From: Hydrogenobacter sp. T-2
GTDB taxonomy: Bacteria; Aquificota; Aquificia; Aquificales; Aquificaceae
Length of the DNA: 64,000 nt
Direction of reading: 5' to 3'
Assembly (NCBI RefSeq): GCF_033971325.1
Contig: NZ_CP117180.1
Coordinates: forward strand, 1,308,041-1,372,040
Shown: positions 1 to 64,000 of the stretch, one piece after another
How the letters are laid out: the number at the start of each line of letters is the position of its first letter
Position numbering within the stretch: the stretch's first letter is position 1
Translations under genes and position numbers: made by a program
Notes under the pieces: model-generated
The model's database searches: none
What the model was told of the DNA's origin: nothing
What the model saw: only the letters and a program-made list of their open reading frames with translations

Positions 1-1657
<1,657 letters not shown>

Positions 1658-1659
1658 AT

Positions 1660-1665
1660 TATAAT
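1660..1665 (+). promoter_or_regulatory. -10 box for tRNA-Leu
   Basis: A perfect TATAAT hexamer ends ten bases upstream of the first tRNA base, immediately after the stop codon of the preceding lipoprotein gene. No convincing -35 was seen. Confidence 0.55.
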
Positions 1666-1675
1666 CTAATATTCA

Positions 1676-1762
1676 GCGGGTGTGGCGGAATTGGCAGACG
1701 CGCTGGACTCAGGATCCAGTGGGCTTATGCCCGTGAGGGTTCAACTCCCTCCACCCGCACCA
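1676..1762 (+). tRNA. tRNA-Leu (anticodon CAG), CCA encoded
   Basis: The seven-base acceptor stem GCGGGTG (1676-1682) pairs perfectly with CACCCGC (1752-1758), followed by discriminator A and an encoded CCA (1760-1762). The anticodon stem CTGGA/TCCAG encloses the loop CTCAGGA, giving anticodon CAG. The long variable arm (GGGCTTATGCCC type) is that of a class II leucine tRNA, and a GGTTCAACTCC T-arm is present. The Shine-Dalgarno of the next gene begins at the last base of CCA, so tRNA 3'-end processing and ymdB translation initiation are physically linked. Confidence 0.97.
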
Positions 1763-1769
1763 AGGAGCC

Positions 1770-2570
1770 ATGAGATTTCTAATATTTGGAGACATAATAG
1801 GAAAGCCTGGAAGAAGGGCACTTAGGTATTTTCTCGCAGGCTACAGGGATTTGGTGGACGTGGTGCTCGTTAATGTGGAAAACTCCGCAGGTGGCTTTGG
1901 TATAACAAAAAAAGTCTACGAAGAGCTACAAGGCATGGGCGTGGATATTATGACCTCTGGAAACCACATATGGGACAAAAAGGAAGTTTACCAATTTATA
2001 GACACCTCTCCCAACCTCCTGCGACCAGCCAACTATCCCGATGGTGTTCCCGGCAGAGGCTATGGTATCTTTGAGAAAAAGGGCATAAGGTTTGCAGTTA
2101 TAAACCTCATGGGTAGGTCTCTCTTAGACTCAAACCTTGAAAACCCCTTCTTGGTCTTTGACAGGCTTTACCAAGAGGTAAGCAAGGAAACTCCCATAGT
2201 GGTCGTGGACTTTCATGCGGAGACCACCTCAGAAAAGTGGGCTTTTGGCATATATGTGGATGGTAGGGCAAGTCTTGTTTATGGCACGCATACCCACGTG
2301 CCTACCGCAGACCAGATAATACTTAAAAAGGGAACAGCCTATACTTCCGATGTGGGTATGACAGGATGTTGGTATTCCGCAATAGGCATGAAACCCCAGC
2401 AAGCTATAGATAGGTTTACAAAGGGTATTCCCCAAAAGTATGAGGTAGAGGAAAAGGAAGACCTTGTGGTAAATGCCTTGCTCGTAGAAGTGGAAGAAAG
2501 CACTGGCAGAGCAAAGTCCATAGAGCGTCTACAGCAATACATCACAAGAGAAGAGCTCCTTGGAGCATAA
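1770..2570 (+). CDS. ymdB: YmdB-family metallophosphoesterase (2',3'-cyclic nucleotide phosphodiesterase type)
   Basis: A 266-residue dinuclear-metal phosphoesterase of the TIGR00282/YmdB family. Bacillus YmdB hydrolyses 2',3'-cyclic nucleotides; the substrate here is inferred from family. Motifs in order: GDIIGKPGR near residue 7 (metal ligand Asp), ENSAGGFGIT near 38 (Glu and Asn), SGNHIWD near 65 (Asn-His), DFHAETTSEK near 150 and GTHTHVPTAD near 178 (His-x-His). Length is normal for the family. AAGGAG at 1762-1767 overlaps the encoded CCA of tRNA-Leu and sits two bases before the ATG, a short spacing. The gene is probably co-transcribed with the tRNA and followed after nine bases by the HepT-like gene. 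Confidence 0.9.
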   Translation: MRFLIFGDIIGKPGRRALRYFLAGYRDLVDVVLVNVENSAGGFGITKKVYEELQGMGVDIMTSGNHIWDKKEVYQFIDTSPNLLRPANYPDGVPGRGYGIFEKKGIRFAVINLMGRSLLDSNLENPFLVFDRLYQEVSKETPIVVVDFHAETTSEKWAFGIYVDGRASLVYGTHTHVPTADQIILKKGTAYTSDVGMTGCWYSAIGMKPQQAIDRFTKGIPQKYEVEEKEDLVVNALLVEVEESTGRAKSIERLQQYITREELLGA

Positions 2571-2579
2571 ATTTATACC

Positions 2580-3452
2580 ATGCAAGAAACTAAGAAAAAG
2601 CCCAAGATAAGCCTAATATTGGAGAGCTTTACTCAACTTGAGAAAGCCTATGCAGACCTAAAGAAGAACCTATCCCTTCCTGAAGAGGAGTTTGTCTCCA
2701 ATAAACTGCTCCAAGACAAGGTGAGGGTAGACTTCAATCTGGCTTTTGAAAGTGCTATGAGAGTCTGCAGGCATCTTTCTGCGGTCTATGACATAAAGAC
2801 CACTTCAAAGGACTGTCTTCAGAAAATAGGTGAGCTTGTTGGTCTCTCTCAGGCACAAGCCTTGGGAGAGCTTACCCAGTTTTACATAAAGCACAGAGAC
2901 CTAAGGGAAACCCTGCAGTCAGAAGAACTCTACCGCTCCCTTGTTAAGTTTTTGCCCCTTTTTAAGGAATACGCCAAAGCGGTAGTGGAGTTTGTCAAAA
3001 GGGAGACCAACAACCCCCTTCTTATAGACTTTGACCTTCTAAACGAAAAGGCAAAATACATAAAGGAGTCTGTGAAAAAGATAGACTTTGTGCTTTCTCA
3101 AGGCTTTGAGGAATTTTCAAAGACGCCCATGTATTACGATAGGGTCAAATACTTCTATCAGGTGGCTTACGATAGCCTCTTTGATATATGCAAGCACCTT
3201 GCTCCCAAGTTTGGAGTGAGAAAGTTTGGAGATGACTGTCTTTCAAAGTTGGTGGAAGCTGGCGTTATTCCTCAAGAGTATTACATGGATGTTTTCAAGA
3301 TGACGAACCTAAAAAACAAGCTCATAAGCACGTGGGAAGTGAGCCCACAGGAGCTATATGAGAGGCTTATGGAGATAAAGGACAAGATTGAGCCTGTTAT
3401 GAGGGAGATATCCAAAAGCCTAAAAAAACTCCTACAAAGTGGTCAAGGATAG
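2580..3452 (+). CDS. Tandem HepT/DUF86-like protein, RNase motif lost
   Basis: 290 residues with an internal duplication. Repeat 1 (about 45-140) and repeat 2 (about 180-285) align through D-[KR]-V-[KR], C-[KR]-HL and DCL-x-K. Each resembles the HepT (DUF86) helical bundle, the RNase partner in MntA-HepT toxin-antitoxin pairs. Repeat 2 keeps the spacing of the HepT active-site helix (FKMTNLKNKLISTW, then SPQELYERL), but the Arg and His of the R-x(4-6)-H RNase motif are replaced by Lys and Ser. Repeat 1 has no such motif either. No MntA-type nucleotidyltransferase is adjacent. RNase activity is therefore unlikely and a binding or scaffold role is possible. The 3' end overlaps convergent mqnE by ten bases. 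Family placement is by pattern only. Confidence 0.6.
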   Translation: MQETKKKPKISLILESFTQLEKAYADLKKNLSLPEEEFVSNKLLQDKVRVDFNLAFESAMRVCRHLSAVYDIKTTSKDCLQKIGELVGLSQAQALGELTQFYIKHRDLRETLQSEELYRSLVKFLPLFKEYAKAVVEFVKRETNNPLLIDFDLLNEKAKYIKESVKKIDFVLSQGFEEFSKTPMYYDRVKYFYQVAYDSLFDICKHLAPKFGVRKFGDDCLSKLVEAGVIPQEYYMDVFKMTNLKNKLISTWEVSPQELYERLMEIKDKIEPVMREISKSLKKLLQSGQG

Positions 3453-4564
3453 ATGGCTACTGGGTTATAAAAGGTGTCCCTTTCCACTGGTATCTTGCCT
3501 GCGGACCTTATGAGTTTTATGAGCCTTTCCTTTGTATGTCCCACCGCAGAGGTCGTTCCCGCAGAATGGACTATTTTTTCCTCTTGGATGGTCCCGTCAA
3601 GGTCATCCGCACCCATATTTAGAGCCACCTGTGCTACCCTCTCACCAAGGGTGACCCAGTATGCCTTTATATGGTCAAAGTTATCCAAAAAGAGCCGTGA
3701 TATGGCTATGGTTTTCAAATCATCCACAGAGGAAGTTCTTTTCCCTCCTATCCTTGTCCCCTCTGGCCAGTAGGCAAGAGGTATAAAGACCTGAAAGCCT
3801 CCCGTTTCATCTTGCAGACTTCTGAGCCTTTCCATGTGTTCTACCCTTTCCTCGTAGGTCTCTAAGTGTCCATACAGCATGGTTGCATTGGTGGGAATTC
3901 CCAGCTTATGAGCGGTTCTATGCACCTGCAGATACTCTTCCGCATTAGCCTTGTAGGGTGCTATTATCTTTCTTACCCTCTCGGAGAATATCTCCGCACC
4001 GCCCCCGGGTATGGCATCCAACCCCACAGACTTTAGCTCAAGCAGGATATCCTCGTAGCTCCTTCCTGATATCTTACTCATATGGTGTATCTCTATGGCG
4101 GTCCACGCCTTTACCACCATATCGGGAAAAGCCCTCTTTATTTCCTTCACAAGGTTTACATAGTGCTCCACCTTCCAATGCGGTGGTATGCCACCTACAA
4201 TATGCACCTCCCTTCCACCCATTTTGTAGGTCTCTTCCACCTTCCTTAGGACCTCTTCAAGGCTCATCTCATATGCCCTTGGGTCAGACTTTACCACCCC
4301 AAAACTGCAGAAATTACATTGATATATGCATATGTTGGTAGGGTTTATCTGTCTGTTGACCACAAAGTAGGCAAAGTGTCCGTTCTTTTTACGGTTTACC
4401 CACTCCGCCAACGCACCCACATAGCTAAGGTCTGCCTCATAAAAGAGCCTTATGGCGTCTTCTACAGAAAGCCTTTTGCCCTCAAGAATCTTTTCGCCTA
4501 TAACCCTCAGGACTTTTATGGCAACTCTGTCTATGAGTAAGTCTAATTGCATATTTTCCTCCAC
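3443..4564 (-). CDS. mqnE: Aminofutalosine synthase, radical SAM
   Basis: Radical SAM enzyme of the futalosine route to menaquinone; it joins chorismate-derived 3-enolpyruvylbenzoate to SAM to give aminofutalosine. The CIYQCNFCSF motif near residue 77 supplies the three Cys ligands of the 4Fe-4S cluster. MqnE-like hallmarks follow: KAWTAIEIHHMSKISG, IPGGGAEIF, TNATMLYGHLE, LQDETGGFQVFIPLA and MGADDLDGT. Length (373) fits MqnE. Its paralogue MqnC shares the fold but lacks this combination, so mqnE is preferred. The ATG directly abuts the stop codon of the upstream gene, suggesting co-translation. No other menaquinone gene is in the window. Confidence 0.9.
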   Translation of the reverse strand: MEENMQLDLLIDRVAIKVLRVIGEKILEGKRLSVEDAIRLFYEADLSYVGALAEWVNRKKNGHFAYFVVNRQINPTNICIYQCNFCSFGVVKSDPRAYEMSLEEVLRKVEETYKMGGREVHIVGGIPPHWKVEHYVNLVKEIKRAFPDMVVKAWTAIEIHHMSKISGRSYEDILLELKSVGLDAIPGGGAEIFSERVRKIIAPYKANAEEYLQVHRTAHKLGIPTNATMLYGHLETYEERVEHMERLRSLQDETGGFQVFIPLAYWPEGTRIGGKRTSSVDDLKTIAISRLFLDNFDHIKAYWVTLGERVAQVALNMGADDLDGTIQEEKIVHSAGTTSAVGHTKERLIKLIRSAGKIPVERDTFYNPVAIYP

Positions 4565-4978
4565 TTAGATTATTGGTATAGGGATACCCTTTTGTTCGGA
4601 ATATAGCTTAAGCGAAGCTATCAAATCCTCGTAGCTTTCACCATCCTCAGGATAGGTCACTACAGTGTAGTAGCCTTCTTCACCAAGAAAATCCTTAATA
4701 CCCTCCGCCAAATGAATAGCACCTTCCTTATCTGTACCAGGCAGTAAACAGATTAAGTGAGAACCAGTCTGAGCTATTATGTCCGACTCACGCATGGATT
4801 TAGATATGTTCTCAAGGTGCTGTTCTGAGAGATGCTTACTGTATAGCACCATAAGGGAAAAGTTATCCACACTGGGAATACGCTCTTCAAGAGAGAGGTC
4901 CCTTTTCAATCTTTTCAACTCACCTATCTTATACCTTATAATTGCCTGAAGATCATCAATACTAAAAAACTGAGCCAT
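4565..4978 (-). CDS. Degenerate GGDEF-like domain protein
   Basis: A 137-residue cytoplasmic protein. The second half reads like a GGDEF diguanylate-cyclase core: RESDIIAQTGSHLICLLPGT near residues 63-82 matches the R-x-x-D-x-x-x-R-x-GGDEF-x-x-x-LP pattern, and VTYPEDGESYEDLI near residue 110 matches the usual SIG-x-A-x-YP-x-DG segment. The catalytic signature is replaced by GSHLI, so cyclase activity is not expected. The N-terminal 45 residues are helical and charged. It is first in a two-gene unit with mqnE. A leftward TATAAT (4991 to 4986) ends seven bases before the ATG, and no Shine-Dalgarno is visible. Assignment is by motif recognition only. Confidence 0.55.
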   Translation of the reverse strand: MAQFFSIDDLQAIIRYKIGELKRLKRDLSLEERIPSVDNFSLMVLYSKHLSEQHLENISKSMRESDIIAQTGSHLICLLPGTDKEGAIHLAEGIKDFLGEEGYYTVVTYPEDGESYEDLIASLKLYSEQKGIPIPII

Positions 4979-4985
4979 ATTTATA

Positions 4986-4991
4986 ATTATA
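4986..4991 (-). promoter_or_regulatory. -10 box, predicted leaderless start
   Basis: TATAAT on the minus strand ends seven bases upstream of the ATG at 4978. The predicted transcription start would fall on or next to the start codon. This would drive the GGDEF-like gene and mqnE. Confidence 0.5.
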
Positions 4992-5014
4992 AAACCTTTG
5001 ATGTGTTTTAGCTA

Positions 5015-6763
5015 TCAATATTTTCCACTTAGCATAAGCTCCCTTTTACGCCTTACAAAGTCTCTAATGCCCTGCAGGTCTTTTGCGTTCAAAAGGAGCT
5101 CAGGAACAGCCCATCCCCTTCTTGCAAGACCAACTCCTAAGCGTATATAGTGCAGATGCTTTACGGAGTGTGCATCGCTCACTATGGCTATAAACACACC
5201 CTCTTGCATACACCTTCTTATATTCTCCGGTGAAAGGTCTGCCCTGTGAGTGTTTAGCTCTAAGGCAGTGCCCGTTTCCTTTGCGGTTTTTATGACCTTT
5301 TCCATATCAAGAGGATAGCCTTCCCTCGTTCCATAGGCTTTGCCCGTTGGATGCCCTATTAGGTTTACAAAAGGATTTTCCATAGCCTTGAGTATCCTGT
5401 AGGTATTGTCTTGGTTAAACCTTGAGTGAATAGAGGCAACCACAAAGTCAAACTCCTCCAAAAGTCCATCAGGCAAGTCCAAAGACCCATCAGGCAGTAT
5501 GTCCATCTCACAACCTCTAAGTATATAAAAGCCTCTTGGGTTGTAGTATTGGTTTAGTCTTTCAATTAGCTTAAACTGTTCCCTGTAGCGTGCTGGGTCA
5601 AGACCATTGGCTACGCGCGAGGACTGAGAGTGGTCTCCTATTACCATATACTCATAACCAAGCTGGTAGCAGGCTTGTGCCATCTCCTCAAGAGTGTGCA
5701 GTCCGTCGCTCCAGTTAGAGTGCATATGAAAGTCCCCTCTTATATCCCTTATGTCTATGAGCCTTGGAAGTCTGCCCTCAAGGGCAAGTTCTATCTCCCC
5801 CGTGTTCTCTCTTAGCTCTGGCGGAATCCACTGCATACCTATGAGGTTATAAACCTCTTCTTCTGTGCCACCCCCTATCCACTCCTCCGTGTCCGCACGA
5901 AAAACCCCATACTCGCTTATCTTGAGCCCCTTAGCCTTGGCTATATCCCTTATTCTTATGTTGTGCTCCTTTGAGCCCGTAAAGTATTGGAGTGCTGAGC
6001 CCCATTGATAAGGCTCTACCGTTCTTAGGTCTACCTGTCTTCCCTCCTCAAGCACAAGGCTGGATTTGGTCTCACCATGAAGAAGCACCTCCTTTACCCC
6101 GCCATAGGAAACAAAGTGCTGGTGTATCTTTGACCAGTTTTCCCTCTTTGCAGACACAAGCAGGTCTATGTCTCCAACCGTCTCTTTTCTTCTCCTTAAG
6201 CTTCCCGCAAGCTCAATGTTTTCATGGAGCTCCCTTATCGTTTCAAAGTGCTTTAGAAGAGCCTCTCCAAGCTCATAAGCCTGCAGAAGCGTCATCCTCT
6301 CCTTGCTCTTTTCCCAAAGCTCAAGCCCTCTGAGGATGTTTTGAACTTTTTTCTCTCCCATGCCCGGCAGAAAGGCAAGCTGACCACTTTTGACCGCCCT
6401 TATAAAGTCCTCCTTACTCCTTACCTTTAGCCTATCGTAAGCAAGCCTCAGCGTCTTTATACCCACACCCGGGACTTCCAAAAGCTCAAGCAAGTCCTCT
6501 GGGACCTTCTGCCTTAACTCCTCGTAGGCACTTATTCTCCCAGTGCGTAAATATTCCAGTATCTTCTCCATGCTTGACTGTCCTATGCCATGTATCTTAG
6601 AGATTTTCCCAGTCTTTACCAGCTCTTCCACGTCTTCTCCAAGTTCAGAAAGCACTTCGGACACCCTTCTGTAAGTGTTTATGCGATAAGGATTGTCTCC
6701 AAGAAACTCAAGCATGTCCGCCATTCTTTCAAAAATGCGTGATAGTTCCTTGTTTTTCTCCAT
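5015..6763 (-). CDS. polX: DNA polymerase X family with PHP domain
   Basis: Bacterial/archaeal PolX, a repair polymerase fused to a PHP phosphoesterase with 3'-5' exonuclease activity in characterised members. The order is helix-hairpin-helix 8-kDa domain (1-90, GIGQSSMEKI), a second HhH (90-150, VPGVGIKTL), and nucleotidyltransferase palm with GSLRRRKETVGDIDLLVSA near 190 (catalytic DxD) plus a third Asp in QVDLRTV. The PHP domain starts near 340 with HMHSNWSDG, then GDHSQS, HSRFNQD, GHPTG, NTHR and SDAHS, so the metal ligands look complete. 582 residues is normal. It is divergent from the ABC permease gene at 6780. Confidence 0.93.
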   Translation of the reverse strand: MEKNKELSRIFERMADMLEFLGDNPYRINTYRRVSEVLSELGEDVEELVKTGKISKIHGIGQSSMEKILEYLRTGRISAYEELRQKVPEDLLELLEVPGVGIKTLRLAYDRLKVRSKEDFIRAVKSGQLAFLPGMGEKKVQNILRGLELWEKSKERMTLLQAYELGEALLKHFETIRELHENIELAGSLRRRKETVGDIDLLVSAKRENWSKIHQHFVSYGGVKEVLLHGETKSSLVLEEGRQVDLRTVEPYQWGSALQYFTGSKEHNIRIRDIAKAKGLKISEYGVFRADTEEWIGGGTEEEVYNLIGMQWIPPELRENTGEIELALEGRLPRLIDIRDIRGDFHMHSNWSDGLHTLEEMAQACYQLGYEYMVIGDHSQSSRVANGLDPARYREQFKLIERLNQYYNPRGFYILRGCEMDILPDGSLDLPDGLLEEFDFVVASIHSRFNQDNTYRILKAMENPFVNLIGHPTGKAYGTREGYPLDMEKVIKTAKETGTALELNTHRADLSPENIRRCMQEGVFIAIVSDAHSVKHLHYIRLGVGLARRGWAVPELLLNAKDLQGIRDFVRRKRELMLSGKY

Positions 6764-6779
6764 AGGTTAAAATTTAGGA

Positions 6780-7598
6780 ATGGACCTCTTATCTTACAGC
6801 CTCTTTTGGAAAGGCTTTCTTTCCGCCCTTTTTATAGCCCTTTCCACCTCCATGGTGGGTGTATTCCTTCTCATTAAAAGGCTTTCCATGCTTGGTGCTG
6901 GTCTCTCTCATGCCGCCTTTGGTGGTATAGCCCTTGCCATAGTCCTTGACCTTGAGCCCATGACCTTTACAGTGCTCTACACAGTTATTCTTGGTCTTCT
7001 TATCCAGTTCCTTGTGGATAAAAAGTCCCTACCTGCGGACACGGTGCTTGCCCTCTTTTTCTCCCTGGGTGTTGCCATGGCAATAGTGATCCTCGGCATT
7101 ACGGACAACCTTGGCACTAACGTATTTTCATACCTCTTTGGTAGCATACTCACCGCCTCTGAGGTAGACCTTCTCTTGTCCGTGCTAATCTTTCTCCTAA
7201 CCTCTCTGTTTATTCTCGTAAACTACCGAAAGCTCCTACTTCTTAGCTTTAACGAAGAGCTTGCAAAACTAAGAAGCATAAGAGTTAGTTTTCTCAATTA
7301 CTCCCTTATTGCCCTCGCCTCTGCCAACGTAGCCCTATCCATAAAGGCTGTGGGACTTGTGCTTTCCGCCAGCTTTATATCCATACCAGCTATGACTTCG
7401 CTCTTGGTTTCCTCCTCCTTTCTGCAAAGTATAGTTCTTTCTGTCTCCTTTTCCTTTCTCTCTCTTTCCTCTGGCATAGCCTTCTCTCTGCTTTTTGACC
7501 TTCCTCCCAGTGGTGCAGTGGTAGGAAGCATGGCAATAATCTTTCTAATAATGTCCCTTAGCAAGTTTATAAAAAGAAAAGTTTTAGGCTCTCCTTAG
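6780..7598 (+). CDS. Metal ABC transporter permease (ABC-3 family, ZnuB/MntB type)
   Basis: A 272-residue integral membrane protein with about eight hydrophobic segments. It carries ABC-3 family features: LLIKRLSMLGAGLSHAAFGGIALA after the first helix and GLVLSASFISIPAMTSLLV near residue 190. In family members this subunit forms the channel for Zn, Mn or Fe uptake with an ATPase and a binding lipoprotein. Neither partner is adjacent, so the metal is undetermined. An AGGA Shine-Dalgarno immediately precedes the ATG. It is divergent from polX, and its 3' end overlaps the convergent rnhC gene by 32 bases. Confidence 0.88.
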   Translation: MDLLSYSLFWKGFLSALFIALSTSMVGVFLLIKRLSMLGAGLSHAAFGGIALAIVLDLEPMTFTVLYTVILGLLIQFLVDKKSLPADTVLALFFSLGVAMAIVILGITDNLGTNVFSYLFGSILTASEVDLLLSVLIFLLTSLFILVNYRKLLLLSFNEELAKLRSIRVSFLNYSLIALASANVALSIKAVGLVLSASFISIPAMTSLLVSSSFLQSIVLSVSFSFLSLSSGIAFSLLFDLPPSGAVVGSMAIIFLIMSLSKFIKRKVLGSP

Positions 7599-8376
7599 CC
7601 CTTTCTTTGTCTTCCCTGTATATTCTGCGTGCAAGAGCCATAGCCTCCTTAGAGGAGCCCTTTGGAAGGCCCCTGTTTTCTAACCACCTTAGAAACCCCG
7701 CCCTTGCAAGGACGCTGGCAGTTGCCACCGCAAGGTCTTCTTCCCCCTTGTGTATAAAAGAAACTCTACCGTCAAAGGGACTTTTGCTTGAATAAGCATC
7801 CACAGAAAACCTACCCTCAGGATACCTTTTGAGAAATTCTTCCAAAAGACCCACATACAGTTCATCGAGGATTCTGTTGAGGTTTTTCTTCCTTTCATAG
7901 AGCTCATTTAACTCTTTAGGCTCTACAAGCCTGCATTTATACTCTCCAAAAGACCTAAAGTCGGACGCCTTTTTGAGAACCGCCTCATCACTTAACCTTT
8001 TGCAGTCTTTCATATTAAGGCTCAAGACCCTCCTGTAGTACTCTGGCTTTATGACCGCACAGCACAGCACAAGAGGACCAAACACATCCCCCTTCCCCGA
8101 CTCATCGCACCCTATAAGCACCTCTTCTGGAGTGCCAAGAGAAGAAAGTATCAAATCCTTTACTTCTTTAGCCCTTTTACCCTGAATAAGAAGCGTGCCA
8201 GAGGAATAGAGCGTTGCATGGTTAGAACCATCAGTCAAATACCAAACCACACAATCCCTTGGCAAACCCTTAAAACCCAACTCTTCCAAAAGAGCCCTTA
8301 CCCTGTCCCAATCTTCTTTCTCAAGCCTCAGCGTTAGATTACTCACGACAAAAAACTCTCCCCAAATATCTTCCAA
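7567..8376 (-). CDS. rnhC: Ribonuclease HIII
   Basis: Cleaves RNA in RNA/DNA hybrids. An N-terminal TBP-like substrate-binding region (about 1-85) precedes the catalytic domain opening with IGCDESGKGDVFGPLVLCC near residue 87. The GKGDxFGP form marks HIII rather than HII. Further acidic residues lie in NMKDCKRLSD and FSVDAYSSKS. Aquifex is known to carry both HII and HIII. The longest frame starts at TTG (8376). A GTG at 8346, giving VSNLTLRLEKED, is an alternative with GGGGAG upstream and matches the usual N-terminus better. It overlaps the ABC permease gene tail to tail. Confidence 0.88.
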   Translation of the reverse strand: MEDIWGEFFVVSNLTLRLEKEDWDRVRALLEELGFKGLPRDCVVWYLTDGSNHATLYSSGTLLIQGKRAKEVKDLILSSLGTPEEVLIGCDESGKGDVFGPLVLCCAVIKPEYYRRVLSLNMKDCKRLSDEAVLKKASDFRSFGEYKCRLVEPKELNELYERKKNLNRILDELYVGLLEEFLKRYPEGRFSVDAYSSKSPFDGRVSFIHKGEEDLAVATASVLARAGFLRWLENRGLPKGSSKEAMALARRIYREDKERAKESLKLFFL

Positions 8377-8443
8377 TCTTTTTCCATGAGCTTAGTAAAT
8401 TCTAATAGATATATCCTCTCCTTTACTTCACCAAGGCACGTAG

Positions 8444-8591
8444 GAGTATCCCTTAGCATGGACAGATAGCTCTACTATGGACATTTATCCATACCTAAGA
8501 TTTAGGGACTTACTGAGAAGTATTTTTCCCTTTCAATCTACAAAATTAGCCTTACTCCAAAGACACTTATACTGCTCATCAAACGGGTTTT
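8444..8591 (+). repeat. Left arm of long imperfect inverted repeat
   Basis: The outermost 25 bases (8444-8468) are perfectly inverted relative to 10535-10559. Similarity continues with interruptions (8470-8491 and 8510-8525 regions) and becomes strong again at 8549-8591, where about 35 of 43 bases match 10403-10445 inverted. The arm includes the 3' end of an IS transposase relic read on the minus strand. Together the arms look like two outward-facing 3' ends of one IS family. Confidence 0.75.
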
Positions 8592-8694
8592 TGCTGTACT
8601 CCTCCAAATACTCTATAAGAGCTTCCCTCATGCAGTGTAAATACCAGCGGGACTTAACACGGCTAAGCAGGTTCTTGCTGGCATTCGTATCTGC
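8533..8694 (-). pseudogene. Transposase C-terminal relic, family not identified
   Basis: Reading the minus strand, an open stretch of 53 codons starts after a TAA and ends in TGA at 8533-8535. It has no start codon of its own. Its translation begins ADTNASKNLLSRVKSRWYLH and ends in YKCLWSKANFVD. The TN-x-x-x-N-x-x-x-R-x-K opening is typical of the last part of DDE transposases. The last twenty codons have a counterpart on the opposite strand at 10405-10470, which shares KCLWSKA. It is therefore probably the remnant of an IS whose 5' part has been lost. I cannot name the IS family. Confidence 0.5.
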
Positions 8695-8715
8695 TTAAGG
8701 TGGGAGCATCTCATC

Positions 8716-9298
8716 CACTGTGTAAAAATAAAGTAAGGAGCTCTTAACATTAAACAGCCAAGCAAAGAAAAAGTAAAACAATACGTAAGGAGTTCAACGA
8801 GCCACTCAAAGACCTGATGGCTCAAACCATCGGCAAAATCCTACAGGCAGAATTGTACGAATTCCTTGGCTACGAAGGAACAGCCTAAAGAAGGTCAAAT
8901 ACAAAGACAGGAAGAGAGTAGCCAGTGCATTGAGGTCAATATACATGTCCTCCACGCAACCGTAAGCGAAGGAGAACTTTGAGAGGCTTAAGAGGGAATA
9001 TCAAGCAGAGTATCCGCAGGTAGTGAAGGACTGGGAAAGAGACCTTGAGGAAATATTGACCTTTTACAAGTATCCTTATGAGATAAGGAGGATGTTGGCG
9101 ACTACAAACTTTGTGGAGAGTATAAACAGCAAGATAAGGAAGGTGATATATGGCAAGAGGATATTTCCGATGGATGAGGCTTTACTGAAGGTTTGTTATG
9201 GGGTAGCTATGGACTTAGAGGAGAAATGGAAGAAGCCTTTGAGGGATTGGGAGAGGATATATGCTCAGCTGATAATTCTTTTTGAGGGTAGGTTATGA
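8716..9298 (+). pseudogene. IS256-family transposase relic with internal deletion
   Basis: Pieces of a mutator/IS256 transposase lie in order. The N-terminal piece at 8780-8878 (PLKDLMAQTIGKILQAEL, then YEFLGYEGTA) ends in TAA. A middle piece near 8888-8960 reads KVKYKDRKRVASALRSIYMS. The C-terminal piece up to 9298 includes EIRRMLATTNFVESINSKIR and FPMDEALLK. The catalytic DDE region between the first two pieces is missing and there are frame breaks, so it cannot be functional. The sequence CTGTGTAAAAATA near 8719-8731 resembles an IS256-family left terminus. The right terminus is absent because the inverted repeat of the Rpn unit begins two bases after the stop. About 170 codons survive of the usual 400 or so. 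Confidence 0.8.
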
Positions 9299-9300
9299 GG

Positions 9301-9325
9301 TATGATAACCCAAGTTGCAAGTTAT
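9301..9325 (+). repeat. Left inverted repeat bordering Rpn unit
   Basis: This 25-base stretch, containing CAAGTTGCAAGTTAT, is inverted at 10349-10373 with 23 of 25 positions matching. The pair brackets the Rpn gene exactly and lies inside the larger inverted arms. No clear flanking target duplication was seen. Confidence 0.75.
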
Positions 9326-9399
9326 TATAAAGTTAGATACCTCTCATAAGCATACTTTCCTAAATAAGCTGTCTATGGTGCTTTTCTATCAATTACAAC

Positions 9400-10278
9400 T
9401 CAACTCAAAAGTCTCTCTTCCCTCAAAAGCTCCAAAACATCTCCAGAGTTTATTAACTTCTCTATCAAAGCATTTAAATATTCCCTGTTCCTTATGCCCT
9501 TCACCTTTACTTCTACACCTTCAGGAACTCTTCCAATCTTGCCCCTTATAAGAGTCAACACTGTATCTTGCAATGCTTTTATGAACCCTTCCTCATGTCC
9601 AATCTGTTTACCTTCCTCAAGTCCAAGTCTATACAGAATGTCCTTTTTCAACTTCCTCTTTGGCAGTTTTATATCCTCAGGTCTAACCACTATAGGCATG
9701 TGCTTGACCTCCTCTGTGAGCCTTATCCTTAAGTTAGGTCTCAGTTCTGTTAGCGTCAAGGCTTTCAAAAGGTAGTCTTTTCTCTCTTCTTCGTTCATGC
9801 TTTCCATCGTCTTTATGAGCTTTTCTATGAGATATACCTCATCCTCTACCTTACACAAACAAGCCAATAGCCTATCCATAGGGTCTGGGCTTTCCAATAG
9901 CACTCTGCAGTCTATCTGCCTTATGTCAAGTATTTCATACCTAAAGACTAAGTTCTTAATCTTGAGAGAGGTCTTCATTCTGAGCTTTTTATTTCCTACA
10001 TACACCACAAGCTGTTTTATGTTGTATGTTTTGTATTTTTCTGCTATGGCGGTATAGTAGCGGAGCATTCTCCAAGGCATGTTTGCATCGTTAAAGGATT
10101 GGAACTCCATATGTAGGATGCTTTCATCTTCAAGTTTTGCCAAGAAGTCCACTCTTAGCTCAGTGGATGGCAGAGATGTTGGCAATAGCTCTTTGATAGG
10201 GGCTGGAGAGAGGATTTTGCTAAGCCTGTGTGGGACTTCCTCGAAGATGTCTTTGAGAGTTATATCTTTTGAAGACTC
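9400..10278 (-). pseudogene. Rpn-family PD-(D/E)XK nuclease/putative transposase, start codon lost
   Basis: Close paralogue of the intact gene at 60585. The Rpn (TIGR01784) PD-(D/E)XK core is visible as ELRVDFLAKLEDESILHMEF with E-F-Q, followed by MPWRMLRYY. A block of more than 50 residues around DPMDRLLACLCKVEDEVYLI is essentially identical to the paralogue. In the paralogue translation starts at GTG; here the aligned codon (10276-10278) is GAG and no ATG or GTG follows in frame nearby. The first usable start is TTG at 10185, which would remove about 31 residues. The TATAAT before the ancestral start is kept (10290 to 10285). The C-terminal GxEEG repeats are fewer than in the paralogue. It may be inactive, or expressed from TTG (9400-10185, 261 residues). 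Confidence 0.7.
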
Positions 10279-10348
10279 AGAAGGATTATATCATCAAACA
10301 ATTTTCTCCTTGCATTTCTTATGGTGGCTCAAGGTTATTAATCACCCT

Positions 10349-10373
10349 ATAACTTGCAACTTGCGTTATGATA
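10349..10373 (-). repeat. Right inverted repeat bordering Rpn unit
   Basis: Partner of 9301-9325, inverted, 23 of 25 positions identical. The unit 9301-10373 is 1,073 bases and contains only the Rpn gene. Confidence 0.75.
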
Positions 10374-10402
10374 GAGTTTATACAAATTTTGAAACGGCCC
10401 TC

Positions 10403-10559
10403 AAAACCTGTCTGATAAGCGGCATAAATGCCTCTGGAGTAAGGCACAGGGATTGATTGAAAAACAATAAATACTTTCAGTCAATCCCTAAACTTGTGGT
10501 ATTAGAAACTGTGGACTAATGTCCTTAAAAGAGATATCTGTCCATGCTAAGGGATACTC
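10403..10559 (-). repeat. Right arm of long imperfect inverted repeat
   Basis: Inverted partner of 8444-8591. The outer 25 bases (10535-10559) are a perfect match. A 43-base inner block (10403-10445) matches at about 35 positions. On the plus strand 10405-10470 reads NLSDKRHKCLWSKAQGLIEK then TAA, related to the transposase relic in the left arm. The segment 10449-10491 can fold into a 12-base stem (11 of 12 paired). The arm ends on the first base of the argS stop codon complement. Confidence 0.7.
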
Positions 10560-12211
10560 TACATCCTCTCAGGAGCTTCTATTCCCAGCAATTCAAAAGC
10601 AGTCCTTAGAGTTATCTCCACACCCCTAAAGAGGGCAAGTCTCAAGAGCATGAGTTTTCTGTCCTCCACCATTACCCTGTGGTGGTTGTAGTAGTAATGG
10701 AAATCCTTTGCAAGCTCAAGGAGCGAATAGGTTATAAGGTGAGGAGACAGTGCCTTGGCTACCGCCTCAAAGGTATCTTTTAGGTATAGACACTTCTTAG
10801 TCAGTCTAAGGTCTTCCTCAGAAAGCCCATGCAGGTATTCTCTTAAGTCTTCCTTATCTGGGTCTATGCAATACCTTTCCTTGACCTCTCTAAAGACTCC
10901 TCTTATCCTTGCATAAGCATACTGCACATAAAAGACGGGGTTTTCTGTGGTGTTCTTCTTTACAAGGTCTATATCAAAGTCCAAAGGCGTATCGCTGTCC
11001 CTTGTGAGAAAAACAAACCTTACCGCATCCTTTCCCACCTCTTCTATTAGCTCCTGCAGGGTAATAAACTCGCCAGTCCTTTTGGACATACGCACCTCTT
11101 GACCACCGCTTATGAGCCTTACCATCTGGACAAACTCCACCTTTAACCAATCCTCTGGAACATTAAGAGCTTTTAGAGCACCTATAAGCCTTCTTTCGTA
11201 TCCGTGATGGTCCGCACCCCAAAGGTTTATAACCTTGTCAAAGCCTCTTTGGAACTTTTGGTAATGATAGGCTATGTCCGAGGCAAAGTAGGTCCAAGAG
11301 CCATCGGACTTTCTAACTACCCTATCCTTGTCATCTCCAAAATCTGAGCTTTTGAACCACAAGGCACCATCCTTTTCGTATATGTAGTTCCTCTCCCTTA
11401 ACTTTTGCATAACCTCTTCCACAAGACCTCTCTCATAAAGGCTTCTCTCGCTAAACCAACTATCAAAGGACACAGACAAAAGCTCAAGGGTCTCTTTAAT
11501 ATCCTCAAGAAGTCTCTTGTGAGCATACTCTTTACAAAGGTCTATAGCCCTTTCCCTTTCAAGGTCTAAAAGTTCCTCTCCGTAAAAAGCCTTTAGGTCT
11601 TTGGCAAGCCTTTTTATGTATTTGCCCTTATAGCCTTCCCTTTCAAAGACCTCTCTTAGCTCTGGGTCTTCCTTTCCAAAAAGCTCGTAGTATCTATGCA
11701 AGACCGAAAGCCCAAGCATGTAGACCTGATTGCCCGCATCGTTTATGTAATACTCCCTTAGGACCTTGTGTCCGAGCCTTTGGAGAAGTTTTGAGAGCAC
11801 ATCGCCTACTACCGCACCTCTTCCATGTCCCACATGTAAAGGACCAGTAGGGTTGGCACTTACAAACTCCACTTGAATATACATAGGCTTTTCCACAGGC
11901 TCAAAGAAGTAGTCCTGCCCCTTTGTGAGAAGCCCTTTGAACTCTCCCCTCACAAACTCCTCGCTGAGCCTTATGTTTACAAAGCCCTTGACCGCCTCTG
12001 CAGTCATTAGGTGGTTTGAGAGCTTGCTCGCCAGCTCTTGAGCAATCTCCTGGGGGTTTTTCCTAAGAGACTTGGAGAGCAAAAAGGCTACGTTGGTGGC
12101 ATAGTCTCCATAGCTTTCTTCCCTTGGTGGCTCAAGGCTAAAAGAGTTTATCTCTATGGAATACAGCTCCTTTATCCTTTCCCTTATAGCCCTTTCAACA
12201 AATCCCTTCAC
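10559..12211 (-). CDS. argS: Arginyl-tRNA synthetase
   Basis: Class I synthetase charging tRNA-Arg. The N-terminal Add1 domain (1-110) is followed by NPTGPLHVGHGRGA near residue 120 (HIGH-type motif), then VRMSKRTGEF near residue 370 in place of KMSKS. The C-terminal anticodon-binding helices contain NPVFYVQYAYARI. The 550-residue length is normal. It is the last gene of the malQ-sensor-cupin-argS run, starting five bases after the cupin stop. Its TAG stop (10559-10561) coincides with the outer edge of the relic island, so an insertion landed exactly at the end of the gene without shortening it noticeably. Confidence 0.95.
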   Translation of the reverse strand: MKGFVERAIRERIKELYSIEINSFSLEPPREESYGDYATNVAFLLSKSLRKNPQEIAQELASKLSNHLMTAEAVKGFVNIRLSEEFVRGEFKGLLTKGQDYFFEPVEKPMYIQVEFVSANPTGPLHVGHGRGAVVGDVLSKLLQRLGHKVLREYYINDAGNQVYMLGLSVLHRYYELFGKEDPELREVFEREGYKGKYIKRLAKDLKAFYGEELLDLERERAIDLCKEYAHKRLLEDIKETLELLSVSFDSWFSERSLYERGLVEEVMQKLRERNYIYEKDGALWFKSSDFGDDKDRVVRKSDGSWTYFASDIAYHYQKFQRGFDKVINLWGADHHGYERRLIGALKALNVPEDWLKVEFVQMVRLISGGQEVRMSKRTGEFITLQELIEEVGKDAVRFVFLTRDSDTPLDFDIDLVKKNTTENPVFYVQYAYARIRGVFREVKERYCIDPDKEDLREYLHGLSEEDLRLTKKCLYLKDTFEAVAKALSPHLITYSLLELAKDFHYYYNHHRVMVEDRKLMLLRLALFRGVEITLRTAFELLGIEAPERM

Positions 12212-12216
12212 ACCTT

Positions 12217-12486
12217 TTATTTTAACACCCTTCTACTTCCACAGATATACTTCACACCCTTTTCGGTTCTTGCCCAGTGCCTTGTGCCTGCCCTTACCTC
12301 TAACATATCCCCAGCCTTTAAATGATACACACCCTCCTCAGTCCCTATAGTTATCTCACCCTCCAGCACATATCTTACCTCATCCTCCGGATGCCTATGC
12401 CAGTCATAATAAGTCCCCGGCGGGTCATACCACGTGTAGAAACCACCATAGCCCAAAGCCCTGAGCTTATCTTCAATATCTTTCAT
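12217..12486 (-). CDS. Small cupin-domain protein
   Basis: An 89-residue single-domain cupin. Cupin motif 1 is visible as YDWHRHPEDEVRYVLEGE, with His, His and Glu metal ligands and the conserved G. Motif 2 is LKAGDMLEVRAGTRHWART with its His. Proteins of this size typically bind a metal in a beta-barrel; the substrate is unknown. The start overlaps the stop of the large signalling gene by four bases (ATGA), and argS begins five bases after its stop, so it is an internal operon member. Confidence 0.85.
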   Translation of the reverse strand: MKDIEDKLRALGYGGFYTWYDPPGTYYDWHRHPEDEVRYVLEGEITIGTEEGVYHLKAGDMLEVRAGTRHWARTEKGVKYICGSRRVLK

Positions 12487-15400
12487 CTCAAGGCACCTGC
12501 TAGTTTATTTCTACGCTCCTCAAGAAATCTTACCATATCCTCCATATTCATCGGCTTGGCAAAGAGATAACCTTGGACAAAATCACATCCCATACCTTGA
12601 AGCATTCTAAGTTGAGGCTCAGTCTCTATACCCTCCGCAAGGGTTGCAATTCCAAGGTCTCTTGCAAGTGCTATGGTATTTCTAACTATGGCTCTTATTC
12701 TTTTGTTGTTTATCATATTCTTCACAAAGGACATATCTATTTTCAGTATGTCTACTGGTAGTTGCGTAAGTTGAGAAAGGGTGGAATAACCCGTTCCAAA
12801 GTCATCCATGGCTATTTTTACACCCCTTTCCCTCCTTAAGGTTTCAAGTAATTCAAGCATTTCACTTCCGAGCTCTAATATTACCCTTTCAGTTATTTCT
12901 ATAACGAGTGGTAGCTGTGGCATAGCAAGAAGGGTTTTGACAAACTCCGCTTCTTTAAGCGTGCTTGCGGATAGATTTATAGAAAGCTTTAAACCCAGTT
13001 TTCCTGCAGATTTTATAGCCTCCCTTATAAGCCAACCTTCAAAACTACGCAGATATCTACTCTTCTCAAGATAGTCTATAAAATATGCAGGCGTGTATAC
13101 CTTCCCATCCTTGTCCGCTATTCTTACTAAACACTCCGCACCAACAGCCTCAAGTGTATCTGCCTCAAAGTAAGGCTGAAAATATAGGACAAATAGCTCA
13201 TTCTCTACGGCATTCTTTACCAACTTCATAGCAAAAGTAAAGTCTTGAATCCTTTTCTCAATATTTTCATCTGTGACTACTATTCTACCTTCTCCAAATT
13301 CCTTAGCTCTTTTGAGTGAGCTCTTTGCCTTTGAATAAAGCTTGCCGAAACTATCTCCGTCCCTTGGATAAAGGGAAATTCCTGCGTTAATGGATATAGG
13401 TATTGGCTCTCCAATGTCCACGTATTTATCCATAAGCCTTAATAACCGCTCCTCCAGTATGTAGACATCTTCCTCCATCCTTATGGGTATAAGCATACCA
13501 AACTTGTCCCCATATAGTCTACTGATAAATTTCGCATCTTTAAATTCGCTCTTTAACAATTCTCCGAAAGCCTGCACATACTTGTCTCCTGCGGATATGC
13601 CAAAATTCCTGTTTATATTTCCAGTGCCATACAAGTCAAGTATAACAAAGGCAAAGCTTTCCTTTGATGCCTGCTTGAGACCTTCTCCCACCATACTCTC
13701 AAAACCCTCTTTGTTTAGAAGACCGGTCATTGGGTCTGTAAAGGCAAGTCTACTTACCTCCTCTGAAAGCTCTATCTCTCGTGTTATATCTTTTCCTATG
13801 GAAACGTATCTTGTAATGCGTCCTGGAAGCTCCAAGGGATATATATGCTGTTCTAAATAAAAGGTCTCGCCGTTCTTTTTCCTATTTACAAAAACCGCAT
13901 GGAATTCCTTGCCTGACTTTATGGTTTTCCATAGCTCTTCATAAAACTCTTTATCGTGAAAGCCAGACTTGAAGATGTTAGTCTTTCTGCCCAATAACTC
14001 TTCTCTTGAGTATCCCGATATCCTACTTACCGCCTCATTTACATAAGTTATTACACCCTTTTCATCAGTCACTACGAGCCAGGCACTTGACCGGTCTAAG
14101 GCATTTTTTATGATAAAGGCTTTTCTCCAATCGTAAATCCTATTAAGGGCAAACTCAAGGTCATGCCTGAACTCGCGTAGTATGCCCCTCACTTCTCTTT
14201 CATCAAAGTAATAGGGTTCTTGAGAATACAGATTTAGCAGATATAGCTTACCCTCTGGTCCCCTTATAGGAATGGAGCAAAAGGAGTAAACTCCAAAGTC
14301 CAAAAGCCAGCTATGTTCCTTGTTTTCCCTAACCTCTGGCTCAATGTATATTTCTTCCTTTCCTATAACCTTGTATTTTCCCATAAACCTTTCTTTAAGC
14401 TCATCCTCCAAACCGTAGGCTTTATATAGCACAGGGTCTCCTTCCTCTTTTATAAGAGCAATAAATTTAAGGTCCAAGTGCTCCATAAGACTCTTGCACG
14501 TCTTATCAAAAAGCTCCTCTTCAAACAGAGATGTGGTTATGGCAATGTTTACTTCTCTCAAGGTCCTGTAGAGGCTTTCAAACTTTTTTCTTTCCGTTAT
14601 GTCTATAAAAAGCACAAGTCCTCCATAAGACTTTTCCCCATAGGGCACAGTAATGGAGTAGGTATAGGTATGTATGTATTTTCCTCTTTTGTTTAAATAA
14701 ATAAGCTCGTTATAGTCATGTATAAACTGTTCTCCTTTTATTCTCCTTTGGACAATTTCAAAAACCTTATCCCTGTATGACGGATGAATTATGTGGTTTA
14801 TAGCCTCCTCTAAGGACATTTTAGTTAACTCTTCTTCTTTGTATTCAAGAGTTTTAAGGGCGTAATCATTTGCAAAGACTATACCTTTTTCAGAGTAAAG
14901 TATTGAACCCACGCCACGTGAGTTCTCTAAAATATAAAAGGCTTTTACTTTAGTCCATAGCTTATATATATGGTCAAAGTTCTCGTAAGCTTTGAGGAGT
15001 TTTTCAAGTATGTGCTCCGCAGGCTCAAAATCGTCACCTTTGAAGAATTCTTTTAGTCTTTCCTCAACCTCTGGCTTCACCATAAAAATGTGGGAAGATT
15101 CAAAGACAAAAGTGTCCATGACCTTTAGATTTTTTCTTCTTTCCTTTTGAACGTTCTCCCATATTTCCTCATACATTATGCAGGCATGGACTTTACCCTC
15201 TTCAAGGTATGCCAACGCCCTCTGCCAACTTTCACAAAGCTCCACTTCCACTCTTTCTATATCAAGCTGAAGAAGAATAAGCCCCACTGGTCTGAGAAGG
15301 GCTGTAGACACCTTTATTGCCCCCTCTTTTGGTATGTCTCTATAGACGAGAAAATACCTATCCCTCTGCCCTTTGAATTTTGCAATGGGTTTATAACCCC

Positions 15401-15611
15401 TTCTATATAGTTCTACGGAAGAAAAAGGGTTTGCGTAATATATATCAAAGAACTTACCGCTTTCCATTCTCTCCTTTTCCTCAGAAAAGTCCAAAAGAGG
15501 CTCAAAGCTAACCTTTTCACCTACACTTTCGTGGAGTTTGCGAGCAAACTCTTCCCATCTTTTAAATCTTTCCCCTTCCGTATCGTGTGGACATACAGAA
15601 AATCTTAACAT
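12483..15611 (-). CDS. Multidomain sensor: PhnD-like, PAS, GAF, PAS, degenerate GGDEF, EAL
   Basis: A 1,042-residue protein predicted to be a c-di-GMP phosphodiesterase. Residues 1-220 resemble a PhnD/periplasmic phosphonate-binding domain (FDIYYANPFSSVELYRRGY), but there is no signal peptide or membrane helix, so the ligand sensor would be cytoplasmic. A PAS follows (about 230-345), then GAF (350-500), then a second PAS (505-630, SRISGYSREELLGRKTNIF). In GGDEF (635-790) the signature reads YGDKF, so cyclase activity is doubtful. EAL (800-1040) has ECLVRI in place of EALxR and keeps INLSAS, EITER, DDFGTGYS, KIDMSF and AEGIET, the usual metal and catalytic residues. Its ATG shares one base with the malQ stop. 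Confidence 0.85.
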   Translation of the reverse strand: MLRFSVCPHDTEGERFKRWEEFARKLHESVGEKVSFEPLLDFSEEKERMESGKFFDIYYANPFSSVELYRRGYKPIAKFKGQRDRYFLVYRDIPKEGAIKVSTALLRPVGLILLQLDIERVEVELCESWQRALAYLEEGKVHACIMYEEIWENVQKERRKNLKVMDTFVFESSHIFMVKPEVEERLKEFFKGDDFEPAEHILEKLLKAYENFDHIYKLWTKVKAFYILENSRGVGSILYSEKGIVFANDYALKTLEYKEEELTKMSLEEAINHIIHPSYRDKVFEIVQRRIKGEQFIHDYNELIYLNKRGKYIHTYTYSITVPYGEKSYGGLVLFIDITERKKFESLYRTLREVNIAITTSLFEEELFDKTCKSLMEHLDLKFIALIKEEGDPVLYKAYGLEDELKERFMGKYKVIGKEEIYIEPEVRENKEHSWLLDFGVYSFCSIPIRGPEGKLYLLNLYSQEPYYFDEREVRGILREFRHDLEFALNRIYDWRKAFIIKNALDRSSAWLVVTDEKGVITYVNEAVSRISGYSREELLGRKTNIFKSGFHDKEFYEELWKTIKSGKEFHAVFVNRKKNGETFYLEQHIYPLELPGRITRYVSIGKDITREIELSEEVSRLAFTDPMTGLLNKEGFESMVGEGLKQASKESFAFVILDLYGTGNINRNFGISAGDKYVQAFGELLKSEFKDAKFISRLYGDKFGMLIPIRMEEDVYILEERLLRLMDKYVDIGEPIPISINAGISLYPRDGDSFGKLYSKAKSSLKRAKEFGEGRIVVTDENIEKRIQDFTFAMKLVKNAVENELFVLYFQPYFEADTLEAVGAECLVRIADKDGKVYTPAYFIDYLEKSRYLRSFEGWLIREAIKSAGKLGLKLSINLSASTLKEAEFVKTLLAMPQLPLVIEITERVILELGSEMLELLETLRRERGVKIAMDDFGTGYSTLSQLTQLPVDILKIDMSFVKNMINNKRIRAIVRNTIALARDLGIATLAEGIETEPQLRMLQGMGCDFVQGYLFAKPMNMEDMVRFLEERRNKLAGALR

Positions 15612-17092
15612 TAAGGATAATTATAACTCCTCCCATATAGCTTGCACACAAATCCGACCCACTCCCAAAGCTCTCTATTTGGCATTTCCCTTAACTTCCA
15701 CTCCCAGTTGCCTTCTGGCTTGGCAGGAGTGTTCATCCTTGCCTCTTGTCCGAGCTCAAGTAGGTCTTGCATAGCAATTACGCAATACTTTGCCACAGAC
15801 ATGTAAGCAAGTCTAACAAGTGCATGGCTTATGCTCTCAGGTGTGTATCCAAGATAGTCTAAAACCCTTGCCCTCTGCCACTCGTTTAATTCCTCAAAGA
15901 ACCATCCTCTTATAGGCATGTTGTCATGGGTGGTGGTGTAGACCACAGAGTTATAGGTGTGGTTATGAGGCAGGTGTTCTGAGTTTTTGTCAAAAAAGGC
16001 AAAGGCTAAGACTTTCATTCCCGGCAGTCCAAAGTGGTCTCTTAGGCTATGAACCTCTTGGTCTATTGTGCCAAGGTCTTCTGCTATAAAAGGCATGTGT
16101 GGAAACTCTTCTCTTATAGTTTCAAAAAGACTATAGCCTTCTGCTTTTTCCCACCAGCCTCTTTCTGCGGTCTTTTCTCCATAGGGAACTTGATAAAAGG
16201 CACAAAAGCCTCTAAAGTGGTCAAGCCTTACAAGGTCAAAAAGCTCAAGGGCATGCCTTATTCTCAAAAGCCACCAGTCAAAACCCCTTTCCTTTAGCCT
16301 GTCCCATCTGTATACGGGGTTTCCCCAAAGCTGTCCCGTTTTTGAAAAGTAGTCGGGTGGCACGCCAGCCACCACCTCTGGAAGTCCATCCTCTCTTAGC
16401 TTGAATATCTCTCTGTCTGCCCAAACATCCACACTGTCCGGTGCAGGGTATATGGGTAGGTCTCCCACAAGGCTCACACCCTTTGAGTTGGCGTAGGTTC
16501 TTAAAGCCTTCCATTGCTTGAAGAAAAGAAACTGGACTACCTTTTCTCTTAGAACCTCCCTTTCTGAAAGCTCTGGCAACTGTTTCCATTCCCACCAAGG
16601 CCTTTTAAGTTTTTTCTTTATTAGGTTGAATCTAACATAGTCCTCAAGCCAGTATGCCTGCTCTTGGCAAAAAAGGTAAAACTCTTGGCTCTCCTTGAAG
16701 TTTTCCAAAGCCTTTTCCAGCATATGTGCCTTTAGGGCGTAAACCCTCTCGTAGTCTACTCTATCGGAGGGCTCTACCCTTAGGCTCTCAAGGGTCTGTC
16801 TGTCTAATAGACCTTCCTCGTATAAAAGTTCTGGGCTTATAAATAGAGGGTTTCCTGCAAAGAGAGAAGAAGAGTAGTAGGGTGAGTTTCCATGCTCCAC
16901 CTCTGTGGGGCTAAGGGGTAAAACCTGCCAAAGGCTTTGACCAGATTCCGCCAAAAGGTTCACAAACCTGTAGGCAACGGGTCCCAAGTCCCCTATGCCA
17001 AAGTCAGAGGGCAAGGAGCTTATGTGGAGCAAAATGCCAGCTTTTCTTTCCACGAAATAACATTTTAAACCCTTGACGATGATAAAAGTCAT
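15611..17092 (-). CDS. malQ: 4-alpha-glucanotransferase (amylomaltase, GH77)
   Basis: Transfers alpha-1,4-glucan segments in glycogen and maltodextrin metabolism. GH77 hallmarks: GILLHISSLPSDFGIGDLG near the N-terminus, the catalytic nucleophile Asp in VRLDHFRGF, the acid/base Glu in FIAEDLGTI, and the stabilising Asp in TTHDNMPIRG. About 490 residues is normal. The longest frame begins at ATG 17092, which would place the start inside the divergent oxidase promoter. GTG at 17053 (VERKAGILLHI) gives the typical family N-terminus and is preferred. It leads the operon containing the EAL sensor, cupin and argS. Confidence 0.92.
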   Translation of the reverse strand: MTFIIVKGLKCYFVERKAGILLHISSLPSDFGIGDLGPVAYRFVNLLAESGQSLWQVLPLSPTEVEHGNSPYYSSSLFAGNPLFISPELLYEEGLLDRQTLESLRVEPSDRVDYERVYALKAHMLEKALENFKESQEFYLFCQEQAYWLEDYVRFNLIKKKLKRPWWEWKQLPELSEREVLREKVVQFLFFKQWKALRTYANSKGVSLVGDLPIYPAPDSVDVWADREIFKLREDGLPEVVAGVPPDYFSKTGQLWGNPVYRWDRLKERGFDWWLLRIRHALELFDLVRLDHFRGFCAFYQVPYGEKTAERGWWEKAEGYSLFETIREEFPHMPFIAEDLGTIDQEVHSLRDHFGLPGMKVLAFAFFDKNSEHLPHNHTYNSVVYTTTHDNMPIRGWFFEELNEWQRARVLDYLGYTPESISHALVRLAYMSVAKYCVIAMQDLLELGQEARMNTPAKPEGNWEWKLREMPNRELWEWVGFVCKLYGRSYNYP

Positions 17093-17100
17093 GTTATATT
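17073..17100 (+). promoter_or_regulatory. Sigma-70 type promoter of the bd-type oxidase operon
   Basis: TTGACG (17073-17078), a 16-base spacer and TATATT (17095-17100), with TG one base before the -10 (extended -10). The predicted start lies near 17106-17108. This is the most complete promoter in the window. Confidence 0.7.
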
Positions 17101-17105
17101 AAATG

Positions 17106-17120
17106 TTAACTTCAAGTTAA
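17106..17120. promoter_or_regulatory. Candidate operator palindrome at the oxidase transcription start
   Basis: A perfect 7+7 inverted repeat, TTAACTT-C-AAGTTAA, begins at or just past the predicted transcription start and 22 bases before the start codon. Position and symmetry suit a repressor site. No regulator gene is adjacent, so its ligand is unknown. Confidence 0.45.
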
Positions 17121-17141
17121 AACCGCACAGGAGGTGCGAAC

Positions 17142-18554
17142 ATGGATGTGCTTGGCTTTCAGCCCATGTGGTATGTGCCTGCCATAGGCAGTGCCACAGT
17201 CATCGCCGTTATCGCCACCATTCACGTCATGGCATCCCACACATCAGTGGGTGCTTCCATTTTGCTGGCATACCTTGCCACAAAAGCCTACCGGGAAAAC
17301 ATCCCCCAGCTCTACGACTACATCAAAAAGTATCTGTTGACACTGCTCGTGTTCTCTTACGTCTCTGGTTCTATAAGCGGTCCTGGTATATGGTTCTCCG
17401 CCACAGTGGCAAACCCCAGAGGTATATCCGCCCTTATACACAACTTCGTTTGGGTCTGGGCTGCAGAGTGGATATGGTTCGTGGCTGAGGTGACTCTTGT
17501 CTACATACTCTTTTATACCCTTGGCAGGATAGACCAAAAGAGCTGGTTAAAGCTCGCGTGGATTTTTGCCATAGGCTCTTGGGCAACCATGTATATCATC
17601 GTAGGCATACTCTCTTTTATGCTCTCACCGGGTCATGAAAAGTGGTTTACCACAGGAAACATCCTTGACGCCTTTTATAACAAGAACTACTTCCCACACC
17701 TTCTTATGAGAAGTGCCTACATGTTTGCTATAGCGGGCACTATAGGTATAGTTATCGCAAGCCTTATGAGAAAGGATATACCCGAGAAAGTCTACAAGGA
17801 CATAGTTAGAACCATGTCCTACTGGGGCATAGGTGGTCTTGTCTTTGGAACTATGTTCTTTGGATGGTATTTCTCCACACTACCAGAAAGAAGCCTTGTA
17901 ATGCTTGCTGGAATAGTGCCAACATGGTATTATGGTCTAATATTCGGCATACTTCTTATCCTCCTCGCACACTTTGTGCTTACTTCCATAAAACCAACCG
18001 CTGCAAGAGCTTATATCGCATTACCCATATACGCGCTCATATTCTTCATGGGTGTATATCCAGAAGAGAAGATAAGGGAAACCATCCGCAAGCCCTATGT
18101 GGCTGGTGAATTTGTGTGGGTCAACCAAATTATCGCCAGAGATGTGCCAGCCAAGGATATAAAGTCTGAGGTGGACATCATTAACGAAAAGGGCTATCTC
18201 CAAGTCAACGCCTTTGTGCCAGAGGGTCTAAAGACCATAACACCCGAAAACAAGATAATGGCAGGAAAGGCAATAGCCATACTCCAATGCTCTGGATGCC
18301 ACAATGTGACAGGAGCCTCTGGTCTTAGACCCTTTGCTAAGAAATTTGAAGGTATGGACTCAGAGGATATGGTCTATGGTTTCCTCTCCAACTACCTTAC
18401 TCCTCAAGCTCATCCTCCATACATGCCCTACTTTGTGGGTAAGGACGAGGAGCTACGAGCCCTTTCAGCCTACATAGCGGATATGATCTCAAAGGGTGGT
18501 AGAGTCTCTGCCAAGATAGAAGTGCCAAAAGCAACTCTGGAGGCACATAAATAA
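17142..18554 (+). CDS. Cytochrome bd-superfamily oxidase subunit I-like with C-terminal cytochrome c domain
   Basis: A 470-residue membrane protein with about nine helices and a hydrophilic C-terminal domain. The membrane part resembles CydA: an early helix with IHVMASHTSVGASILL, then FSYVSGSISGPGIWFS and AAEWIWFVAEVTLVYI, where the conserved Glu of the bd family falls. From about residue 370 a periplasmic-type domain carries CSGCH (heme c) and a possible Met ligand in PPYMPYF. This architecture recalls bd-superfamily groups reported to carry heme c (OR-C type), so the electron donor may be a c-type cytochrome rather than quinol; that is inference. AGGAGGTG (17129-17136) precedes the ATG by five bases. 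The second subunit follows after a short gap. Confidence 0.8.
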   Translation: MDVLGFQPMWYVPAIGSATVIAVIATIHVMASHTSVGASILLAYLATKAYRENIPQLYDYIKKYLLTLLVFSYVSGSISGPGIWFSATVANPRGISALIHNFVWVWAAEWIWFVAEVTLVYILFYTLGRIDQKSWLKLAWIFAIGSWATMYIIVGILSFMLSPGHEKWFTTGNILDAFYNKNYFPHLLMRSAYMFAIAGTIGIVIASLMRKDIPEKVYKDIVRTMSYWGIGGLVFGTMFFGWYFSTLPERSLVMLAGIVPTWYYGLIFGILLILLAHFVLTSIKPTAARAYIALPIYALIFFMGVYPEEKIRETIRKPYVAGEFVWVNQIIARDVPAKDIKSEVDIINEKGYLQVNAFVPEGLKTITPENKIMAGKAIAILQCSGCHNVTGASGLRPFAKKFEGMDSEDMVYGFLSNYLTPQAHPPYMPYFVGKDEELRALSAYIADMISKGGRVSAKIEVPKATLEAHK

Positions 18555-18566
18555 GGAGGTGTGGAC

Positions 18567-19889
18567 ATGAGCATGGTGGCCTATCAAAACCTAACAAGGT
18601 GGGTATTGCTTGGCGTATTGGCTCTTATGCTACTTGGCGGCAGGCTTGCCTTCGCAGGGCAGTCCCCTGCGGAGGTCGGAGCCATGCTAAAAGCCATGGC
18701 TGACCCTGCGGGTGCTCCCTTCTACCCAGTGGTTATGCAGATACTACAAGTTATCACATGGGCTCTCCACATAGTCTTTGTTTGGACTTCCATTGGTGGA
18801 CTTTTCTATGCCATATACGGCTTTACAAGAAAAGACCCAAACCACCAAAGGCTCGCAAAAGCTATGCTTGAGCTTTCAAAGGTGTCTGTCTCTTTGGCGA
18901 TAGTTCTCGGTGTTGCACCTCTTTTGTTCTATCAAGTCATCTATGATTCTCTTTGGTATGCATCCGCTAACCTATCTGCAAGTTGGTATATGATGTTTAT
19001 AGTCTTTCTGCTTATTGGCTACTATCTTATATGGGGTGCATACTTTACCAAAAACAGACCTCAGCTTGCCACCTTTTTCTCCATAGGTGGTGTTATCTTC
19101 CTCCTCGCTGTGGGTTTTCTAATTCACGTGGTTAACTACCAAGCTCTCTATCCAGAAAAATGGGTAGAGTGGTATACCTCTGGTGGAACCACTATGAACC
19201 ACACTGGTTGGAACATATATGCCTTTAACATCTTCAGATACCTTGCCTTCCTCGTATTTCCATCCATTTCCGTTACTGGCGTCTTTATGATGCTATACGC
19301 TTGGTATTTTGGAAAAAGACCAGAGTTTGAAAGGGACTATGTAAACTTCTCTGCAAAACTTGGTGCAAAGCTCGCTCTCATGGGTGGTGCTGGCTGGATA
19401 GTCTTCCATGTGCTTTACATATTCTCTGTTCCAGCAGATTGGAACGCGAAGGGTAGCATCTTTGCATGGCTTTCTGTCCTTGGACTACTGCTCTGTGCGG
19501 GTGTTATATTCATAGCCCAGAAGAACCCCATTGGCATGGCAATTCCTTCTCTCGTTGCTGGCACGGTGGCAACTCTTCTTATTGCGGTCTTTAGAGAATA
19601 CCTCAGGGTCTCCTCTACCGCACGTTTTGGATACTCCATATACGAATATAAGGTGAACCTTGAATGGCTTAGCCCAATGCTCTTCGTAGGAACAACTCTG
19701 ACAGGTCTTATACTCTACGCCTACACTTGGTGGATGGCTTACAGAGCAGGAAGAACACCAAAGGGCGAAGTCTATCAAGCTAACGAGACAGAAGATGCTC
19801 TTGGAAACGCCTCTGTCTTTATCGTAACCCTGTGGGCTGTAGTCTTTATTGGCACAGGTCTTATAATCATAGCCAGAAACTACCTATAA
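18567..19889 (+). CDS. Second membrane subunit of the bd-type oxidase
   Basis: A polytopic membrane protein with about ten helices, lying directly after the heme-c-fused subunit. Two starts are possible: GTG at 18561, which touches the AAGGAGGT Shine-Dalgarno (18553-18560), and ATG at 18567 with a six-base spacing. The ATG is preferred, giving 440 residues. The first hydrophobic segment ends RLAFAGQSP and could be a cleavable signal. The next helices contain ITWALHIVFVWTSIGGLFYA with a His that may ligate heme, a pattern reminiscent of subunit I, suggesting the two subunits are distant paralogues. No CXXCH is present. A strong terminator follows, closing the two-gene operon. Confidence 0.72.
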   Translation: MSMVAYQNLTRWVLLGVLALMLLGGRLAFAGQSPAEVGAMLKAMADPAGAPFYPVVMQILQVITWALHIVFVWTSIGGLFYAIYGFTRKDPNHQRLAKAMLELSKVSVSLAIVLGVAPLLFYQVIYDSLWYASANLSASWYMMFIVFLLIGYYLIWGAYFTKNRPQLATFFSIGGVIFLLAVGFLIHVVNYQALYPEKWVEWYTSGGTTMNHTGWNIYAFNIFRYLAFLVFPSISVTGVFMMLYAWYFGKRPEFERDYVNFSAKLGAKLALMGGAGWIVFHVLYIFSVPADWNAKGSIFAWLSVLGLLLCAGVIFIAQKNPIGMAIPSLVAGTVATLLIAVFREYLRVSSTARFGYSIYEYKVNLEWLSPMLFVGTTLTGLILYAYTWWMAYRAGRTPKGEVYQANETEDALGNASVFIVTLWAVVFIGTGLIIIARNYL

Positions 19890-19898
19890 AAACCTTTT

Positions 19899-19919
19899 GC
19901 GGGCGCCTGCCCGCCTTTT
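19899..19919 (+). terminator. Rho-independent terminator after the oxidase operon
   Basis: GCGGGC (19899-19904), loop GCCT, GCCCGC (19909-19914), followed by CTTTTA and further T/A-rich sequence. The perfect six-base GC stem begins ten bases after the stop codon of the second subunit. Confidence 0.85.
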
Positions 19920-19923
19920 AATT

Positions 19924-19929
19924 TAAAAT
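19924..19929 (+). promoter_or_regulatory. -10 box before mscS, predicted leaderless
   Basis: TAAAAT ends seven bases before the mscS ATG (19937) and just downstream of the oxidase terminator. No Shine-Dalgarno is visible in between. Confidence 0.4.
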
Positions 19930-19936
19930 TTACTCT

Positions 19937-20968
19937 ATGAGCCTCTTAAAAACCTACGGTGCACTTCTTTTAATACTTATACTCGTTCCTTCGTTGGGTC
20001 TCTTTGTAGAGAGGTTTGTGTTTTATAGGTTAAGAAGATTATCAGAAAAGAGCCCTTGGGGTTGGGATAAGGTTTTAATAGACTCTCTTAGGTATATACC
20101 TACCCTTTGGTCTTTTTTGATCGCCCTATATCTGGTTTCAGAAGAGCTAAAACTACCTAAGAGTATAGTCTTAGTAAAGGATAAAGCCCTCTGGGTTCTT
20201 TTCATTATTTCCTTCGCACTTTTCCTATCAAGACTGGTAGGTGGCTTTCTTAGACTATACATAAACAGATACAGAGAAGACCTTCCTGCCACTTCCCTTG
20301 TGGTGCAAGTTTCTCGTGTTGTTATTCTTGTGGTGGGAGTGCTCATAGCCCTTGATAAGATTGGTATAGCCATAACGCCTATTCTTACCGCACTTGGTGT
20401 GGGTGGCTTGGCGGTAGCTCTGGCTCTTAAAGATACCCTTGAGAACCTTTTTGCCGGCTTTCATGTATTGGCAACAAAGCAGATAAAGGTGGGAGACTAT
20501 GTAAGGCTTGAAAGCGGTGAAGAGGGTTTTGTGCAGGACATAACATGGAGAAACACAATTCTGCGTCAGCCTGCAAACAACCTTATAATAGTGCCCAACT
20601 CTAAACTCTCTACTTCCATAATCATAAACTTCCATATGCCTCAGCCAGAGATGAGTATACTAGTCCCTGTTGGTGTTTCTTACGACAGCGATTTAGAAAA
20701 GGTAGAAAGGATTACCCTTGAGGTGGCAAGAGAGGTGCAAAAAGAAGTGGAGGGCGGAGTGCCAGACTTTGAGCCAATGATACGTCTTACTGCCTTTGGA
20801 GATTTTTCTATAAACTTTAATGTGATACTCAGAGCAAAGGACTTTGGAGGTCAGCACCTTCTGAGGCATGAGTTTATAAAGAGGCTAAAGAAAAGATACG
20901 AGCAAGAGGGTATAAAGATACCTTTCCCAGTGAGGGAGGTTTATTTAAACCCTGCTCCCAAAAATTAG
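19937..20968 (+). CDS. mscS: MscS-family mechanosensitive ion channel
   Basis: A 343-residue small-conductance mechanosensitive channel protecting against osmotic downshock. Four N-terminal hydrophobic segments are followed by the pore-lining helix with ITPILTALGVGGLAVALALK near residues 145-165, then FAGFHVLATKQIKVGDYVRL and the beta domain segment NTILRQPANNLIIVPNSKLS. The C-terminal alpha/beta domain ends with FPVREVYLNPAP. The length indicates the slightly enlarged MscS type. It sits alone after the terminator, and its 3' end overlaps convergent yggS by 24 bases. Confidence 0.92.
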   Translation: MSLLKTYGALLLILILVPSLGLFVERFVFYRLRRLSEKSPWGWDKVLIDSLRYIPTLWSFLIALYLVSEELKLPKSIVLVKDKALWVLFIISFALFLSRLVGGFLRLYINRYREDLPATSLVVQVSRVVILVVGVLIALDKIGIAITPILTALGVGGLAVALALKDTLENLFAGFHVLATKQIKVGDYVRLESGEEGFVQDITWRNTILRQPANNLIIVPNSKLSTSIIINFHMPQPEMSILVPVGVSYDSDLEKVERITLEVAREVQKEVEGGVPDFEPMIRLTAFGDFSINFNVILRAKDFGGQHLLRHEFIKRLKKRYEQEGIKIPFPVREVYLNPAPKN

Positions 20969-21625
20969 CGTCCCCACCCTCACTATGGTAGCACCCTCTT
21001 CTATGGCGGTTTCAAAGTCATGGGACATGCCCATGGAAAGATGAGGAAGCCTTACTCCAAACTCCTCTTCAAGCTCATCTCTTAGTTTTCTAAGCGTGGC
21101 AAAGTATGGTCTTACCTCCTCGAGGTCTTCCCTATAGGGTGGTATGCACATAAGCCCTAACACTTTTATGTTTTTGTCTTTCAGACAGACTTCAAAAAAG
21201 CTCTTTAAGTTCCTTGGCTCAACCCCGCCCTTTGTCTCCTCACCGCCCACGTTTACCTCTATAAGCACCTCTTGAACTTTTCCCATATTCTCCGCCCTTT
21301 TGCTAAGCTCCTCAAGTAGGCTATGCCTGTCAAGGGAGTGTATGAGGCTCACCTTGTCTATTATGTATTTGACCTTGTTGCTTTGAAGCCTCCCTATAAA
21401 GTGCCAGTCTATAGGAAGGTCTTTTAAGGCTTCCCACTTTTTTAGAAACTCTTGAACCCTGTTTTCACCAAAGACCCTAAGCCCGCATTGGAAAAACTTC
21501 CTTAGCCTATCTGCAGAAACTCCCTTAGAAGCTCCCAGTAGAAGCACTTCTTCCCTTTTCCTGCCAGCTCTCTCACATGCTCTTAAAGCCCTCTCTTCTG
21601 CGTAAGTTAGCCTTTCGCAGCTCAT
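20945..21625 (-). CDS. yggS: YggS-family PLP homeostasis protein
   Basis: A 226-residue single-domain PLP-binding TIM barrel (COG0325, PLPBP) that buffers pyridoxal phosphate and affects amino-acid pools. The PLP lysine lies in LLLGASKGVS near residue 33. Further hallmarks are FGENRVQEFLKKW, WHFIGRLQSNKVK, LIEVNVGGEETKGG, LGLMCIPP and LSMGMSHDFETAIEEGATIVRVG. It is the last gene of the run starting at murC and lies 30 bases after the redoxin gene. Confidence 0.94.
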   Translation of the reverse strand: MSCERLTYAEERALRACERAGRKREEVLLLGASKGVSADRLRKFFQCGLRVFGENRVQEFLKKWEALKDLPIDWHFIGRLQSNKVKYIIDKVSLIHSLDRHSLLEELSKRAENMGKVQEVLIEVNVGGEETKGGVEPRNLKSFFEVCLKDKNIKVLGLMCIPPYREDLEEVRPYFATLRKLRDELEEEFGVRLPHLSMGMSHDFETAIEEGATIVRVGTLIFGSRV

Positions 21626-21655
21626 GGCGTTAACCTAACGCCTACTTCTTGAGCC

Positions 21656-22135
21656 TCAGCCGGGCTTCAACTCAGGAACGCGTTGTCCTGCAAAAATATC
21701 CTCTGGAGCTTGACCAGATATGTATGCAAGGCTTTCGTTGAGCCTTTTTAGGTCTGACTTTACAAAAGAGTTGCTAACAAAGTCTACATAGCCCTTTGGG
21801 TTTATAAGATAAATGGTAGGCACCACCTCCACATGGTAGTCCACAGAGGTTTGGTAGTTTGGATAGTCTATAAGCTGTGGGAAGGTAAGCCTGTAGGTTT
21901 TTGCAAAATCATGCACCGCATGGTCTGGGTCTTGGGCTATACCCCAGAAGTTAACTTTATGTCCGTACAGTTTGTATAGCCTTTCCACAAAGGGCAGTGT
22001 CAATTGGCAAGTTGGACAGGTAACCTTGTAGAAAACCAAAAGCTTATAGCCCTCTCCCTCTGACAGGGAGTGAAAATTTCCTTCCACATCGTAAAGCTCA
22101 AAGTCCTTAGCCTTCTCTCCAACCTTTAAAGGCAT
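21656..22135 (-). CDS. Thioredoxin-fold redoxin (AhpC/TSA or TlpA type) with CPTC motif
   Basis: A 159-residue protein with no signal peptide, so likely cytoplasmic. VGEKAKDFELYDVEGN opens a redoxin domain, the CPTC motif near residue 40 supplies a redox-active Cys pair, and VVPTIYLINPKGYVDFV contains the cis-Pro loop. It could be a thiol-disulphide oxidoreductase or an atypical peroxiredoxin; the CxxC form favours the first. Its AGGAGGTGA Shine-Dalgarno overlaps the end of the preceding 39-codon lipoprotein gene, so the two are probably translationally coupled. Confidence 0.85.
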   Translation of the reverse strand: MPLKVGEKAKDFELYDVEGNFHSLSEGEGYKLLVFYKVTCPTCQLTLPFVERLYKLYGHKVNFWGIAQDPDHAVHDFAKTYRLTFPQLIDYPNYQTSVDYHVEVVPTIYLINPKGYVDFVSNSFVKSDLKRLNESLAYISGQAPEDIFAGQRVPELKPG

Positions 22136-22138
22136 ATT

Positions 22139-22258
22139 TCACCTCCTGTGTTGCATTTGTATTTGAACTCCTCCGCCTATTTCCACGCTACCTCCACTTT
22201 GGCTCACCACTGCAGAACATCCACACAAAAACAGCAAAAACAGGCTAATCCAGAACAT
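22139..22258 (-). CDS. Small lipoprotein, 39 residues
   Basis: A short ORF (ATG at 22258, TGA at 22139-22141) read between maf and the redoxin gene. The translation starts MFWISLFLLFLCGCSAVV: a hydrophobic core followed by lipobox LCGC, so it should be exported and lipidated. The mature peptide is about 26 residues, rich in Gly, Ser and Gln, ending QHRR. It overlaps the maf 3' end by 14 bases, and its last codons contain the redoxin Shine-Dalgarno. A complete lipobox makes chance unlikely. Function unknown. Confidence 0.6.
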   Translation of the reverse strand: MFWISLFLLFLCGCSAVVSQSGGSVEIGGGVQIQMQHRR

Positions 22259-22799
22259 TTTTAAGCACCTCATAGGTTTTGCTTGCAGGAAGACCCATTA
22301 CAGTGTAAAAGTCTCCCTTAATCCTCTCTACAAACCTCGCACCTATACCTTGAATTGCATAGGCACCCGCCTTATCCATAGGCTCTCCCGTTTCTACGTA
22401 CTCTTCAATATCCTTCAAACTCATAGCTCTAAACTTTACCCATGCGGTATCATGGAAGGTATACCTGCCCTTTGGAGATATAACAGAAACGCCCGTTATA
22501 ACCCTGTGCCACTTTCCAGAGAGCTTGCGAAGCATTTGTATAGCTTCCTCTTTGTCCTTTGGCTTTCCAAGTATTTCCCTCCCAAGGACCACTACGGTGT
22601 CCGCTCCTAAAACGGTGGCAAACTTGTAGTCCTTCCAAACGGTAAAAGCCTTCTTGAAGGCAAGCCTTCTTGCGGTGAGTATGGGTTTGCTATGGTGCTT
22701 CTCTTCTATGTAGGAGGGCACAACCAAAAACTTAAAGCCGAGCATACTAAGTATCTGAACCCTTCTTTTTGATTCAGAGGCAAGTATTAGAAGTCTCAC
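22245..22799 (-). CDS. maf: Maf-family nucleotide pyrophosphatase
   Basis: A 184-residue Maf/HAM1-fold nucleoside triphosphate pyrophosphatase, thought to remove non-canonical or modified (d)NTPs. The signature loop is LASESKRRVQILSMLG at the N-terminus. VLGADTVVVLGREILGKPKD carries the catalytic Asp near residue 70, then SGKWHRVITGVSV and MDKAGAYAIQGIGARFVERI. The spacing resembles the dTTP/UTP pyrophosphatase (YhdE) subgroup. It starts two bases after the DUF2227 stop. Confidence 0.93.
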   Translation of the reverse strand: MRLLILASESKRRVQILSMLGFKFLVVPSYIEEKHHSKPILTARRLAFKKAFTVWKDYKFATVLGADTVVVLGREILGKPKDKEEAIQMLRKLSGKWHRVITGVSVISPKGRYTFHDTAWVKFRAMSLKDIEEYVETGEPMDKAGAYAIQGIGARFVERIKGDFYTVMGLPASKTYEVLKNVLD

Positions 22800-22801
22800 A
22801 T

Positions 22802-23293
22802 CTATATTTTAAACCTTTTAAGCCAGCTGGTCAAAAGGTCAAGGAAGACATGAAAAACCTCAGAAAGAACCACGCCAAGTGCAAAGTAGAAGACCTCCTC
22901 CTTCTCCGCAAGCCTTGAGAGAAGCTCAAGAGGGTCAAAACTAAGAAGCATATCCCCCAGCTCAGGCACAAACTTAGAAGAAATTCCAAGCAAGACAAAG
23001 TAGAAAAACATAATCATCAACAAAAGGTATGTGAGCCTGAGAAAAGTCCCAAGAATTGGAATATGAGATGCACCCCTGTGCTTTGAAAGAGCTTGGTAGG
23101 GTTTCCATATAAATCTCATTGCCTTCCATCTCTTGGAGGGTTTTGAGCGAGGAAGGTCAAGGTCTGGAGAGAGAAGAAAAGTTCCCAAAAGGTAGCCTCC
23201 TACGAAGGGAAGATAGAAATCCTTTGGAACGAAATAAAGACAAGCAGGAAGTGCAAGCAAGTTTACAAAGTCATGGGCTCTTCCCAGTGCCAC
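22802..23293 (-). CDS. DUF2227-type putative metal-binding membrane protein
   Basis: A 163-residue protein with roughly three hydrophobic segments. The start is GTG at 23293, directly abutting the recJ TAG stop. HDF near the N-terminus, LLSPDLDLPRSKPSKRW near 40-56, and SKHRGASHIPILGTFLR near 70 give a set of His and Asp residues typical of the DUF2227 group (membrane proteins with a predicted metal site, related to YdjM-like hydrolases). Activity is not established. It lies between recJ and maf in a tight operon. Confidence 0.72.
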   Translation of the reverse strand: MALGRAHDFVNLLALPACLYFVPKDFYLPFVGGYLLGTFLLSPDLDLPRSKPSKRWKAMRFIWKPYQALSKHRGASHIPILGTFLRLTYLLLMIMFFYFVLLGISSKFVPELGDMLLSFDPLELLSRLAEKEEVFYFALGVVLSEVFHVFLDLLTSWLKRFKI

Positions 23294-24919
23294 CTAAGCC
23301 TCCATATCTACGAGCATAAGAGTATTTGGTCTTTTCCTATCTAATTGATAGACTATCCTTTTACGTTTTGAGGTAAGGGTATACACCTTCTTGTTTATAG
23401 TGTCATCCCAGGAAAGCAAGTTAAAGCGGTTTGCTCTAAGGAGCAGTCTTTCTCCATTACCGCCTACAGGCTTTAGACTCAGAGGTTCTGACAAGAATAG
23501 GGGTTCTGGGAAACCTTCACCGTAAGGCTCAAGGTCTCTTATGACCTCATAGAGCTCTCTATTTACACAGTCCAGAGGAAGCTCCATATCTATGTATAGC
23601 TTACCCTCCTCTGAGGTAATCTCTGAGAAAAGAAGTCTTGCAAGGTTTTCAAAGTGAGGTATATCTTCTGTCCTTATAGTAAAACCTGCTGCGGTAGAAT
23701 GTCCGCCCCACTTTATAAAGAGATGGGACAGTTTCTTTAGGACAGAATGCACGTCCATACCCTCTGTTCCTCTAACAGATGCACTTGAATATTCTTTGCC
23801 TATGGATATTACCACTGTGGGTTTTGTAAACATGTTTGCAAGCCTTCCTGCCACTATACCTGCAACGCCACCAGCCCACTCCTCAAGTTTCACTATAATG
23901 ACGCTCTCTTCTTTTTGAAGAATAGCCTGCTCCATAGCCTTCTCCAAGGCTAATTGGCTTAGCTGTCTTCTCTGTTGGTTTAGCTTGTCTATCCTTTCTA
24001 CGAGCATTTTCGCCTTCTCTTCGTCCTTTTCAAGAAGTAGTTTGAGAGCAACATAGGGTTTGGCAACCCTGCCAGGAGCGTTTAGGCGAGGTGCCAAAGA
24101 AAAGGCTATATCCCTTGAGCTTATTTCATCCCTTATGCCCGACCTTTCCATCAAAAGTCTTATACCCGGTGCCTGAAACTCACCCCTTAGGACATGGTTC
24201 AAAAGCCTTATGCCGTTGGAGACAATTATCCTATTTACCAAGTTCATAGGCATAACATCCGCAACAGTCCCCATAGAGGCAAGATGAAGATAATGACGCA
24301 CATCCAAGTCAAGGTCTAAACTTTTCTTAAGAAGTGCGGACATATAAAAGGCAAGCCCGGAGGAGGATATTTCCTTTAGTTCTCTTCCTTCTCCTAGCTT
24401 GGGGTTTACTACAAGAGCCCTTGGCATAATCTCGCTTATGTTATGATGGTCAAGCACAATGGTGGGTATGGTTGCATGGCTTAGCTCCTCTACCGCAGTG
24501 CTTCCGTTATCCACCGTTATGAGAAGGTCCGCATACCTGCTTAGCTTTATGACAAGTTCCCTTGTAAGCCCATAGCCCCTCTTTCTTGAGGGAAGTAAAG
24601 GGACAACCTTTGCACCTGCCTTTTTCAAAAGGTCATAAAGTATGGCAGTGCCCGTTATACCATCCACATCGTAATCCCCAAAGATTACTATCCTACGACC
24701 CTTTTTTACATAAGACCCAATGAGTTCAACCGCCTCCTGTATATTTGGAATACCAAAGGGTGGAATCAACCTTTTTAGCTTGCTTTCAAGAGCTTCCTCC
24801 CCGAGGCTTCTATTGGCAAGAATCTGAGCCTTCAATATTCCAAGCCTTTGAGATAGAGTGTTTTCTGGCTTTATAATATCACTCAAAAGCACCCATTCCT
24901 TTCCAGAAAGACCCTTCAT
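23294..24919 (-). CDS. recJ: Single-stranded-DNA exonuclease RecJ
   Basis: 5'-3' ssDNA exonuclease of the DHH family, used in recombination and mismatch repair. DHH motifs in order: FGDYDVDGITGTAILYD near residue 80, LLITVDNGSTA, VLDHHNISE near 157 (the DHH), and GTVADVMPM. The DHHA1 domain carries WGGHSTAAGFTI near 400. A C-terminal OB-like region follows. 541 residues fits RecJ. The ATG overlaps the murC stop by four bases. Confidence 0.94.
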   Translation of the reverse strand: MKGLSGKEWVLLSDIIKPENTLSQRLGILKAQILANRSLGEEALESKLKRLIPPFGIPNIQEAVELIGSYVKKGRRIVIFGDYDVDGITGTAILYDLLKKAGAKVVPLLPSRKRGYGLTRELVIKLSRYADLLITVDNGSTAVEELSHATIPTIVLDHHNISEIMPRALVVNPKLGEGRELKEISSSGLAFYMSALLKKSLDLDLDVRHYLHLASMGTVADVMPMNLVNRIIVSNGIRLLNHVLRGEFQAPGIRLLMERSGIRDEISSRDIAFSLAPRLNAPGRVAKPYVALKLLLEKDEEKAKMLVERIDKLNQQRRQLSQLALEKAMEQAILQKEESVIIVKLEEWAGGVAGIVAGRLANMFTKPTVVISIGKEYSSASVRGTEGMDVHSVLKKLSHLFIKWGGHSTAAGFTIRTEDIPHFENLARLLFSEITSEEGKLYIDMELPLDCVNRELYEVIRDLEPYGEGFPEPLFLSEPLSLKPVGGNGERLLLRANRFNLLSWDDTINKKVYTLTSKRKRIVYQLDRKRPNTLMLVDMEA

Positions 24920-26274
24920 GCCCTTTTGAGTGCCAAAAACTCTTCACACCACTTGGATATGCTACCCGCACCCATAAAGAGGACTACATGCTCTTCAGAT
25001 ATTCTTTCCTCAAGTGCTTCAAAGAGGTTTTCCTTTGTAGGGCAGTATAGGGCATTGGACTTTAATGCCAACTCTTTTGCACTTACACCGTATAGGTTCT
25101 CCTCACCAGCAGGATATATATCCGTAACAAGGCATAGGTCTGCTTCTTTGAGGACCTTTGTAAAGTCTTCAAAGAGATAAAAGGTCCTTGAATACCTATG
25201 AGGTTGAAAAGCCAGAAGTATTTTCCTTTCAGGATGCATATCCCTAACCGCACTTAAGACAGCCTTTATCTCCGTTGGGTGATGCCCGTAGTCATCGTAG
25301 ACGGGTGCACCATGAAAGTATCCCTTTAGCTCAAGCCTTCTTTCTGCATTTCTGAAGTTCCCAAGAGCCTTCCTTATATCCTCAAAGCTCAAACCAGCAC
25401 TATGGCAGACGGAGATGCAGGCAAGGGCATTATAGACATTATGTTTACCCGGCACACCAAGATGCACCTCACCGAGCTTTTGCTCTTCGTGCCAAACCTC
25501 AAAGGCATACCTTCCTTCTATGAGCCTAAGCTCTCTTGCGGTATAGTTGGCACCTTCTCTTAGTCCAAAGGTTATTACCCTTCTATGGGTTCTTTCTATA
25601 ACCCACCTGCAGTTTTCGTCATCTGCGTTAATTACCACAAAGCCATAAAAGGGCACCGCATCCGCAAACCTCAAAAAAGCCTGCTTTATCTCCTCAATAT
25701 CCCTATAAAAGCCTATGTGTTCCTTGTCTATGTTGGTTATAACCGCCACGGTAGGCAAGAGTTTTAAAAAGCTCCCGTCGCTTTCATCCGCCTCAGAAAC
25801 TATGAGCTTGTCCTTGCCAAGTTTAGCATTAGAGCCAAAGCTCTGGAGCACACCCCCAATAAGGACAGTAGGGTCATACCCCGCCTCATGAAAGGCATGG
25901 GCTATCATGGAAGTGGTCGTGGTCTTGCCATGAGAACCGCACACCGCTATACCTTCTCCAAGCCTAAAGAGCTCCGCAAGCATCTCTCCACGAGGGATAA
26001 CAGGAATGCCTAAAGACTTGGCTTTTTTTATCTCTGGATTGTCCTCAGAGACCGCAGAGGAGTAAACCACCACTTGAGCCTTCTCTAAGTTTTTTTCTGA
26101 ATGTCCTATGTAGACCCTTGCACCCTTTTTCCTAAGAAGCTCCGTGTTTTTGTTTTCTCTTATGTCCGAGCCAGAGACCTCATAGCCCATCTCAAGGAGT
26201 ATCTGGGCTATACCGCTCATGCCTATTCCGCCTATACCCACAAAGTGAAAACTTTTGACCCTTTCTCTAAACAT
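24916..26274 (-). CDS. murC: UDP-N-acetylmuramate--L-alanine ligase
   Basis: First Mur ligase of the peptidoglycan pentapeptide pathway. The start chosen is ATG at 26274 (MFRERVKSFHFVGIGGIGMS), which gives 452 residues and the family N-terminal Rossmann motif. A longer frame runs back over the tRNA-Arg gene and is rejected. Motifs: GIGGIGMSGIA, the ATP loop GSHGKTTTTSMI, EADESDGSFL and YGHHPTEIKAVL. It is the first gene of the murC-recJ-DUF2227-maf-lipoprotein-redoxin-yggS run, divergent from tRNA-Arg. Confidence 0.95.
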   Translation of the reverse strand: MFRERVKSFHFVGIGGIGMSGIAQILLEMGYEVSGSDIRENKNTELLRKKGARVYIGHSEKNLEKAQVVVYSSAVSEDNPEIKKAKSLGIPVIPRGEMLAELFRLGEGIAVCGSHGKTTTTSMIAHAFHEAGYDPTVLIGGVLQSFGSNAKLGKDKLIVSEADESDGSFLKLLPTVAVITNIDKEHIGFYRDIEEIKQAFLRFADAVPFYGFVVINADDENCRWVIERTHRRVITFGLREGANYTARELRLIEGRYAFEVWHEEQKLGEVHLGVPGKHNVYNALACISVCHSAGLSFEDIRKALGNFRNAERRLELKGYFHGAPVYDDYGHHPTEIKAVLSAVRDMHPERKILLAFQPHRYSRTFYLFEDFTKVLKEADLCLVTDIYPAGEENLYGVSAKELALKSNALYCPTKENLFEALEERISEEHVVLFMGAGSISKWCEEFLALKRA

Positions 26275-26295
26275 AGGTATATTATATTCTTTTGA

Positions 26296-26369
26296 GTGTC
26301 CGTAGCTCAGCTGGATAGAGCGTGGGTCTCCGGAACCCAAGGTCGGGGGTTCAAGTCCCCCCGGACACG
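26296..26369 (+). tRNA. tRNA-Arg (anticodon CCG), CCA not encoded
   Basis: Acceptor stem GTGTCCG (26296-26302) pairs with CGGACAC (26362-26368), with discriminator G at 26369 followed by CAAAA, so CCA must be added. The anticodon stem TGGGT/ACCCA encloses CTCCGGA, giving anticodon CCG. A T-loop GGTTCAAGTCC is present. It is convergent with sppA, whose stop is only six bases away. AT-rich TATATT-like sequence lies just upstream. Confidence 0.96.
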
Positions 26370-26374
26370 CAAAA

Positions 26375-27220
26375 TTACTTCATAAGATAGTAAAGCATTA
26401 GAGGATAGTCCCACCCAAAGCCTTCAAAACCCTCTTCCATGAGCTTTCTTATAAAGCCTCTCCTGTCTTCCATATAAAAGACCCTTGCCTCTGGCACTCC
26501 TGCCATCTGCTTTGCCCTGTTTATGGCATCTTGAAGGTTTCCAAGCTCATCCACAAGACCCAGCTCTTTGGCTACTCTTCCTGTGAAAACTCTACCGTCC
26601 GCTATTTCTCTAAGTTTTTGCTCGCTTATCTTCTTTGAACGGTATTTCAATATGGCTTGGAGAAACTGCTCGTAAGCGTCCTCTATGGTCTTTTGGAGGT
26701 ATTCCTTCTCCTCTGGCGTGAGGTCTCTAAAGGGAGACAAGGTGTCTTTAAACTTTCCCGTCTTTATGGCAGTTGTCCTTATGCCGAGTTTTTCAAGTAG
26801 GTCCTTTAGCTCCGTATGTTGGACTATTACGCCTATACTTCCTGTTATAGTCCCTGGGTTGGCAAAGATAAGGTCTGAGGGGGTGGAGATATAGTAGCCT
26901 CCAGAGGCAGCCACATTTCCCATGGAGACCACAAGGGGTTTTCCAGAGCTTTTAAAGTCCTCAAGGGCTCTGTATATTTCCTGAGAGGCTCCCACCGAAC
27001 CGCCGGGGCTGTCTACCCTGAGAACGAGGGCTTTGACGCTTTTGTCCTCTTTTGCCTTTTGTATCTTTGAAACTATCCTATCTGGCTCAATTATGGCACC
27101 CTTTACCTTTATCACCGCTACCCTGTCGCCTACTGGAAGCCTTGAAAGAAGTGAACCCAAAAAGCCAAGCACCATAACTATTATGCCAAAAAACAAAAGC
27201 CTTTTAAGCCACTTTTTCAT
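26375..27220 (-). CDS. sppA: Signal peptide peptidase SppA (S49)
   Basis: A 281-residue membrane-anchored serine protease that degrades cleaved signal peptides. An N-terminal helix (residues 5-25) is followed by [18 protein letters not shown], then [15 protein letters not shown] with the nucleophilic Ser, and [16 protein letters not shown] with the dyad Lys. This is the short 67K-half form. It overlaps the lgt 3' end by 17 bases and ends the hisD-lipoprotein-lgt-sppA run, placing two export-maturation enzymes together. Confidence 0.94.
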
Positions 27221-28016
27221 GCCTTGCCTCCCTATAGAGCCAAAGGGCTAAAGCTATAGAGGTGGCTATCATAAGCAGGGCAACGAGCTGATTCCATGTA
27301 AGACCTATGCCACTTATGGGAGGCGTCACCCCTCTGAAAAACTCAAGGAAAAACCTAAGGACGCCATACAGAAGCATATAAAGGGAAAAGACAAAGCCGT
27401 CAAAGGGCTTTCTCCTATAGGCGAGGAGAAGAACTAAGAAGATAGCCATCAAACCCATAAACTCCATAAGCTGAGTGGGATAAAGAGGCATATAGGGGGG
27501 TGCTACCGCACCGGGAGAGAAGACCACATAAAAGAAGGGAAACTTGTCTGAAAAGTGTATACCCGGAAGCACAGAGCCATCAAGGGGAAAGGGCTTTCCA
27601 TAACAGCACCCCGCAGAAGTGCATCCGAGCCTTCCAATAGCGTGGGCTATGCTAAGGGCAACCACTGCCATGTCTGCGGTCTTCCAAAAGGGCAGACGAT
27701 ATTTTATTATGCCAATGATCGCACCCACCACTCCGCCTGCAAGACCACCAAAGAAGTTCATACCTCCGTTCCATATGGCAAAGATATCCGTAAGGCTTTG
27801 GACATGCTCGGGATGTTCTATCACATAGGAGAGCCTTCCACCGAAAATGCCAAGCAGGAGGGCAAGCAAAAGGGTGTTTTCCACATGGTTTGGGTTTATG
27901 CCTTCCTTCTTTGCAAACCTAAGCACCAGCCAGTAGGCGGTAAGGGCACCAAGGGCTACAAGCACCCCGTAGGTGTATATCTTAATTCCAAAAATCTCTA
28001 TAAGCACGGGATACAT
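27204..28016 (-). CDS. lgt: Prolipoprotein diacylglyceryl transferase
   Basis: Inner-membrane enzyme that attaches diacylglycerol to the lipobox Cys of prolipoproteins. 270 residues with about seven helices. Features: [16 protein letters not shown] at the N-terminus, [13 protein letters not shown], and the signature region [20 protein letters not shown] near residue 135. Here the Gly-Asn of the classical motif is replaced by a Cys-rich variant seen in other phyla. PTQLMEF and [11 protein letters not shown] follow. It starts two bases after the stop of a lipoprotein gene that would be its substrate. Confidence 0.93.
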
Positions 28017-28018
28017 GG

Positions 28019-28564
28019 CTAAAATTTTAAACTATCCACCGTGAGGGTAAGGGTTATACCTTCTGTCTGAACCCTTATGGCTCTGGCAAAGCCTTCCTTT
28101 GACCACTCAAGGTAGTTAAGGATAAGTTTCCTATCCCTTCTGGTGTCATAAAACTCTGCCAAGGCAAGCCTTCCGTCCTTGAAAACATACCTTGACTTAA
28201 ACACTCCATCGTCCCTTTCAAAGGAAACTCCAGAATAGGAACAAGCCATCTTCTCATCGCCCCTTAGCACCGTGCCAAATATCACACCATCTGGACTTAC
28301 AGGTAGGTCTATACAAGCACCCGCTACGCACAGGTTGTTAAGAGAAATCTCTCCAGTCCTACCCTCACCGCTTATGAGGAACTTACCCTCAGACTTTTGG
28401 ACCCTTATGGGAATTCTCAAAAGACCATACCTAAGGGAAAGGTCTGCGGTATAGGAGTTGGGGGATTTATACTCCGAGTAGGTCCTTTTGAACTCCTCTC
28501 CCTCAGGACAAACAAGGGTAGCACAGGAGGACAAGAGCAGGGAAAGCAAAAGCAGTCTTTTCAT
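28019..28564 (-). CDS. Putative outer-membrane lipoprotein, unknown function
   Basis: A 181-residue protein with signal [14 protein letters not shown]; the lipobox Cys is at residue 14. The mature part is beta-rich with alternating hydrophobic residues ([22 protein letters not shown]) and a possible Cys pair at NLCVAGAC. Size and beta pattern loosely recall LolB-like or DUF4292 lipoproteins, but I see no diagnostic motif. The start overlaps the hisD stop by four bases, and lgt follows two bases later, so it is co-expressed with the enzyme that modifies it. Confidence 0.7.
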
Positions 28565-29841
28565 GGCTCCCTCCTTACTCTAACCGCATAGTAGTGGGCA
28601 AAGAGTCCTTCCGCCTTTGCTATGCTTTCCGCATAGTCCGCCACCCTTTCAAAACCCTCCTTAGAAAGGTATATCACAGAGCTTTTCTTTAGAAAGTGAT
28701 AGACTCCAAGAGGTGAGAAAAACCTCGCAGTCCCTCCTGTGGGTAGGGTATGGTTTGGTCCAAGCACATAATCTCCCAGAGGCTCTACCGCATACTTGCC
28801 AAGAAAAACCGCACCCGCATGCTTTATGTAAGGGAGCAGAGCAAAAGGCTCTTCTGTAAGCACTTCAAGATGCTCTGGTGCTATGTAGTTTGCCACCTCA
28901 CAGGCTTTGTATAGGTCTTCCACGAGGAATATGGTTCCAAACCTCTCTATGGACTTCTGGGCTATCTCCCTTCTTGGAAAGTCCTCAAGGAGCTTTTCCA
29001 CCCACTGGGAGACTTCCCTTGCGTATTCTTCGTCGGTGGTTATCATAAAAGCTCCCGCCAGCTCGTCGTGCTCCGCCTGAGAGAGAAGGTCAGAGGCAGT
29101 CCACTTGGGGTCTACACTACCGTCCGCTATTATGAGTATCTCAGAGGGTCCCGCTATCATGTCTATGTCCACCACGCCGTAGAGGAGCTTTTTGGCAAGG
29201 GCTACGAATATGTTTCCGGGACCTACTATCTTGTCCACCTTGGGGAGGGTTTCCGTTCCAAAGGCAAGCCCTGCAACAGCCTGAGCACCACCAATCTGGT
29301 ATACCCTGCTTACACCTGCTATAAAGGCGGAGGCAAGGGTATAGGGGTTAGGCTTTGGAGAAACCATAATAACCTCTTCCACACCCGCCACCACCGCAGG
29401 CACTGCGTTCATAAGCACGGTAGAAGGATATGCCGCCTTCCCACCAGGCACATATATACCCACCCTCTCAAGGGGTAAGACCCTATTGCCAAGGACAATA
29501 CCCTCCTCTTCTGTGAAAAAGCTCCTCTCTAACTGCCTTTCGTGAAACCTCCTTATCCTCTCATGAGCTACCTCAAGGGCAGACCTTACATCCTCCTCTA
29601 TCTCGTTATAAGCCCTCTCAAGCTCCTCGTAAGGGACTTCCATAGTCTCAGAAGTGAGCTCAAGACCATCAAACCTCTTTGTGTATTCTATGATAGCCTT
29701 ATCACCCTCTTTTTGGACTCTTTGGATTATCTCCTTTACCACATGCTCGTATTCCTCTGTAAGCACCTGCCCTCTGTTTCTTACAAAGTTTAGCCTCTCG
29801 TTAAACCTCCAAGCGGAGTTTCTCAAATCCTCTATACGCAT
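28561..29841 (-). CDS. hisD: Histidinol dehydrogenase
   Basis: Catalyses the last two steps of histidine synthesis, histidinol to histidine with NAD+. Family hallmarks in the 426 residues: RVGIYVPGGKAAYPSTVLM near 130, IAGPSEILIIAD near 230, LLSQAEHDEL near 255 with the zinc-ligand His, and NHTLPTGGTARFFSPLG near 370. It heads the minus-strand run with a lipoprotein, lgt and sppA and is divergent from the MDR gene with only 17 bases between the start codons. No other his genes are in the window. Confidence 0.96.
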   Translation of the reverse strand: MRIEDLRNSAWRFNERLNFVRNRGQVLTEEYEHVVKEIIQRVQKEGDKAIIEYTKRFDGLELTSETMEVPYEELERAYNEIEEDVRSALEVAHERIRRFHERQLERSFFTEEEGIVLGNRVLPLERVGIYVPGGKAAYPSTVLMNAVPAVVAGVEEVIMVSPKPNPYTLASAFIAGVSRVYQIGGAQAVAGLAFGTETLPKVDKIVGPGNIFVALAKKLLYGVVDIDMIAGPSEILIIADGSVDPKWTASDLLSQAEHDELAGAFMITTDEEYAREVSQWVEKLLEDFPRREIAQKSIERFGTIFLVEDLYKACEVANYIAPEHLEVLTEEPFALLPYIKHAGAVFLGKYAVEPLGDYVLGPNHTLPTGGTARFFSPLGVYHFLKKSSVIYLSKEGFERVADYAESIAKAEGLFAHYYAVRVRREP

Positions 29842-29843
29842 AG

Positions 29844-29849
29844 TATAAT
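29844..29849 (+). promoter_or_regulatory. -10 box before MDR gene, predicted leaderless
   Basis: TATAAT ends nine bases before the ATG at 29859 within the 17-base gap to hisD. No Shine-Dalgarno precedes the ATG. Confidence 0.5.
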
Positions 29850-29858
29850 AAGCATAAC

Positions 29859-30887
29859 ATGAGAGCGGTTATTCTTGAAAACTTTGGTGGAGTGGAGAAC
29901 CTAAGGCTTGTGGAGGACTTTCCCAAGCCTCAGATAAAAGAGGATGAGGTTCTCATAAGGGTTAAGGCGGTAGCCCTAAACCACCTTGATATATGGGTAA
30001 GAACTGGAGCACTTGCCATAAAGCCCGAGCTCCCTCATATACTTGGCTCAGACATAAGCGGGGTGGTGGAAAAGGTGGGAAGTCTTGTAAGGGACATAAA
30101 AGAGGGTGATGAGGTGGTGGTGGCACCGGGGCTCTCCTGTGGTGTGTGTTATGAATGCCAGTCTGGTCAGGACAATCACTGCAGGCATTACGACATTATA
30201 GGTCTTAGGTCAAAGGGAGGCTACGCCCAGTATATAAGCGTCCCAGCAAGGAATGTGATAAAAAAGCCAAAGAACCTCAGCTTTGAAGAGGCAAGTAGCT
30301 ATCCTCTCACCTTTTTGACTGTGTGGAACGCTCTGGTTAACAAAGCCCACATAAAGCCTTACCACAGAGTTCTCATATGGGGAGGCTCCTCTGGTGTGGG
30401 AGTGGCAGGCATCCAGCTTGCAAAACTCTTTGGAGCTTTTGTTATAGCCACCGTAGGCTCAGAGGAGAAAGCCAAAAGATGCCTTGAGCTTGGTGCGGAT
30501 ATGGTCATAAACCACTACCAAGAGGATGTGGTCAAAAGGGTCAGAGAGCTTTTTAAGGAAGGAGTAGACATAGTGGTAGACCACGTGGGAACGCAAACTT
30601 TTTGGAAAAGCGTGGAGTGTCTAAAAAGAGGTGGAAAGTTGGTCTTTTTTGGCACTACCACAGGCTCACAGGCACAGATAGACATAAGATATATCTTTGT
30701 GCGTGAAATAGAGCTACTTGGCGTTTATATGGGTCCAAGGGCAGACCTCTTTAAGATAACGGAGCTTTTTGAAAGAGGTCTTTTAAAGCCGGTTGTGGAC
30801 AAAGTCTTTCCATTGGAAGAGGCTCAGGAGGCTCACAGGTATTTAGAAGAATCAAGGCATTTTGGAAAGGTGGTGTTAAAAGTATGA
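29859..30887 (+). CDS. MDR-superfamily zinc-type dehydrogenase / quinone oxidoreductase
   Basis: A 342-residue medium-chain dehydrogenase/reductase. The N-terminal catalytic domain has HILGSDISGVVEKVGS, and a lobe CGVCYECQSGQDNHC near residue 92 that supplies the four Cys of a structural zinc. The position of the usual catalytic-zinc Cys reads NHLDIWVRTG and lacks Cys, so chemistry closer to a quinone oxidoreductase is possible. The Rossmann motif WGGSSGVGVAGIQLA near 172 binds NAD(P). The substrate is unknown. It is the first plus-strand gene after hisD and is followed by a WecA-like gene. Confidence 0.85.
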   Translation: MRAVILENFGGVENLRLVEDFPKPQIKEDEVLIRVKAVALNHLDIWVRTGALAIKPELPHILGSDISGVVEKVGSLVRDIKEGDEVVVAPGLSCGVCYECQSGQDNHCRHYDIIGLRSKGGYAQYISVPARNVIKKPKNLSFEEASSYPLTFLTVWNALVNKAHIKPYHRVLIWGGSSGVGVAGIQLAKLFGAFVIATVGSEEKAKRCLELGADMVINHYQEDVVKRVRELFKEGVDIVVDHVGTQTFWKSVECLKRGGKLVFFGTTTGSQAQIDIRYIFVREIELLGVYMGPRADLFKITELFERGLLKPVVDKVFPLEEAQEAHRYLEESRHFGKVVLKV

Positions 30888-30900
30888 GGGAGGGTTTCTT

Positions 30901-32001
30901 TTGCAGGAGGCAAAGCTATTAATCTTAGTCTTTGCCTTCTTAGTTTCGCTTTTCATTAACCTTGGCATAGTCTTGCTCTCTAACAAGGTCAGGACTTTTA
31001 TAACCGACCACTTGCATATAGGACCCCAAACCTTCCATCAAAAACCCACGCCAAGACTTGGTGGGCTCGCCATATTCCTATCCCTATGCCTTGCACTACC
31101 GCTTGTATTTTTCAAGGATAAAAGCCTCTTTCCTCTTTTTGCCCTAATACTCCTTAGCTCCCTGCCTGCCTTTCTTGCAGGCATAATAGAGGACCTAACC
31201 AAAAGCCTAAGTCCCCAAAAAAGACTTACCATAATTTTCCTCTCTGGTCTTTCCTTTGTTTTCCTTACTGGCTTTTCCGTCTCAAAGGTAGACATCCCCT
31301 ACGTGGACTACCTTTTTACCCTGCAGGTCTTCTCCTTGCTCTTTACTGCCATAGCCCTTGCAGGTCTTGTAAATGCCTACAACATAATAGACGGCTTTAA
31401 TGGACTTGCCAGCATGACCGCAGTGCTAAACCTTTTAGCCATTGCCTACGTAGCTTACAAACACAATGACCTAACTCTCCTGTATGTTTCTCTCCTTATA
31501 GTTTCTGCCATAATAGGCTTCTTTGTGCTTAACTATCCTTATGGTCTTATCTTTTTAGGAGACGGTGGTGCCTATATAATTGGTTTTCTTGTTGGTGCTC
31601 TTTCTATCTTGCTTGTAGAGAGAAATCCACAAGTATCGCCATGGTTTGCCCTTATGGTTAATAGCTATCCAGTAGTGGAGACGCTTTTTTCTATGTATAG
31701 GAGAAAGTTTTTGAAAAAGTTCCCCACAATGATGCCAGACGCACTTCACTTGCATACGCTTGTTTATAGAATATACACAAAAAAGTTTTTCAAAGCAAAA
31801 AAATCACTGTTCAGAAACCCTCTTACCTCTACAGTTATGTGGATTATTAACCTAATTGCACTAATTCCCGCAATTGTCTTTCACTCTTCAAGTCCTATGC
31901 TTGCCCTATGCTTTGTCTTATATGCTTCTTTCTATGTGTTTTTATACTTTAGACTGCTTCGTAAAAAGATGCCATTATGGTTGAAGGATACTACCTATTA
32001 A
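30901..32001 (+). CDS. WecA/MraY-family undecaprenyl-phosphate sugar-1-phosphate transferase
   Basis: A 366-residue membrane enzyme with about ten helices that loads the first sugar-phosphate on undecaprenyl phosphate. The family motifs are HQKPTPRLGGLAIFL near 47, AGIIEDLTKSLSPQKRL near 97, NAYNIIDGFNGLASM near 160 (Asn and Asp of the active site) and FLGDGGAYIIGFL near 218. Its short loops fit WecA/WbpL rather than MraY, and it lies next to the polysaccharide cluster, so O-antigen initiation is likely. The start is TTG at 30901 with GGGAGGG upstream. The 3' end overlaps the convergent last cluster gene by 27 bases. Confidence 0.85.
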   Translation: MQEAKLLILVFAFLVSLFINLGIVLLSNKVRTFITDHLHIGPQTFHQKPTPRLGGLAIFLSLCLALPLVFFKDKSLFPLFALILLSSLPAFLAGIIEDLTKSLSPQKRLTIIFLSGLSFVFLTGFSVSKVDIPYVDYLFTLQVFSLLFTAIALAGLVNAYNIIDGFNGLASMTAVLNLLAIAYVAYKHNDLTLLYVSLLIVSAIIGFFVLNYPYGLIFLGDGGAYIIGFLVGALSILLVERNPQVSPWFALMVNSYPVVETLFSMYRRKFLKKFPTMMPDALHLHTLVYRIYTKKFFKAKKSLFRNPLTSTVMWIINLIALIPAIVFHSSSPMLALCFVLYASFYVFLYFRLLRKKMPLWLKDTTY

Positions 32002-33105
32002 ACTCAGATACTTTTCAATAATTATCTTTTCATCAAATCTTCTTATAGCCAACTCTCTTCCCAAAACTCCCATTCTCTGTCTATCCTCTTCGCTTAAATT
32101 TAAAAATCTCTCCATAGAAACTTTTAAACTGCTAATACTCCTCTGTTCCACAAGAAATCCATTCACACCATCCTCACAAACATCCATACATCCAGGACTT
32201 GTGGTAGTAATTATAGGTTTTGCCATACTCATGGCTTCAAGTAAACTTCTTGGAATGCCTTCCTTGTAATAAGAAGGAAGAACAACACAGTCCGCCTGAC
32301 AAATTAATGGTCTCACATCTTTGGAAAAGGGCAAAACTTTTACAAATTCATACTTCTTTATATTGTTTATATCTTCCTCACGCAGGGACTGAGGATTGCC
32401 ATAGTCTATGCCACCAACAAGCCAAATTTCAAAGTCTTTTCTTTCTTGCCATAAGAGTTTTCCAGCCTCAATAAGTTCAATAATTCCTTTGTCTTTTAGA
32501 AATCGTCCTATGAATAGGAATATGGTTTTCCCTTTATTCCTATCATGTTTTTCGCAAATTGCAGGAGAAAAATAGTCAGTATTTACACCAGAACTCTCTA
32601 TTAGGATTACCTTTTTCGCATTATCCGATATGTGTTTCACTACCCTATAGTCCTCAGAGTTTTGCACTATAATGAACTTATTAAATTTAAATGCTTTTTT
32701 GTATAAAACCCTGACTAATTTTTCAAGTAGTCCACCTCTTAAAAACACATAGCCAAGCCCAGTGATTACACTGATAGATGGGATTCCCAAAATTCCAGAA
32801 GCAATGGAACTATAAATGTTAGGTTTTATAGTATAGTTTATAACTAAGTCTGGTCTTATCTTGCGGTATAAACTGAGAAACTCAAGAAAAAGTTTGAAGT
32901 CCTTTATCGGATTTTTACCCTTTCTGTCAAGATTTTTTAGAGGATAAAAGGAAAATTCTTCTTTAAGATATTCTGTGTAATCATCTACTTGTGCAATGCA
33001 AACTACGTCATATCCCAATTCCTTTAATCTTCTCATGAGACCAAGTCTGAAGTTATATAAGGAAAAAGATGTATTAGAGGCTAAAACTATGCTCTTTTTA
33101 GCCAA
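31975..33105 (-). CDS. Family 4 glycosyltransferase (GT-B)
   Basis: A 376-residue cytoplasmic glycosyltransferase. The N-terminal half has IVLASNTSFSLYNFRLGLM and SVITGLGYVFLRGG. The C-terminal donor-binding half has FLFIGRFLKDKGIIELI, LPSYYKEGIPRSLLEAMSMA and KPIITTTSPG, the EX7E-type region of GT4. This N-terminus resembles transferases that extend lipid-linked oligosaccharides (PglA/WbpG-like), with the sugar not predictable. It is the last gene of the surface-polysaccharide cluster and overlaps the preceding membrane protein gene by 19 bases. Confidence 0.88.
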   Translation of the reverse strand: MAKKSIVLASNTSFSLYNFRLGLMRRLKELGYDVVCIAQVDDYTEYLKEEFSFYPLKNLDRKGKNPIKDFKLFLEFLSLYRKIRPDLVINYTIKPNIYSSIASGILGIPSISVITGLGYVFLRGGLLEKLVRVLYKKAFKFNKFIIVQNSEDYRVVKHISDNAKKVILIESSGVNTDYFSPAICEKHDRNKGKTIFLFIGRFLKDKGIIELIEAGKLLWQERKDFEIWLVGGIDYGNPQSLREEDINNIKKYEFVKVLPFSKDVRPLICQADCVVLPSYYKEGIPRSLLEAMSMAKPIITTTSPGCMDVCEDGVNGFLVEQRSISSLKVSMERFLNLSEEDRQRMGVLGRELAIRRFDEKIIIEKYLSLIGSILQP

Positions 33106-34388
33106 AGTGATAGCCTCCAGATTAGGTATGAATAAGAAAAACCAATCAATGTGCTAATATAGACATACCTTTTTCTAACTATGGGTCCTAAGTTAGGTTC
33201 AGTAATAACATGCAAATATATAAACATTAGACATAGTAACAAAATTATGAATATGCTAAATCTGTTCGGTAGATTATAAAAAGCAAACACAAAGCCTATT
33301 ATACCTATCCAAACCACTACTGTCTCAAAAGGAATAATAGCCCTTGCTACAGTTCCACCTGTTGTTCCGCCTTCCTTAAACCAGAATTCAGGAGTAGGAT
33401 AAAATAGCCCTACATAAAGTCCTCTTGGAAGATAAAGCAGGAAGTCAGAAGCCTTTTGCGGAATAAAATCCTGTTCTATATTTCCCTTGGCATCTTTGAA
33501 ATATACATTTAAGAACATATACCTCCAAACTGCTATATTGTAGAGTATTTTATCTATCTTCTCTGGAACAAAAATCTCTTTTTCCCACTTAATTTGTGTT
33601 TGTGTTTGTGTTTGTGTTTGTGGTGCTAAAATGCTGGAGACTATAACCACTGCAAAAGCCAAAACAGTAAATCTACTTAGGGCTTGTCTTTCTACCAATA
33701 GGTTTTCCTTAAGCAATCTAACAAACTTTAAGGCTAAAAATAACAAAGAAACCACAAAAAGAAAGGAGAATACATATTTAAAGGGCAATATCATATGCTC
33801 CCTTGCAAGGTATATAAGAAAAAGACCGAATGCTTGTAAAAACAGAGAATAAAATAAGGTTTTATAACCTTTCTTGTGTATATAGCTTATAGATAAGAAA
33901 AAAGCAAGTAATCCAAGAATGTATAGACCATCTCTATGAATTTGTGAAGTCCACATTAGGTTTGATGGGAAAAATACTAAAGGAAGGCTACCAAGTATAG
34001 CATACTTTATGCTTATTCCGTAATTAGTAAGAAGTTTAATGAGAAATAAGGCGGATAGAGAGTGCAGAAGTGCGTTATAAAACAGCATAACATATGGCTT
34101 ATGGATGCCAGTCAAAGCATAAATAAGAGAAGTTATGCCTATCATTATCTGACCTTCTGGCTTTAGACTCCACCTTGACCAACCGTATAAACTTATCTCT
34201 TTGGCTAACTTTTTTGATTCTTCATGAAAATATATAGTGTCCGTGCCATTTAGAATACCTTCGCCATAGTGTGCTGATGGAATGAGATAGGGAAGTAATA
34301 TGGTCTGCACAAAAAGACCTATTAATATAACATACATAAAAACTAAAATCGGAAAAATATACATTAAACGTTTCTCCTCTATAGCCAT
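33087..34388 (-). CDS. Polytopic membrane protein of the polysaccharide cluster
   Basis: About 433 residues with ten or so hydrophobic segments. The chosen start is ATG 34388 (MAIEEKRLMYIFPI), with GGAGGG five bases upstream; a longer frame to 34424 lacks such a site. A large polar loop around residues 270-340 contains a PQTQTQTQTQ run encoded by a five-copy hexanucleotide repeat. The topology fits an oligosaccharide polymerase (Wzy-like) or a GT-C membrane glycosyltransferase. No signature decides this, but no other polymerase candidate is in the cluster, so Wzy is attractive. It overlaps asnB by ten bases. Confidence 0.65.
   Translation of the reverse strand: MAIEEKRLMYIFPILVFMYVILIGLFVQTILLPYLIPSAHYGEGILNGTDTIYFHEESKKLAKEISLYGWSRWSLKPEGQIMIGITSLIYALTGIHKPYVMLFYNALLHSLSALFLIKLLTNYGISIKYAILGSLPLVFFPSNLMWTSQIHRDGLYILGLLAFFLSISYIHKKGYKTLFYSLFLQAFGLFLIYLAREHMILPFKYVFSFLFVVSLLFLALKFVRLLKENLLVERQALSRFTVLAFAVVIVSSILAPQTQTQTQTQIKWEKEIFVPEKIDKILYNIAVWRYMFLNVYFKDAKGNIEQDFIPQKASDFLLYLPRGLYVGLFYPTPEFWFKEGGTTGGTVARAIIPFETVVVWIGIIGFVFAFYNLPNRFSIFIILLLCLMFIYLHVITEPNLGPIVRKRYVYISTLIGFSYSYLIWRLSLWLKRA
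33593..33622. repeat. Hexanucleotide microsatellite (TTTGTG)x5 in membrane protein gene
   Basis: Five uninterrupted copies of TTTGTG (CACAAA on the coding strand) encode alternating Gln and Thr. Copy-number change would add or remove a Gln-Thr pair and keep the reading frame. Confidence 0.85.
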
Positions 34389-36292
34389 CTTTCCCTCCAA
34401 AGCTGAAATACAAACAGAAACCATAGCTTATTATGGTTAACACCCTTGTTTTCTAAATACCCCCTTAGAAGTTTGTCCACTTCCTCTGAATTAAATATAC
34501 CTTCCTTTTTAATTCTTTCCTTTGATAGATACTCTAAGTATAAACCCTTGAGTTCTCCCTTAAACCACTCGTATATAGGCACACCAAATCCCATTTTAGG
34601 GCGGTCTATTAGTTCCCTTGGCACATACTTGTATAATATTTTTCTCAATATGTATTTACTCATACCATTTTTGTATTTCAGGCTCACTGGTATTCTGGAA
34701 GTAAACTCTACTACTTTGTGGTCTAAAAAAGGCTCTCTTCCCTCAAGGGCTACACTCATTGTAGCTCTGTCTACTTTTACCAGTATATCATCAGGTAGAT
34801 AGGTCTTTAGGTCATAAAGCATCATGTATTTCATAGGTTCTAACATAGTGGATGAGTTTATCCTAAAGGTTTGGCTTTCTATTATGGTTTCTAAGCCAAG
34901 ACTTTTGAGGTCTTCTGTGAGAAAATACTTGTTTGCAATATCATACTGCTCTTGCGAGGACTTTGCACTTAATACATTCCTTAGTTTTATAAACTTGTCC
35001 CTAAAATTAGTCCATTTAGGAAGAACAGGGCTAAACAGCTTATAAAGACTTACCGCTAAGTCTGGATTTATAAGTTTCAAAACTTGACTAAAAAGACCCA
35101 GCATAGGTAGTTTTTCCAATCTTTTTATTCTCTCTCCCACTATCCAGTATCTTGTATATCCACAAAACTGCTCATCTCCACCGTCCGCAGATAGGCTAAC
35201 TTTGACTTGACTTCTTGCCAATTGAGACACAAGGTATGTAGGTATGGCAGAGGAGTCTCCAAAGGGCTCATCGTAAATTTCAGGTAGCTTAGGAATTATC
35301 TCAAAAGCCTCCTTTGGCGTGCAATAAAGCTCTGTGTGGTCTGTGCCAAGATATTGGGCTATCTTTTTGGCATATTCCGCTTCGTTGTAGTCTTTTTCAT
35401 AAAAACCTATGGTAAAGGTCTTTAAAGGCTTGCTCACTTGCCTTTGCAAAAGGGCACAAACAGTTGAACTATCTATGCCACCACTTAGGAAAAGACCCAC
35501 TGGCACATCAGAGACAAGCCTAAGTTTAAAGCTCTCAATCAAAAGCTCCTCAAGCCTCTGGGCTATTTCCTCTTCAGAAAGGTCAGAAAGCTCCTCTTTA
35601 CTAAAATGCTCCTCTATATCCCAATACTTTTGCAAGGATACCTCACCTTTGGAGTTTAAAACAAGAAAACTACCCGGCTCTAACTTATAGGTATACTTAA
35701 ATATGCTGTATGGAGAGGTTATATATCCATACTGAAGAAACAAAGCTAAAGCGGATGGCTCAAGCTCCTTTTGAAACTTGGGATGAAAGTGGAAAGCCTT
35801 AAGCTCTGAGGCAAACATAAAAAGCCCATCTTTGTAGTAGTAATAAAGAGGCTTTACACCTATTCTATCTCTACACAAAATTAGCTTTTTGTTCGCCTTA
35901 TCAAAGATAGCAAAGGCAAACATACCTCTAAACCTGTAAACCGCATCAAAGCCCCACCTATGAAAAGCCTTTAGGATAACCTCTGTGTCGGAGTTAGATA
36001 CAAAGCTATAACCTTCCCTTTCAAGCTCTTTCCTTATTTCCTGAAAGTTATAGACTTCTCCGTTGTAGGTTATAATCAAGTTTTCAAACTCCATAGGCTG
36101 ATGCCCAAGAGGAGAAAGGTCTAAGATAGAAAGCCTCCTGTGGCTTAAGGCAAGCCCCAAAGACAAGTCCACATATAGCCCAGCATCATCTGGACCACCA
36201 TGAGATAGAGAGTCTCTCATCCTTATGGCAGTCTTCTCAAGGTTGTATTGGTCATTGAAGTTAAAATCCCAAAAGCCTGCTATTCTACACAT
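34379..36292 (-). CDS. asnB: AsnB-like glutamine-hydrolysing asparagine synthase
   Basis: A 637-residue class II amidotransferase. The N-terminal Ntn glutaminase starts MCRIAGFWDF with Cys2 as nucleophile (the usual third residue Gly is Arg here), followed by SLSHGGPDDAG and ITYNGEVYN. The synthetase half has the ATP pyrophosphatase loop LFLSGGIDSSTVCALL near residue 265 and SADGGDEQFCGY near 365. Enzymes of this type in polysaccharide clusters often amidate sugar carboxylates rather than making free asparagine; that is inference from context. It overlaps the methyltransferase gene upstream and the membrane protein gene downstream. Confidence 0.88.
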   Translation of the reverse strand: MCRIAGFWDFNFNDQYNLEKTAIRMRDSLSHGGPDDAGLYVDLSLGLALSHRRLSILDLSPLGHQPMEFENLIITYNGEVYNFQEIRKELEREGYSFVSNSDTEVILKAFHRWGFDAVYRFRGMFAFAIFDKANKKLILCRDRIGVKPLYYYYKDGLFMFASELKAFHFHPKFQKELEPSALALFLQYGYITSPYSIFKYTYKLEPGSFLVLNSKGEVSLQKYWDIEEHFSKEELSDLSEEEIAQRLEELLIESFKLRLVSDVPVGLFLSGGIDSSTVCALLQRQVSKPLKTFTIGFYEKDYNEAEYAKKIAQYLGTDHTELYCTPKEAFEIIPKLPEIYDEPFGDSSAIPTYLVSQLARSQVKVSLSADGGDEQFCGYTRYWIVGERIKRLEKLPMLGLFSQVLKLINPDLAVSLYKLFSPVLPKWTNFRDKFIKLRNVLSAKSSQEQYDIANKYFLTEDLKSLGLETIIESQTFRINSSTMLEPMKYMMLYDLKTYLPDDILVKVDRATMSVALEGREPFLDHKVVEFTSRIPVSLKYKNGMSKYILRKILYKYVPRELIDRPKMGFGVPIYEWFKGELKGLYLEYLSKERIKKEGIFNSEEVDKLLRGYLENKGVNHNKLWFLFVFQLWRERWL

Positions 36293-37146
36293 TTTTTGAA
36301 TACGAATTCATTACAACCGGAATTTGCAGTTCTTAAAATGCTAAAAATTTTATGAAAAAAGGAATTAAACTTATAGTTTTTCTCACATGGAAGTTGAGTT
36401 GGTGCTTTTATCAAAGAAAATCCAAGATTTTCAACAAAGTTTTTTATTTCTTCAAAACAAGCGTATTCATAAGGATAGCCTCCTATCCAATCAATAGCGT
36501 CATAAAACACATGCATTCCTCTCTCTCTGTATAAATTCAAAGTTTTTCTTCTTAGAGCATATCCTAAAGAGACATATGACCCATATATTAGTCCAAGGAT
36601 AGGTTGAAGAAGCCTGTGTTGGTTATAAAATTCTTTAATTTTTCCCCAGTAAACGGAACTTCTACTATGATTATATATTGCTATTATCAAAAATCCATCT
36701 TTTTTAACTAGTTTACTTACATTACTTATAGCCTTATACATATCTCCTGTGTGGTGTAAAACACCCCATGAATACACTATATCTCCCTTTTCGTATAAAC
36801 TCTTAACTAAATCATCATCTAATATGTCGCCTACAAAAGCTTTCCACTTTACCTCGCCAGGTATCATATATGAATATTTCTCTCTTAAAATATTCAGTGC
36901 TTCCAAACTTTCTTCTTGAATATCAAAACTTATAACTTCCTTACATCCTAATAAGCAGGCAGCAAGCGAAAATAGTCCACTTCCACATCCTACATCTATA
37001 AAGACCTTATCCCTATAGAACTCAAAAGCGTTTGTGTTGTTGGGAACATATTTTAAGAGCGAATTCTTAGCCTCCTCTATTACTCTTTCATTTACAACTC
37101 TTTTTACATAGTTTTTCCAATTTCTCCCAAACCAAAACATTTTCAT
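36280..37146 (-). CDS. Class I SAM-dependent methyltransferase
   Basis: 288 residues. Motif I is VFIDVGCGSGLFSLAACLLG near residue 50, motif II CKEVISFDIQEES, and motif IV GDIVYSWGVLHHTGDMYKA near 125. The C-terminal part is basic and aromatic and may bind a sugar acceptor. The target is unknown, but it lies inside the polysaccharide cluster. GGAGGTGA precedes the ATG by about seven bases. It overlaps asnB by 13 bases. Confidence 0.85.
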   Translation of the reverse strand: MKMFWFGRNWKNYVKRVVNERVIEEAKNSLLKYVPNNTNAFEFYRDKVFIDVGCGSGLFSLAACLLGCKEVISFDIQEESLEALNILREKYSYMIPGEVKWKAFVGDILDDDLVKSLYEKGDIVYSWGVLHHTGDMYKAISNVSKLVKKDGFLIIAIYNHSRSSVYWGKIKEFYNQHRLLQPILGLIYGSYVSLGYALRRKTLNLYRERGMHVFYDAIDWIGGYPYEYACFEEIKNFVENLGFSLIKAPTQLPCEKNYKFNSFFHKIFSILRTANSGCNEFVFKKCVE

Positions 37147-37175
37147 ATTCTATCACCTCCAAGTATTGTTGCTAT

Positions 37176-38381
37176 TCAACAAAATTGTATTATCCGTGCC
37201 CATAAATCTGTTATCTTCTCTATATCAAAATCCCTTGCCCTCTGCAAAGCTTTATTTCCATACTCCTCTATTAACTCCTCCCTCCTTAGCAACTCTTTCA
37301 AAGTTTCCACCCACATCCTTTCCACCTCATCCAAAGGCTCGTCAGCCATCTTAAATTTTACCTCAAAGACAGGCATAAGGATGCCATACTCTGCATATTC
37401 TGGCTCTTTTGTTTGGTATTCAAAGTCCGTATCTGGTGCTAATATCTCCCTTGGTCCAGACCTACAGTCAGCAGAAACTACCGCAGTCCCACAAGCCATA
37501 GCTTCTGCCAAGGCATTTGGAAAACCTTCAAAAAAAGATGGAAAAATAAATAGCTTTGACCTTGCTATAAACTTAAAGGGATTTTTCTGGAAACCGAGGA
37601 AATAAACATCAAAACTCTCAGACAATTGGTCTTTGTCCCATACATAGGTCTTTAGCCCTAAGTCCTTTGAAAGACCAGTTAGATATTCCTTTAACTCCCC
37701 CTCTCCAAGAATGAGGAGTTTTAGCTCTGGAAATTCCTTTTTTAGTTCCTTGAATATCCTTAACAGATACCACTGACCTTTTTGTTTGGTTAGTCTTCCA
37801 GCAGTTATTAAAACTGGATAGTTGAAAATGGTTTCATATTCTCCTAAAGGCTCTCTGGAAAGCTCCTTAATGTCGTCTATAAATATGGGATTGTAAATGA
37901 CTACTAATTTGTCTTCAGGAACTCTATAAGAGGTTTTAAGCTCTTCAGCTATGCTTTTTGATACGCATATAACCATGTCTGCTTTGGGATAAAGAAGTTT
38001 AGATAGAAGGTTATATGGATGATGTCTTTTTCTTCCTGTCAATTGCGACATACGGATGGAAATAAAAGCCCTGTGTTTTGAGTATGGCTTTGCTAATATG
38101 TTTACATAGTTAGCTCTCTCTAAGAAAGAGATTACAAGGGAATTTTTTTCTAATCTTTGAGACAAGTTCTTAGCATATAGAGGTATGTAAAAGGTCTTTA
38201 GTATTGGGTTTGTTTTGGTTGTATGACTTGAAAGAAAAACTATCTTCTCCTCTGGAATTTCGTATTTTATCTCTCTTTCCAATAGCAAGAGCCTTTTTAC
38301 TGGCAATATTTTAGAAAGGTTTACCGCTACCCTTTCTGCACCACCACCCGCAAGAGAGTTGAGAAGGAAGTAAATATCCAT
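37176..38381 (-). CDS. Family 4 glycosyltransferase, copy A of a mosaic pair
   Basis: A 401-residue GT-B enzyme. The N-terminal acceptor half starts MDIYFLLNSLAGGGAERVAV and differs clearly from copy B. From about residue 165 to the end (VIYNPIFIDDIKELSRE, VLITAGRLTKQKGQWYLL, FPSFFEGFPNALAEAMACGT, SADCRSGPREIL) it is almost identical to the neighbour at 38389. The donor-side Glu residues of GT4 are present. An identical donor half with a different acceptor half suggests both use the same activated sugar on different acceptors. It lies eight bases after copy B. Confidence 0.88.
   Translation of the reverse strand: MDIYFLLNSLAGGGAERVAVNLSKILPVKRLLLLEREIKYEIPEEKIVFLSSHTTKTNPILKTFYIPLYAKNLSQRLEKNSLVISFLERANYVNILAKPYSKHRAFISIRMSQLTGRKRHHPYNLLSKLLYPKADMVICVSKSIAEELKTSYRVPEDKLVVIYNPIFIDDIKELSREPLGEYETIFNYPVLITAGRLTKQKGQWYLLRIFKELKKEFPELKLLILGEGELKEYLTGLSKDLGLKTYVWDKDQLSESFDVYFLGFQKNPFKFIARSKLFIFPSFFEGFPNALAEAMACGTAVVSADCRSGPREILAPDTDFEYQTKEPEYAEYGILMPVFEVKFKMADEPLDEVERMWVETLKELLRREELIEEYGNKALQRARDFDIEKITDLWARIIQFC
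37212..37918. repeat. Direct repeat unit 1, shared GT4 C-terminal half
   Basis: About 707 bases, aligned without gaps to 38422-39128 at a constant offset of 1,210. Differences are concentrated in the part coding the last 60 residues; the part around 37580-37910 is nearly identical. The edges are sharp at both ends. Confidence 0.85.
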
Positions 38382-38388
38382 ATCGTAT

Positions 38389-39642
38389 TTATTTTCTCAA
38401 AATATTTTTCCATTCTTCAGCTATCTTCTCTATATCAAAATCCCTTGCTCTTTGCAAAGCTTTATGTCTATACATTTCTATTAACTCCTCCCTCCTTAGC
38501 AACTCTTTCAAAGTTTCCACCCACATCCTTTCTATCTCATCCAAAGGCTCATCAGCCCTCTTAAATTTTACCTCAAAAACAGGCATAAGAACGCCATACT
38601 CCGCATATTCTGGCTCTTTTGTTTGGTATTCAAAGTCCGTATCTGGTGCTAATATCTCCCTTGGTCCAGACCTACAATCAGCAGAAACTACCGCAGTCCC
38701 ACAAGCCATGGATTCTGCTAAGGCATTTGGAAAACCTTCAAAAAAAGCTGGAAAAACAAATAGCTTTGACCTTGCTATAAACTTAAAGGGATTTTTCTGG
38801 AAACCAAGGAAATAAACATCAAAACTCTCAGACAATTGGTCTTTGTCCCATACATAGGTCTTTAGCCCTAAGTCCTTTGAAAGACCAGTTAGATATTCCT
38901 TTAACTCCCCCTCTCCAAGAATGAGGAGTTTTAGCTCTGGAAATTCCTTTTTTAGTTCCTTGAATATCCTTAACAGATACCACTGACCTTTTTGTTTGGT
39001 TAGTCTTCCAGCAGTTATTAAAACTGGATAGTTGAAAATGGTTTCATATTCTCCTAAAGACTCTCTGGAAAGCTCCTTAATGTCGTCTATAAATATGGGA
39101 TTGTAAATGACTACTAATTTATCTTCAGATAATCCAAAGTTTTCTATTAGGTCTTTCTTTACTGCTTTTGATGTAGCTATCATGATATCACTTTTGTTAT
39201 ACATATTTTTAAACATAATTTTATAAAAAAACCTTATAATAACTCTTCTTAAACCATTACCTAAAAAAGGATCCTCTGAAAACTGTTGTGAATAATGGGC
39301 ACGGAAGGATAAAATAACCTTATCTCTGTCTTTTGTTATAACATTCAAAAAATTTGCAGGTTCAAGCAGGCTTAAACATGTTGTGATTTTGTATTTAGAT
39401 TTAACCCTTTTTAGTCTAAAATACCTTATAGGCAGGTTAATAAATTTTTTAATCAAACTTTGAGATGCAGGTGATTTAATGCATATTATTCTTTCCATAG
39501 GCAAGGGAATGGGATAAGCTATGTGCGTATCATCCAATAGAATTAAATAGTCAAAGTTTAGCTTCTTCATCAAGTTAACTGCCACCCTTTCCGCACCACC
39601 TGTTCCAATTGATGGAATAAATATAGCTTTAAAGCTTCCCAT
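38389..39642 (-). CDS. Family 4 glycosyltransferase, copy B of a mosaic pair
   Basis: A 417-residue GT-B enzyme. The N-terminal half (SIGTGGAERVAVNLMKKL, SLLEPANFLNVITKDRDK) is only distantly like copy A. The C-terminal donor domain matches copy A almost residue for residue, with small changes such as FPAFFEGFPNALAESMACGT. It ends WKNILRK, whereas copy A ends differently. Shine-Dalgarno GAGGTGA precedes the ATG. It belongs to the same cluster and probably transfers the same sugar type as copy A; the sugar is not predictable. Confidence 0.88.
   Translation of the reverse strand: MGSFKAIFIPSIGTGGAERVAVNLMKKLNFDYLILLDDTHIAYPIPLPMERIICIKSPASQSLIKKFINLPIRYFRLKRVKSKYKITTCLSLLEPANFLNVITKDRDKVILSFRAHYSQQFSEDPFLGNGLRRVIIRFFYKIMFKNMYNKSDIMIATSKAVKKDLIENFGLSEDKLVVIYNPIFIDDIKELSRESLGEYETIFNYPVLITAGRLTKQKGQWYLLRIFKELKKEFPELKLLILGEGELKEYLTGLSKDLGLKTYVWDKDQLSESFDVYFLGFQKNPFKFIARSKLFVFPAFFEGFPNALAESMACGTAVVSADCRSGPREILAPDTDFEYQTKEPEYAEYGVLMPVFEVKFKRADEPLDEIERMWVETLKELLRREELIEMYRHKALQRARDFDIEKIAEEWKNILRK
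38422..39128. repeat. Direct repeat unit 2, shared GT4 C-terminal half
   Basis: Partner of 37212-37918 at an offset of 1,210 bases and in the same orientation. This pair is a substrate for homologous recombination that would delete about 1.2 kb and fuse the two genes into one hybrid glycosyltransferase. Confidence 0.85.
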
Positions 39643-39676
39643 ATTTCACCTCACGCTATTTATTTTATCTCTCATT

Positions 39677-40639
39677 TTATCTCTTAAAGTATTCTCTTTC
39701 CCTACCCCATCTTTCCAAAAGCCCGTCTATATAACCTCTCCATAAATCGTATACTTTTATAAGCCCCTTCCTTTTAATCAATATACCCATAGAGTGTCTA
39801 AGCAATTTATAAGTTGCGACTAACAAATATGCAAATTTGTCTCTAGCTATCTTTCTAGCAACATATCCGACTATATTCCTACCATACAAATAAAAACTAA
39901 GTCTAGAATGTGTAGCGAGTCTTTTATCTATTTTCTTGATAAAGCATACCGAATTTATATAGATGTTGTTCGTATGTTTAGATGCCAAGTATCCATAATA
40001 TGTATCATCACCTATAGTAAATAATCTTTTATCTGGATAAGGAATCTTTGCAACAACATTCCTGCTTATAAGCATTCCCTCGAAACATCCAAAATTAACT
40101 GTAGTCCATTCTTTATTCTTTAAAAATTCATCACCAAAAAATACTTCAAAACCGGTTTGTTCACATATTTGACCTTCCCATAAAAACCTACTTCCATCTA
40201 AGTAAACCTTAGATGGATGGATACACTCAGATATGTCCTTATATCTTAATTGGGTTTCAAGAGCATGTTCCAATGGTTCAACATCATCATCCATCAACCA
40301 AAACCAGTCATATCCCTTTTCGTATGCTCTTTTCAGACCTTCATGGAATCCTCCAGCCCCACCTGTATTTTCATGCATTCTCACATAAAACAATTTAACA
40401 GCCTCGCCATTAACATGATTCTCCAGTTCATGTTCATGCTCCCATGGTTCAGATATATTTGCAGGAGGTAATTCTCTTATATATCCTTCTTTTAAAAGTA
40501 GCTCAGGAGTACCATCTGTAGAAGCATTGTCTATTATATAAATAGCGTCAACAGGTCTTGTCTGCTTTAGTATACCCTTTAAGCATTCAATTAATAACTT
40601 TTTGCGGTTATAGGTAACTACTATAGCACAAATTTTCAT
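39677..40639 (-). CDS. Family 2 glycosyltransferase (GlfT/rhamnosyltransferase-like)
   Basis: A 320-residue GT-A enzyme. The start MKICAIVVTYNRKKLLIECL and IIDNASTDGTPE form the nucleotide-sugar site. FWLMDDDVEP near residue 118 is the metal-binding DDD motif, which resembles galactofuranosyl and rhamnosyl transferases of the GlfT/WbbL type. WTTVNFGCFEGMLISR and FTIGDDTYYGYL follow. Its neighbour is a UDP-galactopyranose-mutase-like FAD protein, so galactofuranose transfer is a reasonable guess but unproven. Confidence 0.85.
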   Translation of the reverse strand: MKICAIVVTYNRKKLLIECLKGILKQTRPVDAIYIIDNASTDGTPELLLKEGYIRELPPANISEPWEHEHELENHVNGEAVKLFYVRMHENTGGAGGFHEGLKRAYEKGYDWFWLMDDDVEPLEHALETQLRYKDISECIHPSKVYLDGSRFLWEGQICEQTGFEVFFGDEFLKNKEWTTVNFGCFEGMLISRNVVAKIPYPDKRLFTIGDDTYYGYLASKHTNNIYINSVCFIKKIDKRLATHSRLSFYLYGRNIVGYVARKIARDKFAYLLVATYKLLRHSMGILIKRKGLIKVYDLWRGYIDGLLERWGREREYFKR

Positions 40640-40646
40640 AATACAT

Positions 40647-41966
40647 TCACCTCACTCTAAAAACCGAACCAGCAATAAATCCTTCTTTAATAGAATCAGC
40701 TATGCCTTGAAAATGCCACCTTCCATAACGACCTACTTGGTAAATGCCATACGTTTCAAGGAGTTTTATAGCTTCAGTCTTCCAGTTTGAACCTACCCAT
40801 GACCATGTATAGGCTACATCTATCCATGTAGGGTCTACTACTTCTACCTCATTTATCCACCCCCAGCTAATTAGCTCCTCTATGATGTCTTTAACAAGTT
40901 CATTAAGTTCTTCCTCGCTTGGTTTTTCTCCACCAATGTAGGCTTTTTCAACATATATGCTAACATGTGTATCTAAATCTTGAACAGATTTAGGAACAAA
41001 TGACTTATCAACATTACTATAAAAACCTACCCTATGGAAACGTGTCTTGCTATATGGTATATATATCCAATGATCCTTAGGACATTTCTCTCCCTTTTTT
41101 CCTCCTATATTCACAACCAAGACAGACGTATATGGATCTGATTTAGATTGAAGCTCTGAAGACAAATTAGCAAGTTCTATAACCTTATTGAGTGGTATGG
41201 TTGATATGAGTATATCATATCCAACATACGATCCGTCTTCAAAGTATAATGTTTTTTCCTTAGTATCAATCTTGATAACTTTTTTGCCGTAGTTAACATT
41301 ACATCTTTCAGCCATTCTACGGGCAAGAACATCAAGTCCTTCCTCTGGATAAACAAAAGTCGTATTATACCCTGCGGGTGGCACATCAGAAAATGCACCT
41401 TGTATTATATCTTTTAAGTTTATAGGGGTCTTATATGCATCTTGAGGTGCTATACGAGTATACAGACCAGCGGTATACAATTCGTGAAAAGGAAAGAAAA
41501 ACAATTCACAAAGAGTTTTGCCAAAATTAGCTTCAAGCCACTCCGAGAGTGTAGCAAAATTTTTAGATTTATTCAATGAGTCTATTATTTCATATAATGC
41601 CTTTGAGGTTATTTCCTTTCCTAAGTATCTTAAATGATTTTGAATCGGATAGGGAACAAACAAATCTTTATCTGGAAAGTATACAGAAGATCTTCTTTGA
41701 TAGCTTTTTAAAGAGACAAATTTTCTAATAAACTTCTGTATTAAGCCCTCACTACCAAAGATCCAATGACCGCCTCCTATTTCAAATCTGTAGACTTCAC
41801 CATCTTCAGGCTTTTCGTGTAGACGATTTCTGCTGTTCGGACGCATATAGTAGGAAGAGCATATTCCACCGGGATAGTCTCCAGCTTCAAAAATAGGAAT
41901 ACCGGAAATAACACCAACAGATAGCCCCGTCATTCCTGCTCCGAGAATATAAATCCTATTTTTCAT
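40647..41966 (-). CDS. FAD-dependent NAD(P)-binding protein, UGM/amine-oxidase-like
   Basis: A 439-residue flavoprotein. The N-terminal dinucleotide motif YILGAGMTGLSVG is followed by IFEAGDYPGGICSS, the FAD-ribityl region, and EIGGGHWIFGSEG near residue 68, a form found in UDP-galactopyranose mutase and related oxidoreductases of O-antigen clusters. FVYPEEGLDVLARRMAER is the phytoene-desaturase/PPO-like substrate loop. The C-terminus has YQVGRYGRWHFQGIADSI. Ring-contracting mutase activity is possible given the GlfT-like neighbour; a protoporphyrinogen-oxidase-like role is less likely here. Confidence 0.72.
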   Translation of the reverse strand: MKNRIYILGAGMTGLSVGVISGIPIFEAGDYPGGICSSYYMRPNSRNRLHEKPEDGEVYRFEIGGGHWIFGSEGLIQKFIRKFVSLKSYQRRSSVYFPDKDLFVPYPIQNHLRYLGKEITSKALYEIIDSLNKSKNFATLSEWLEANFGKTLCELFFFPFHELYTAGLYTRIAPQDAYKTPINLKDIIQGAFSDVPPAGYNTTFVYPEEGLDVLARRMAERCNVNYGKKVIKIDTKEKTLYFEDGSYVGYDILISTIPLNKVIELANLSSELQSKSDPYTSVLVVNIGGKKGEKCPKDHWIYIPYSKTRFHRVGFYSNVDKSFVPKSVQDLDTHVSIYVEKAYIGGEKPSEEELNELVKDIIEELISWGWINEVEVVDPTWIDVAYTWSWVGSNWKTEAIKLLETYGIYQVGRYGRWHFQGIADSIKEGFIAGSVFRVR

Positions 41967-41978
41967 GGCTTCCTCTTC

Positions 41979-42947
41979 TTAATAAACTTCACATTGGAAG
42001 TATAAAGTACCTCCTTTATTTGGAAAATCCAATATAAATATAGGAAAAGAGAATACTATATCTCTTAACCCTTTTAAACTTCTGAAAAGAACTTTTCTAA
42101 ATATTGATAGTTCATCATAATTTTTTTTATCAATAACCTCCTTAGAAGCTATTGCTTTTTTTATAACTCTGTTTACTACATTTCCCATAACCATAATCTG
42201 TAAAAGAGGCGCTGTCTTCGAGTATGTACGAATAGGATATATATATATTTTTAATCCTAAACTTTCAAATAATTTCTTTAATGCTTTATCAGAAAACCAT
42301 AAAAAATGGTTGGGAGGATAATCCCAAGTATAAATTTTCCTCAATAAAAAGTTTTCAAAGCTCTCTCTATTTGGCACACTTCCAGCGATATAACCACCAG
42401 GCTTTAGCATACTCTTTATTGCCTCTAAAAACTCTACCGGCTTATCCTGATGCTCAAGGACTTCAAAGAAGGTTATCACATCAAACTTAAGACCCTCTTT
42501 TTGACAAAAGTCCGCAAACTCCTGAGGAGACATAACAAAAGTATTTTTCAAACCCCATTTTTCCTGACAGACCTTAATTGATTTACTATCAAAATCAATC
42601 CCCCAAACCTCAAAGCCAGCCTTTTGTGCTTCCTTTAGAAAAACCCCATCCCCACAGCCTACATCTAAAAGCCTTCCTGATTTGAGAGGAATGTATTTAA
42701 AAAACATCCTGTGATTTTCCTCTATCTCCTCTCTTAATCCCATATGGAAGAATTCGTAGGTATCTACTCCTTCCATCTCATAAAATTCTGGAATAATCTT
42801 CAAAGGCTCCCACCACTGAAGGTCACAAGTTTCACAGTGATAGAGTTTATACTCTTGGTTGTTGAAGGATGAGCCATAGGTTTCAATATAGGAACTTTCA
42901 TCCTTTTCACTCTGGCAGACAGGACATCTAAGCATCCTCACCCCCAA
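41979..42947 (-). CDS. SAM methyltransferase with N-terminal zinc ribbon
   Basis: 322 residues. The N-terminal CPVC and CETC pairs, 28 residues apart, form a probable zinc ribbon. The methyltransferase domain then shows LLDVGCGDGVFLKEAQKAG near 93, VWGIDFDS, and FDVITFFEVLEHQDKP near 155, followed by LKPGGYIAGSVPNRES. This layout is common in sugar C- or O-methyltransferases of nucleotide-sugar pathways. The C-terminal 100 residues are basic and hydrophobic. It overlaps the flippase gene by ten bases. Confidence 0.86.
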   Translation of the reverse strand: MGVRMLRCPVCQSEKDESSYIETYGSSFNNQEYKLYHCETCDLQWWEPLKIIPEFYEMEGVDTYEFFHMGLREEIEENHRMFFKYIPLKSGRLLDVGCGDGVFLKEAQKAGFEVWGIDFDSKSIKVCQEKWGLKNTFVMSPQEFADFCQKEGLKFDVITFFEVLEHQDKPVEFLEAIKSMLKPGGYIAGSVPNRESFENFLLRKIYTWDYPPNHFLWFSDKALKKLFESLGLKIYIYPIRTYSKTAPLLQIMVMGNVVNRVIKKAIASKEVIDKKNYDELSIFRKVLFRSLKGLRDIVFSFPIFILDFPNKGGTLYFQCEVY

Positions 42948-44251
42948 GCTCTCTTGTCATAATATCTTAGCATAAAGTAGCCAAGAGTGCAAATAAACAT
43001 ATATGCAAAGAAAGTACCAAGGCATATGCCTGCAATACCTAAATTGAGGACAAAGACAAAGAGATAATTAAAAAGGGCGTTAGCCACTACACCTATTGCA
43101 CCCACAACTCCCACAGGCAAAAGCTTGCCTCTTATCTGGAATACCCTGTATATTAGGGGCCAGAAGAACATGAAGGGCAAAGAAAGGGCATAAAACCTAA
43201 GGGCTGTTGCGGTAAGCTCTATATCCATCTTTGAAAAAGCTCCGTATCCGAAGAAGAGCTTAACCACTATGGGTGAAAATAGGAAAAGAAAGACGGATAT
43301 GGGTAGGGTCAAAAGAAATAGCTTCTTTATGTAAAAGTCCAACTTCTTAATGGAACCTTGAGACTCAGAAAGGGAAGTTATGGCTATGTTTTCAAACTTT
43401 AGAACTCCCCTTGGTGCGGATGCAAGCAAGAGACCGTAGTATAAAGCAGAAACACTTTTCTCTCCAAGAAAAGAGGCAAAGGCTCTGTCAACGAGTATGT
43501 AGAGATGAAAAACTCCATAAACTGCAAGGAGCTGTAGGAAATGAGAGAGAAGTCTTTTTGTGGTTTCGTTATAAAAGAGACGAAAATGAATGTATTCTCT
43601 TCCTGCGTATAACATATAGATAGCTCCTATGGAGTTTGACAGGGATGCTACTATAGGAAGTATTTTGTAGTCTTTGTAAAATAGAAGCCCGAGAAGGGTA
43701 GAAGTAAAAAGGGTAATGGATATTGTAAACTCCCCCACAAAGTAAGCGGTAAACCTTCTTTGACTTCTAAGAACTGCTCCAAAGTGGTGAAAGTAGAAAT
43801 TAAAGAACAGATAAGGCAGAAGAATAAGATAGGAGACCTCTGTTGCCTGCAGGGCGTTTTCAGAAAAACCTGCTGGGATTTTCAGAACAAAGGGCATCAA
43901 TAGAAGTGCCAAAAGGGTTATGGCTATGGAGATGGTAAAGGTAAAGGTAAAGAGAAGACCTGCAATTTTCTTGAACTCTTCCTCTGACTTCATTCTTGCC
44001 TTTACAAGCTCTGGCACTCCGATGGAGTCAAAGACATCAACGAAGATGAGAAATATGCCTATCAAAGAAAGTGCCATAAAGAAGGCGTCTGTTTGGTAGC
44101 TAAAACCAAGAAGGACTGCTATGGCAACAGACCTAAAGTAGCCAAAGCCACGGGCAAGGAGGTTTATAAGGGAAGACTTAACTACCGCCTCTAAGACCCT
44201 TTCCTGCCTTTTGGTATTGAAAAGCTCTCTTAAATATCCAACCACTACCAC
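42938..44251 (-). CDS. Polysaccharide flippase (Wzx/MVF family)
   Basis: A 437-residue membrane protein with twelve or more helices, first gene of the surface-polysaccharide cluster. SSLINLLARGFGYFRSVAIAVL at the N-terminus, LGFSYQTDAFFMAL and GLLLASAPRGVLKFENIAITS resemble the MurJ/Wzx (MOP exporter) fold. Given the cluster, lipid-linked O-unit translocation is likelier than lipid II. The start is GTG at 44251, with further GTG codons just inside. It is divergent from the unknown gene at 44272, 20 bases away. Confidence 0.82.
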   Translation of the reverse strand: MVVVGYLRELFNTKRQERVLEAVVKSSLINLLARGFGYFRSVAIAVLLGFSYQTDAFFMALSLIGIFLIFVDVFDSIGVPELVKARMKSEEEFKKIAGLLFTFTFTISIAITLLALLLMPFVLKIPAGFSENALQATEVSYLILLPYLFFNFYFHHFGAVLRSQRRFTAYFVGEFTISITLFTSTLLGLLFYKDYKILPIVASLSNSIGAIYMLYAGREYIHFRLFYNETTKRLLSHFLQLLAVYGVFHLYILVDRAFASFLGEKSVSALYYGLLLASAPRGVLKFENIAITSLSESQGSIKKLDFYIKKLFLLTLPISVFLFLFSPIVVKLFFGYGAFSKMDIELTATALRFYALSLPFMFFWPLIYRVFQIRGKLLPVGVVGAIGVVANALFNYLFVFVLNLGIAGICLGTFFAYMFICTLGYFMLRYYDKRAWG

Positions 44252-44271
44252 TTTAATGTTATCATAATTCT

Positions 44272-44688
44272 ATGCCTATAGATGAAACCTACAGACAGAC
44301 CTCGCTTGATAGGTTAAGGGAGCTTTGTGGTGTGTTGAGGGCAAAGGTAGAGGAGTATCTTGAGGGCATGGACCCAGAGGATTTGGAGTTTGGTGTGTCC
44401 TTTGAGGTTTCTGAGGATGGGCTTGAGGGCTTGTGGAGGTCTGCGGTGGAGGAGAATAACTACATGGAGGTGGTCTATACAGAGATTATGGAGCATCATG
44501 ATGGGGCTTATTTGAAGGCGACCTTTAGGAATGCTTTGGAGGACTGCTGGGCGGAGAGGTATGTAAGTGTGAGGAGCTCTGGTAGGGTGGAGGTTTCCTA
44601 TGCCTTTTTTGTGAGGTTGGAAGGTGTGAGGGTTAGGATAGAGAGGAAGGGTGAAGGGCTCTTTGGGGCTTTTGCAAAGGTTGAATGA
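44272..44688 (+). CDS. Conserved-looking hypothetical protein
   Basis: A 138-residue acidic cytoplasmic protein without signal or membrane segment. The N-terminal helix (DRLRELCGVLRAKVEEYLEG) is followed by a predicted beta-rich domain with FGVSFEVSEDG, YMEVVYTEIMEHHDGAYLKA and RYVSVRSSGRVEVSYAFFVR. I recognise no family. Its stop overlaps the lpxB start by four bases, so it is co-translated with a lipid A gene and may have an envelope-related role. A TATCATAAT-like stretch lies shortly before the ATG. Confidence 0.7.
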   Translation: MPIDETYRQTSLDRLRELCGVLRAKVEEYLEGMDPEDLEFGVSFEVSEDGLEGLWRSAVEENNYMEVVYTEIMEHHDGAYLKATFRNALEDCWAERYVSVRSSGRVEVSYAFFVRLEGVRVRIERKGEGLFGAFAKVE

Positions 44689-45785
44689 GGGTTTTTGTTT
44701 CTCTGGGGGAGAGGTCTGCAAGCAACTATGTTTATGAGATTTTCAAGGACTTTGGGGGTGTGGAGTTTATTGGCATAACCGATGAGAGGTTAGAGTCTTT
44801 GGGCTTTAAAAGCCTTGCACGCATAGAGGAGCTTTCCGTGGTGGGTATTGTGGAGGCTCTTCCAAAAATTCCAAAGGTCTACAGGCTTTGGAGACAGATA
44901 GAGGCTCTTCTTCCTGAGGTGGATGTGCTCCTTTTGTGTGATGCTCCTGCCTTTAATTTGCCACTTCTCAAGAGGGCTAAGGGGAAGGTGAGAAAAATTA
45001 TCTACTTTATCTCTCCGCAGGTTTGGGCTTGGAAGGAGGGCAGGGCAAGGCTAATATCGGAGCTTGTAGACCATCTTGTTGTGATACTTCCCTTTGAGGT
45101 GGACTTTTACAGAAAATACGCAAGGGAAGGCTTTAGGGTGCATTTTGTGGGGCATCCTCTTGTGGATTTGGCAAAGCCAAGCCTAAGCAAAGAGGCTATG
45201 AGGAGTTTTCTTGGCTTTGAGGACTATGTGGCTTTGCTTCCGGGAAGTCGTTGGAGTGAGATAAAAAGGCATGTGCCTTATCTGAAGGAGGTGCTAAGAT
45301 GTCTGAGGGTGGAAAAGCCTATGGTTGTTCCTACCTTTGAGGCTTTTAGGGATTTCTTAGAGAGGGAGTTTGCAGGTTTTCCAATAAGGGTCATAACCAA
45401 CAGGGACTTGGATAGGGCTTCTTACAACACTATGGCTTATGCGGATTTTACGCTTCTTGCCAGTGGCACTGCGGAGCTTGAGGCAAGCCTTTTGGACTCT
45501 CCTCATGTAGTCTTTTATAGGGTAAGTCCTATAACCTATCTTCTTGGAAGGCTTCTTGTTAAGGTAAAAAACATAGCCCTCACAAACCTTATACTCCAGA
45601 GGGATGTGGTACCCGAGATGGTTCAGAAAAGTCCAGAGGCTTTGTGTAGGTTTTTCTCGGAGCTAAAGGAGGATTGGAAGGAAAGCCAAAGGCTTGAGTT
45701 TAAGAGGCTAAGGCAGGTTCTTGGTGGAGAGGGTGCGGTGCAAAGACTAAGAGAGCTCTTCTTCAAGCTTTTCTATGAGAGCTAA
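44685..45785 (+). CDS. lpxB: Lipid A disaccharide synthase
   Basis: A 366-residue GT19 enzyme of the inner membrane surface that condenses UDP-diacylglucosamine with lipid X. The motifs are SLGERSASNYVYEIFKDFGG at the N-terminus, DVLLLCDAPAFNLPLLKRAK near 85, IYFISPQVWAWKEGRARLI near 105, FVGHPLVDLAK near 155, LLPGSRWSEIKRHVPYL and LASGTAELEASLLDSPHVVFY near 265. It indicates a Gram-negative outer membrane with LPS, consistent with the adjacent O-antigen-type cluster. Its 3' end overlaps convergent rluD by 39 bases. Confidence 0.94.
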   Translation: MRVFVSLGERSASNYVYEIFKDFGGVEFIGITDERLESLGFKSLARIEELSVVGIVEALPKIPKVYRLWRQIEALLPEVDVLLLCDAPAFNLPLLKRAKGKVRKIIYFISPQVWAWKEGRARLISELVDHLVVILPFEVDFYRKYAREGFRVHFVGHPLVDLAKPSLSKEAMRSFLGFEDYVALLPGSRWSEIKRHVPYLKEVLRCLRVEKPMVVPTFEAFRDFLEREFAGFPIRVITNRDLDRASYNTMAYADFTLLASGTAELEASLLDSPHVVFYRVSPITYLLGRLLVKVKNIALTNLILQRDVVPEMVQKSPEALCRFFSELKEDWKESQRLEFKRLRQVLGGEGAVQRLRELFFKLFYES

Positions 45786-46727
45786 GGTGCTTTTGAAGGG
45801 TTCTGGCTCTTGTATTTCAAAGGTGAGCTTTTGTCCTGTTTGGGGATGCTCAAAGGAGAGATGATAGCTAAGGAGCATGTGGCAACCGCCAAGGGTCTGA
45901 AGTAGCCTTTTGTCTACGGAGCTTCTCTTAAAGCCATAGGTGGTGTCTCCCAAGATGGGAAAGCCAATGTGAGACAGGTGCACTCTTATTTGGTGTGTCC
46001 TGCCTGTGTGTATCTTTACCTTAAGCAGGCTTACGCTTTGACGGGGAAAGGCTCTTAAAAGCCATACTTCGCTCTTGGCTGGCTTGCCCTCCTCTCTTAT
46101 GGTGAACTTCTTTCTGTCTTCTGTGTGTCTTCCTATGGGTGCTTCTATGAGCTTGTAGCTCCAGTTTGGAATGCCCTTTACTAAGGCTTTGTATAGTTTT
46201 TCCACTTTTCTTTCTTTAAACTGCTCTGCGAGGCTTCTGTGTGCCATGTCGGTCTTTGCCACCACCATAAGTCCCATGGTGTTCTTGTCAAGCCGGTGGA
46301 CTATGCCTGGTCTTTCCACGCCACCTATGGAGGAGAGGCTTTTAGCATGATAAAGAAGTGCGTTCACAAGCGTTCCAGAGGTGTATCCCGGGGATGGGTG
46401 CACCACAAGTCCGCAGGGTTTTATAAGCACGAGAATATGCTGGTCTTCGTAGACTATGTCAATGGGGATGTTTTCTGGGAGCACCTCAAGAGGCTCTGGC
46501 TCTGGAATAAGCAGGGTTATTTGGCTTGCCCTTTTTAGCCTCTTTGAAGGCTTTCTTATCTCAAGACCATCCACAAGCACATAGCCCTCTTCTATGAGCC
46601 TTTGGTGGTAGCTCCTTGAAAAGTCAGGGTAAGCCTGAGAGAGAAACTGGTCAAGCCTAAGACCCTCTTGTTCCTCTGCTACCTCAAAGGTTAGTGTCTC
46701 TACTATGGTCCTCTTTGAGCCTAACAT
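45747..46727 (-). CDS. rluD: RluD-type 23S rRNA pseudouridine synthase
   Basis: A 326-residue RluA-family pseudouridine synthase. The N-terminal S4 RNA-binding domain (EGLRLDQFLSQAYPDFSRSY) is followed by the catalytic loop GIVHRLDKNTMGLMVVAK near residue 140, with catalytic Asp in HRLD. The usual Ser after Thr in that loop is Met. Later motifs are HTGRTHQIRVHL and ILGDTTYG. The only good start is ATG 46727, inside the 3' end of a 58-codon ORF in another frame, so coupling is likely. RluD itself versus RluC cannot be settled by eye. Confidence 0.9.
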   Translation of the reverse strand: MLGSKRTIVETLTFEVAEEQEGLRLDQFLSQAYPDFSRSYHQRLIEEGYVLVDGLEIRKPSKRLKRASQITLLIPEPEPLEVLPENIPIDIVYEDQHILVLIKPCGLVVHPSPGYTSGTLVNALLYHAKSLSSIGGVERPGIVHRLDKNTMGLMVVAKTDMAHRSLAEQFKERKVEKLYKALVKGIPNWSYKLIEAPIGRHTEDRKKFTIREEGKPAKSEVWLLRAFPRQSVSLLKVKIHTGRTHQIRVHLSHIGFPILGDTTYGFKRSSVDKRLLQTLGGCHMLLSYHLSFEHPQTGQKLTFEIQEPEPFKSTLALIEKLEEELS

Positions 46728-46860
46728 GAACCTCTACTTGCCTTGGCTCTTCTTGGAGGTTTAGACTTTTCACATAACCCTCAATGAGATTATAAAGCAC
46801 CCTTTGAGGAAAGTCCTTTAGTCTCACCTCTTTTCCGTTTACAAGTAGCCTTACTTCCAT
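46684..46860 (-). CDS. Small hypothetical protein, 58 residues
   Basis: ATG at 46858-46860, TGA at 46684-46686, with a strong GGAGGT six bases upstream (46867-46872). The translation begins MEVRLLVNGKEVRLKDFPQR and ends HSRDTNL, with charged beta/alpha character and no signal peptide. Codon use matches the genome (AGG, CTA, GTA). It overlaps the rluD start by 44 bases in a different frame. The good Shine-Dalgarno and the coding look support a real gene; function unknown. Confidence 0.6.
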   Translation of the reverse strand: MEVRLLVNGKEVRLKDFPQRVLYNLIEGYVKSLNLQEEPRQVEVHVRLKEDHSRDTNL

Positions 46861-46864
46861 GCCT

Positions 46865-47020
46865 CTACCTCCTAAGCTGTAGTCTCTCTAAGGTGCCAGA
46901 TAGGCTAAAGCTCATGCCACCACCAGAGAGCTGACCGTTTATTTTAGATTTTAATGGGTCTGAGGGGTTGAAAACTATTGGTCTTTCTACCTTTAGAGAG
47001 GTTTGGAGTAAAAAGTCCAT
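46865..47020 (-). CDS. Possible small protein, 51 residues, overlapping a CPBP gene antisense
   Basis: ATG at 47018-47020, TAG at 46865-46867; the stop overlaps the GGAGGT that serves the next ORF. The translation starts MDFLLQTSLKVERPIVFNPS and contains QLSGGGMSFSLSGTLERLQL. An upstream in-frame GTG would add six residues. There is no good Shine-Dalgarno at the ATG. Its 5' part is antisense to the proposed start of the plus-strand CPBP gene, so one of the two N-termini is probably wrong. Function unknown. Confidence 0.35.
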   Translation of the reverse strand: MDFLLQTSLKVERPIVFNPSDPLKSKINGQLSGGGMSFSLSGTLERLQLRR

Positions 47021-47352
47021 GGAACTTAAGCCTTTTGGCACTACCTTTGCTTTATGTTTTACATCCTCAAAACTTTATGAGCCTTACTCTTCAGGCTTTT
47101 GCAGAGGAGCTCTTCTTTAGGGCTTACCTTATGCAGAGGTTTTCAAACCTTACTGTGTCAGTGCTTTTTACAATTCCTCACATAATCCTGTATGTAGATC
47201 TTTGGTCCGTGCTTACCTTTTTTCCTTCTTTGCTTTACGGCTATATATACCAAAGGACTGGTTCTTTGGCTTTTGTGAGCCTTTTGCACCTTGCAAGCAA
47301 CCTATTGTGGTTTACTTTTCTGGCTAAATTAGTAAGTAAAATATTTCCATGA
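46978..47352 (+). CDS. Short CPBP-family intramembrane protease
   Basis: 124 residues, much shorter than typical CPBP (CAAX protease) proteins. The core motif AEELFFRAYLMQRF near residue 43 supplies the Glu-Glu and Arg, and SLLHLASNLLWF near 102 the distal His and Asn. Three to four hydrophobic segments are present. A TTG at 46978, with GAGGGG about 12 bases upstream, is the longest start; ATG 47077 would give a 92-residue form and avoid the antisense overlap with the small minus-strand ORF. The stop overlaps the fliA start by four bases. Confidence 0.7.
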   Translation: MVFLPLERFGVKSPWNLSLLALPLLYVLHPQNFMSLTLQAFAEELFFRAYLMQRFSNLTVSVLFTIPHIILYVDLWSVLTFFPSLLYGYIYQRTGSLAFVSLLHLASNLLWFTFLAKLVSKIFP

Positions 47353-48035
47353 CCGCAGAAGAGAAAGAGCTTGTGCTTTCTTACCTGCCCTTAGTTCAGC
47401 AGATAGCCTACCGCATACACAGACACCTACCTGCCTCTGTGGATGTAAGAGACTTAATAGGATATGGGGTTCTGGCTCTTGTGGAGTCTCTGCCAAAGTT
47501 AGACAAAAGCAAAAACCCTACCGCTTATCTCAAGCTACGCATAAAGGGTGCTATATACGACTACTTGAGAAGTCTTGATTTTGTTAGTAGAAGCCTCAGG
47601 TCAAAGGAGAAGGCTATAAGACAAGCTATTGATAAGCTTAGCATGGAAAAGGGCGGTGAAGTAAGCGATGAGGAGCTGGCGGAATATCTTGGTGAGAGCC
47701 CAGAAAGGCTTAGAGAAGACCTTCAGGCAATAAACTTTTCTTATCTTATGAGCCTTGATGAACTTTTTCAAGAGGGTAGGAGCTACGAGGAGCTTTTTGA
47801 AAGCACAGAAGAAGGACCAGAAGAGGCAGTAATTAGAAAAGACCTCAGAGAAAAACTGCTTAAGGCTATAGAGACTCTTGACTACAGAGAAAAGTTAGTC
47901 TTACAGCTTTTCTATTACGAGGAGCTACCACTAAAAGATGTGGCAGGGCTTTTAGACGTGTCTATGGCAAGGGTTTCTCAAATAAAGGCTAATGCCATAG
48001 AAAAGCTCAAGAGGTTTTTAGCTTCTGTTGAATGA
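47349..48035 (+). CDS. fliA: RNA polymerase sigma-28 factor FliA
   Basis: A 228-residue flagellar/motility sigma factor. Region 2 (LPLVQQIAYRIHRHLPASVD, DLIGYGVLALVES, AYLKLRIKGAIYDYLRSLDF), region 3 (SDEELAEYLGESPERLREDL) and region 4 (LDYREKLVLQLFYYEELPLK, VSMARVSQIKANAIEKL) are all present. The VSMARVSQ helix-turn-helix is typical of the WhiG/FliA group. No flagellar structural genes lie in the window. It is co-translated with the CPBP gene, and its 3' end overlaps the convergent 99-residue gene by 29 bases. Confidence 0.92.
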   Translation: MTAEEKELVLSYLPLVQQIAYRIHRHLPASVDVRDLIGYGVLALVESLPKLDKSKNPTAYLKLRIKGAIYDYLRSLDFVSRSLRSKEKAIRQAIDKLSMEKGGEVSDEELAEYLGESPERLREDLQAINFSYLMSLDELFQEGRSYEELFESTEEGPEEAVIRKDLREKLLKAIETLDYREKLVLQLFYYEELPLKDVAGLLDVSMARVSQIKANAIEKLKRFLASVE

Positions 48036-48306
48036 GCTCTAAGAGCTTCTCGTAGGTGTATCTAATTTCGTAAGCCATATCAACGAGTTTTTTACTCCTT
48101 GTCGCTTCTGCCCTTTTGACTAAAGGAATGATTACCCTCTCAAGCTGGTCTTTGTATTCTATAAGGTCGTAGCTAAGCTCTTCTTCTGTGAGGTCTTCTA
48201 TGCCTGCCAAGTAGGTTCTGTAAAGCATTTTTGCAGATATTAAAACATGCTCCAACTCCTTTTGCAGGTCTCCTCTGTCAAGTCCAGCCTTTGTAAAGTC
48301 TCCCAT
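48007..48306 (-). CDS. Small helical protein, unknown
   Basis: A 99-residue, highly charged, all-helical prediction (LQKELEHVLISAKMLYRTYL, LIEYKDQLERVIIPLVKRAE, YEIRYTYEKLLELIQQKL). No signal peptide, Cys or catalytic motif. It follows the non-catalytic M16 gene, sharing its last base with that gene's stop, and closes the long minus-strand run that begins at carB. I recognise no family. Confidence 0.65.
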   Translation of the reverse strand: MGDFTKAGLDRGDLQKELEHVLISAKMLYRTYLAGIEDLTEEELSYDLIEYKDQLERVIIPLVKRAEATRSKKLVDMAYEIRYTYEKLLELIQQKLKTS

Positions 48307-49559
48307 TAGGGTTCCACCACCACGCAGTGATGTATTTTAAGGTATTTTTCTCTTAAGGCTTGCACCTCTTCAAAACTCACTGACCTTATTTTGTCCACAT
48401 ACTCTGAGTCCATCCTCCAGCCAAAGCCCATTACCTCAAAAAAGCCTAAATACCATGCCTGTCTTGCCCTCGTTTGGCGAGCCAATAGAAAGTCTCCCAC
48501 TATCTTATTTTTGGCAAGCTCCACATCCTCTGGCGTTATTTCACTATTCTTTATCACTTCCACCAAGTCTCTAAGAGCATCTTCCTTTTTCTCAGGAGAA
48601 GTGCCTATATAGGCTATTAGTCTTGGAGAAAAAAGGCGAGTGGGATATGTGGAATAGACCGCATAGGCGTAGCCCCTTTTTTCTCTAAGTTCCTTAAAGA
48701 GCTTTGAGGTCATACCATCTCCAAGCACAGCATCCAACACCTTAAAGGCAAAGTATTCTCTTCCCTTAAACTCAGGAGCGTCAAAGGCACAGAGCACCGT
48801 AGCTTGAGAGCCCGGTCTTTTCACCCTCTCTAATAGGTCTTCCCTCATAGACACATCCACAGGATTTAGTGGATACTCTCCCTCGGGAATTTCAGAAAAA
48901 ACCTCTCTAAGCATAGGTAAAACCTGTTCTGTCTTAAAATCTCCCACGAGACTTACCACCACATTTTTAGAAGGCAGTATTTCCTGCCACCTATTTATCA
49001 CATCTTCCCTGCCTATAGCCTTTACATCTTCCTCAAGACCAAGAGGAAAAACCTCGTAGTTAGAACCCTTGTAGGTAATTCTTCTCAAAGCGTCCACCGC
49101 AAGCTCTTGCCCCCTTTCTCTTCTCGCCCTTATAGCCTGTAGCACGTTTCGTCTTTCCCTCTCAAGGTCTTCTTCAGAAAAGAGTGGCTCAAGGAGCATA
49201 CTCCTTATGACTCTTAGACCCTCCTTTAGACCCTCCACCTTAGTGGAAAAGCCTATCTCCACATAATCATCGCTGGCAGAGGCGTATATGCTACCTCCAT
49301 AGTCCTCAAAGGTGCTTGCTATCTGGTAAGAGCTATAGGTCTTTGTGCCTTTTGTAAGTAGCAAGGCGGTAAGGTTCGTAAGCCCTCTCCTTTTCTCCCC
49401 ATGCGTCCCAGACCTTATAAATATCACACCAGAGACTATACCTCTTCCCCTTGTTTCCTTTGTTATCAGCTTTACTCCATTTTCCAAAATGTGTTCCTGC
49501 ACCCTTGCACCTCCAAAGGAAAGACTAAGCAAAAAAAGCAAAAGTATTATAAACCTCAT
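48306..49559 (-). CDS. M16-family peptidase homologue lacking the zinc motif
   Basis: 417 residues with a signal peptide (MRFIILLLFLLSLSFGGA). The M16 fold is clear (VEGLKEGLRVIRSMLLEPLF, VVVSLVGDFKTEQVLPML, FKELREKRGYAYAVYSTYP), but the HxxEH position reads NLTALL within GLTNLTALLLTKGT, so zinc catalysis is absent. The Arg/Tyr pair in EKRGYAYAVY, used by the non-catalytic partner to bind substrate, is kept. It presumably forms a heterodimer with the catalytic M16 protein encoded just upstream, in the periplasm. The genes overlap by four bases. Confidence 0.87.
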   Translation of the reverse strand: MRFIILLLFLLSLSFGGARVQEHILENGVKLITKETRGRGIVSGVIFIRSGTHGEKRRGLTNLTALLLTKGTKTYSSYQIASTFEDYGGSIYASASDDYVEIGFSTKVEGLKEGLRVIRSMLLEPLFSEEDLERERRNVLQAIRARRERGQELAVDALRRITYKGSNYEVFPLGLEEDVKAIGREDVINRWQEILPSKNVVVSLVGDFKTEQVLPMLREVFSEIPEGEYPLNPVDVSMREDLLERVKRPGSQATVLCAFDAPEFKGREYFAFKVLDAVLGDGMTSKLFKELREKRGYAYAVYSTYPTRLFSPRLIAYIGTSPEKKEDALRDLVEVIKNSEITPEDVELAKNKIVGDFLLARQTRARQAWYLGFFEVMGFGWRMDSEYVDKIRSVSFEEVQALREKYLKIHHCVVVEP

Positions 49560-50845
49560 CTCTCTGGCACCATAATAACTTCACTGTAAGGCTTACTAAG
49601 GATGTATTTCTCAAGAACCCTTAACACATCCTCACGACGCACGTTTCTTATGTTGTTGTCAAAGTATTTGTAGTAGTCCAGAAGACCCACAACGGTAAGA
49701 GAATAACCAATATAAAAGGCATCCCTTTCTACCCTCTCAAGGGCAAAGGCTTCTGAATTTATGAGCCTCTCCTTTGCCTTTTGAACCTCCTCTTCTGTCA
49801 AAGTTTCTTTGAGAGACCTCATAAGCTCAAAGACCCTTGCCTTTACTTTCTCCAACCTATCTTGGTCCAAGGTAGCGTAAATGAAAAATAGGTTATCCCT
49901 TGGTCTTCCAAAGTCTCCTGTAGATACGCTGTAAACAAGACCCTTTTCCCTTAACTCCCTATAAAAGAGAGAAGTCCTACCATTTCCCAATATTTGGTCA
50001 AGCACTGCAAGGGCGTAGTATTCCTTTGTGCCTATGGCAGGAGCTCTCCAACCTATGAGCCAATAGGTCCTTTCCACCCTTTTGTCCCTTATGGTCTTTG
50101 AACGGTTTTCCAACTGCTCTGGTTCTGGCAATATCTCCACCTTTGGCACAGGCTTACCTTCTTCTTTTCCAAAGGTTTCCAACACTTCCTTGTAGACCTC
50201 CTCCGGCTCCACATCTCCCACCACCACCACAAACATATTCCTTGGCTGGTAGAAGTTCCTATAAAACTCAAGGAGCATATCTCTTGTAAACTTCTGAATG
50301 GTTTCCTCGTAGCCTATAATAGGATGTCTGTATGGAGAGACCTTGTAAAAGACCTTTTCAAACTCTTCCCACAGGACTGTAGTAGGATTGTCCTTTCCAC
50401 GCCTTAGCTCCTCTATAACAATGGGCTTTTCCTTTTCCACCATATCTTCCAAAAGCAGAGGCTTTTGAGTTAACTGATAGAGCACTTCAAGGGCTTGTTT
50501 CCAATAGGGCTTTGCTATAGTTATGTGGTAAAAGGTATAATCCTTTGAAGTGCCGGCGTTAAGGTTTCCACCAAGACTTTCTATAATGTAGTCTATCTGT
50601 CCGTATGGATACTTCTCCGAGCCGTTAAAGAGCATATGCTCCAAAAAGTGAGCCATACCCTTTCGCTGATAGTCCTCGTAGGCAGAGCCAACCTTGAACC
50701 ACACATGCAAGGCTACCGCTTCTGTATCCTCTCTCTTATTTACCACTAACTTTGCACCGTTAGGGAGTTTATAAGTCCTTAGCTCTCCAGCAAAAACCAC
50801 TGTCGCCATAAAAAACACCTCCAAAAGTAATAAAAATATCCTCAT
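49556..50845 (-). CDS. Zinc-dependent M16-family peptidase, secreted
   Basis: 429 residues from ATG 50845. A longer frame to 50896 is the out-of-frame tail of the upstream DUF29 gene and is rejected. The signal peptide is MRIFLLLLEVFFMATVVFA. The inverted zinc motif is GMAHFLEHMLFNGS near residue 60, with the distal Glu expected in EKEKPIVIEELRRGKDNP. VVVVGDVEPEEVYKEVLETF and LREKGLVYSVSTG follow. The likely role is periplasmic oligopeptide degradation together with the next gene. Its start overlaps the stop of the last DUF29 gene (ATGA). Confidence 0.9.
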   Translation of the reverse strand: MRIFLLLLEVFFMATVVFAGELRTYKLPNGAKLVVNKREDTEAVALHVWFKVGSAYEDYQRKGMAHFLEHMLFNGSEKYPYGQIDYIIESLGGNLNAGTSKDYTFYHITIAKPYWKQALEVLYQLTQKPLLLEDMVEKEKPIVIEELRRGKDNPTTVLWEEFEKVFYKVSPYRHPIIGYEETIQKFTRDMLLEFYRNFYQPRNMFVVVVGDVEPEEVYKEVLETFGKEEGKPVPKVEILPEPEQLENRSKTIRDKRVERTYWLIGWRAPAIGTKEYYALAVLDQILGNGRTSLFYRELREKGLVYSVSTGDFGRPRDNLFFIYATLDQDRLEKVKARVFELMRSLKETLTEEEVQKAKERLINSEAFALERVERDAFYIGYSLTVVGLLDYYKYFDNNIRNVRREDVLRVLEKYILSKPYSEVIMVPER

Positions 50846-51330
50846 AGATCCTTTCTCAAGTCCCTTGTCATGGCTTCCTCGTATGTGTAGGGACATTCCT
50901 CTGGAATATTAAACTCCTCTGGCTCATAACCGTTGTCTTCAAGCCATCTTTCTAAGTTTCTCACCGCATCTATCCATGCCTTGTCTATTTCCTTAGGAAG
51001 CTTATTCCTCAGACTTGGATACTTCTTAAACTCCGCCAAGATATCCTTTCTTGCGTTGTTTATGCTTTTTATCCAGCCTCTTCCCGCGGTTTCTCCACCA
51101 GCGAGGTTTCTAAAATTATCCCACTTGTAGAGATGTTCCAATATTCTTGCCAGCAGGCTAATACAAGCCTTCAAGTCAGACCGTGCCATATCTTCTATTT
51201 CCTCCAAGAGGTTTTCCCAGTCCACAAGGTCGTAGAGTTTTTCCCTCAAAAGCTCAAGGTTAATCTCCGCCCAGAGTGGAAAGTCTTTGTGATAAAGGTC
51301 TTTAAGTTCTTCCTTGCTTATAGTCCTCAT
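50842..51330 (-). CDS. DUF29 protein, paralogue 4 of a tandem array
   Basis: 162 residues from ATG 51330 (MRTISKEELKDLYHKDFPLW). The DUF29 core is WENLLEEIEDMARSDLKACI, HLYKWDN, GWIKSINNARKDIL, YPSLRNKLP and ERWLEDNGYEP, ending CPYTYEEAMTRDLRKDL. No catalytic motif is known for this family. The start overlaps the stop of paralogue 3, and the stop overlaps the M16 start, each by four bases (ATGA). The first 75 residues are almost the same in all four copies. Confidence 0.87.
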   Translation of the reverse strand: MRTISKEELKDLYHKDFPLWAEINLELLREKLYDLVDWENLLEEIEDMARSDLKACISLLARILEHLYKWDNFRNLAGGETAGRGWIKSINNARKDILAEFKKYPSLRNKLPKEIDKAWIDAVRNLERWLEDNGYEPEEFNIPEECPYTYEEAMTRDLRKDL

Positions 51331-51827
51331 GGCTTTATCTCCTTCCTTAGGTCTCTTGTCATAGCTTCTTCGTATGTGTAAGGGCAATCTTTCGGTATGT
51401 CTTTTATAAGCTCTTCCTTTTTTATATCCCTTAACCAAAGAATTATCCTATCTACCGCATCCTCCCAGGCAAGCTCAATGTATTCTGGTAGCTTTTTACT
51501 TAGGCTTGGATGCCTTCTAAACAGACTCCTTATCTCCACTCTTGCATATTCCACGCTTCTTATCCAACTGAGACCTCCTAATTCTTCTCCGCCTTTTGTA
51601 TATTTTCTTAGATTATCCCACTTATACATGTGCTCCAATATTCTCGCAAGCTGACTTACACAAGCCCATAGGTCAGACCTTGCCATATCCTCTATCTCCT
51701 CCAAGAGATTTTCCCAGTCCACAAGGTCGTAGAGTTTTTCTTTTAAAAGCTCGTAGTTTATCTCCGCCCAAAGTGGAAAGTCCTTGTGATAAAGTTCTTT
51801 AAGCTCTTCTTTGCTTATAGTCCTCAT
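51327..51827 (-). CDS. DUF29 protein, paralogue 3 of a tandem array (most divergent)
   Basis: 166 residues from ATG 51827. The N-terminal half matches the other copies (LYHKDFPLWAEINYELLKEK, DMARSDLWACVSQLARIL). The second half differs most: GLSWIRSVEYARVEIRSLF, HPSLSKKLPEYIELAWEDAV and LWLRDIKKEELIKDIPKDCP. It retains the closing CPYTYEEAMTRDLRKE. ATGA overlaps join it to both neighbours. Function unknown. Confidence 0.87.
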   Translation of the reverse strand: MRTISKEELKELYHKDFPLWAEINYELLKEKLYDLVDWENLLEEIEDMARSDLWACVSQLARILEHMYKWDNLRKYTKGGEELGGLSWIRSVEYARVEIRSLFRRHPSLSKKLPEYIELAWEDAVDRIILWLRDIKKEELIKDIPKDCPYTYEEAMTRDLRKEIKP

Positions 51828-52318
51828 GGCTTTATCTCCTTTCTTAGGTCTCTTGTCATGGCTTCCTCGTATGTGTAGGGACATTCCTCTGGAATATAGA
51901 AGTCTTCTGGATTGTAGTCATTATCTTCAAGCCAGTTTTCAAGCTTCCTCTTTGCAAACTTCCATGCAGTGCTAACTTCGTTAGGTAATTTATTCCTCAA
52001 ACTTGGATAAACATCAAACATTGTCAATATTTCCCTTCTTGCATTGTTTACACTTTTTATCCAGCCTCTTCCCGCAGTTTCTCCACCGGCGAGGTTTCTA
52101 AAATTATCCCACTTGTAGAGATGCTCCAATATCCTTGCCAATTGACTTATGCAAGAATCCAAATGCCTTTGTGCCATATCTTCTATTTCCTCCAAGAGAT
52201 TTTCCCAATCCACAAGGTCGTAGAGTTTCTCTTTTAAAAGCTCGTAGTTTATCTCCGCCCACAGTGGAAAGTCCTTGTGATAGAGTTCCTTAAGTTCCTC
52301 TTTACTTATAGTCCTCAT
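51824..52318 (-). CDS. DUF29 protein, paralogue 2 of a tandem array
   Basis: 164 residues from ATG 52318. The same N-terminal block as its neighbours, except EDMAQRHLDSCISQLARILE where the others read MARSDL. The C-terminal half has GWIKSVNNARREILTMFDVY and ENWLEDNDYNPEDFYIPEEC. It overlaps paralogue 1 upstream and paralogue 3 downstream by ATGA. Function unknown. Confidence 0.87.
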   Translation of the reverse strand: MRTISKEELKELYHKDFPLWAEINYELLKEKLYDLVDWENLLEEIEDMAQRHLDSCISQLARILEHLYKWDNFRNLAGGETAGRGWIKSVNNARREILTMFDVYPSLRNKLPNEVSTAWKFAKRKLENWLEDNDYNPEDFYIPEECPYTYEEAMTRDLRKEIKP

Positions 52319-52809
52319 GGCTTTATCTCCTTTCTTAGCTCTCTTGTCATGGCTTCCTCATAAGTGTAGGGACATTCCTCTGGAAAAGAGAAATTCTCAA
52401 TGTCGTATCCATTCTCCTCAAGCCAGTTTTCAAGGTAGCCAATCGCATCAATCCATGCCTTATCAATCTCTCCAGGAAGTCTATGCTTAAGACTTGGATA
52501 CTTACGAAACTCTCTATTTATAGCCCTTCTTGCATTCTCTATACTCTTTATCCACCCATACCCTGCGGTTTCTCCACCAGCAAGGTTTCTAAAATTATCC
52601 CACTTGTAGAGATGTTCCAGTATCCTTGCCAGCAGGCTAATACAAGTTTTCAAGTCAGACCGCGCCATATCTTCTATTTCCTCCAAGAGGTTTTCCCAGT
52701 CCACAAGGTCGTAAGCCTTTTCCCTCAAAAGCTCGTAGTTTATCTCAGCCCACAGTGGAAAGTCCTTGTGATAAAGCTCTTTTAGCTCTTCCTTGCTTAT
52801 GGTTCTCAT
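52315..52809 (-). CDS. DUF29 protein, paralogue 1 of a tandem array
   Basis: 164 residues from ATG 52809, only five bases after the sbcC stop, so probably expressed with SbcCD. The block LYHKDFPLWAEINYELLREK is followed by DMARSDLKTCISLLARILEH, YGWIKSIENARRAINREFRK and ENWLEENGYDIENFSFPEEC. The unit length of about 495 bases is shared by all four copies. DUF29 proteins are usually found in variable copy number in thermophiles and cyanobacteria; the role is unknown. Confidence 0.87.
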   Translation of the reverse strand: MRTISKEELKELYHKDFPLWAEINYELLREKAYDLVDWENLLEEIEDMARSDLKTCISLLARILEHLYKWDNFRNLAGGETAGYGWIKSIENARRAINREFRKYPSLKHRLPGEIDKAWIDAIGYLENWLEENGYDIENFSFPEECPYTYEEAMTRELRKEIKP

Positions 52810-52814
52810 GAGTA

Positions 52815-55800
52815 TTAATATATGACCTTGAGCTTTGCGTAGCCCTCCCTTTTTTCCACTTCTATTCTTTGACTAAACTTTTCCGCTATGTCTTCCACGT
52901 GGGTTATAACTCCCACAAGCCTGTCTGTGGACTGCCTTATCATATCAAAAAACTCAGAAAGGGAATCTCTTGTTTCCCTATCTAAAGAACCAAAGCCTTC
53001 ATCTATGAAAAGGCTTTCAAGAGGTGCATTTTGAGAGAGTATGTCCGCCACCGCAAAGGCAAGAGAAAGGCTCGCCAAAAAGGTCTCACCACCGCTTAAA
53101 CTGGAAACAATCCTATGATATCCTGTGGAGTGGTCGTAGACATGCAGGTCTCCTTCAAGCAGGTCAAAGGTAAAAAGTCCCGAAGTGAATTTAAAAAGGT
53201 AATAACTCGCCCTATCAACGATCCTTTTTAGCATAAGCTGGCTCACATACTCTGGAAATTGATTATCTACAAGGTCGCTCCTTAACCTTTCATAAAGGCT
53301 TAATTCCATGCGAAGCTCAGAAAGGCTTTTCTCCAAACTTTGCTTTTCAGAGAGGTCTTCTTTTAGCTTTTTTATTTCACTATCCAAACTTCCATGCAAC
53401 CTCCTGTTTTCCTCAATAGACGCTTCCAATCCCTTTAGGTCCTCTTCCATGCGGAATGTCTCAGGAAGCTCCTTTAAACCTTGGAGCTTTAACTCTAACT
53501 CTTTGAGCTTGTTTTCAAGGTTATGCCTTTCTTTGTTATATTCTTCTATTTCCTGCTGAAGGCTCTTTATCTGTTCTTGACTTAGGGCACAGCTTTTGAG
53601 GTTTTGTAAACTACCAAATCTCTCCTGGAGAGAGTATATCTCACTTGCCATGCTTTGTTTTTGAGACTGTAGTTGAGAAAGCATCCTCTCTATGTTTTGA
53701 ATATCTGAGATAAGCCTTGCTTCCTGTTCTCTTAACCTTTGCAGGTAGGAAGAGGTCGTCTCGTAGCTTTCTTGCACCTCCTTTACCCTTCTTTCCAACT
53801 CTTGACTTTGTTTTCTTAGCTTGTGTGCTAAGAGCTCAGAGGGACTTTCTCCAGTAGCTTTTATAATCCTATTGCCTAAGTCCATAAGTTTTTCTTCCAA
53901 AGACCTCTTCTGCTGGATTAGTCCCTTTAGCCTCTCCTCAAGCTCCGTATACTTCTTTTCCTTTTCCATAAGCTCTTTTTGTATCTCCTCAAACCTCTGC
54001 TTAAACTTCCTTTCCCTCTCCTTCAATAACCTAAGCTCCTCATACTCCTTTTCTGCCTTTTTGACCCTTTCAAGCACCACATCCAAAACCTCTCCCAAAG
54101 ACTTCATCAAAGAGTTCTTCTCTTCTACGAGCCTTTCAAGGATAGAGTTCTTTGAGAGAAACTCCTCTCTTATTTTGCCCTCTTCAAACTTTAAGTTGTC
54201 TATAAACTTGGATAGTTCAGAGTGTTTAGTTTTGAGGTTTCTTAAGGTTTGTTCCCTGTCCCTTAGAAGCCTCTTTTTTTCCTCAATTTCTTTTAGAATG
54301 CCCTCTACTTGAGAAAGCCTTCCCTGAATATCCTCTGTGGAAAGCCCATATAGTGCCTCTTGCAACTCCTTCTCCTTAGTTTTCAAGATGGAAACCTTGG
54401 CTTGATTTTCAAGAAGTTCAGACCTGAGGCTATTTGCGGTCTTTTCTAGTTCCTCTTGCCTTTTGATTAGGCTCGTAATGTCTTCTCCCTGCTCTTTGAG
54501 TTCTATATGCTCCACTCTATGACCGCATACAGGACACACATCTCCTTCCGTTAACCTTGACCTTATCTCAAAGGCATACACATCAATCCTTCTTTCCTTT
54601 AGCCCTTCCAACTGCTCCTCTATAGAGCTTAGGTTTTTCTCCAATTCTTGCAGTCTTTTCTCGTATATAGCCCTTTCCTCGCTTACCTGTTTGAGTTCCA
54701 AAGCCTTACTTAACTGCTCCTTAAGCCTAAAGCCTTCTTGAAGCAGTTCGCTTTCTCTTTCTATAAAAGACCTAAGGTTAGATATATCTCCTTCCGTTTG
54801 TCCTATAGCAAGCTCCAACTCCTCCCTTTCTTTCAACGCCTTGTTTAGCTTCTCCTCTTTCCCTTTTAGCTCTTTTTCAAGGATTTCCACCTGTATCTTG
54901 ACCTGTTCCTCTTCCTTTTCCAATCTCCTTGTGTTTTCCACCTGCTCTTTTATCCTCTGAGACTGAATAAACTCCTGCTCCACTCCCTTTTCCTCAAGTT
55001 CTTGTATGGCATATTCTACATCTCTTATCTTCTCATAGCCTCTGTGAGACCTTTCTCTTAGGTCTTTTAGCTCTGTCATATAGAGGTCCTTCTGCTCTTC
55101 TGTATGCCTTATATCTCCTTCTATCTTCTCCAAGTCCCTTTTGAAACCCATATACTGTTCAATAAGCTGTAGAGTTTGACTTATTTCAAGTCGTTTATTG
55201 TTGTATGATTCAAGTTTTTTAAACTCAACTTCTATACTTTTAAACTCCTGCTCCACAAGTTCTCTTTCCTCATGATACTTTTTCAGGTCAAGCTCCTTTT
55301 CCTTTTTCTCTTCTTTTAGCTTTTCTTCCTGTAAGAGAAGGCTCTCATACTGCTCCACCTTTGGAAGGTAGGGAAGTATTTCAAGGACAGTTTCAAGAAG
55401 TTGTTTCTTGCGTGCTATGTCCTCCTCTTGAGTTAATAGCCTATCTAAGTCTTCCGATGTTTTTTTGTATTCCTGTAAAAGGCTGTCCCGTTCTTTGCAC
55501 TTCAAAAGCAGGTTTGTTAGTTTGGATGCTCCTTCTGAAAGCTCCTTATATTCCTTTTTTACATTTTCAAGCTCCTTTTCCCTTTGAAGTATAAGCTCTG
55601 GAGTTATATAAGCCAGTTGTTCAAACCTTTGTTGCATAAGCTGGAGCTTGCCAACGAGGAGTTTATACTCTTGTCCCACCAGGTCTTTTAGTGCAAGGAT
55701 AAGCTCAGAAAAACCAAGTAGGGAATTGAGTATTTCTCTCCTTTCCCTTTGGTTTTGTGGCTTTAAAAACCTGTCAAACTGGTTTTGAGGTAGGAGTATA

Positions 55801-56210
55801 ACCTTTGTAAAGATACTGTAGTCAAGCCTAAGCACATTTTTGAGATAGTCCTCTAACTCTCTTTCTCTGAAAGGCTTAGGTTTACCTTCTTCGTAAAACC
55901 TAAACTCCGACAGATTTCTCCTTTTGTCTTCCACATACTCTCTTTCTATTTTGTATCTCCTTCCTCTTACAGAAAACTCTAAAGATACACGCATAAACCT
56001 CTGACCCTTTGAGACAAGATATGCATGTGCCCTTTCTCCTCCGTATCTTGGGACTTTTCCATAAAGGGCGTAGCATATGGCATCAATAAGGCTTGTCTTT
56101 CCCGCTCCCGTTTTACCCTTTATGGCAAAAAAGTTAAGGGGTGAAAAGTCAATGCTGTGCTTTCCTCTGTATATGGTGAAGTTTTCAAGTTCAAGCCTTA
56201 TGGGTCTCAT
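52815..56210 (-). CDS. sbcC: SbcC, Rad50-like nuclease ATPase subunit
   Basis: 1,131 residues. Walker A GKTGAGKTSLIDAICYAL near residue 32, the long paired coiled coils (about 180-540 and 580-960), and the zinc hook CPVC near 565. The C-terminal lobe has LSGGETFLASLSLAFAVAD (ABC signature) and SLFIDEGFGSLDRETRDSL (Walker B and D-loop). With SbcD it processes hairpins and double-strand breaks. It overlaps sbcD by 20 bases and is followed directly by the four DUF29 genes. Length is typical. Confidence 0.95.
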   Translation of the reverse strand: MRPIRLELENFTIYRGKHSIDFSPLNFFAIKGKTGAGKTSLIDAICYALYGKVPRYGGERAHAYLVSKGQRFMRVSLEFSVRGRRYKIEREYVEDKRRNLSEFRFYEEGKPKPFRERELEDYLKNVLRLDYSIFTKVILLPQNQFDRFLKPQNQRERREILNSLLGFSELILALKDLVGQEYKLLVGKLQLMQQRFEQLAYITPELILQREKELENVKKEYKELSEGASKLTNLLLKCKERDSLLQEYKKTSEDLDRLLTQEEDIARKKQLLETVLEILPYLPKVEQYESLLLQEEKLKEEKKEKELDLKKYHEERELVEQEFKSIEVEFKKLESYNNKRLEISQTLQLIEQYMGFKRDLEKIEGDIRHTEEQKDLYMTELKDLRERSHRGYEKIRDVEYAIQELEEKGVEQEFIQSQRIKEQVENTRRLEKEEEQVKIQVEILEKELKGKEEKLNKALKEREELELAIGQTEGDISNLRSFIERESELLQEGFRLKEQLSKALELKQVSEERAIYEKRLQELEKNLSSIEEQLEGLKERRIDVYAFEIRSRLTEGDVCPVCGHRVEHIELKEQGEDITSLIKRQEELEKTANSLRSELLENQAKVSILKTKEKELQEALYGLSTEDIQGRLSQVEGILKEIEEKKRLLRDREQTLRNLKTKHSELSKFIDNLKFEEGKIREEFLSKNSILERLVEEKNSLMKSLGEVLDVVLERVKKAEKEYEELRLLKERERKFKQRFEEIQKELMEKEKKYTELEERLKGLIQQKRSLEEKLMDLGNRIIKATGESPSELLAHKLRKQSQELERRVKEVQESYETTSSYLQRLREQEARLISDIQNIERMLSQLQSQKQSMASEIYSLQERFGSLQNLKSCALSQEQIKSLQQEIEEYNKERHNLENKLKELELKLQGLKELPETFRMEEDLKGLEASIEENRRLHGSLDSEIKKLKEDLSEKQSLEKSLSELRMELSLYERLRSDLVDNQFPEYVSQLMLKRIVDRASYYLFKFTSGLFTFDLLEGDLHVYDHSTGYHRIVSSLSGGETFLASLSLAFAVADILSQNAPLESLFIDEGFGSLDRETRDSLSEFFDMIRQSTDRLVGVITHVEDIAEKFSQRIEVEKREGYAKLKVIY

Positions 56211-57342
56211 GGCTAACCCTGTCTATAAGTTTTTCAATTAAAGCCTTTAAGTCCTGTGAGGATTCTGACTTGTATTTAAACTTATGAAAGTCCTCATATA
56301 GGCTAAGCAGGTCTATTTTGCCTGCTTCTGCTCTTGTCTCTTGAGAAGTTCCCAAGGGCTCTATTTCAAGCCTTACAAGCCTGTCGCCAAGGATTTTAAA
56401 CACCATATCCCTCCTCTGCTGTAAGAAGGGGTCTGACATTTTTACCTCCATAACAACCCTTACCAGCAGGTTTTCCTTAGACAAGGGTTCAAGAGATTTT
56501 TGTATATCTTCCCCCTCTTTAAGCCTTATCTCCACAAGCTGTCTTTTAAGGTCAAGCCTTATGGTTTCTACCTTCGCCATACCATCCTCAAGCACCACCA
56601 AGTTTACAAACTTATCCATGCCCTTTTCTGAGAAATCTATCTGGTAAGGACTACCAGAATAGTAAACTTTGGGTGTGGTGCCTTCTATTCTCTGATTTCT
56701 ATGAACGTGCCCTAAGGCTACATATTGAAAGGTATCCGGAATTGTATCCGCTCTTACCGCATAGTAGGGACTTACGCTTGATTGGAGTTCACTTCCTGCC
56801 ACCTTAGCCCTATCTATCATTAAGTGAGAAACAAGGACTCTGTATCGTGAGTCCTCAACCTCGCACGCAAGGGCTTTCATGTAATTTGCCACCTTCTCCG
56901 CATAGCTTCTATGCCTTTCTTCGTCAAAGTTGGTCAAAACCCTCTCATCGGGATAGGGGAGGCAGGCAATCTTTAACTGGTCGTATTGGAATATGACTTC
57001 CTTGAGGTTTGTAGAAGGTCTATCAAAAACATGAATGTTTGAGAGTTTTCTTAGGTTCTTGTATATTTTCATAAAGTCGTAGCTGTCGTGATTTCCTGCT
57101 ATGAGTAATATGTGCAGTCCAATGGAGTTCATCTCTGTGAGGAATTCCATTATGAGTCCTTGAGATTCAAAGTCGGGGTTTCTCTTGTCAAAGATATCAC
57201 CTGCAACTATAAGAAGGTCTATACTATTTTCTTTACATATGTTTTTTATCTGCTCAAGGGCATAAACAAGGTCTTCGTTTCTGCTCACTTTGTCGTATAG
57301 CCTTTTGCCTGCATGAAGGTCTGCCATATGTAGAAATTTCAT
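56191..57342 (-). CDS. sbcD: SbcD, Mre11-like nuclease subunit
   Basis: A 383-residue Mn-dependent nuclease. Phosphoesterase motifs in order: FLHMADLHAGKRLYD (D-x-H), LIVAGDIFDKRNPD (GD), LLIAGNHDSYD (GNHD), RVLVSHLMI, and VALGHVHRNQRI (GHxH). A C-terminal capping and SbcC-binding region contains SGSPYQIDFSE and the later helices. Its ATG overlaps the stop of the LOG gene by four bases. Confidence 0.95.
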   Translation of the reverse strand: MKFLHMADLHAGKRLYDKVSRNEDLVYALEQIKNICKENSIDLLIVAGDIFDKRNPDFESQGLIMEFLTEMNSIGLHILLIAGNHDSYDFMKIYKNLRKLSNIHVFDRPSTNLKEVIFQYDQLKIACLPYPDERVLTNFDEERHRSYAEKVANYMKALACEVEDSRYRVLVSHLMIDRAKVAGSELQSSVSPYYAVRADTIPDTFQYVALGHVHRNQRIEGTTPKVYYSGSPYQIDFSEKGMDKFVNLVVLEDGMAKVETIRLDLKRQLVEIRLKEGEDIQKSLEPLSKENLLVRVVMEVKMSDPFLQQRRDMVFKILGDRLVRLEIEPLGTSQETRAEAGKIDLLSLYEDFHKFKYKSESSQDLKALIEKLIDRVSHETHKA

Positions 57343-58088
57343 GATAAAACACCAGCTCCAGATAGTATGGTCTTTAACCTCTCAAACATCGGATTGAAAG
57401 GTTCCTCCCTTTCGAGCTTTCTGTATAGGGAGACCATCTCCTCTATTATAAGCTCAACCGCTTCCTCTGGAGTGTCGCACAAGGATATGAAGTTCATATC
57501 TTCTTTGCTAATGGTATTATAAGCGACCATGGTGTTTTTCATAAAGTCCAAAAGGGGCTTCCAGTATTCAGCACCAAAGAGTATTATGGGAAACCTTGGG
57601 CTCTTGCCTGTTTGTATAAGAGTTAGAGCTTCAAAGAGCTCATCAAGGGTTCCAAAACCACCGGGGAATATAAGATAGGCGGTAGAATACCTCAGAAGCA
57701 TTACCTTCCTTACAAAAAAGTAGTCAAAGTTTAGAGATATGTTTTGATATGGGTTAGGGACCTGCTCTGTGGGTATTTGAATGTTTAGACCCACAGACAA
57801 AGTTCCTGCATCTTTGCCTCCTCTGTTTGCAGCCTCCATTATGCCTGGACCACCACCTGTGACTATATGAAAGCCGAGACTTCCAAGCATAAAGGCTGTT
57901 CTGTATGCTTTTTTATAATACGGGTCTGTTTCATCAAGCCTTGAGCTTCCAAAAAAGGTTATAGCAGGACCTATAGAAGATAGGGCATCAAAGCCTTGGA
58001 CAAACTCACTCATTATTTTTAATACACGCCAAGTATCGCCCTGCCTTATTTTGAGCTCTTCTATAAGACGTATCTCTTCACTGTTCAT
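57339..58088 (-). CDS. LOG-family protein (TIGR00730, nucleotide 5'-monophosphate phosphoribohydrolase-like)
   Basis: A 249-residue Rossmann-like protein. The signature GGGPGIMEAANRGGKDAG near residue 75 and PGGFGTLDELFEALT near 143 define the LOG/YgdH family, whose characterised members release a base from nucleoside monophosphates (LOG proteins activate cytokinins in plants). It is sometimes annotated as lysine decarboxylase, which is not supported. The start overlaps the stop of the secreted 101-residue gene by 11 bases, and the gene precedes sbcD in the same run. Confidence 0.9.
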   Translation of the reverse strand: MNSEEIRLIEELKIRQGDTWRVLKIMSEFVQGFDALSSIGPAITFFGSSRLDETDPYYKKAYRTAFMLGSLGFHIVTGGGPGIMEAANRGGKDAGTLSVGLNIQIPTEQVPNPYQNISLNFDYFFVRKVMLLRYSTAYLIFPGGFGTLDELFEALTLIQTGKSPRFPIILFGAEYWKPLLDFMKNTMVAYNTISKEDMNFISLCDTPEEAVELIIEEMVSLYRKLEREEPFNPMFERLKTILSGAGVLS

Positions 58089-58383
58089 TTAGGTCTTTTA
58101 CCATACCCTCTAATTTGAGAAGTTCACCCTCTTGTGGCTTGTTTATGTTCTTGGCATAACGAGGTTCCTTTCGTGCTGTTCTGCTCTTTTTAGAGGCATT
58201 CCTGTTGGCATTCTTATTGGAAACCCTTTTGTTCTGTGTATTCTTCTTGACTGCGTTACTTGTTTGCTTAGCCTTTCCCTGCACCACCTGTTTTTTAGTT
58301 TGCGTATTTGCAAAAGACAAGTCTATGGGCACGGAAAGGCTAAGGGCTGAAACAATTCCAGTTATAAGTAAAAGTTTTCTCAT
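58078..58383 (-). CDS. Small basic secreted protein, unknown
   Basis: 101 residues. The signal peptide is MRKLLLITGIVSALSLSVPI and cleavage probably follows SFA. The mature part is low in complexity and very rich in Lys, Asn, Gln, Arg and Ser (NKRVSNKNANRNASKKSRTA), followed by a more ordered C-terminal helix (EGELLKLEGMVKDLN). No Cys and no enzymatic motif. An AAGGAGGTGA Shine-Dalgarno precedes the ATG. It may bind anionic polymers in the periplasm or at the surface; that is a guess from charge only. Confidence 0.7.
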   Translation of the reverse strand: MRKLLLITGIVSALSLSVPIDLSFANTQTKKQVVQGKAKQTSNAVKKNTQNKRVSNKNANRNASKKSRTARKEPRYAKNINKPQEGELLKLEGMVKDLNEQ

Positions 58384-58419
58384 AGTTCACCTCCTTGTTA
58401 AAAACTATAGCCTAAAGAG

Positions 58420-58944
58420 TCAGGATGTGTCAAGAAGGCTGAGAATATCCTCCAATAGCCCATCTCTGTTTTCTCTGTTTACCTCCAAAAGAACTGCACC
58501 CATGAGTCTTCTTATTTCCGCAACAAGAGGATGCACATCCCTTATAGGAATGGTTATCACCATATGCTTTCTCGGGTCATGGATGAGTACTCTTATAAGC
58601 TCTCTAAAGGGTTTTGAGAAAAGTTCCATTTTGCCCACTTCGTCCACAAGCACTACTTTGTTTTCCTGAAGAGCCTTTTCAAGGATTGGAAGAGCTACAC
58701 TTTCAAACCTTTGTACATTCACACCATAAGAGCCTACAAGATGCTTTGAGGTAAAGGTTTTACTGGCAAAAAGAAGCCTCTTACCTTCTGTGGAAACTAT
58801 TTTAAAGCCTGTGCGTTTTTTTGTCTTTGGGTCTCTAACCTCTTCCGTCCAAAAGCCTATGGTTTTGTCCCCTAAAGCCTTTGCTAAATTCTTTATGAAC
58901 GTGGTTTTCCCTATACCTGGCTCTCCTGTAAGCACTATTTTCAT
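58420..58944 (-). CDS. THEP1-type nucleoside-triphosphatase
   Basis: A 174-residue P-loop NTPase of the THEP1 family; the Aquifex homologue has been characterised as a slow, broad NTPase with some GTP preference. The P-loop is GEPGIGKTTFIKNLAK at residue 8, followed by TIGFWTEEVRDPKTKKRTGF and the Walker B motif VVLVDEVGKMELFS near residue 98. The physiological role is unknown. The start overlaps the carB stop by four bases, and a gap of 36 bases separates its stop from the next gene. Confidence 0.92.
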   Translation of the reverse strand: MKIVLTGEPGIGKTTFIKNLAKALGDKTIGFWTEEVRDPKTKKRTGFKIVSTEGKRLLFASKTFTSKHLVGSYGVNVQRFESVALPILEKALQENKVVLVDEVGKMELFSKPFRELIRVLIHDPRKHMVITIPIRDVHPLVAEIRRLMGAVLLEVNRENRDGLLEDILSLLDTS

Positions 58945-60542
58945 AGGTCTTGAAGGGCGTAAACCTTTAGTCTACCACCATGCTTTATGTAGCTTTTTAT
59001 GGCCTCAAGCATGGCGTATCCACCTCTTACAGTGGTTGTGTAAGGTATGCCATACTGAACTGCGGACCTCCTAAGATGGTAGGCGTCGCTCCTCTCCTTT
59101 CTGCCTGTGGGTGTGTTTATGATGAGCTGTATTTCTTGGTTTTTTATCATGTCCACCACGTTGGGTCTTCCCTCAGAGACCTTTAGCACATGCTTTACAT
59201 CCAATCCTCTCTCTTTTAGAAACTTGTATGTCCCTCCAGTGGCATAGACTTCAAAGCCCAGTTCAAGAAAGCCTCTTGCAAGGTTTACCACCTTTGGTTT
59301 ATCTCTGTCTGCCACGCTAAGGAAAACTCTACCCTCCAAGGGTAACCTGCTACCTGCAGAAAGCTGTGCCTTGTAGTAAGCCAGTCCAAAGTCTTCTGCA
59401 ATGCCCATAACTTCTCCTGTGCTTTTCATTTCGGGTCCAAGCACTGGGTCTTCTTCTGGAAACCTGTTCCAAGGGAAGACAACCTCTTTGACGGAGTATA
59501 TCTTCTTGTCTGAAGGCATAAAGTCGCTGGCAAAGTGGGCTTTGCCTCCTTCAAGTCTTTCAAAAACCTCAGGAACAAGTTCTTTTAAACCTTTACCAAC
59601 GCCTATAAGAGCGGATAGCTTTGCCAAAGGATAGCCTATGGTCTTGCTTACAAAAGGAACAGTCCTTGAAGCCCTTGGGTTAACCTCAAGCACGTAGACC
59701 TCGCCATCCTTTACCGCAAACTGAAGGTTCACAAGCCCTTTCACTTTTAGAGCCTTCGCTATGAGCTTAGACTGTCTTTTTATCTCTTCTACCACTTCCT
59801 TTGAGAGAGTGTATGGTGGTATGCTTGCCGCGCTATCTCCTGAATGAACACCCGCCTCCTCTATATGCTCCATCACCGCACCTATTAGATAATCCTCACC
59901 ATCCCCTATGGCGTCCACATCCACTTCTATACTGTCAGAAAGATACTTGTCTATGAGTATGGGTCTTTCAAAGCTTACACTTACCGCCTCTTCAAGGTAT
60001 TGGATAAGCTCCTCCCTGTCATAAACTATTCTCATAGCCCTACCACCAAGCACATAGGAAGGTCTCACAAGCACAGGAAAGCCAAGCTCTTCCGCTATTC
60101 TTATGGCTTCTTCCTTTGTCCTTGCAGTTCCACTTGGTGGCTGTTTTATGCCAAGGTTGTCAACAAGTTTCTTAAAGAGCTCCCTATCCTCCGCCATATC
60201 TATGCTTTCTGGAGGAGTTCCCAGTATGTTTACGCCAAGGTTCTTGAGAGGAAGGGAGAGTTTAAGAGGCGTTTGACCACCAAACTGGAGAAAAACTCCA
60301 TCGGGCTTTTCTCTTCTTATGACCTCAAGCACGTTTTCCAAAACCACTGGCTCAAAGTATAAAGCATTCGCAGTGTCGTAGTCTGTAGAGACAGTTTCTG
60401 GGTTGCAGTTAACCATTATGGTCTCTATTCCCTGCTCCTTTAGGGCAAAAACCGCATGGACGCAGGCATAGTCAAACTCTATACCTTGACCTATACGATT
60501 TGGTCCACTGCCGAGGATTAGCACTTTCTTCATTAAACTCAT
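58941..60542 (-). CDS. carB: Carbamoyl-phosphate synthase large subunit, C-terminal half (split CarB)
   Basis: 533 residues corresponding to the second half of a standard CarB of about 1,070. Features: KVLILGSGPNRIGQGIEFDY at the N-terminus (pre-ATP-grasp), FGGQTPLKLSLPLKNLG, ATP-grasp with VRPSYVLGGRAM and LEVNPRASRTVPFVSKTIG, and a C-terminal MGS-like allosteric domain (EVYATGGTYKFLKERG, VRGGYAMLEAI). No N-terminal half precedes it; the frame starts cleanly with ATG 60542. Aquifex is known to encode CarB in two pieces, so this is a natural split rather than truncation. The partner gene lies outside the window. Confidence 0.93.
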   Translation of the reverse strand: MSLMKKVLILGSGPNRIGQGIEFDYACVHAVFALKEQGIETIMVNCNPETVSTDYDTANALYFEPVVLENVLEVIRREKPDGVFLQFGGQTPLKLSLPLKNLGVNILGTPPESIDMAEDRELFKKLVDNLGIKQPPSGTARTKEEAIRIAEELGFPVLVRPSYVLGGRAMRIVYDREELIQYLEEAVSVSFERPILIDKYLSDSIEVDVDAIGDGEDYLIGAVMEHIEEAGVHSGDSAASIPPYTLSKEVVEEIKRQSKLIAKALKVKGLVNLQFAVKDGEVYVLEVNPRASRTVPFVSKTIGYPLAKLSALIGVGKGLKELVPEVFERLEGGKAHFASDFMPSDKKIYSVKEVVFPWNRFPEEDPVLGPEMKSTGEVMGIAEDFGLAYYKAQLSAGSRLPLEGRVFLSVADRDKPKVVNLARGFLELGFEVYATGGTYKFLKERGLDVKHVLKVSEGRPNVVDMIKNQEIQLIINTPTGRKERSDAYHLRRSAVQYGIPYTTTVRGGYAMLEAIKSYIKHGGRLKVYALQDL

Positions 60543-60572
60543 TATTTTAACTCAAACCTAAAAGGCATATGC

Positions 60573-60578
60573 TATAAT
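60573..60578 (+). promoter_or_regulatory. -10 box of Rpn gene, predicted leaderless
   Basis: TATAAT followed by six bases and the GTG start at 60585. The predicted transcription start coincides with the start codon. The same TATAAT-CCTT context precedes the damaged copy at 10285-10290. Confidence 0.55.
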
Positions 60579-60584
60579 CCTTAC

Positions 60585-61526
60585 GTGTCTTCAAAAGACA
60601 TAACCATAAGAGACATCTTTGAAGAAATCCCACAAAGACTAAGCAGAATACTTTCTCCAGCACCCATAAAGGAGCTACTACCCACAAACTTTCCCTCCAC
60701 AGAGCTGAGAGTGGACTTTTTAGCAAAGCTTGAAGATGAAAGCATATTGCATATAGAGTTCCAGTCTTTCAACGACCCTAACATGCCCTTCAGAATGCTA
60801 CGCTACTACATTGCCATATTGGAAAGATACCCAGGCAGTCTTATAAAACAGCTCCTTGTGTATGTGGGAAACAGAAAGCTCAGAATGAAGTCAAGGCTAA
60901 GGCTTAGAAATCTTACCTTTAGCTATGAAATACTTGACATAAGGCAGATAGACTGCAAGGTGCTTTTGGAAAGTCCAGACCCTATGGATAGGCTTTTGGC
61001 TTGTCTGTGCAAGGTAGAGGATGAAGTGTATCTGATAGAAAAGCTCATAAAGACCATGGAAAGCATGAACGAGGAAGAGAGAAAGGACTATCTTTTGAAA
61101 ATCTTGACACTAACAGAGCTAAGACCTAACTTAAGGATAAGGCTCACAAAGGAGGTAAGGCACATGCCTATAGTGGTTAGACCTGAGGATATAAAACTGC
61201 CAAAGAGGAAGTTGAAAAAGGACCTTTTATACAGGCTTGGGCTTGAGGAGGGTAAACAGATTGGTATTGAAGAAGGTAAGCAGATTGGTATCGAGGAAGG
61301 TAGAAAAGAAGGTGAGGTTATTGGTATTAAAAAGGGACTTTTGAAATCCGCACAGGAAATGGTTATAGCTATAATTGAGGCTAAACTTGGTTATGTACCA
61401 GAAGAGATAGCAAATAGGATAAGGGAAATAAAAGATGTGGAGTTTCTGAGGTCTTTAGCCAAGAAGTTGGTTTCTGCTTCTGAAGATTTCATGCAGGTTT
61501 TGGCTATTGAACTGAAAATTTCATAA
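60585..61526 (+). CDS. Rpn-family PD-(D/E)XK nuclease/putative transposase, intact copy
   Basis: 313 residues from GTG 60585. N-terminal DIFEEIPQRLSRILSPAPIK is followed by the nuclease core ELRVDFLAKLEDESILHIEF with the Asp and E-x-Q motif, then MPFRMLRYY. The middle is nearly identical to the copy at 9400-10278. The C-terminal region has tandem GIEEGKQ-type heptads (about 222-250), a known variable feature of this family. In E. coli, Rpn proteins act as endonucleases promoting RecA-independent transfer. No inverted repeats like those around the other copy were found here. A broken fragment of a third copy follows. Confidence 0.85.
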   Translation: MSSKDITIRDIFEEIPQRLSRILSPAPIKELLPTNFPSTELRVDFLAKLEDESILHIEFQSFNDPNMPFRMLRYYIAILERYPGSLIKQLLVYVGNRKLRMKSRLRLRNLTFSYEILDIRQIDCKVLLESPDPMDRLLACLCKVEDEVYLIEKLIKTMESMNEEERKDYLLKILTLTELRPNLRIRLTKEVRHMPIVVRPEDIKLPKRKLKKDLLYRLGLEEGKQIGIEEGKQIGIEEGRKEGEVIGIKKGLLKSAQEMVIAIIEAKLGYVPEEIANRIREIKDVEFLRSLAKKLVSASEDFMQVLAIELKIS

Positions 61527-61545
61527 CATAATTCAAAAACTCATA

Positions 61546-61795
61546 ATGATAAGGCTAACAGAGAAGGTCAGGCACATGCCTATGGTGTTAGACCTGAGGA
61601 TATAAGACTGCCAAAGAGGATATGGTTATAACTCTCGTAGAGGGTAAACTTGGCTATATGCAAGAGGGGTTGGAGAAAAGGGTAAGAGAGATAAAAGATA
61701 GAGAGTTTCAATATGCCTTGATTAAAAGGCTTATAGGTTATGAAGATGTCTTAGAAGTGCTTAAAAAAGAGCTAAATTTAACTATTCCTTCTTAG
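61546..61795 (+). pseudogene. Broken third Rpn-family fragment
   Basis: The first 75 bases repeat the segment at 61134-61210 of the intact gene (IRL, then RHMP and a shifted RPEDIKLPKR) with a one-base deletion that shifts the frame into a stop. The sequence then jumps, by an internal deletion of about 150 bases, to a C-terminal part reading DMVITLVEGKLGYMQEGLEK and ending KELNLTIPS with TAG at 61793-61795. It is a tandem-duplication remnant. The stop overlaps the mutS stop in the opposite direction. Confidence 0.8.
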
Positions 61796-64000
61796 GCTTT
61801 AGTTTTTCTCAAGCTAATTGCCTTTTCCTTTAGCTCCGCCAATTTTATAAGCGCTTGCAAGGGTGTTAGGTTTGCTATGTCAAGTTCTATAAGCTCTTCC
61901 AAAAGTTGCCTTTCTTCTTCTCTTTGGCTTTCTTCGTAAACTCTTTCCAATACAGGCAGGGTCTTTGAGGCTTCAAGTTCCAATAAAACCTCTTCCGCCC
62001 TTTTTATAACCTTCTCTGGTAGTCCCGCCTTTTTTGCCACTCTAACACCAAAGCTCCCCTCCGCCCTACCGGGCTTCAAAAGATACAAGAAATTTATATC
62101 TTCCCCCTCTTTGCTTACCGCCATGTGATAGTTTTTTACGCCCCTTTTGTTTATCTCAGTAAGCTCCAAGTAGTGGGTTGCTATAAGGGTTCTCGCCCTT
62201 ATGTTTTCCAATATATACTCCACTATAGCCTTGCTTATGGCTATGCCATCATAAGTGGATGTGCCCCTTCCTACTTCGTCAAGGACTATTAAACTCCTTT
62301 CATCCGCATTGTGGAGTATGCTCGAAACCTCAAGCATCTCATTCATAAAGGTAGAAACTCCCAAAGCCAGAATATCCCCAGAGCCTATGCGTGCATGAAT
62401 AGAAGATACCAAGCCTATCCTTGCGGACTTGCAAGGAATAAAAGAACCCATATGAGCCAAGAGGGTAAGAATGGCAGTTTGCCTTATGTAGCTGGATTTT
62501 CCTGCCATGTTTGGACCAGTTATTATGTATATGAGGCTTTCCTCATCCATATGCGTGTCGTTAGGACAGTAGGTTTTTACATGCTCTTCTATCACAGGAT
62601 GCCTACCCTCTTGGATATGCAGGACCTTTTCTTCAACTATTTGAGGTCTTACCCATCCCTTCTCTAAGGCTATACTTGAAAGGGACTGAAGATAGTCAAG
62701 CCAACCTATAAGCCTTGCGTTATGGGCAAGCTCTTCAAGCCTTTTTATAACCCTCTCCCTCAAAGCTATGAAAAGCTCATACTCAAGATTGTTTATCTTG
62801 CTCTGAGCGGAAAGTATTTTCTCTTCAAGCTCTTGCAGATAGTCTGTGGTGAACCTTTCTGCGTTTGAGAGTGTCTGACGCCTACGAAAGTAAGAAGGCA
62901 CATACTTGAGGTTTGGCTTTGTCACTTCTATGTAATAGCCCATAACACGGTTAAAGCCTATCTTTAGGCTTTGTATTCCAGTTTCCTTTCTTAGCTTAGC
63001 TTCGTATTGGTCTATTAGGCTTTGCGCGTTGTCTCTGTAGTATCTAAGCTGGTCCAACTGTGGGTCTACGCCCTCCTTTATAAGACCTCCTTCCTTTACG
63101 TGCAAGGGTGGGTCTTCCACGAGGGTCTTTTCTATATCCTCTCTTAGGTCGCTAAGCTCTAACAGTCCTTCGTAAATTTCTCTAAGGGAAGCAGAGTCCA
63201 TGTCCCTTAAAAGCTCCTTTATTCTCTCCAAGGCTTCAAGAGATCTTCTTACCTGCAGAAGGTCCTTTGGAGTAGAGATACCACCGCTTATCCTACTTAC
63301 GAGCCTTTCAAGGTCTGGCATATTCCTTAGCTCTTGCCTTAGGGCTTCCAAGAGCTGTCTTTTTTCCATAAGCTCCTGAACTGCGGACTGCACCTTTTGA
63401 ATGGCACTTTTTTCCCTAAAGGGATGTAGGATATGAAACCTAAGCCTTCTTCTTCCCATACCCGTTAGGGTCCTGTTTATTACTCCAAAAAGAGAATACC
63501 TTTCTGAACCCTCATAGGATTCTAAGAGCTCAAGCCCTCTCCGTGTCCTGTAGTCTATGCGAACATAACCCTCTTCTGTGTATGGCTTTGGCTTTTCTAC
63601 AAAGGGTAAAAAGGACTTTTGTGTGCTTTTGAGGTAAAGGTATAAGCCACCAAAGGGCAAAAGCTCCTCCTCCTTTTCAAAACCAAGCCCTCTGGCACTG
63701 TAGAGCTTCATATCCTCAAAAAGCACTTTTAGACCCTCATGAAAGTATTCCTCTTCCACGGTGCTCACAAAGAGGTCAAACTCCTTTAGGTCAAAGGAAA
63801 GACCTTGAGGTATCAAAAGCTCTTTTGGAGAAAACTTAAGGATAAACTCCTTTGCATTCACTGGGTCAAAGGAGCCTCCCAAAAACTCACCTGTCGCTGG
63901 GTTTAAGTAGGCACAAAGATAGAGGCTTCCCCTTTTCAAGAGGCTGGCAAGCCCGCAGGTTTCCTTCTCAAAGTATGTGCCGGGAGTGATGACCCTTATA
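61792..64000 (-). CDS. mutS: DNA mismatch repair protein MutS, N-terminus cut off by window edge
   Basis: Mismatch-recognition ATPase. The frame stays open to the right edge: upstream of the first TTG (63939) it still reads RVITPGTYFEKETCGLA, part of the MutS N-terminal domain, so the mismatch-binding Phe-x-Glu lies outside. Visible parts are the connector, lever (RTRRGLELLESYEGSERYSL, FGVINRTLTGMGRRRLRFHI) and clamp, then the ATPase with GPNMAGKSSYIRQ (Walker A) and SLIVLDEVGRGTSTYDGIA (Walker B). About 736 codons are visible. The gene is of MutS1 type by its N-terminal layout. Confidence 0.95.
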   Translation of the reverse strand, partial: IRVITPGTYFEKETCGLASLLKRGSLYLCAYLNPATGEFLGGSFDPVNAKEFILKFSPKELLIPQGLSFDLKEFDLFVSTVEEEYFHEGLKVLFEDMKLYSARGLGFEKEEELLPFGGLYLYLKSTQKSFLPFVEKPKPYTEEGYVRIDYRTRRGLELLESYEGSERYSLFGVINRTLTGMGRRRLRFHILHPFREKSAIQKVQSAVQELMEKRQLLEALRQELRNMPDLERLVSRISGGISTPKDLLQVRRSLEALERIKELLRDMDSASLREIYEGLLELSDLREDIEKTLVEDPPLHVKEGGLIKEGVDPQLDQLRYYRDNAQSLIDQYEAKLRKETGIQSLKIGFNRVMGYYIEVTKPNLKYVPSYFRRRQTLSNAERFTTDYLQELEEKILSAQSKINNLEYELFIALRERVIKRLEELAHNARLIGWLDYLQSLSSIALEKGWVRPQIVEEKVLHIQEGRHPVIEEHVKTYCPNDTHMDEESLIYIITGPNMAGKSSYIRQTAILTLLAHMGSFIPCKSARIGLVSSIHARIGSGDILALGVSTFMNEMLEVSSILHNADERSLIVLDEVGRGTSTYDGIAISKAIVEYILENIRARTLIATHYLELTEINKRGVKNYHMAVSKEGEDINFLYLLKPGRAEGSFGVRVAKKAGLPEKVIKRAEEVLLELEASKTLPVLERVYEESQREEERQLLEELIELDIANLTPLQALIKLAELKEKAISLRKTKA

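Follow-up and report, generated by a model that had tools for sequence, protein, structure and literature searches.

An archaeal enzyme made of two CydA subunits, CydAA′, reported by Murali in 2021, is said to be a quinol oxidase, unusual in composition and without a fused haem c. The OR-C families, named by Murali, Gennis and Hemp in 2021, are reportedly marked by a cytochrome c domain fused to a CydA-like subunit without a quinol site. OR-C, qOR and OR-N are named families of the cytochrome bd superfamily (PMC13189123, PMC10839748). The OR-N proteins of Nitrospira and Nitrospinota have no Q-loop, comprise two CydA-related partners and are regarded as a putative cytochrome c oxidase (PMC10839748, PMC12342949, PMC3578206); the bd-like protein of Nitrospina has 14 helices, and its cytochromes c are separate proteins (PMC3578206).

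The host is a hot-spring bacterium whose genome, a single contig of 1.69 Mb, belongs to an Aquificaceae genus adjoining Hydrogenobacter and Thermocrinis. The window, the whole 64,000-nucleotide stretch analysed here, contains two adjacent genes on the + strand, encoding subunit I (17142–18554) and subunit II (18561–19889), together filling the range that an earlier note on this DNA had marked. Subunit I, a 470-residue protein comprising a CydA-like membrane part and a C-terminal cytochrome c domain (assigned from its open reading frame, Pfam, relatives, tree and Foldseek), starts at ATG 17142, 5 bases beyond the Shine–Dalgarno sequence AGGAGGTG (17129–17136, + strand). Subunit II, a CydA-prime-like paralogue by its profile and structure matches, is 442 residues long from GTG 18561 and 440 residues long from ATG 18567. 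The ATG is the more likely start: the GTG directly adjoins the AGGAGG ribosome-binding site (18554–18559, + strand), which itself abuts the subunit I stop and lies 7 bases ahead of the ATG. Upstream of the pair is a divergent 4-alpha-glucanotransferase-like gene (15611–17092, − strand) and downstream, from 19937, a mechanosensitive channel-like gene, both judged by eye. No conserved functional neighbour of the pair was found in Aquificaceae, where the flanking genes vary by genome, so that the unit is the pair alone. RefSeq labels the relatives only ‘cytochrome c’ and ‘hypothetical protein’; the enzyme is overlooked by standard annotation.

Other parts of the window have features of their own. 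A protein of 1042 residues encoded at 12483–15611 (− strand) looks by eye like a fusion of PhnD-type periplasmic-binding, PAS, GGDEF and EAL domains. Between 32000 and 44250 (− strand), the GC content is 0.35–0.37, compared with about 0.44, and the genes, judged by eye as encoding glycosyltransferases, an asparagine-synthase-like protein, methyltransferases and a flippase-like protein, resemble a surface polysaccharide island. Two tandem glycosyltransferases in it (37176–38381 and 38389–39642, − strand) are ~93% identical in their C-terminal parts and only ~36% identical in their N-terminal parts, a pattern as if from gene conversion or chimeric duplication.

The membrane part of subunit I has eight transmembrane helices, which are related to helices 1–8 of CydA; the ninth is missing. 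Residues 21–226 match PF01654 (Cyt_bd_oxida_I) with 24.7 bits in hmmscan, just below the family cut-off of 26.2 bits, and with 26.3 bits in the genome search. Comparison of a profile built from 19 diverse relatives with one of about 35–40 sequences of the CydA family gave a probability of 98.3% (E 1.9e-14), compared with 0.4% for CydB, 0.3% for COX1 and 1.5% for the reversed CydA alignment. The AlphaFold models of the two subunits are weak because the alignments are shallow (pLDDT 60 and 72; 60 for subunit I, from 15 sequences); the top 11 Foldseek matches of the subunit I model are all cytochrome bd chains, the best being 5doq_A (E 3e-4). The Pfam match, the profile comparison with its controls, Foldseek and the alignment columns of H19, E99 and E107 together show the CydA-related TM1–TM4 core of the bd superfamily, confirming subunit I as a member. 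Chance is excluded, because subunit I is encoded in 23 of 64 Aquificaceae genomes.

Three residues of this core were located by an unsupervised alignment of canonical CydA, subunit I and subunit II. H28 (17223–17225, + strand) shares one column, across all rows of the three groups, with E. coli CydA H19, a haem d ligand (PMC8585947). E109 (17466–17468, + strand) corresponds to E. coli E99 and is glutamate in all canonical CydA and all subunit I rows and in no subunit II row, and E116 (17487–17489, + strand) corresponds to E107, being glutamate in canonical CydA and subunit I, aspartate in Thermus, and glycine or alanine in subunit II. The spacing of seven between E109 and E116, one shorter than in E. 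coli, agrees with a one-residue insertion in TM3 of E. coli CydA that is missing in Geobacillus (PMC8585947).

After helix 8, E313-T-I-R316-K-P-Y319 (18078–18098, + strand), whose motif E313xxR316KPY is invariant in the subunit I rows, is the probable counterpart of E445-x-x-R448-Q-P-W, which comprises the haem b595 ligand and the GRQPW motif. The profile alignment has low confidence there, and E309xxR312 offers an alternative match; E309 as the E445 equivalent was set aside because the pattern ExxR[KQ]P[YW] suits E313 better, although the choice is ambiguous. In the register given by this motif, E309 itself (18066–18068, + strand; 19/19 subunit I rows) occupies the position of W441, which is invariant in canonical CydA. 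Each of the 19 diverse relatives aligned retains equivalents of H19, E99, E107 and, as identified by motif, E445 and R448, with one E107-to-Asp exception.

The features tied to quinol are missing. TM6 and TM7 of the subunit I model are joined by a loop of ~15 residues with no Q-loop, and in the profile alignment K252 and E257, invariant in the CydA set, have no counterpart; nor does the haem b558 ligand M393, and the position aligned to the other ligand, H186, is variable. The subunit’s own H186, which happens to share its number with the E. coli residue, was rejected as a b558 ligand: the profile sets canonical H186 against M189, and Thermus, Agrobacterium and the second clade do not conserve the histidine. 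The reading in the earlier note is supported in each part that could be checked, the missing Q-loop among them.

The cytochrome c domain occupies about residues 365–450 (18234–18491, + strand; PF13442 and PF00034), with the Pfam match covering residues 372–445. Its haem attachment motif CSGCH (residues 383–387; 18288–18302, + strand) is CxxCH in 19/19 subunit I rows, and M428 of PPYM (18423–18425, + strand), the likely distal haem ligand, is equally invariant (19/19). The fusion of a CSGCH- and PPYM-bearing domain to a CydA-like membrane part, described in the earlier note, stands. The N-terminal stretch has no lysine or arginine, and the odd-numbered loops, taken as inside, are slightly richer in lysine plus arginine. 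Together with the even helix count, these charges place both ends of the protein outside, including CSGCH, the side of the membrane on which the earlier reading depended. This placement is consistent with haem being attached at CxxCH in the periplasm, and it would put the haem c domain within reach of a periplasmic cytochrome c.

No Pfam match was found in subunit II of the window, and PF01654 matches the subunit II of five Hydrogenothermaceae genomes with 20–22 bits. The subunit II profile aligns with that of subunit I at 99.1% probability over 397 columns in hhalign (3.8% for subunit I against reversed subunit II) and with CydA at 96.8%; as CydB it was rejected, at just 0.3%, in line with the suggestion from its first inspection that it is CydA-like rather than CydB-like. 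An HMM of subunit I also matches a Bacillaceae subunit II (2.6e-5) over nearly its full length. Foldseek returned no match below 1e-3 for the subunit II model, with bd subunits forming 9 of the 10 best. H70 (18768–18770, + strand), in the column of CydA H19, is invariant in 19 subunit II rows, and a late helix carries, close to its end, (E/H)346-x-x-R349 (19596–19607, + strand), with glutamate in the clade of the window and histidine in others, its match to one or the other ExxR of subunit I being ambiguous. Both TM3 glutamates are lost, glycine or alanine standing at the E107 position. The matches to subunit I and CydA, with the retained H19-type histidine, show subunit II to be a paralogue of subunit I and a duplicated CydA. 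As a separate observation, the Hydrogenothermaceae subunit II has a C-terminal CxxCH domain of its own, and loci L061, L062, L063, L064 and L065 of this second family have a cytochrome c domain on both subunits, a two-haem-c version.

Beyond Aquificaceae, a divergent form of subunit I is found in five Hydrogenothermaceae-like genomes of the same order, and subunit I is encoded in 6 of 398 sampled Bacillota and, within a single Bacillota order, in 7 of 397 genomes. No sampled Aquificaceae genome combines subunit I with canonical CydA, whereas both occur together in some members of the second family. In every complete locus inspected, the genes for subunits I and II are adjacent. Subunit I, subunit II and canonical CydA form three clades with support of 100/98 or better, so that subunit I falls outside the quinol-oxidising CydA, as the earlier note had anticipated; the long branches leave the deep order of the three clades unsure. 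The same three subgroups recur within the subunit I and subunit II clades, and the two trees are congruent for the members from Aquificota, Bacillota, Thermus, Methylosinus and Agrobacterium, with pairwise distances of 10 representatives correlated at 0.90, a value reached in none of 500 shuffles. In other Aquificaceae (L066, 3132–7639, and L067), a CydA-like protein of ~580 residues has CxxCH proteins encoded beside it. It falls outside the subunit I clade and is similar to the bd-like proteins of the OR-N kind.

Subunit I is also encoded on plasmids of Methylosinus, Thermus and Agrobacterium. The pair itself lies on plasmids of Methylosinus, near methanobactin genes and feoB, and of Agrobacterium (L041/L044), and so moves between distant bacteria. 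In both genera a sensor kinase and a response regulator are encoded downstream of the pair, and in Methylosinus a small cytochrome c lies between the pair and the regulator genes. The best NCBIfam matches are ActS/PrrB/RegB for the sensor kinases (213 and 228 bits; equivalog cut-off 350) and ActR/PrrA/RegA for the Methylosinus response regulator (156 bits; cut-off 250). RegB and RegA are redox regulators of respiration. In one Bacillaceae locus (L013) the first gene encodes a dihaem cytochrome of SoxA/TsdA type (52 bits to PF21342), suggesting thiosulfate as an electron source in that genome; a TsdA partnership as a general rule was rejected, the gene being confined to L013 and absent from six other Bacillales loci. 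At L071, the locus of a close relative, a gene at 9552–10709, sulfide:quinone-reductase-type by eye, lies directly upstream of and divergent from the pair.

We read the pair, with a probability of about 0.7, as a heterodimeric bd-superfamily membrane O2 reductase fed by periplasmic cytochrome c and not by quinol. The kept O2-site residues favour O2 chemistry; a donor role for cytochrome c is favoured by the missing quinol site and the fused haem c, and respiration by the RegB/RegA-type genes adjoining relatives. Complex formation, O2 as substrate and cytochrome c as donor are what we infer from these features, with low-O2 respiration or O2 removal as the putative physiological role. The haem c domain of subunit I would be the entry point for electrons. 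From there they would move to a haem of b595 type, bound through the E313/R316 motif, and then to a second haem on H28, the predicted site of O2 binding and reduction, with protons supplied from the cytoplasm through E109 and E116. Both elements through which quinol feeds ordinary cytochrome bd, the Q-loop and the low-spin haem b558, have been lost, and subunit II, a duplicated CydA minus the TM3 glutamates, would replace CydB and may carry one further b haem. The haems are probably of type b rather than d; no CydC scored above its cut-off in the host, a weak hint of b haems only. The host also encodes two SoxA-TsdA-type proteins and a bc1-type cytochrome b, which fits a cytochrome-c-linked sulfur metabolism. 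Its four COX1-family matches represent several haem-copper oxidase-type subunits, so that the need for a bd-type enzyme is not obvious.

This abundance of oxidases is one reason to consider that the same haem pair instead reduces NO, or peroxide, with electrons from cytochrome c, as a detoxifier and not a respiratory oxidase. An architecture leading from haem c to a high-spin haem would suit NO chemistry, and no sequence feature separates the substrates; retention of the equivalents of E99, E107 and E445, typical of O2-reducing bd enzymes, and the redox regulators adjoining two relatives, which point to respiration, nevertheless make this unlikely. The archaeal CydAA′, reportedly a CydA pair able to oxidise quinol, raises the question of whether the present pair has remained a quinol oxidase, its quinone site being unrecognised and its haem c serving as an extra electron shuttle. 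That reading is quite improbable: the residues of the Q-loop, the b558 ligands and GRQPW proper are either absent or variable, and such an enzyme would have no need of an attached periplasmic haem c. A role without O2 reduction, in electron transfer between cytochrome c and the quinone pool, has been proposed for the Q-loop-less bd-like proteins of Nitrospina and Nitrospira (PMC3578206); it would be very improbable here, as a quinone site is not seen in subunit I, which retains the O2-site glutamates and ligands.

Within the preferred reading of a cytochrome c-fed O2 reductase, a more specific path can be imagined, in which electrons pass from haem c through a haem in the glutamate-less subunit II to the active-site pair of subunit I, E309 in place of W441 altering proton or electron delivery. 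In sulfur oxidisers, thiosulfate oxidation might then be coupled to O2 with neither quinol nor a haem-copper centre involved, a speculative extension that we regard as doubtful.

If the preferred reading is true, it adds a terminal oxidase. The solved bd structures among the Foldseek matches are quinol oxidases, and a heat-stable two-subunit version using cytochrome c, taken from a relative of Hydrogenobacter, would be a good target for studying O2 reduction, the donor and how a haem pair works without b558 and a quinone site. As far as could be established, no bench study of this kind of enzyme was found; the kind has already been proposed from genomes, and the pair is a biochemically uncharacterised member.

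Compared with canonical CydAB (qOR), the pair shares the fold, the haem-site residues of TM1–TM4 and probably the E/R motif, but has no Q-loop, b558 ligands or helix 9, carries an added haem c and has a subunit II that is not CydB. Like the archaeal CydAA′ it consists of two CydA paralogues; that enzyme is reportedly a quinol oxidase without a fused haem c, in contrast to subunit I. The absence of a Q-loop and the two CydA-related partners are likewise found in OR-N CydAA′, although subunit I, with eight helices, a fused haem c and a clade of its own, differs from the 14-helix Nitrospina protein with its separate cytochromes c, and lacks the greater length and the additional helices that replace the Q-loop in OR-N. 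Both features reported for OR-C, the fused cytochrome c domain and the absent quinol site, are present in the pair. OR-C is likewise a CydA relative without a quinol site, with no known difference from the pair, and by these features the pair most likely belongs to the OR-C kind as a cytochrome c:O2 reductase.
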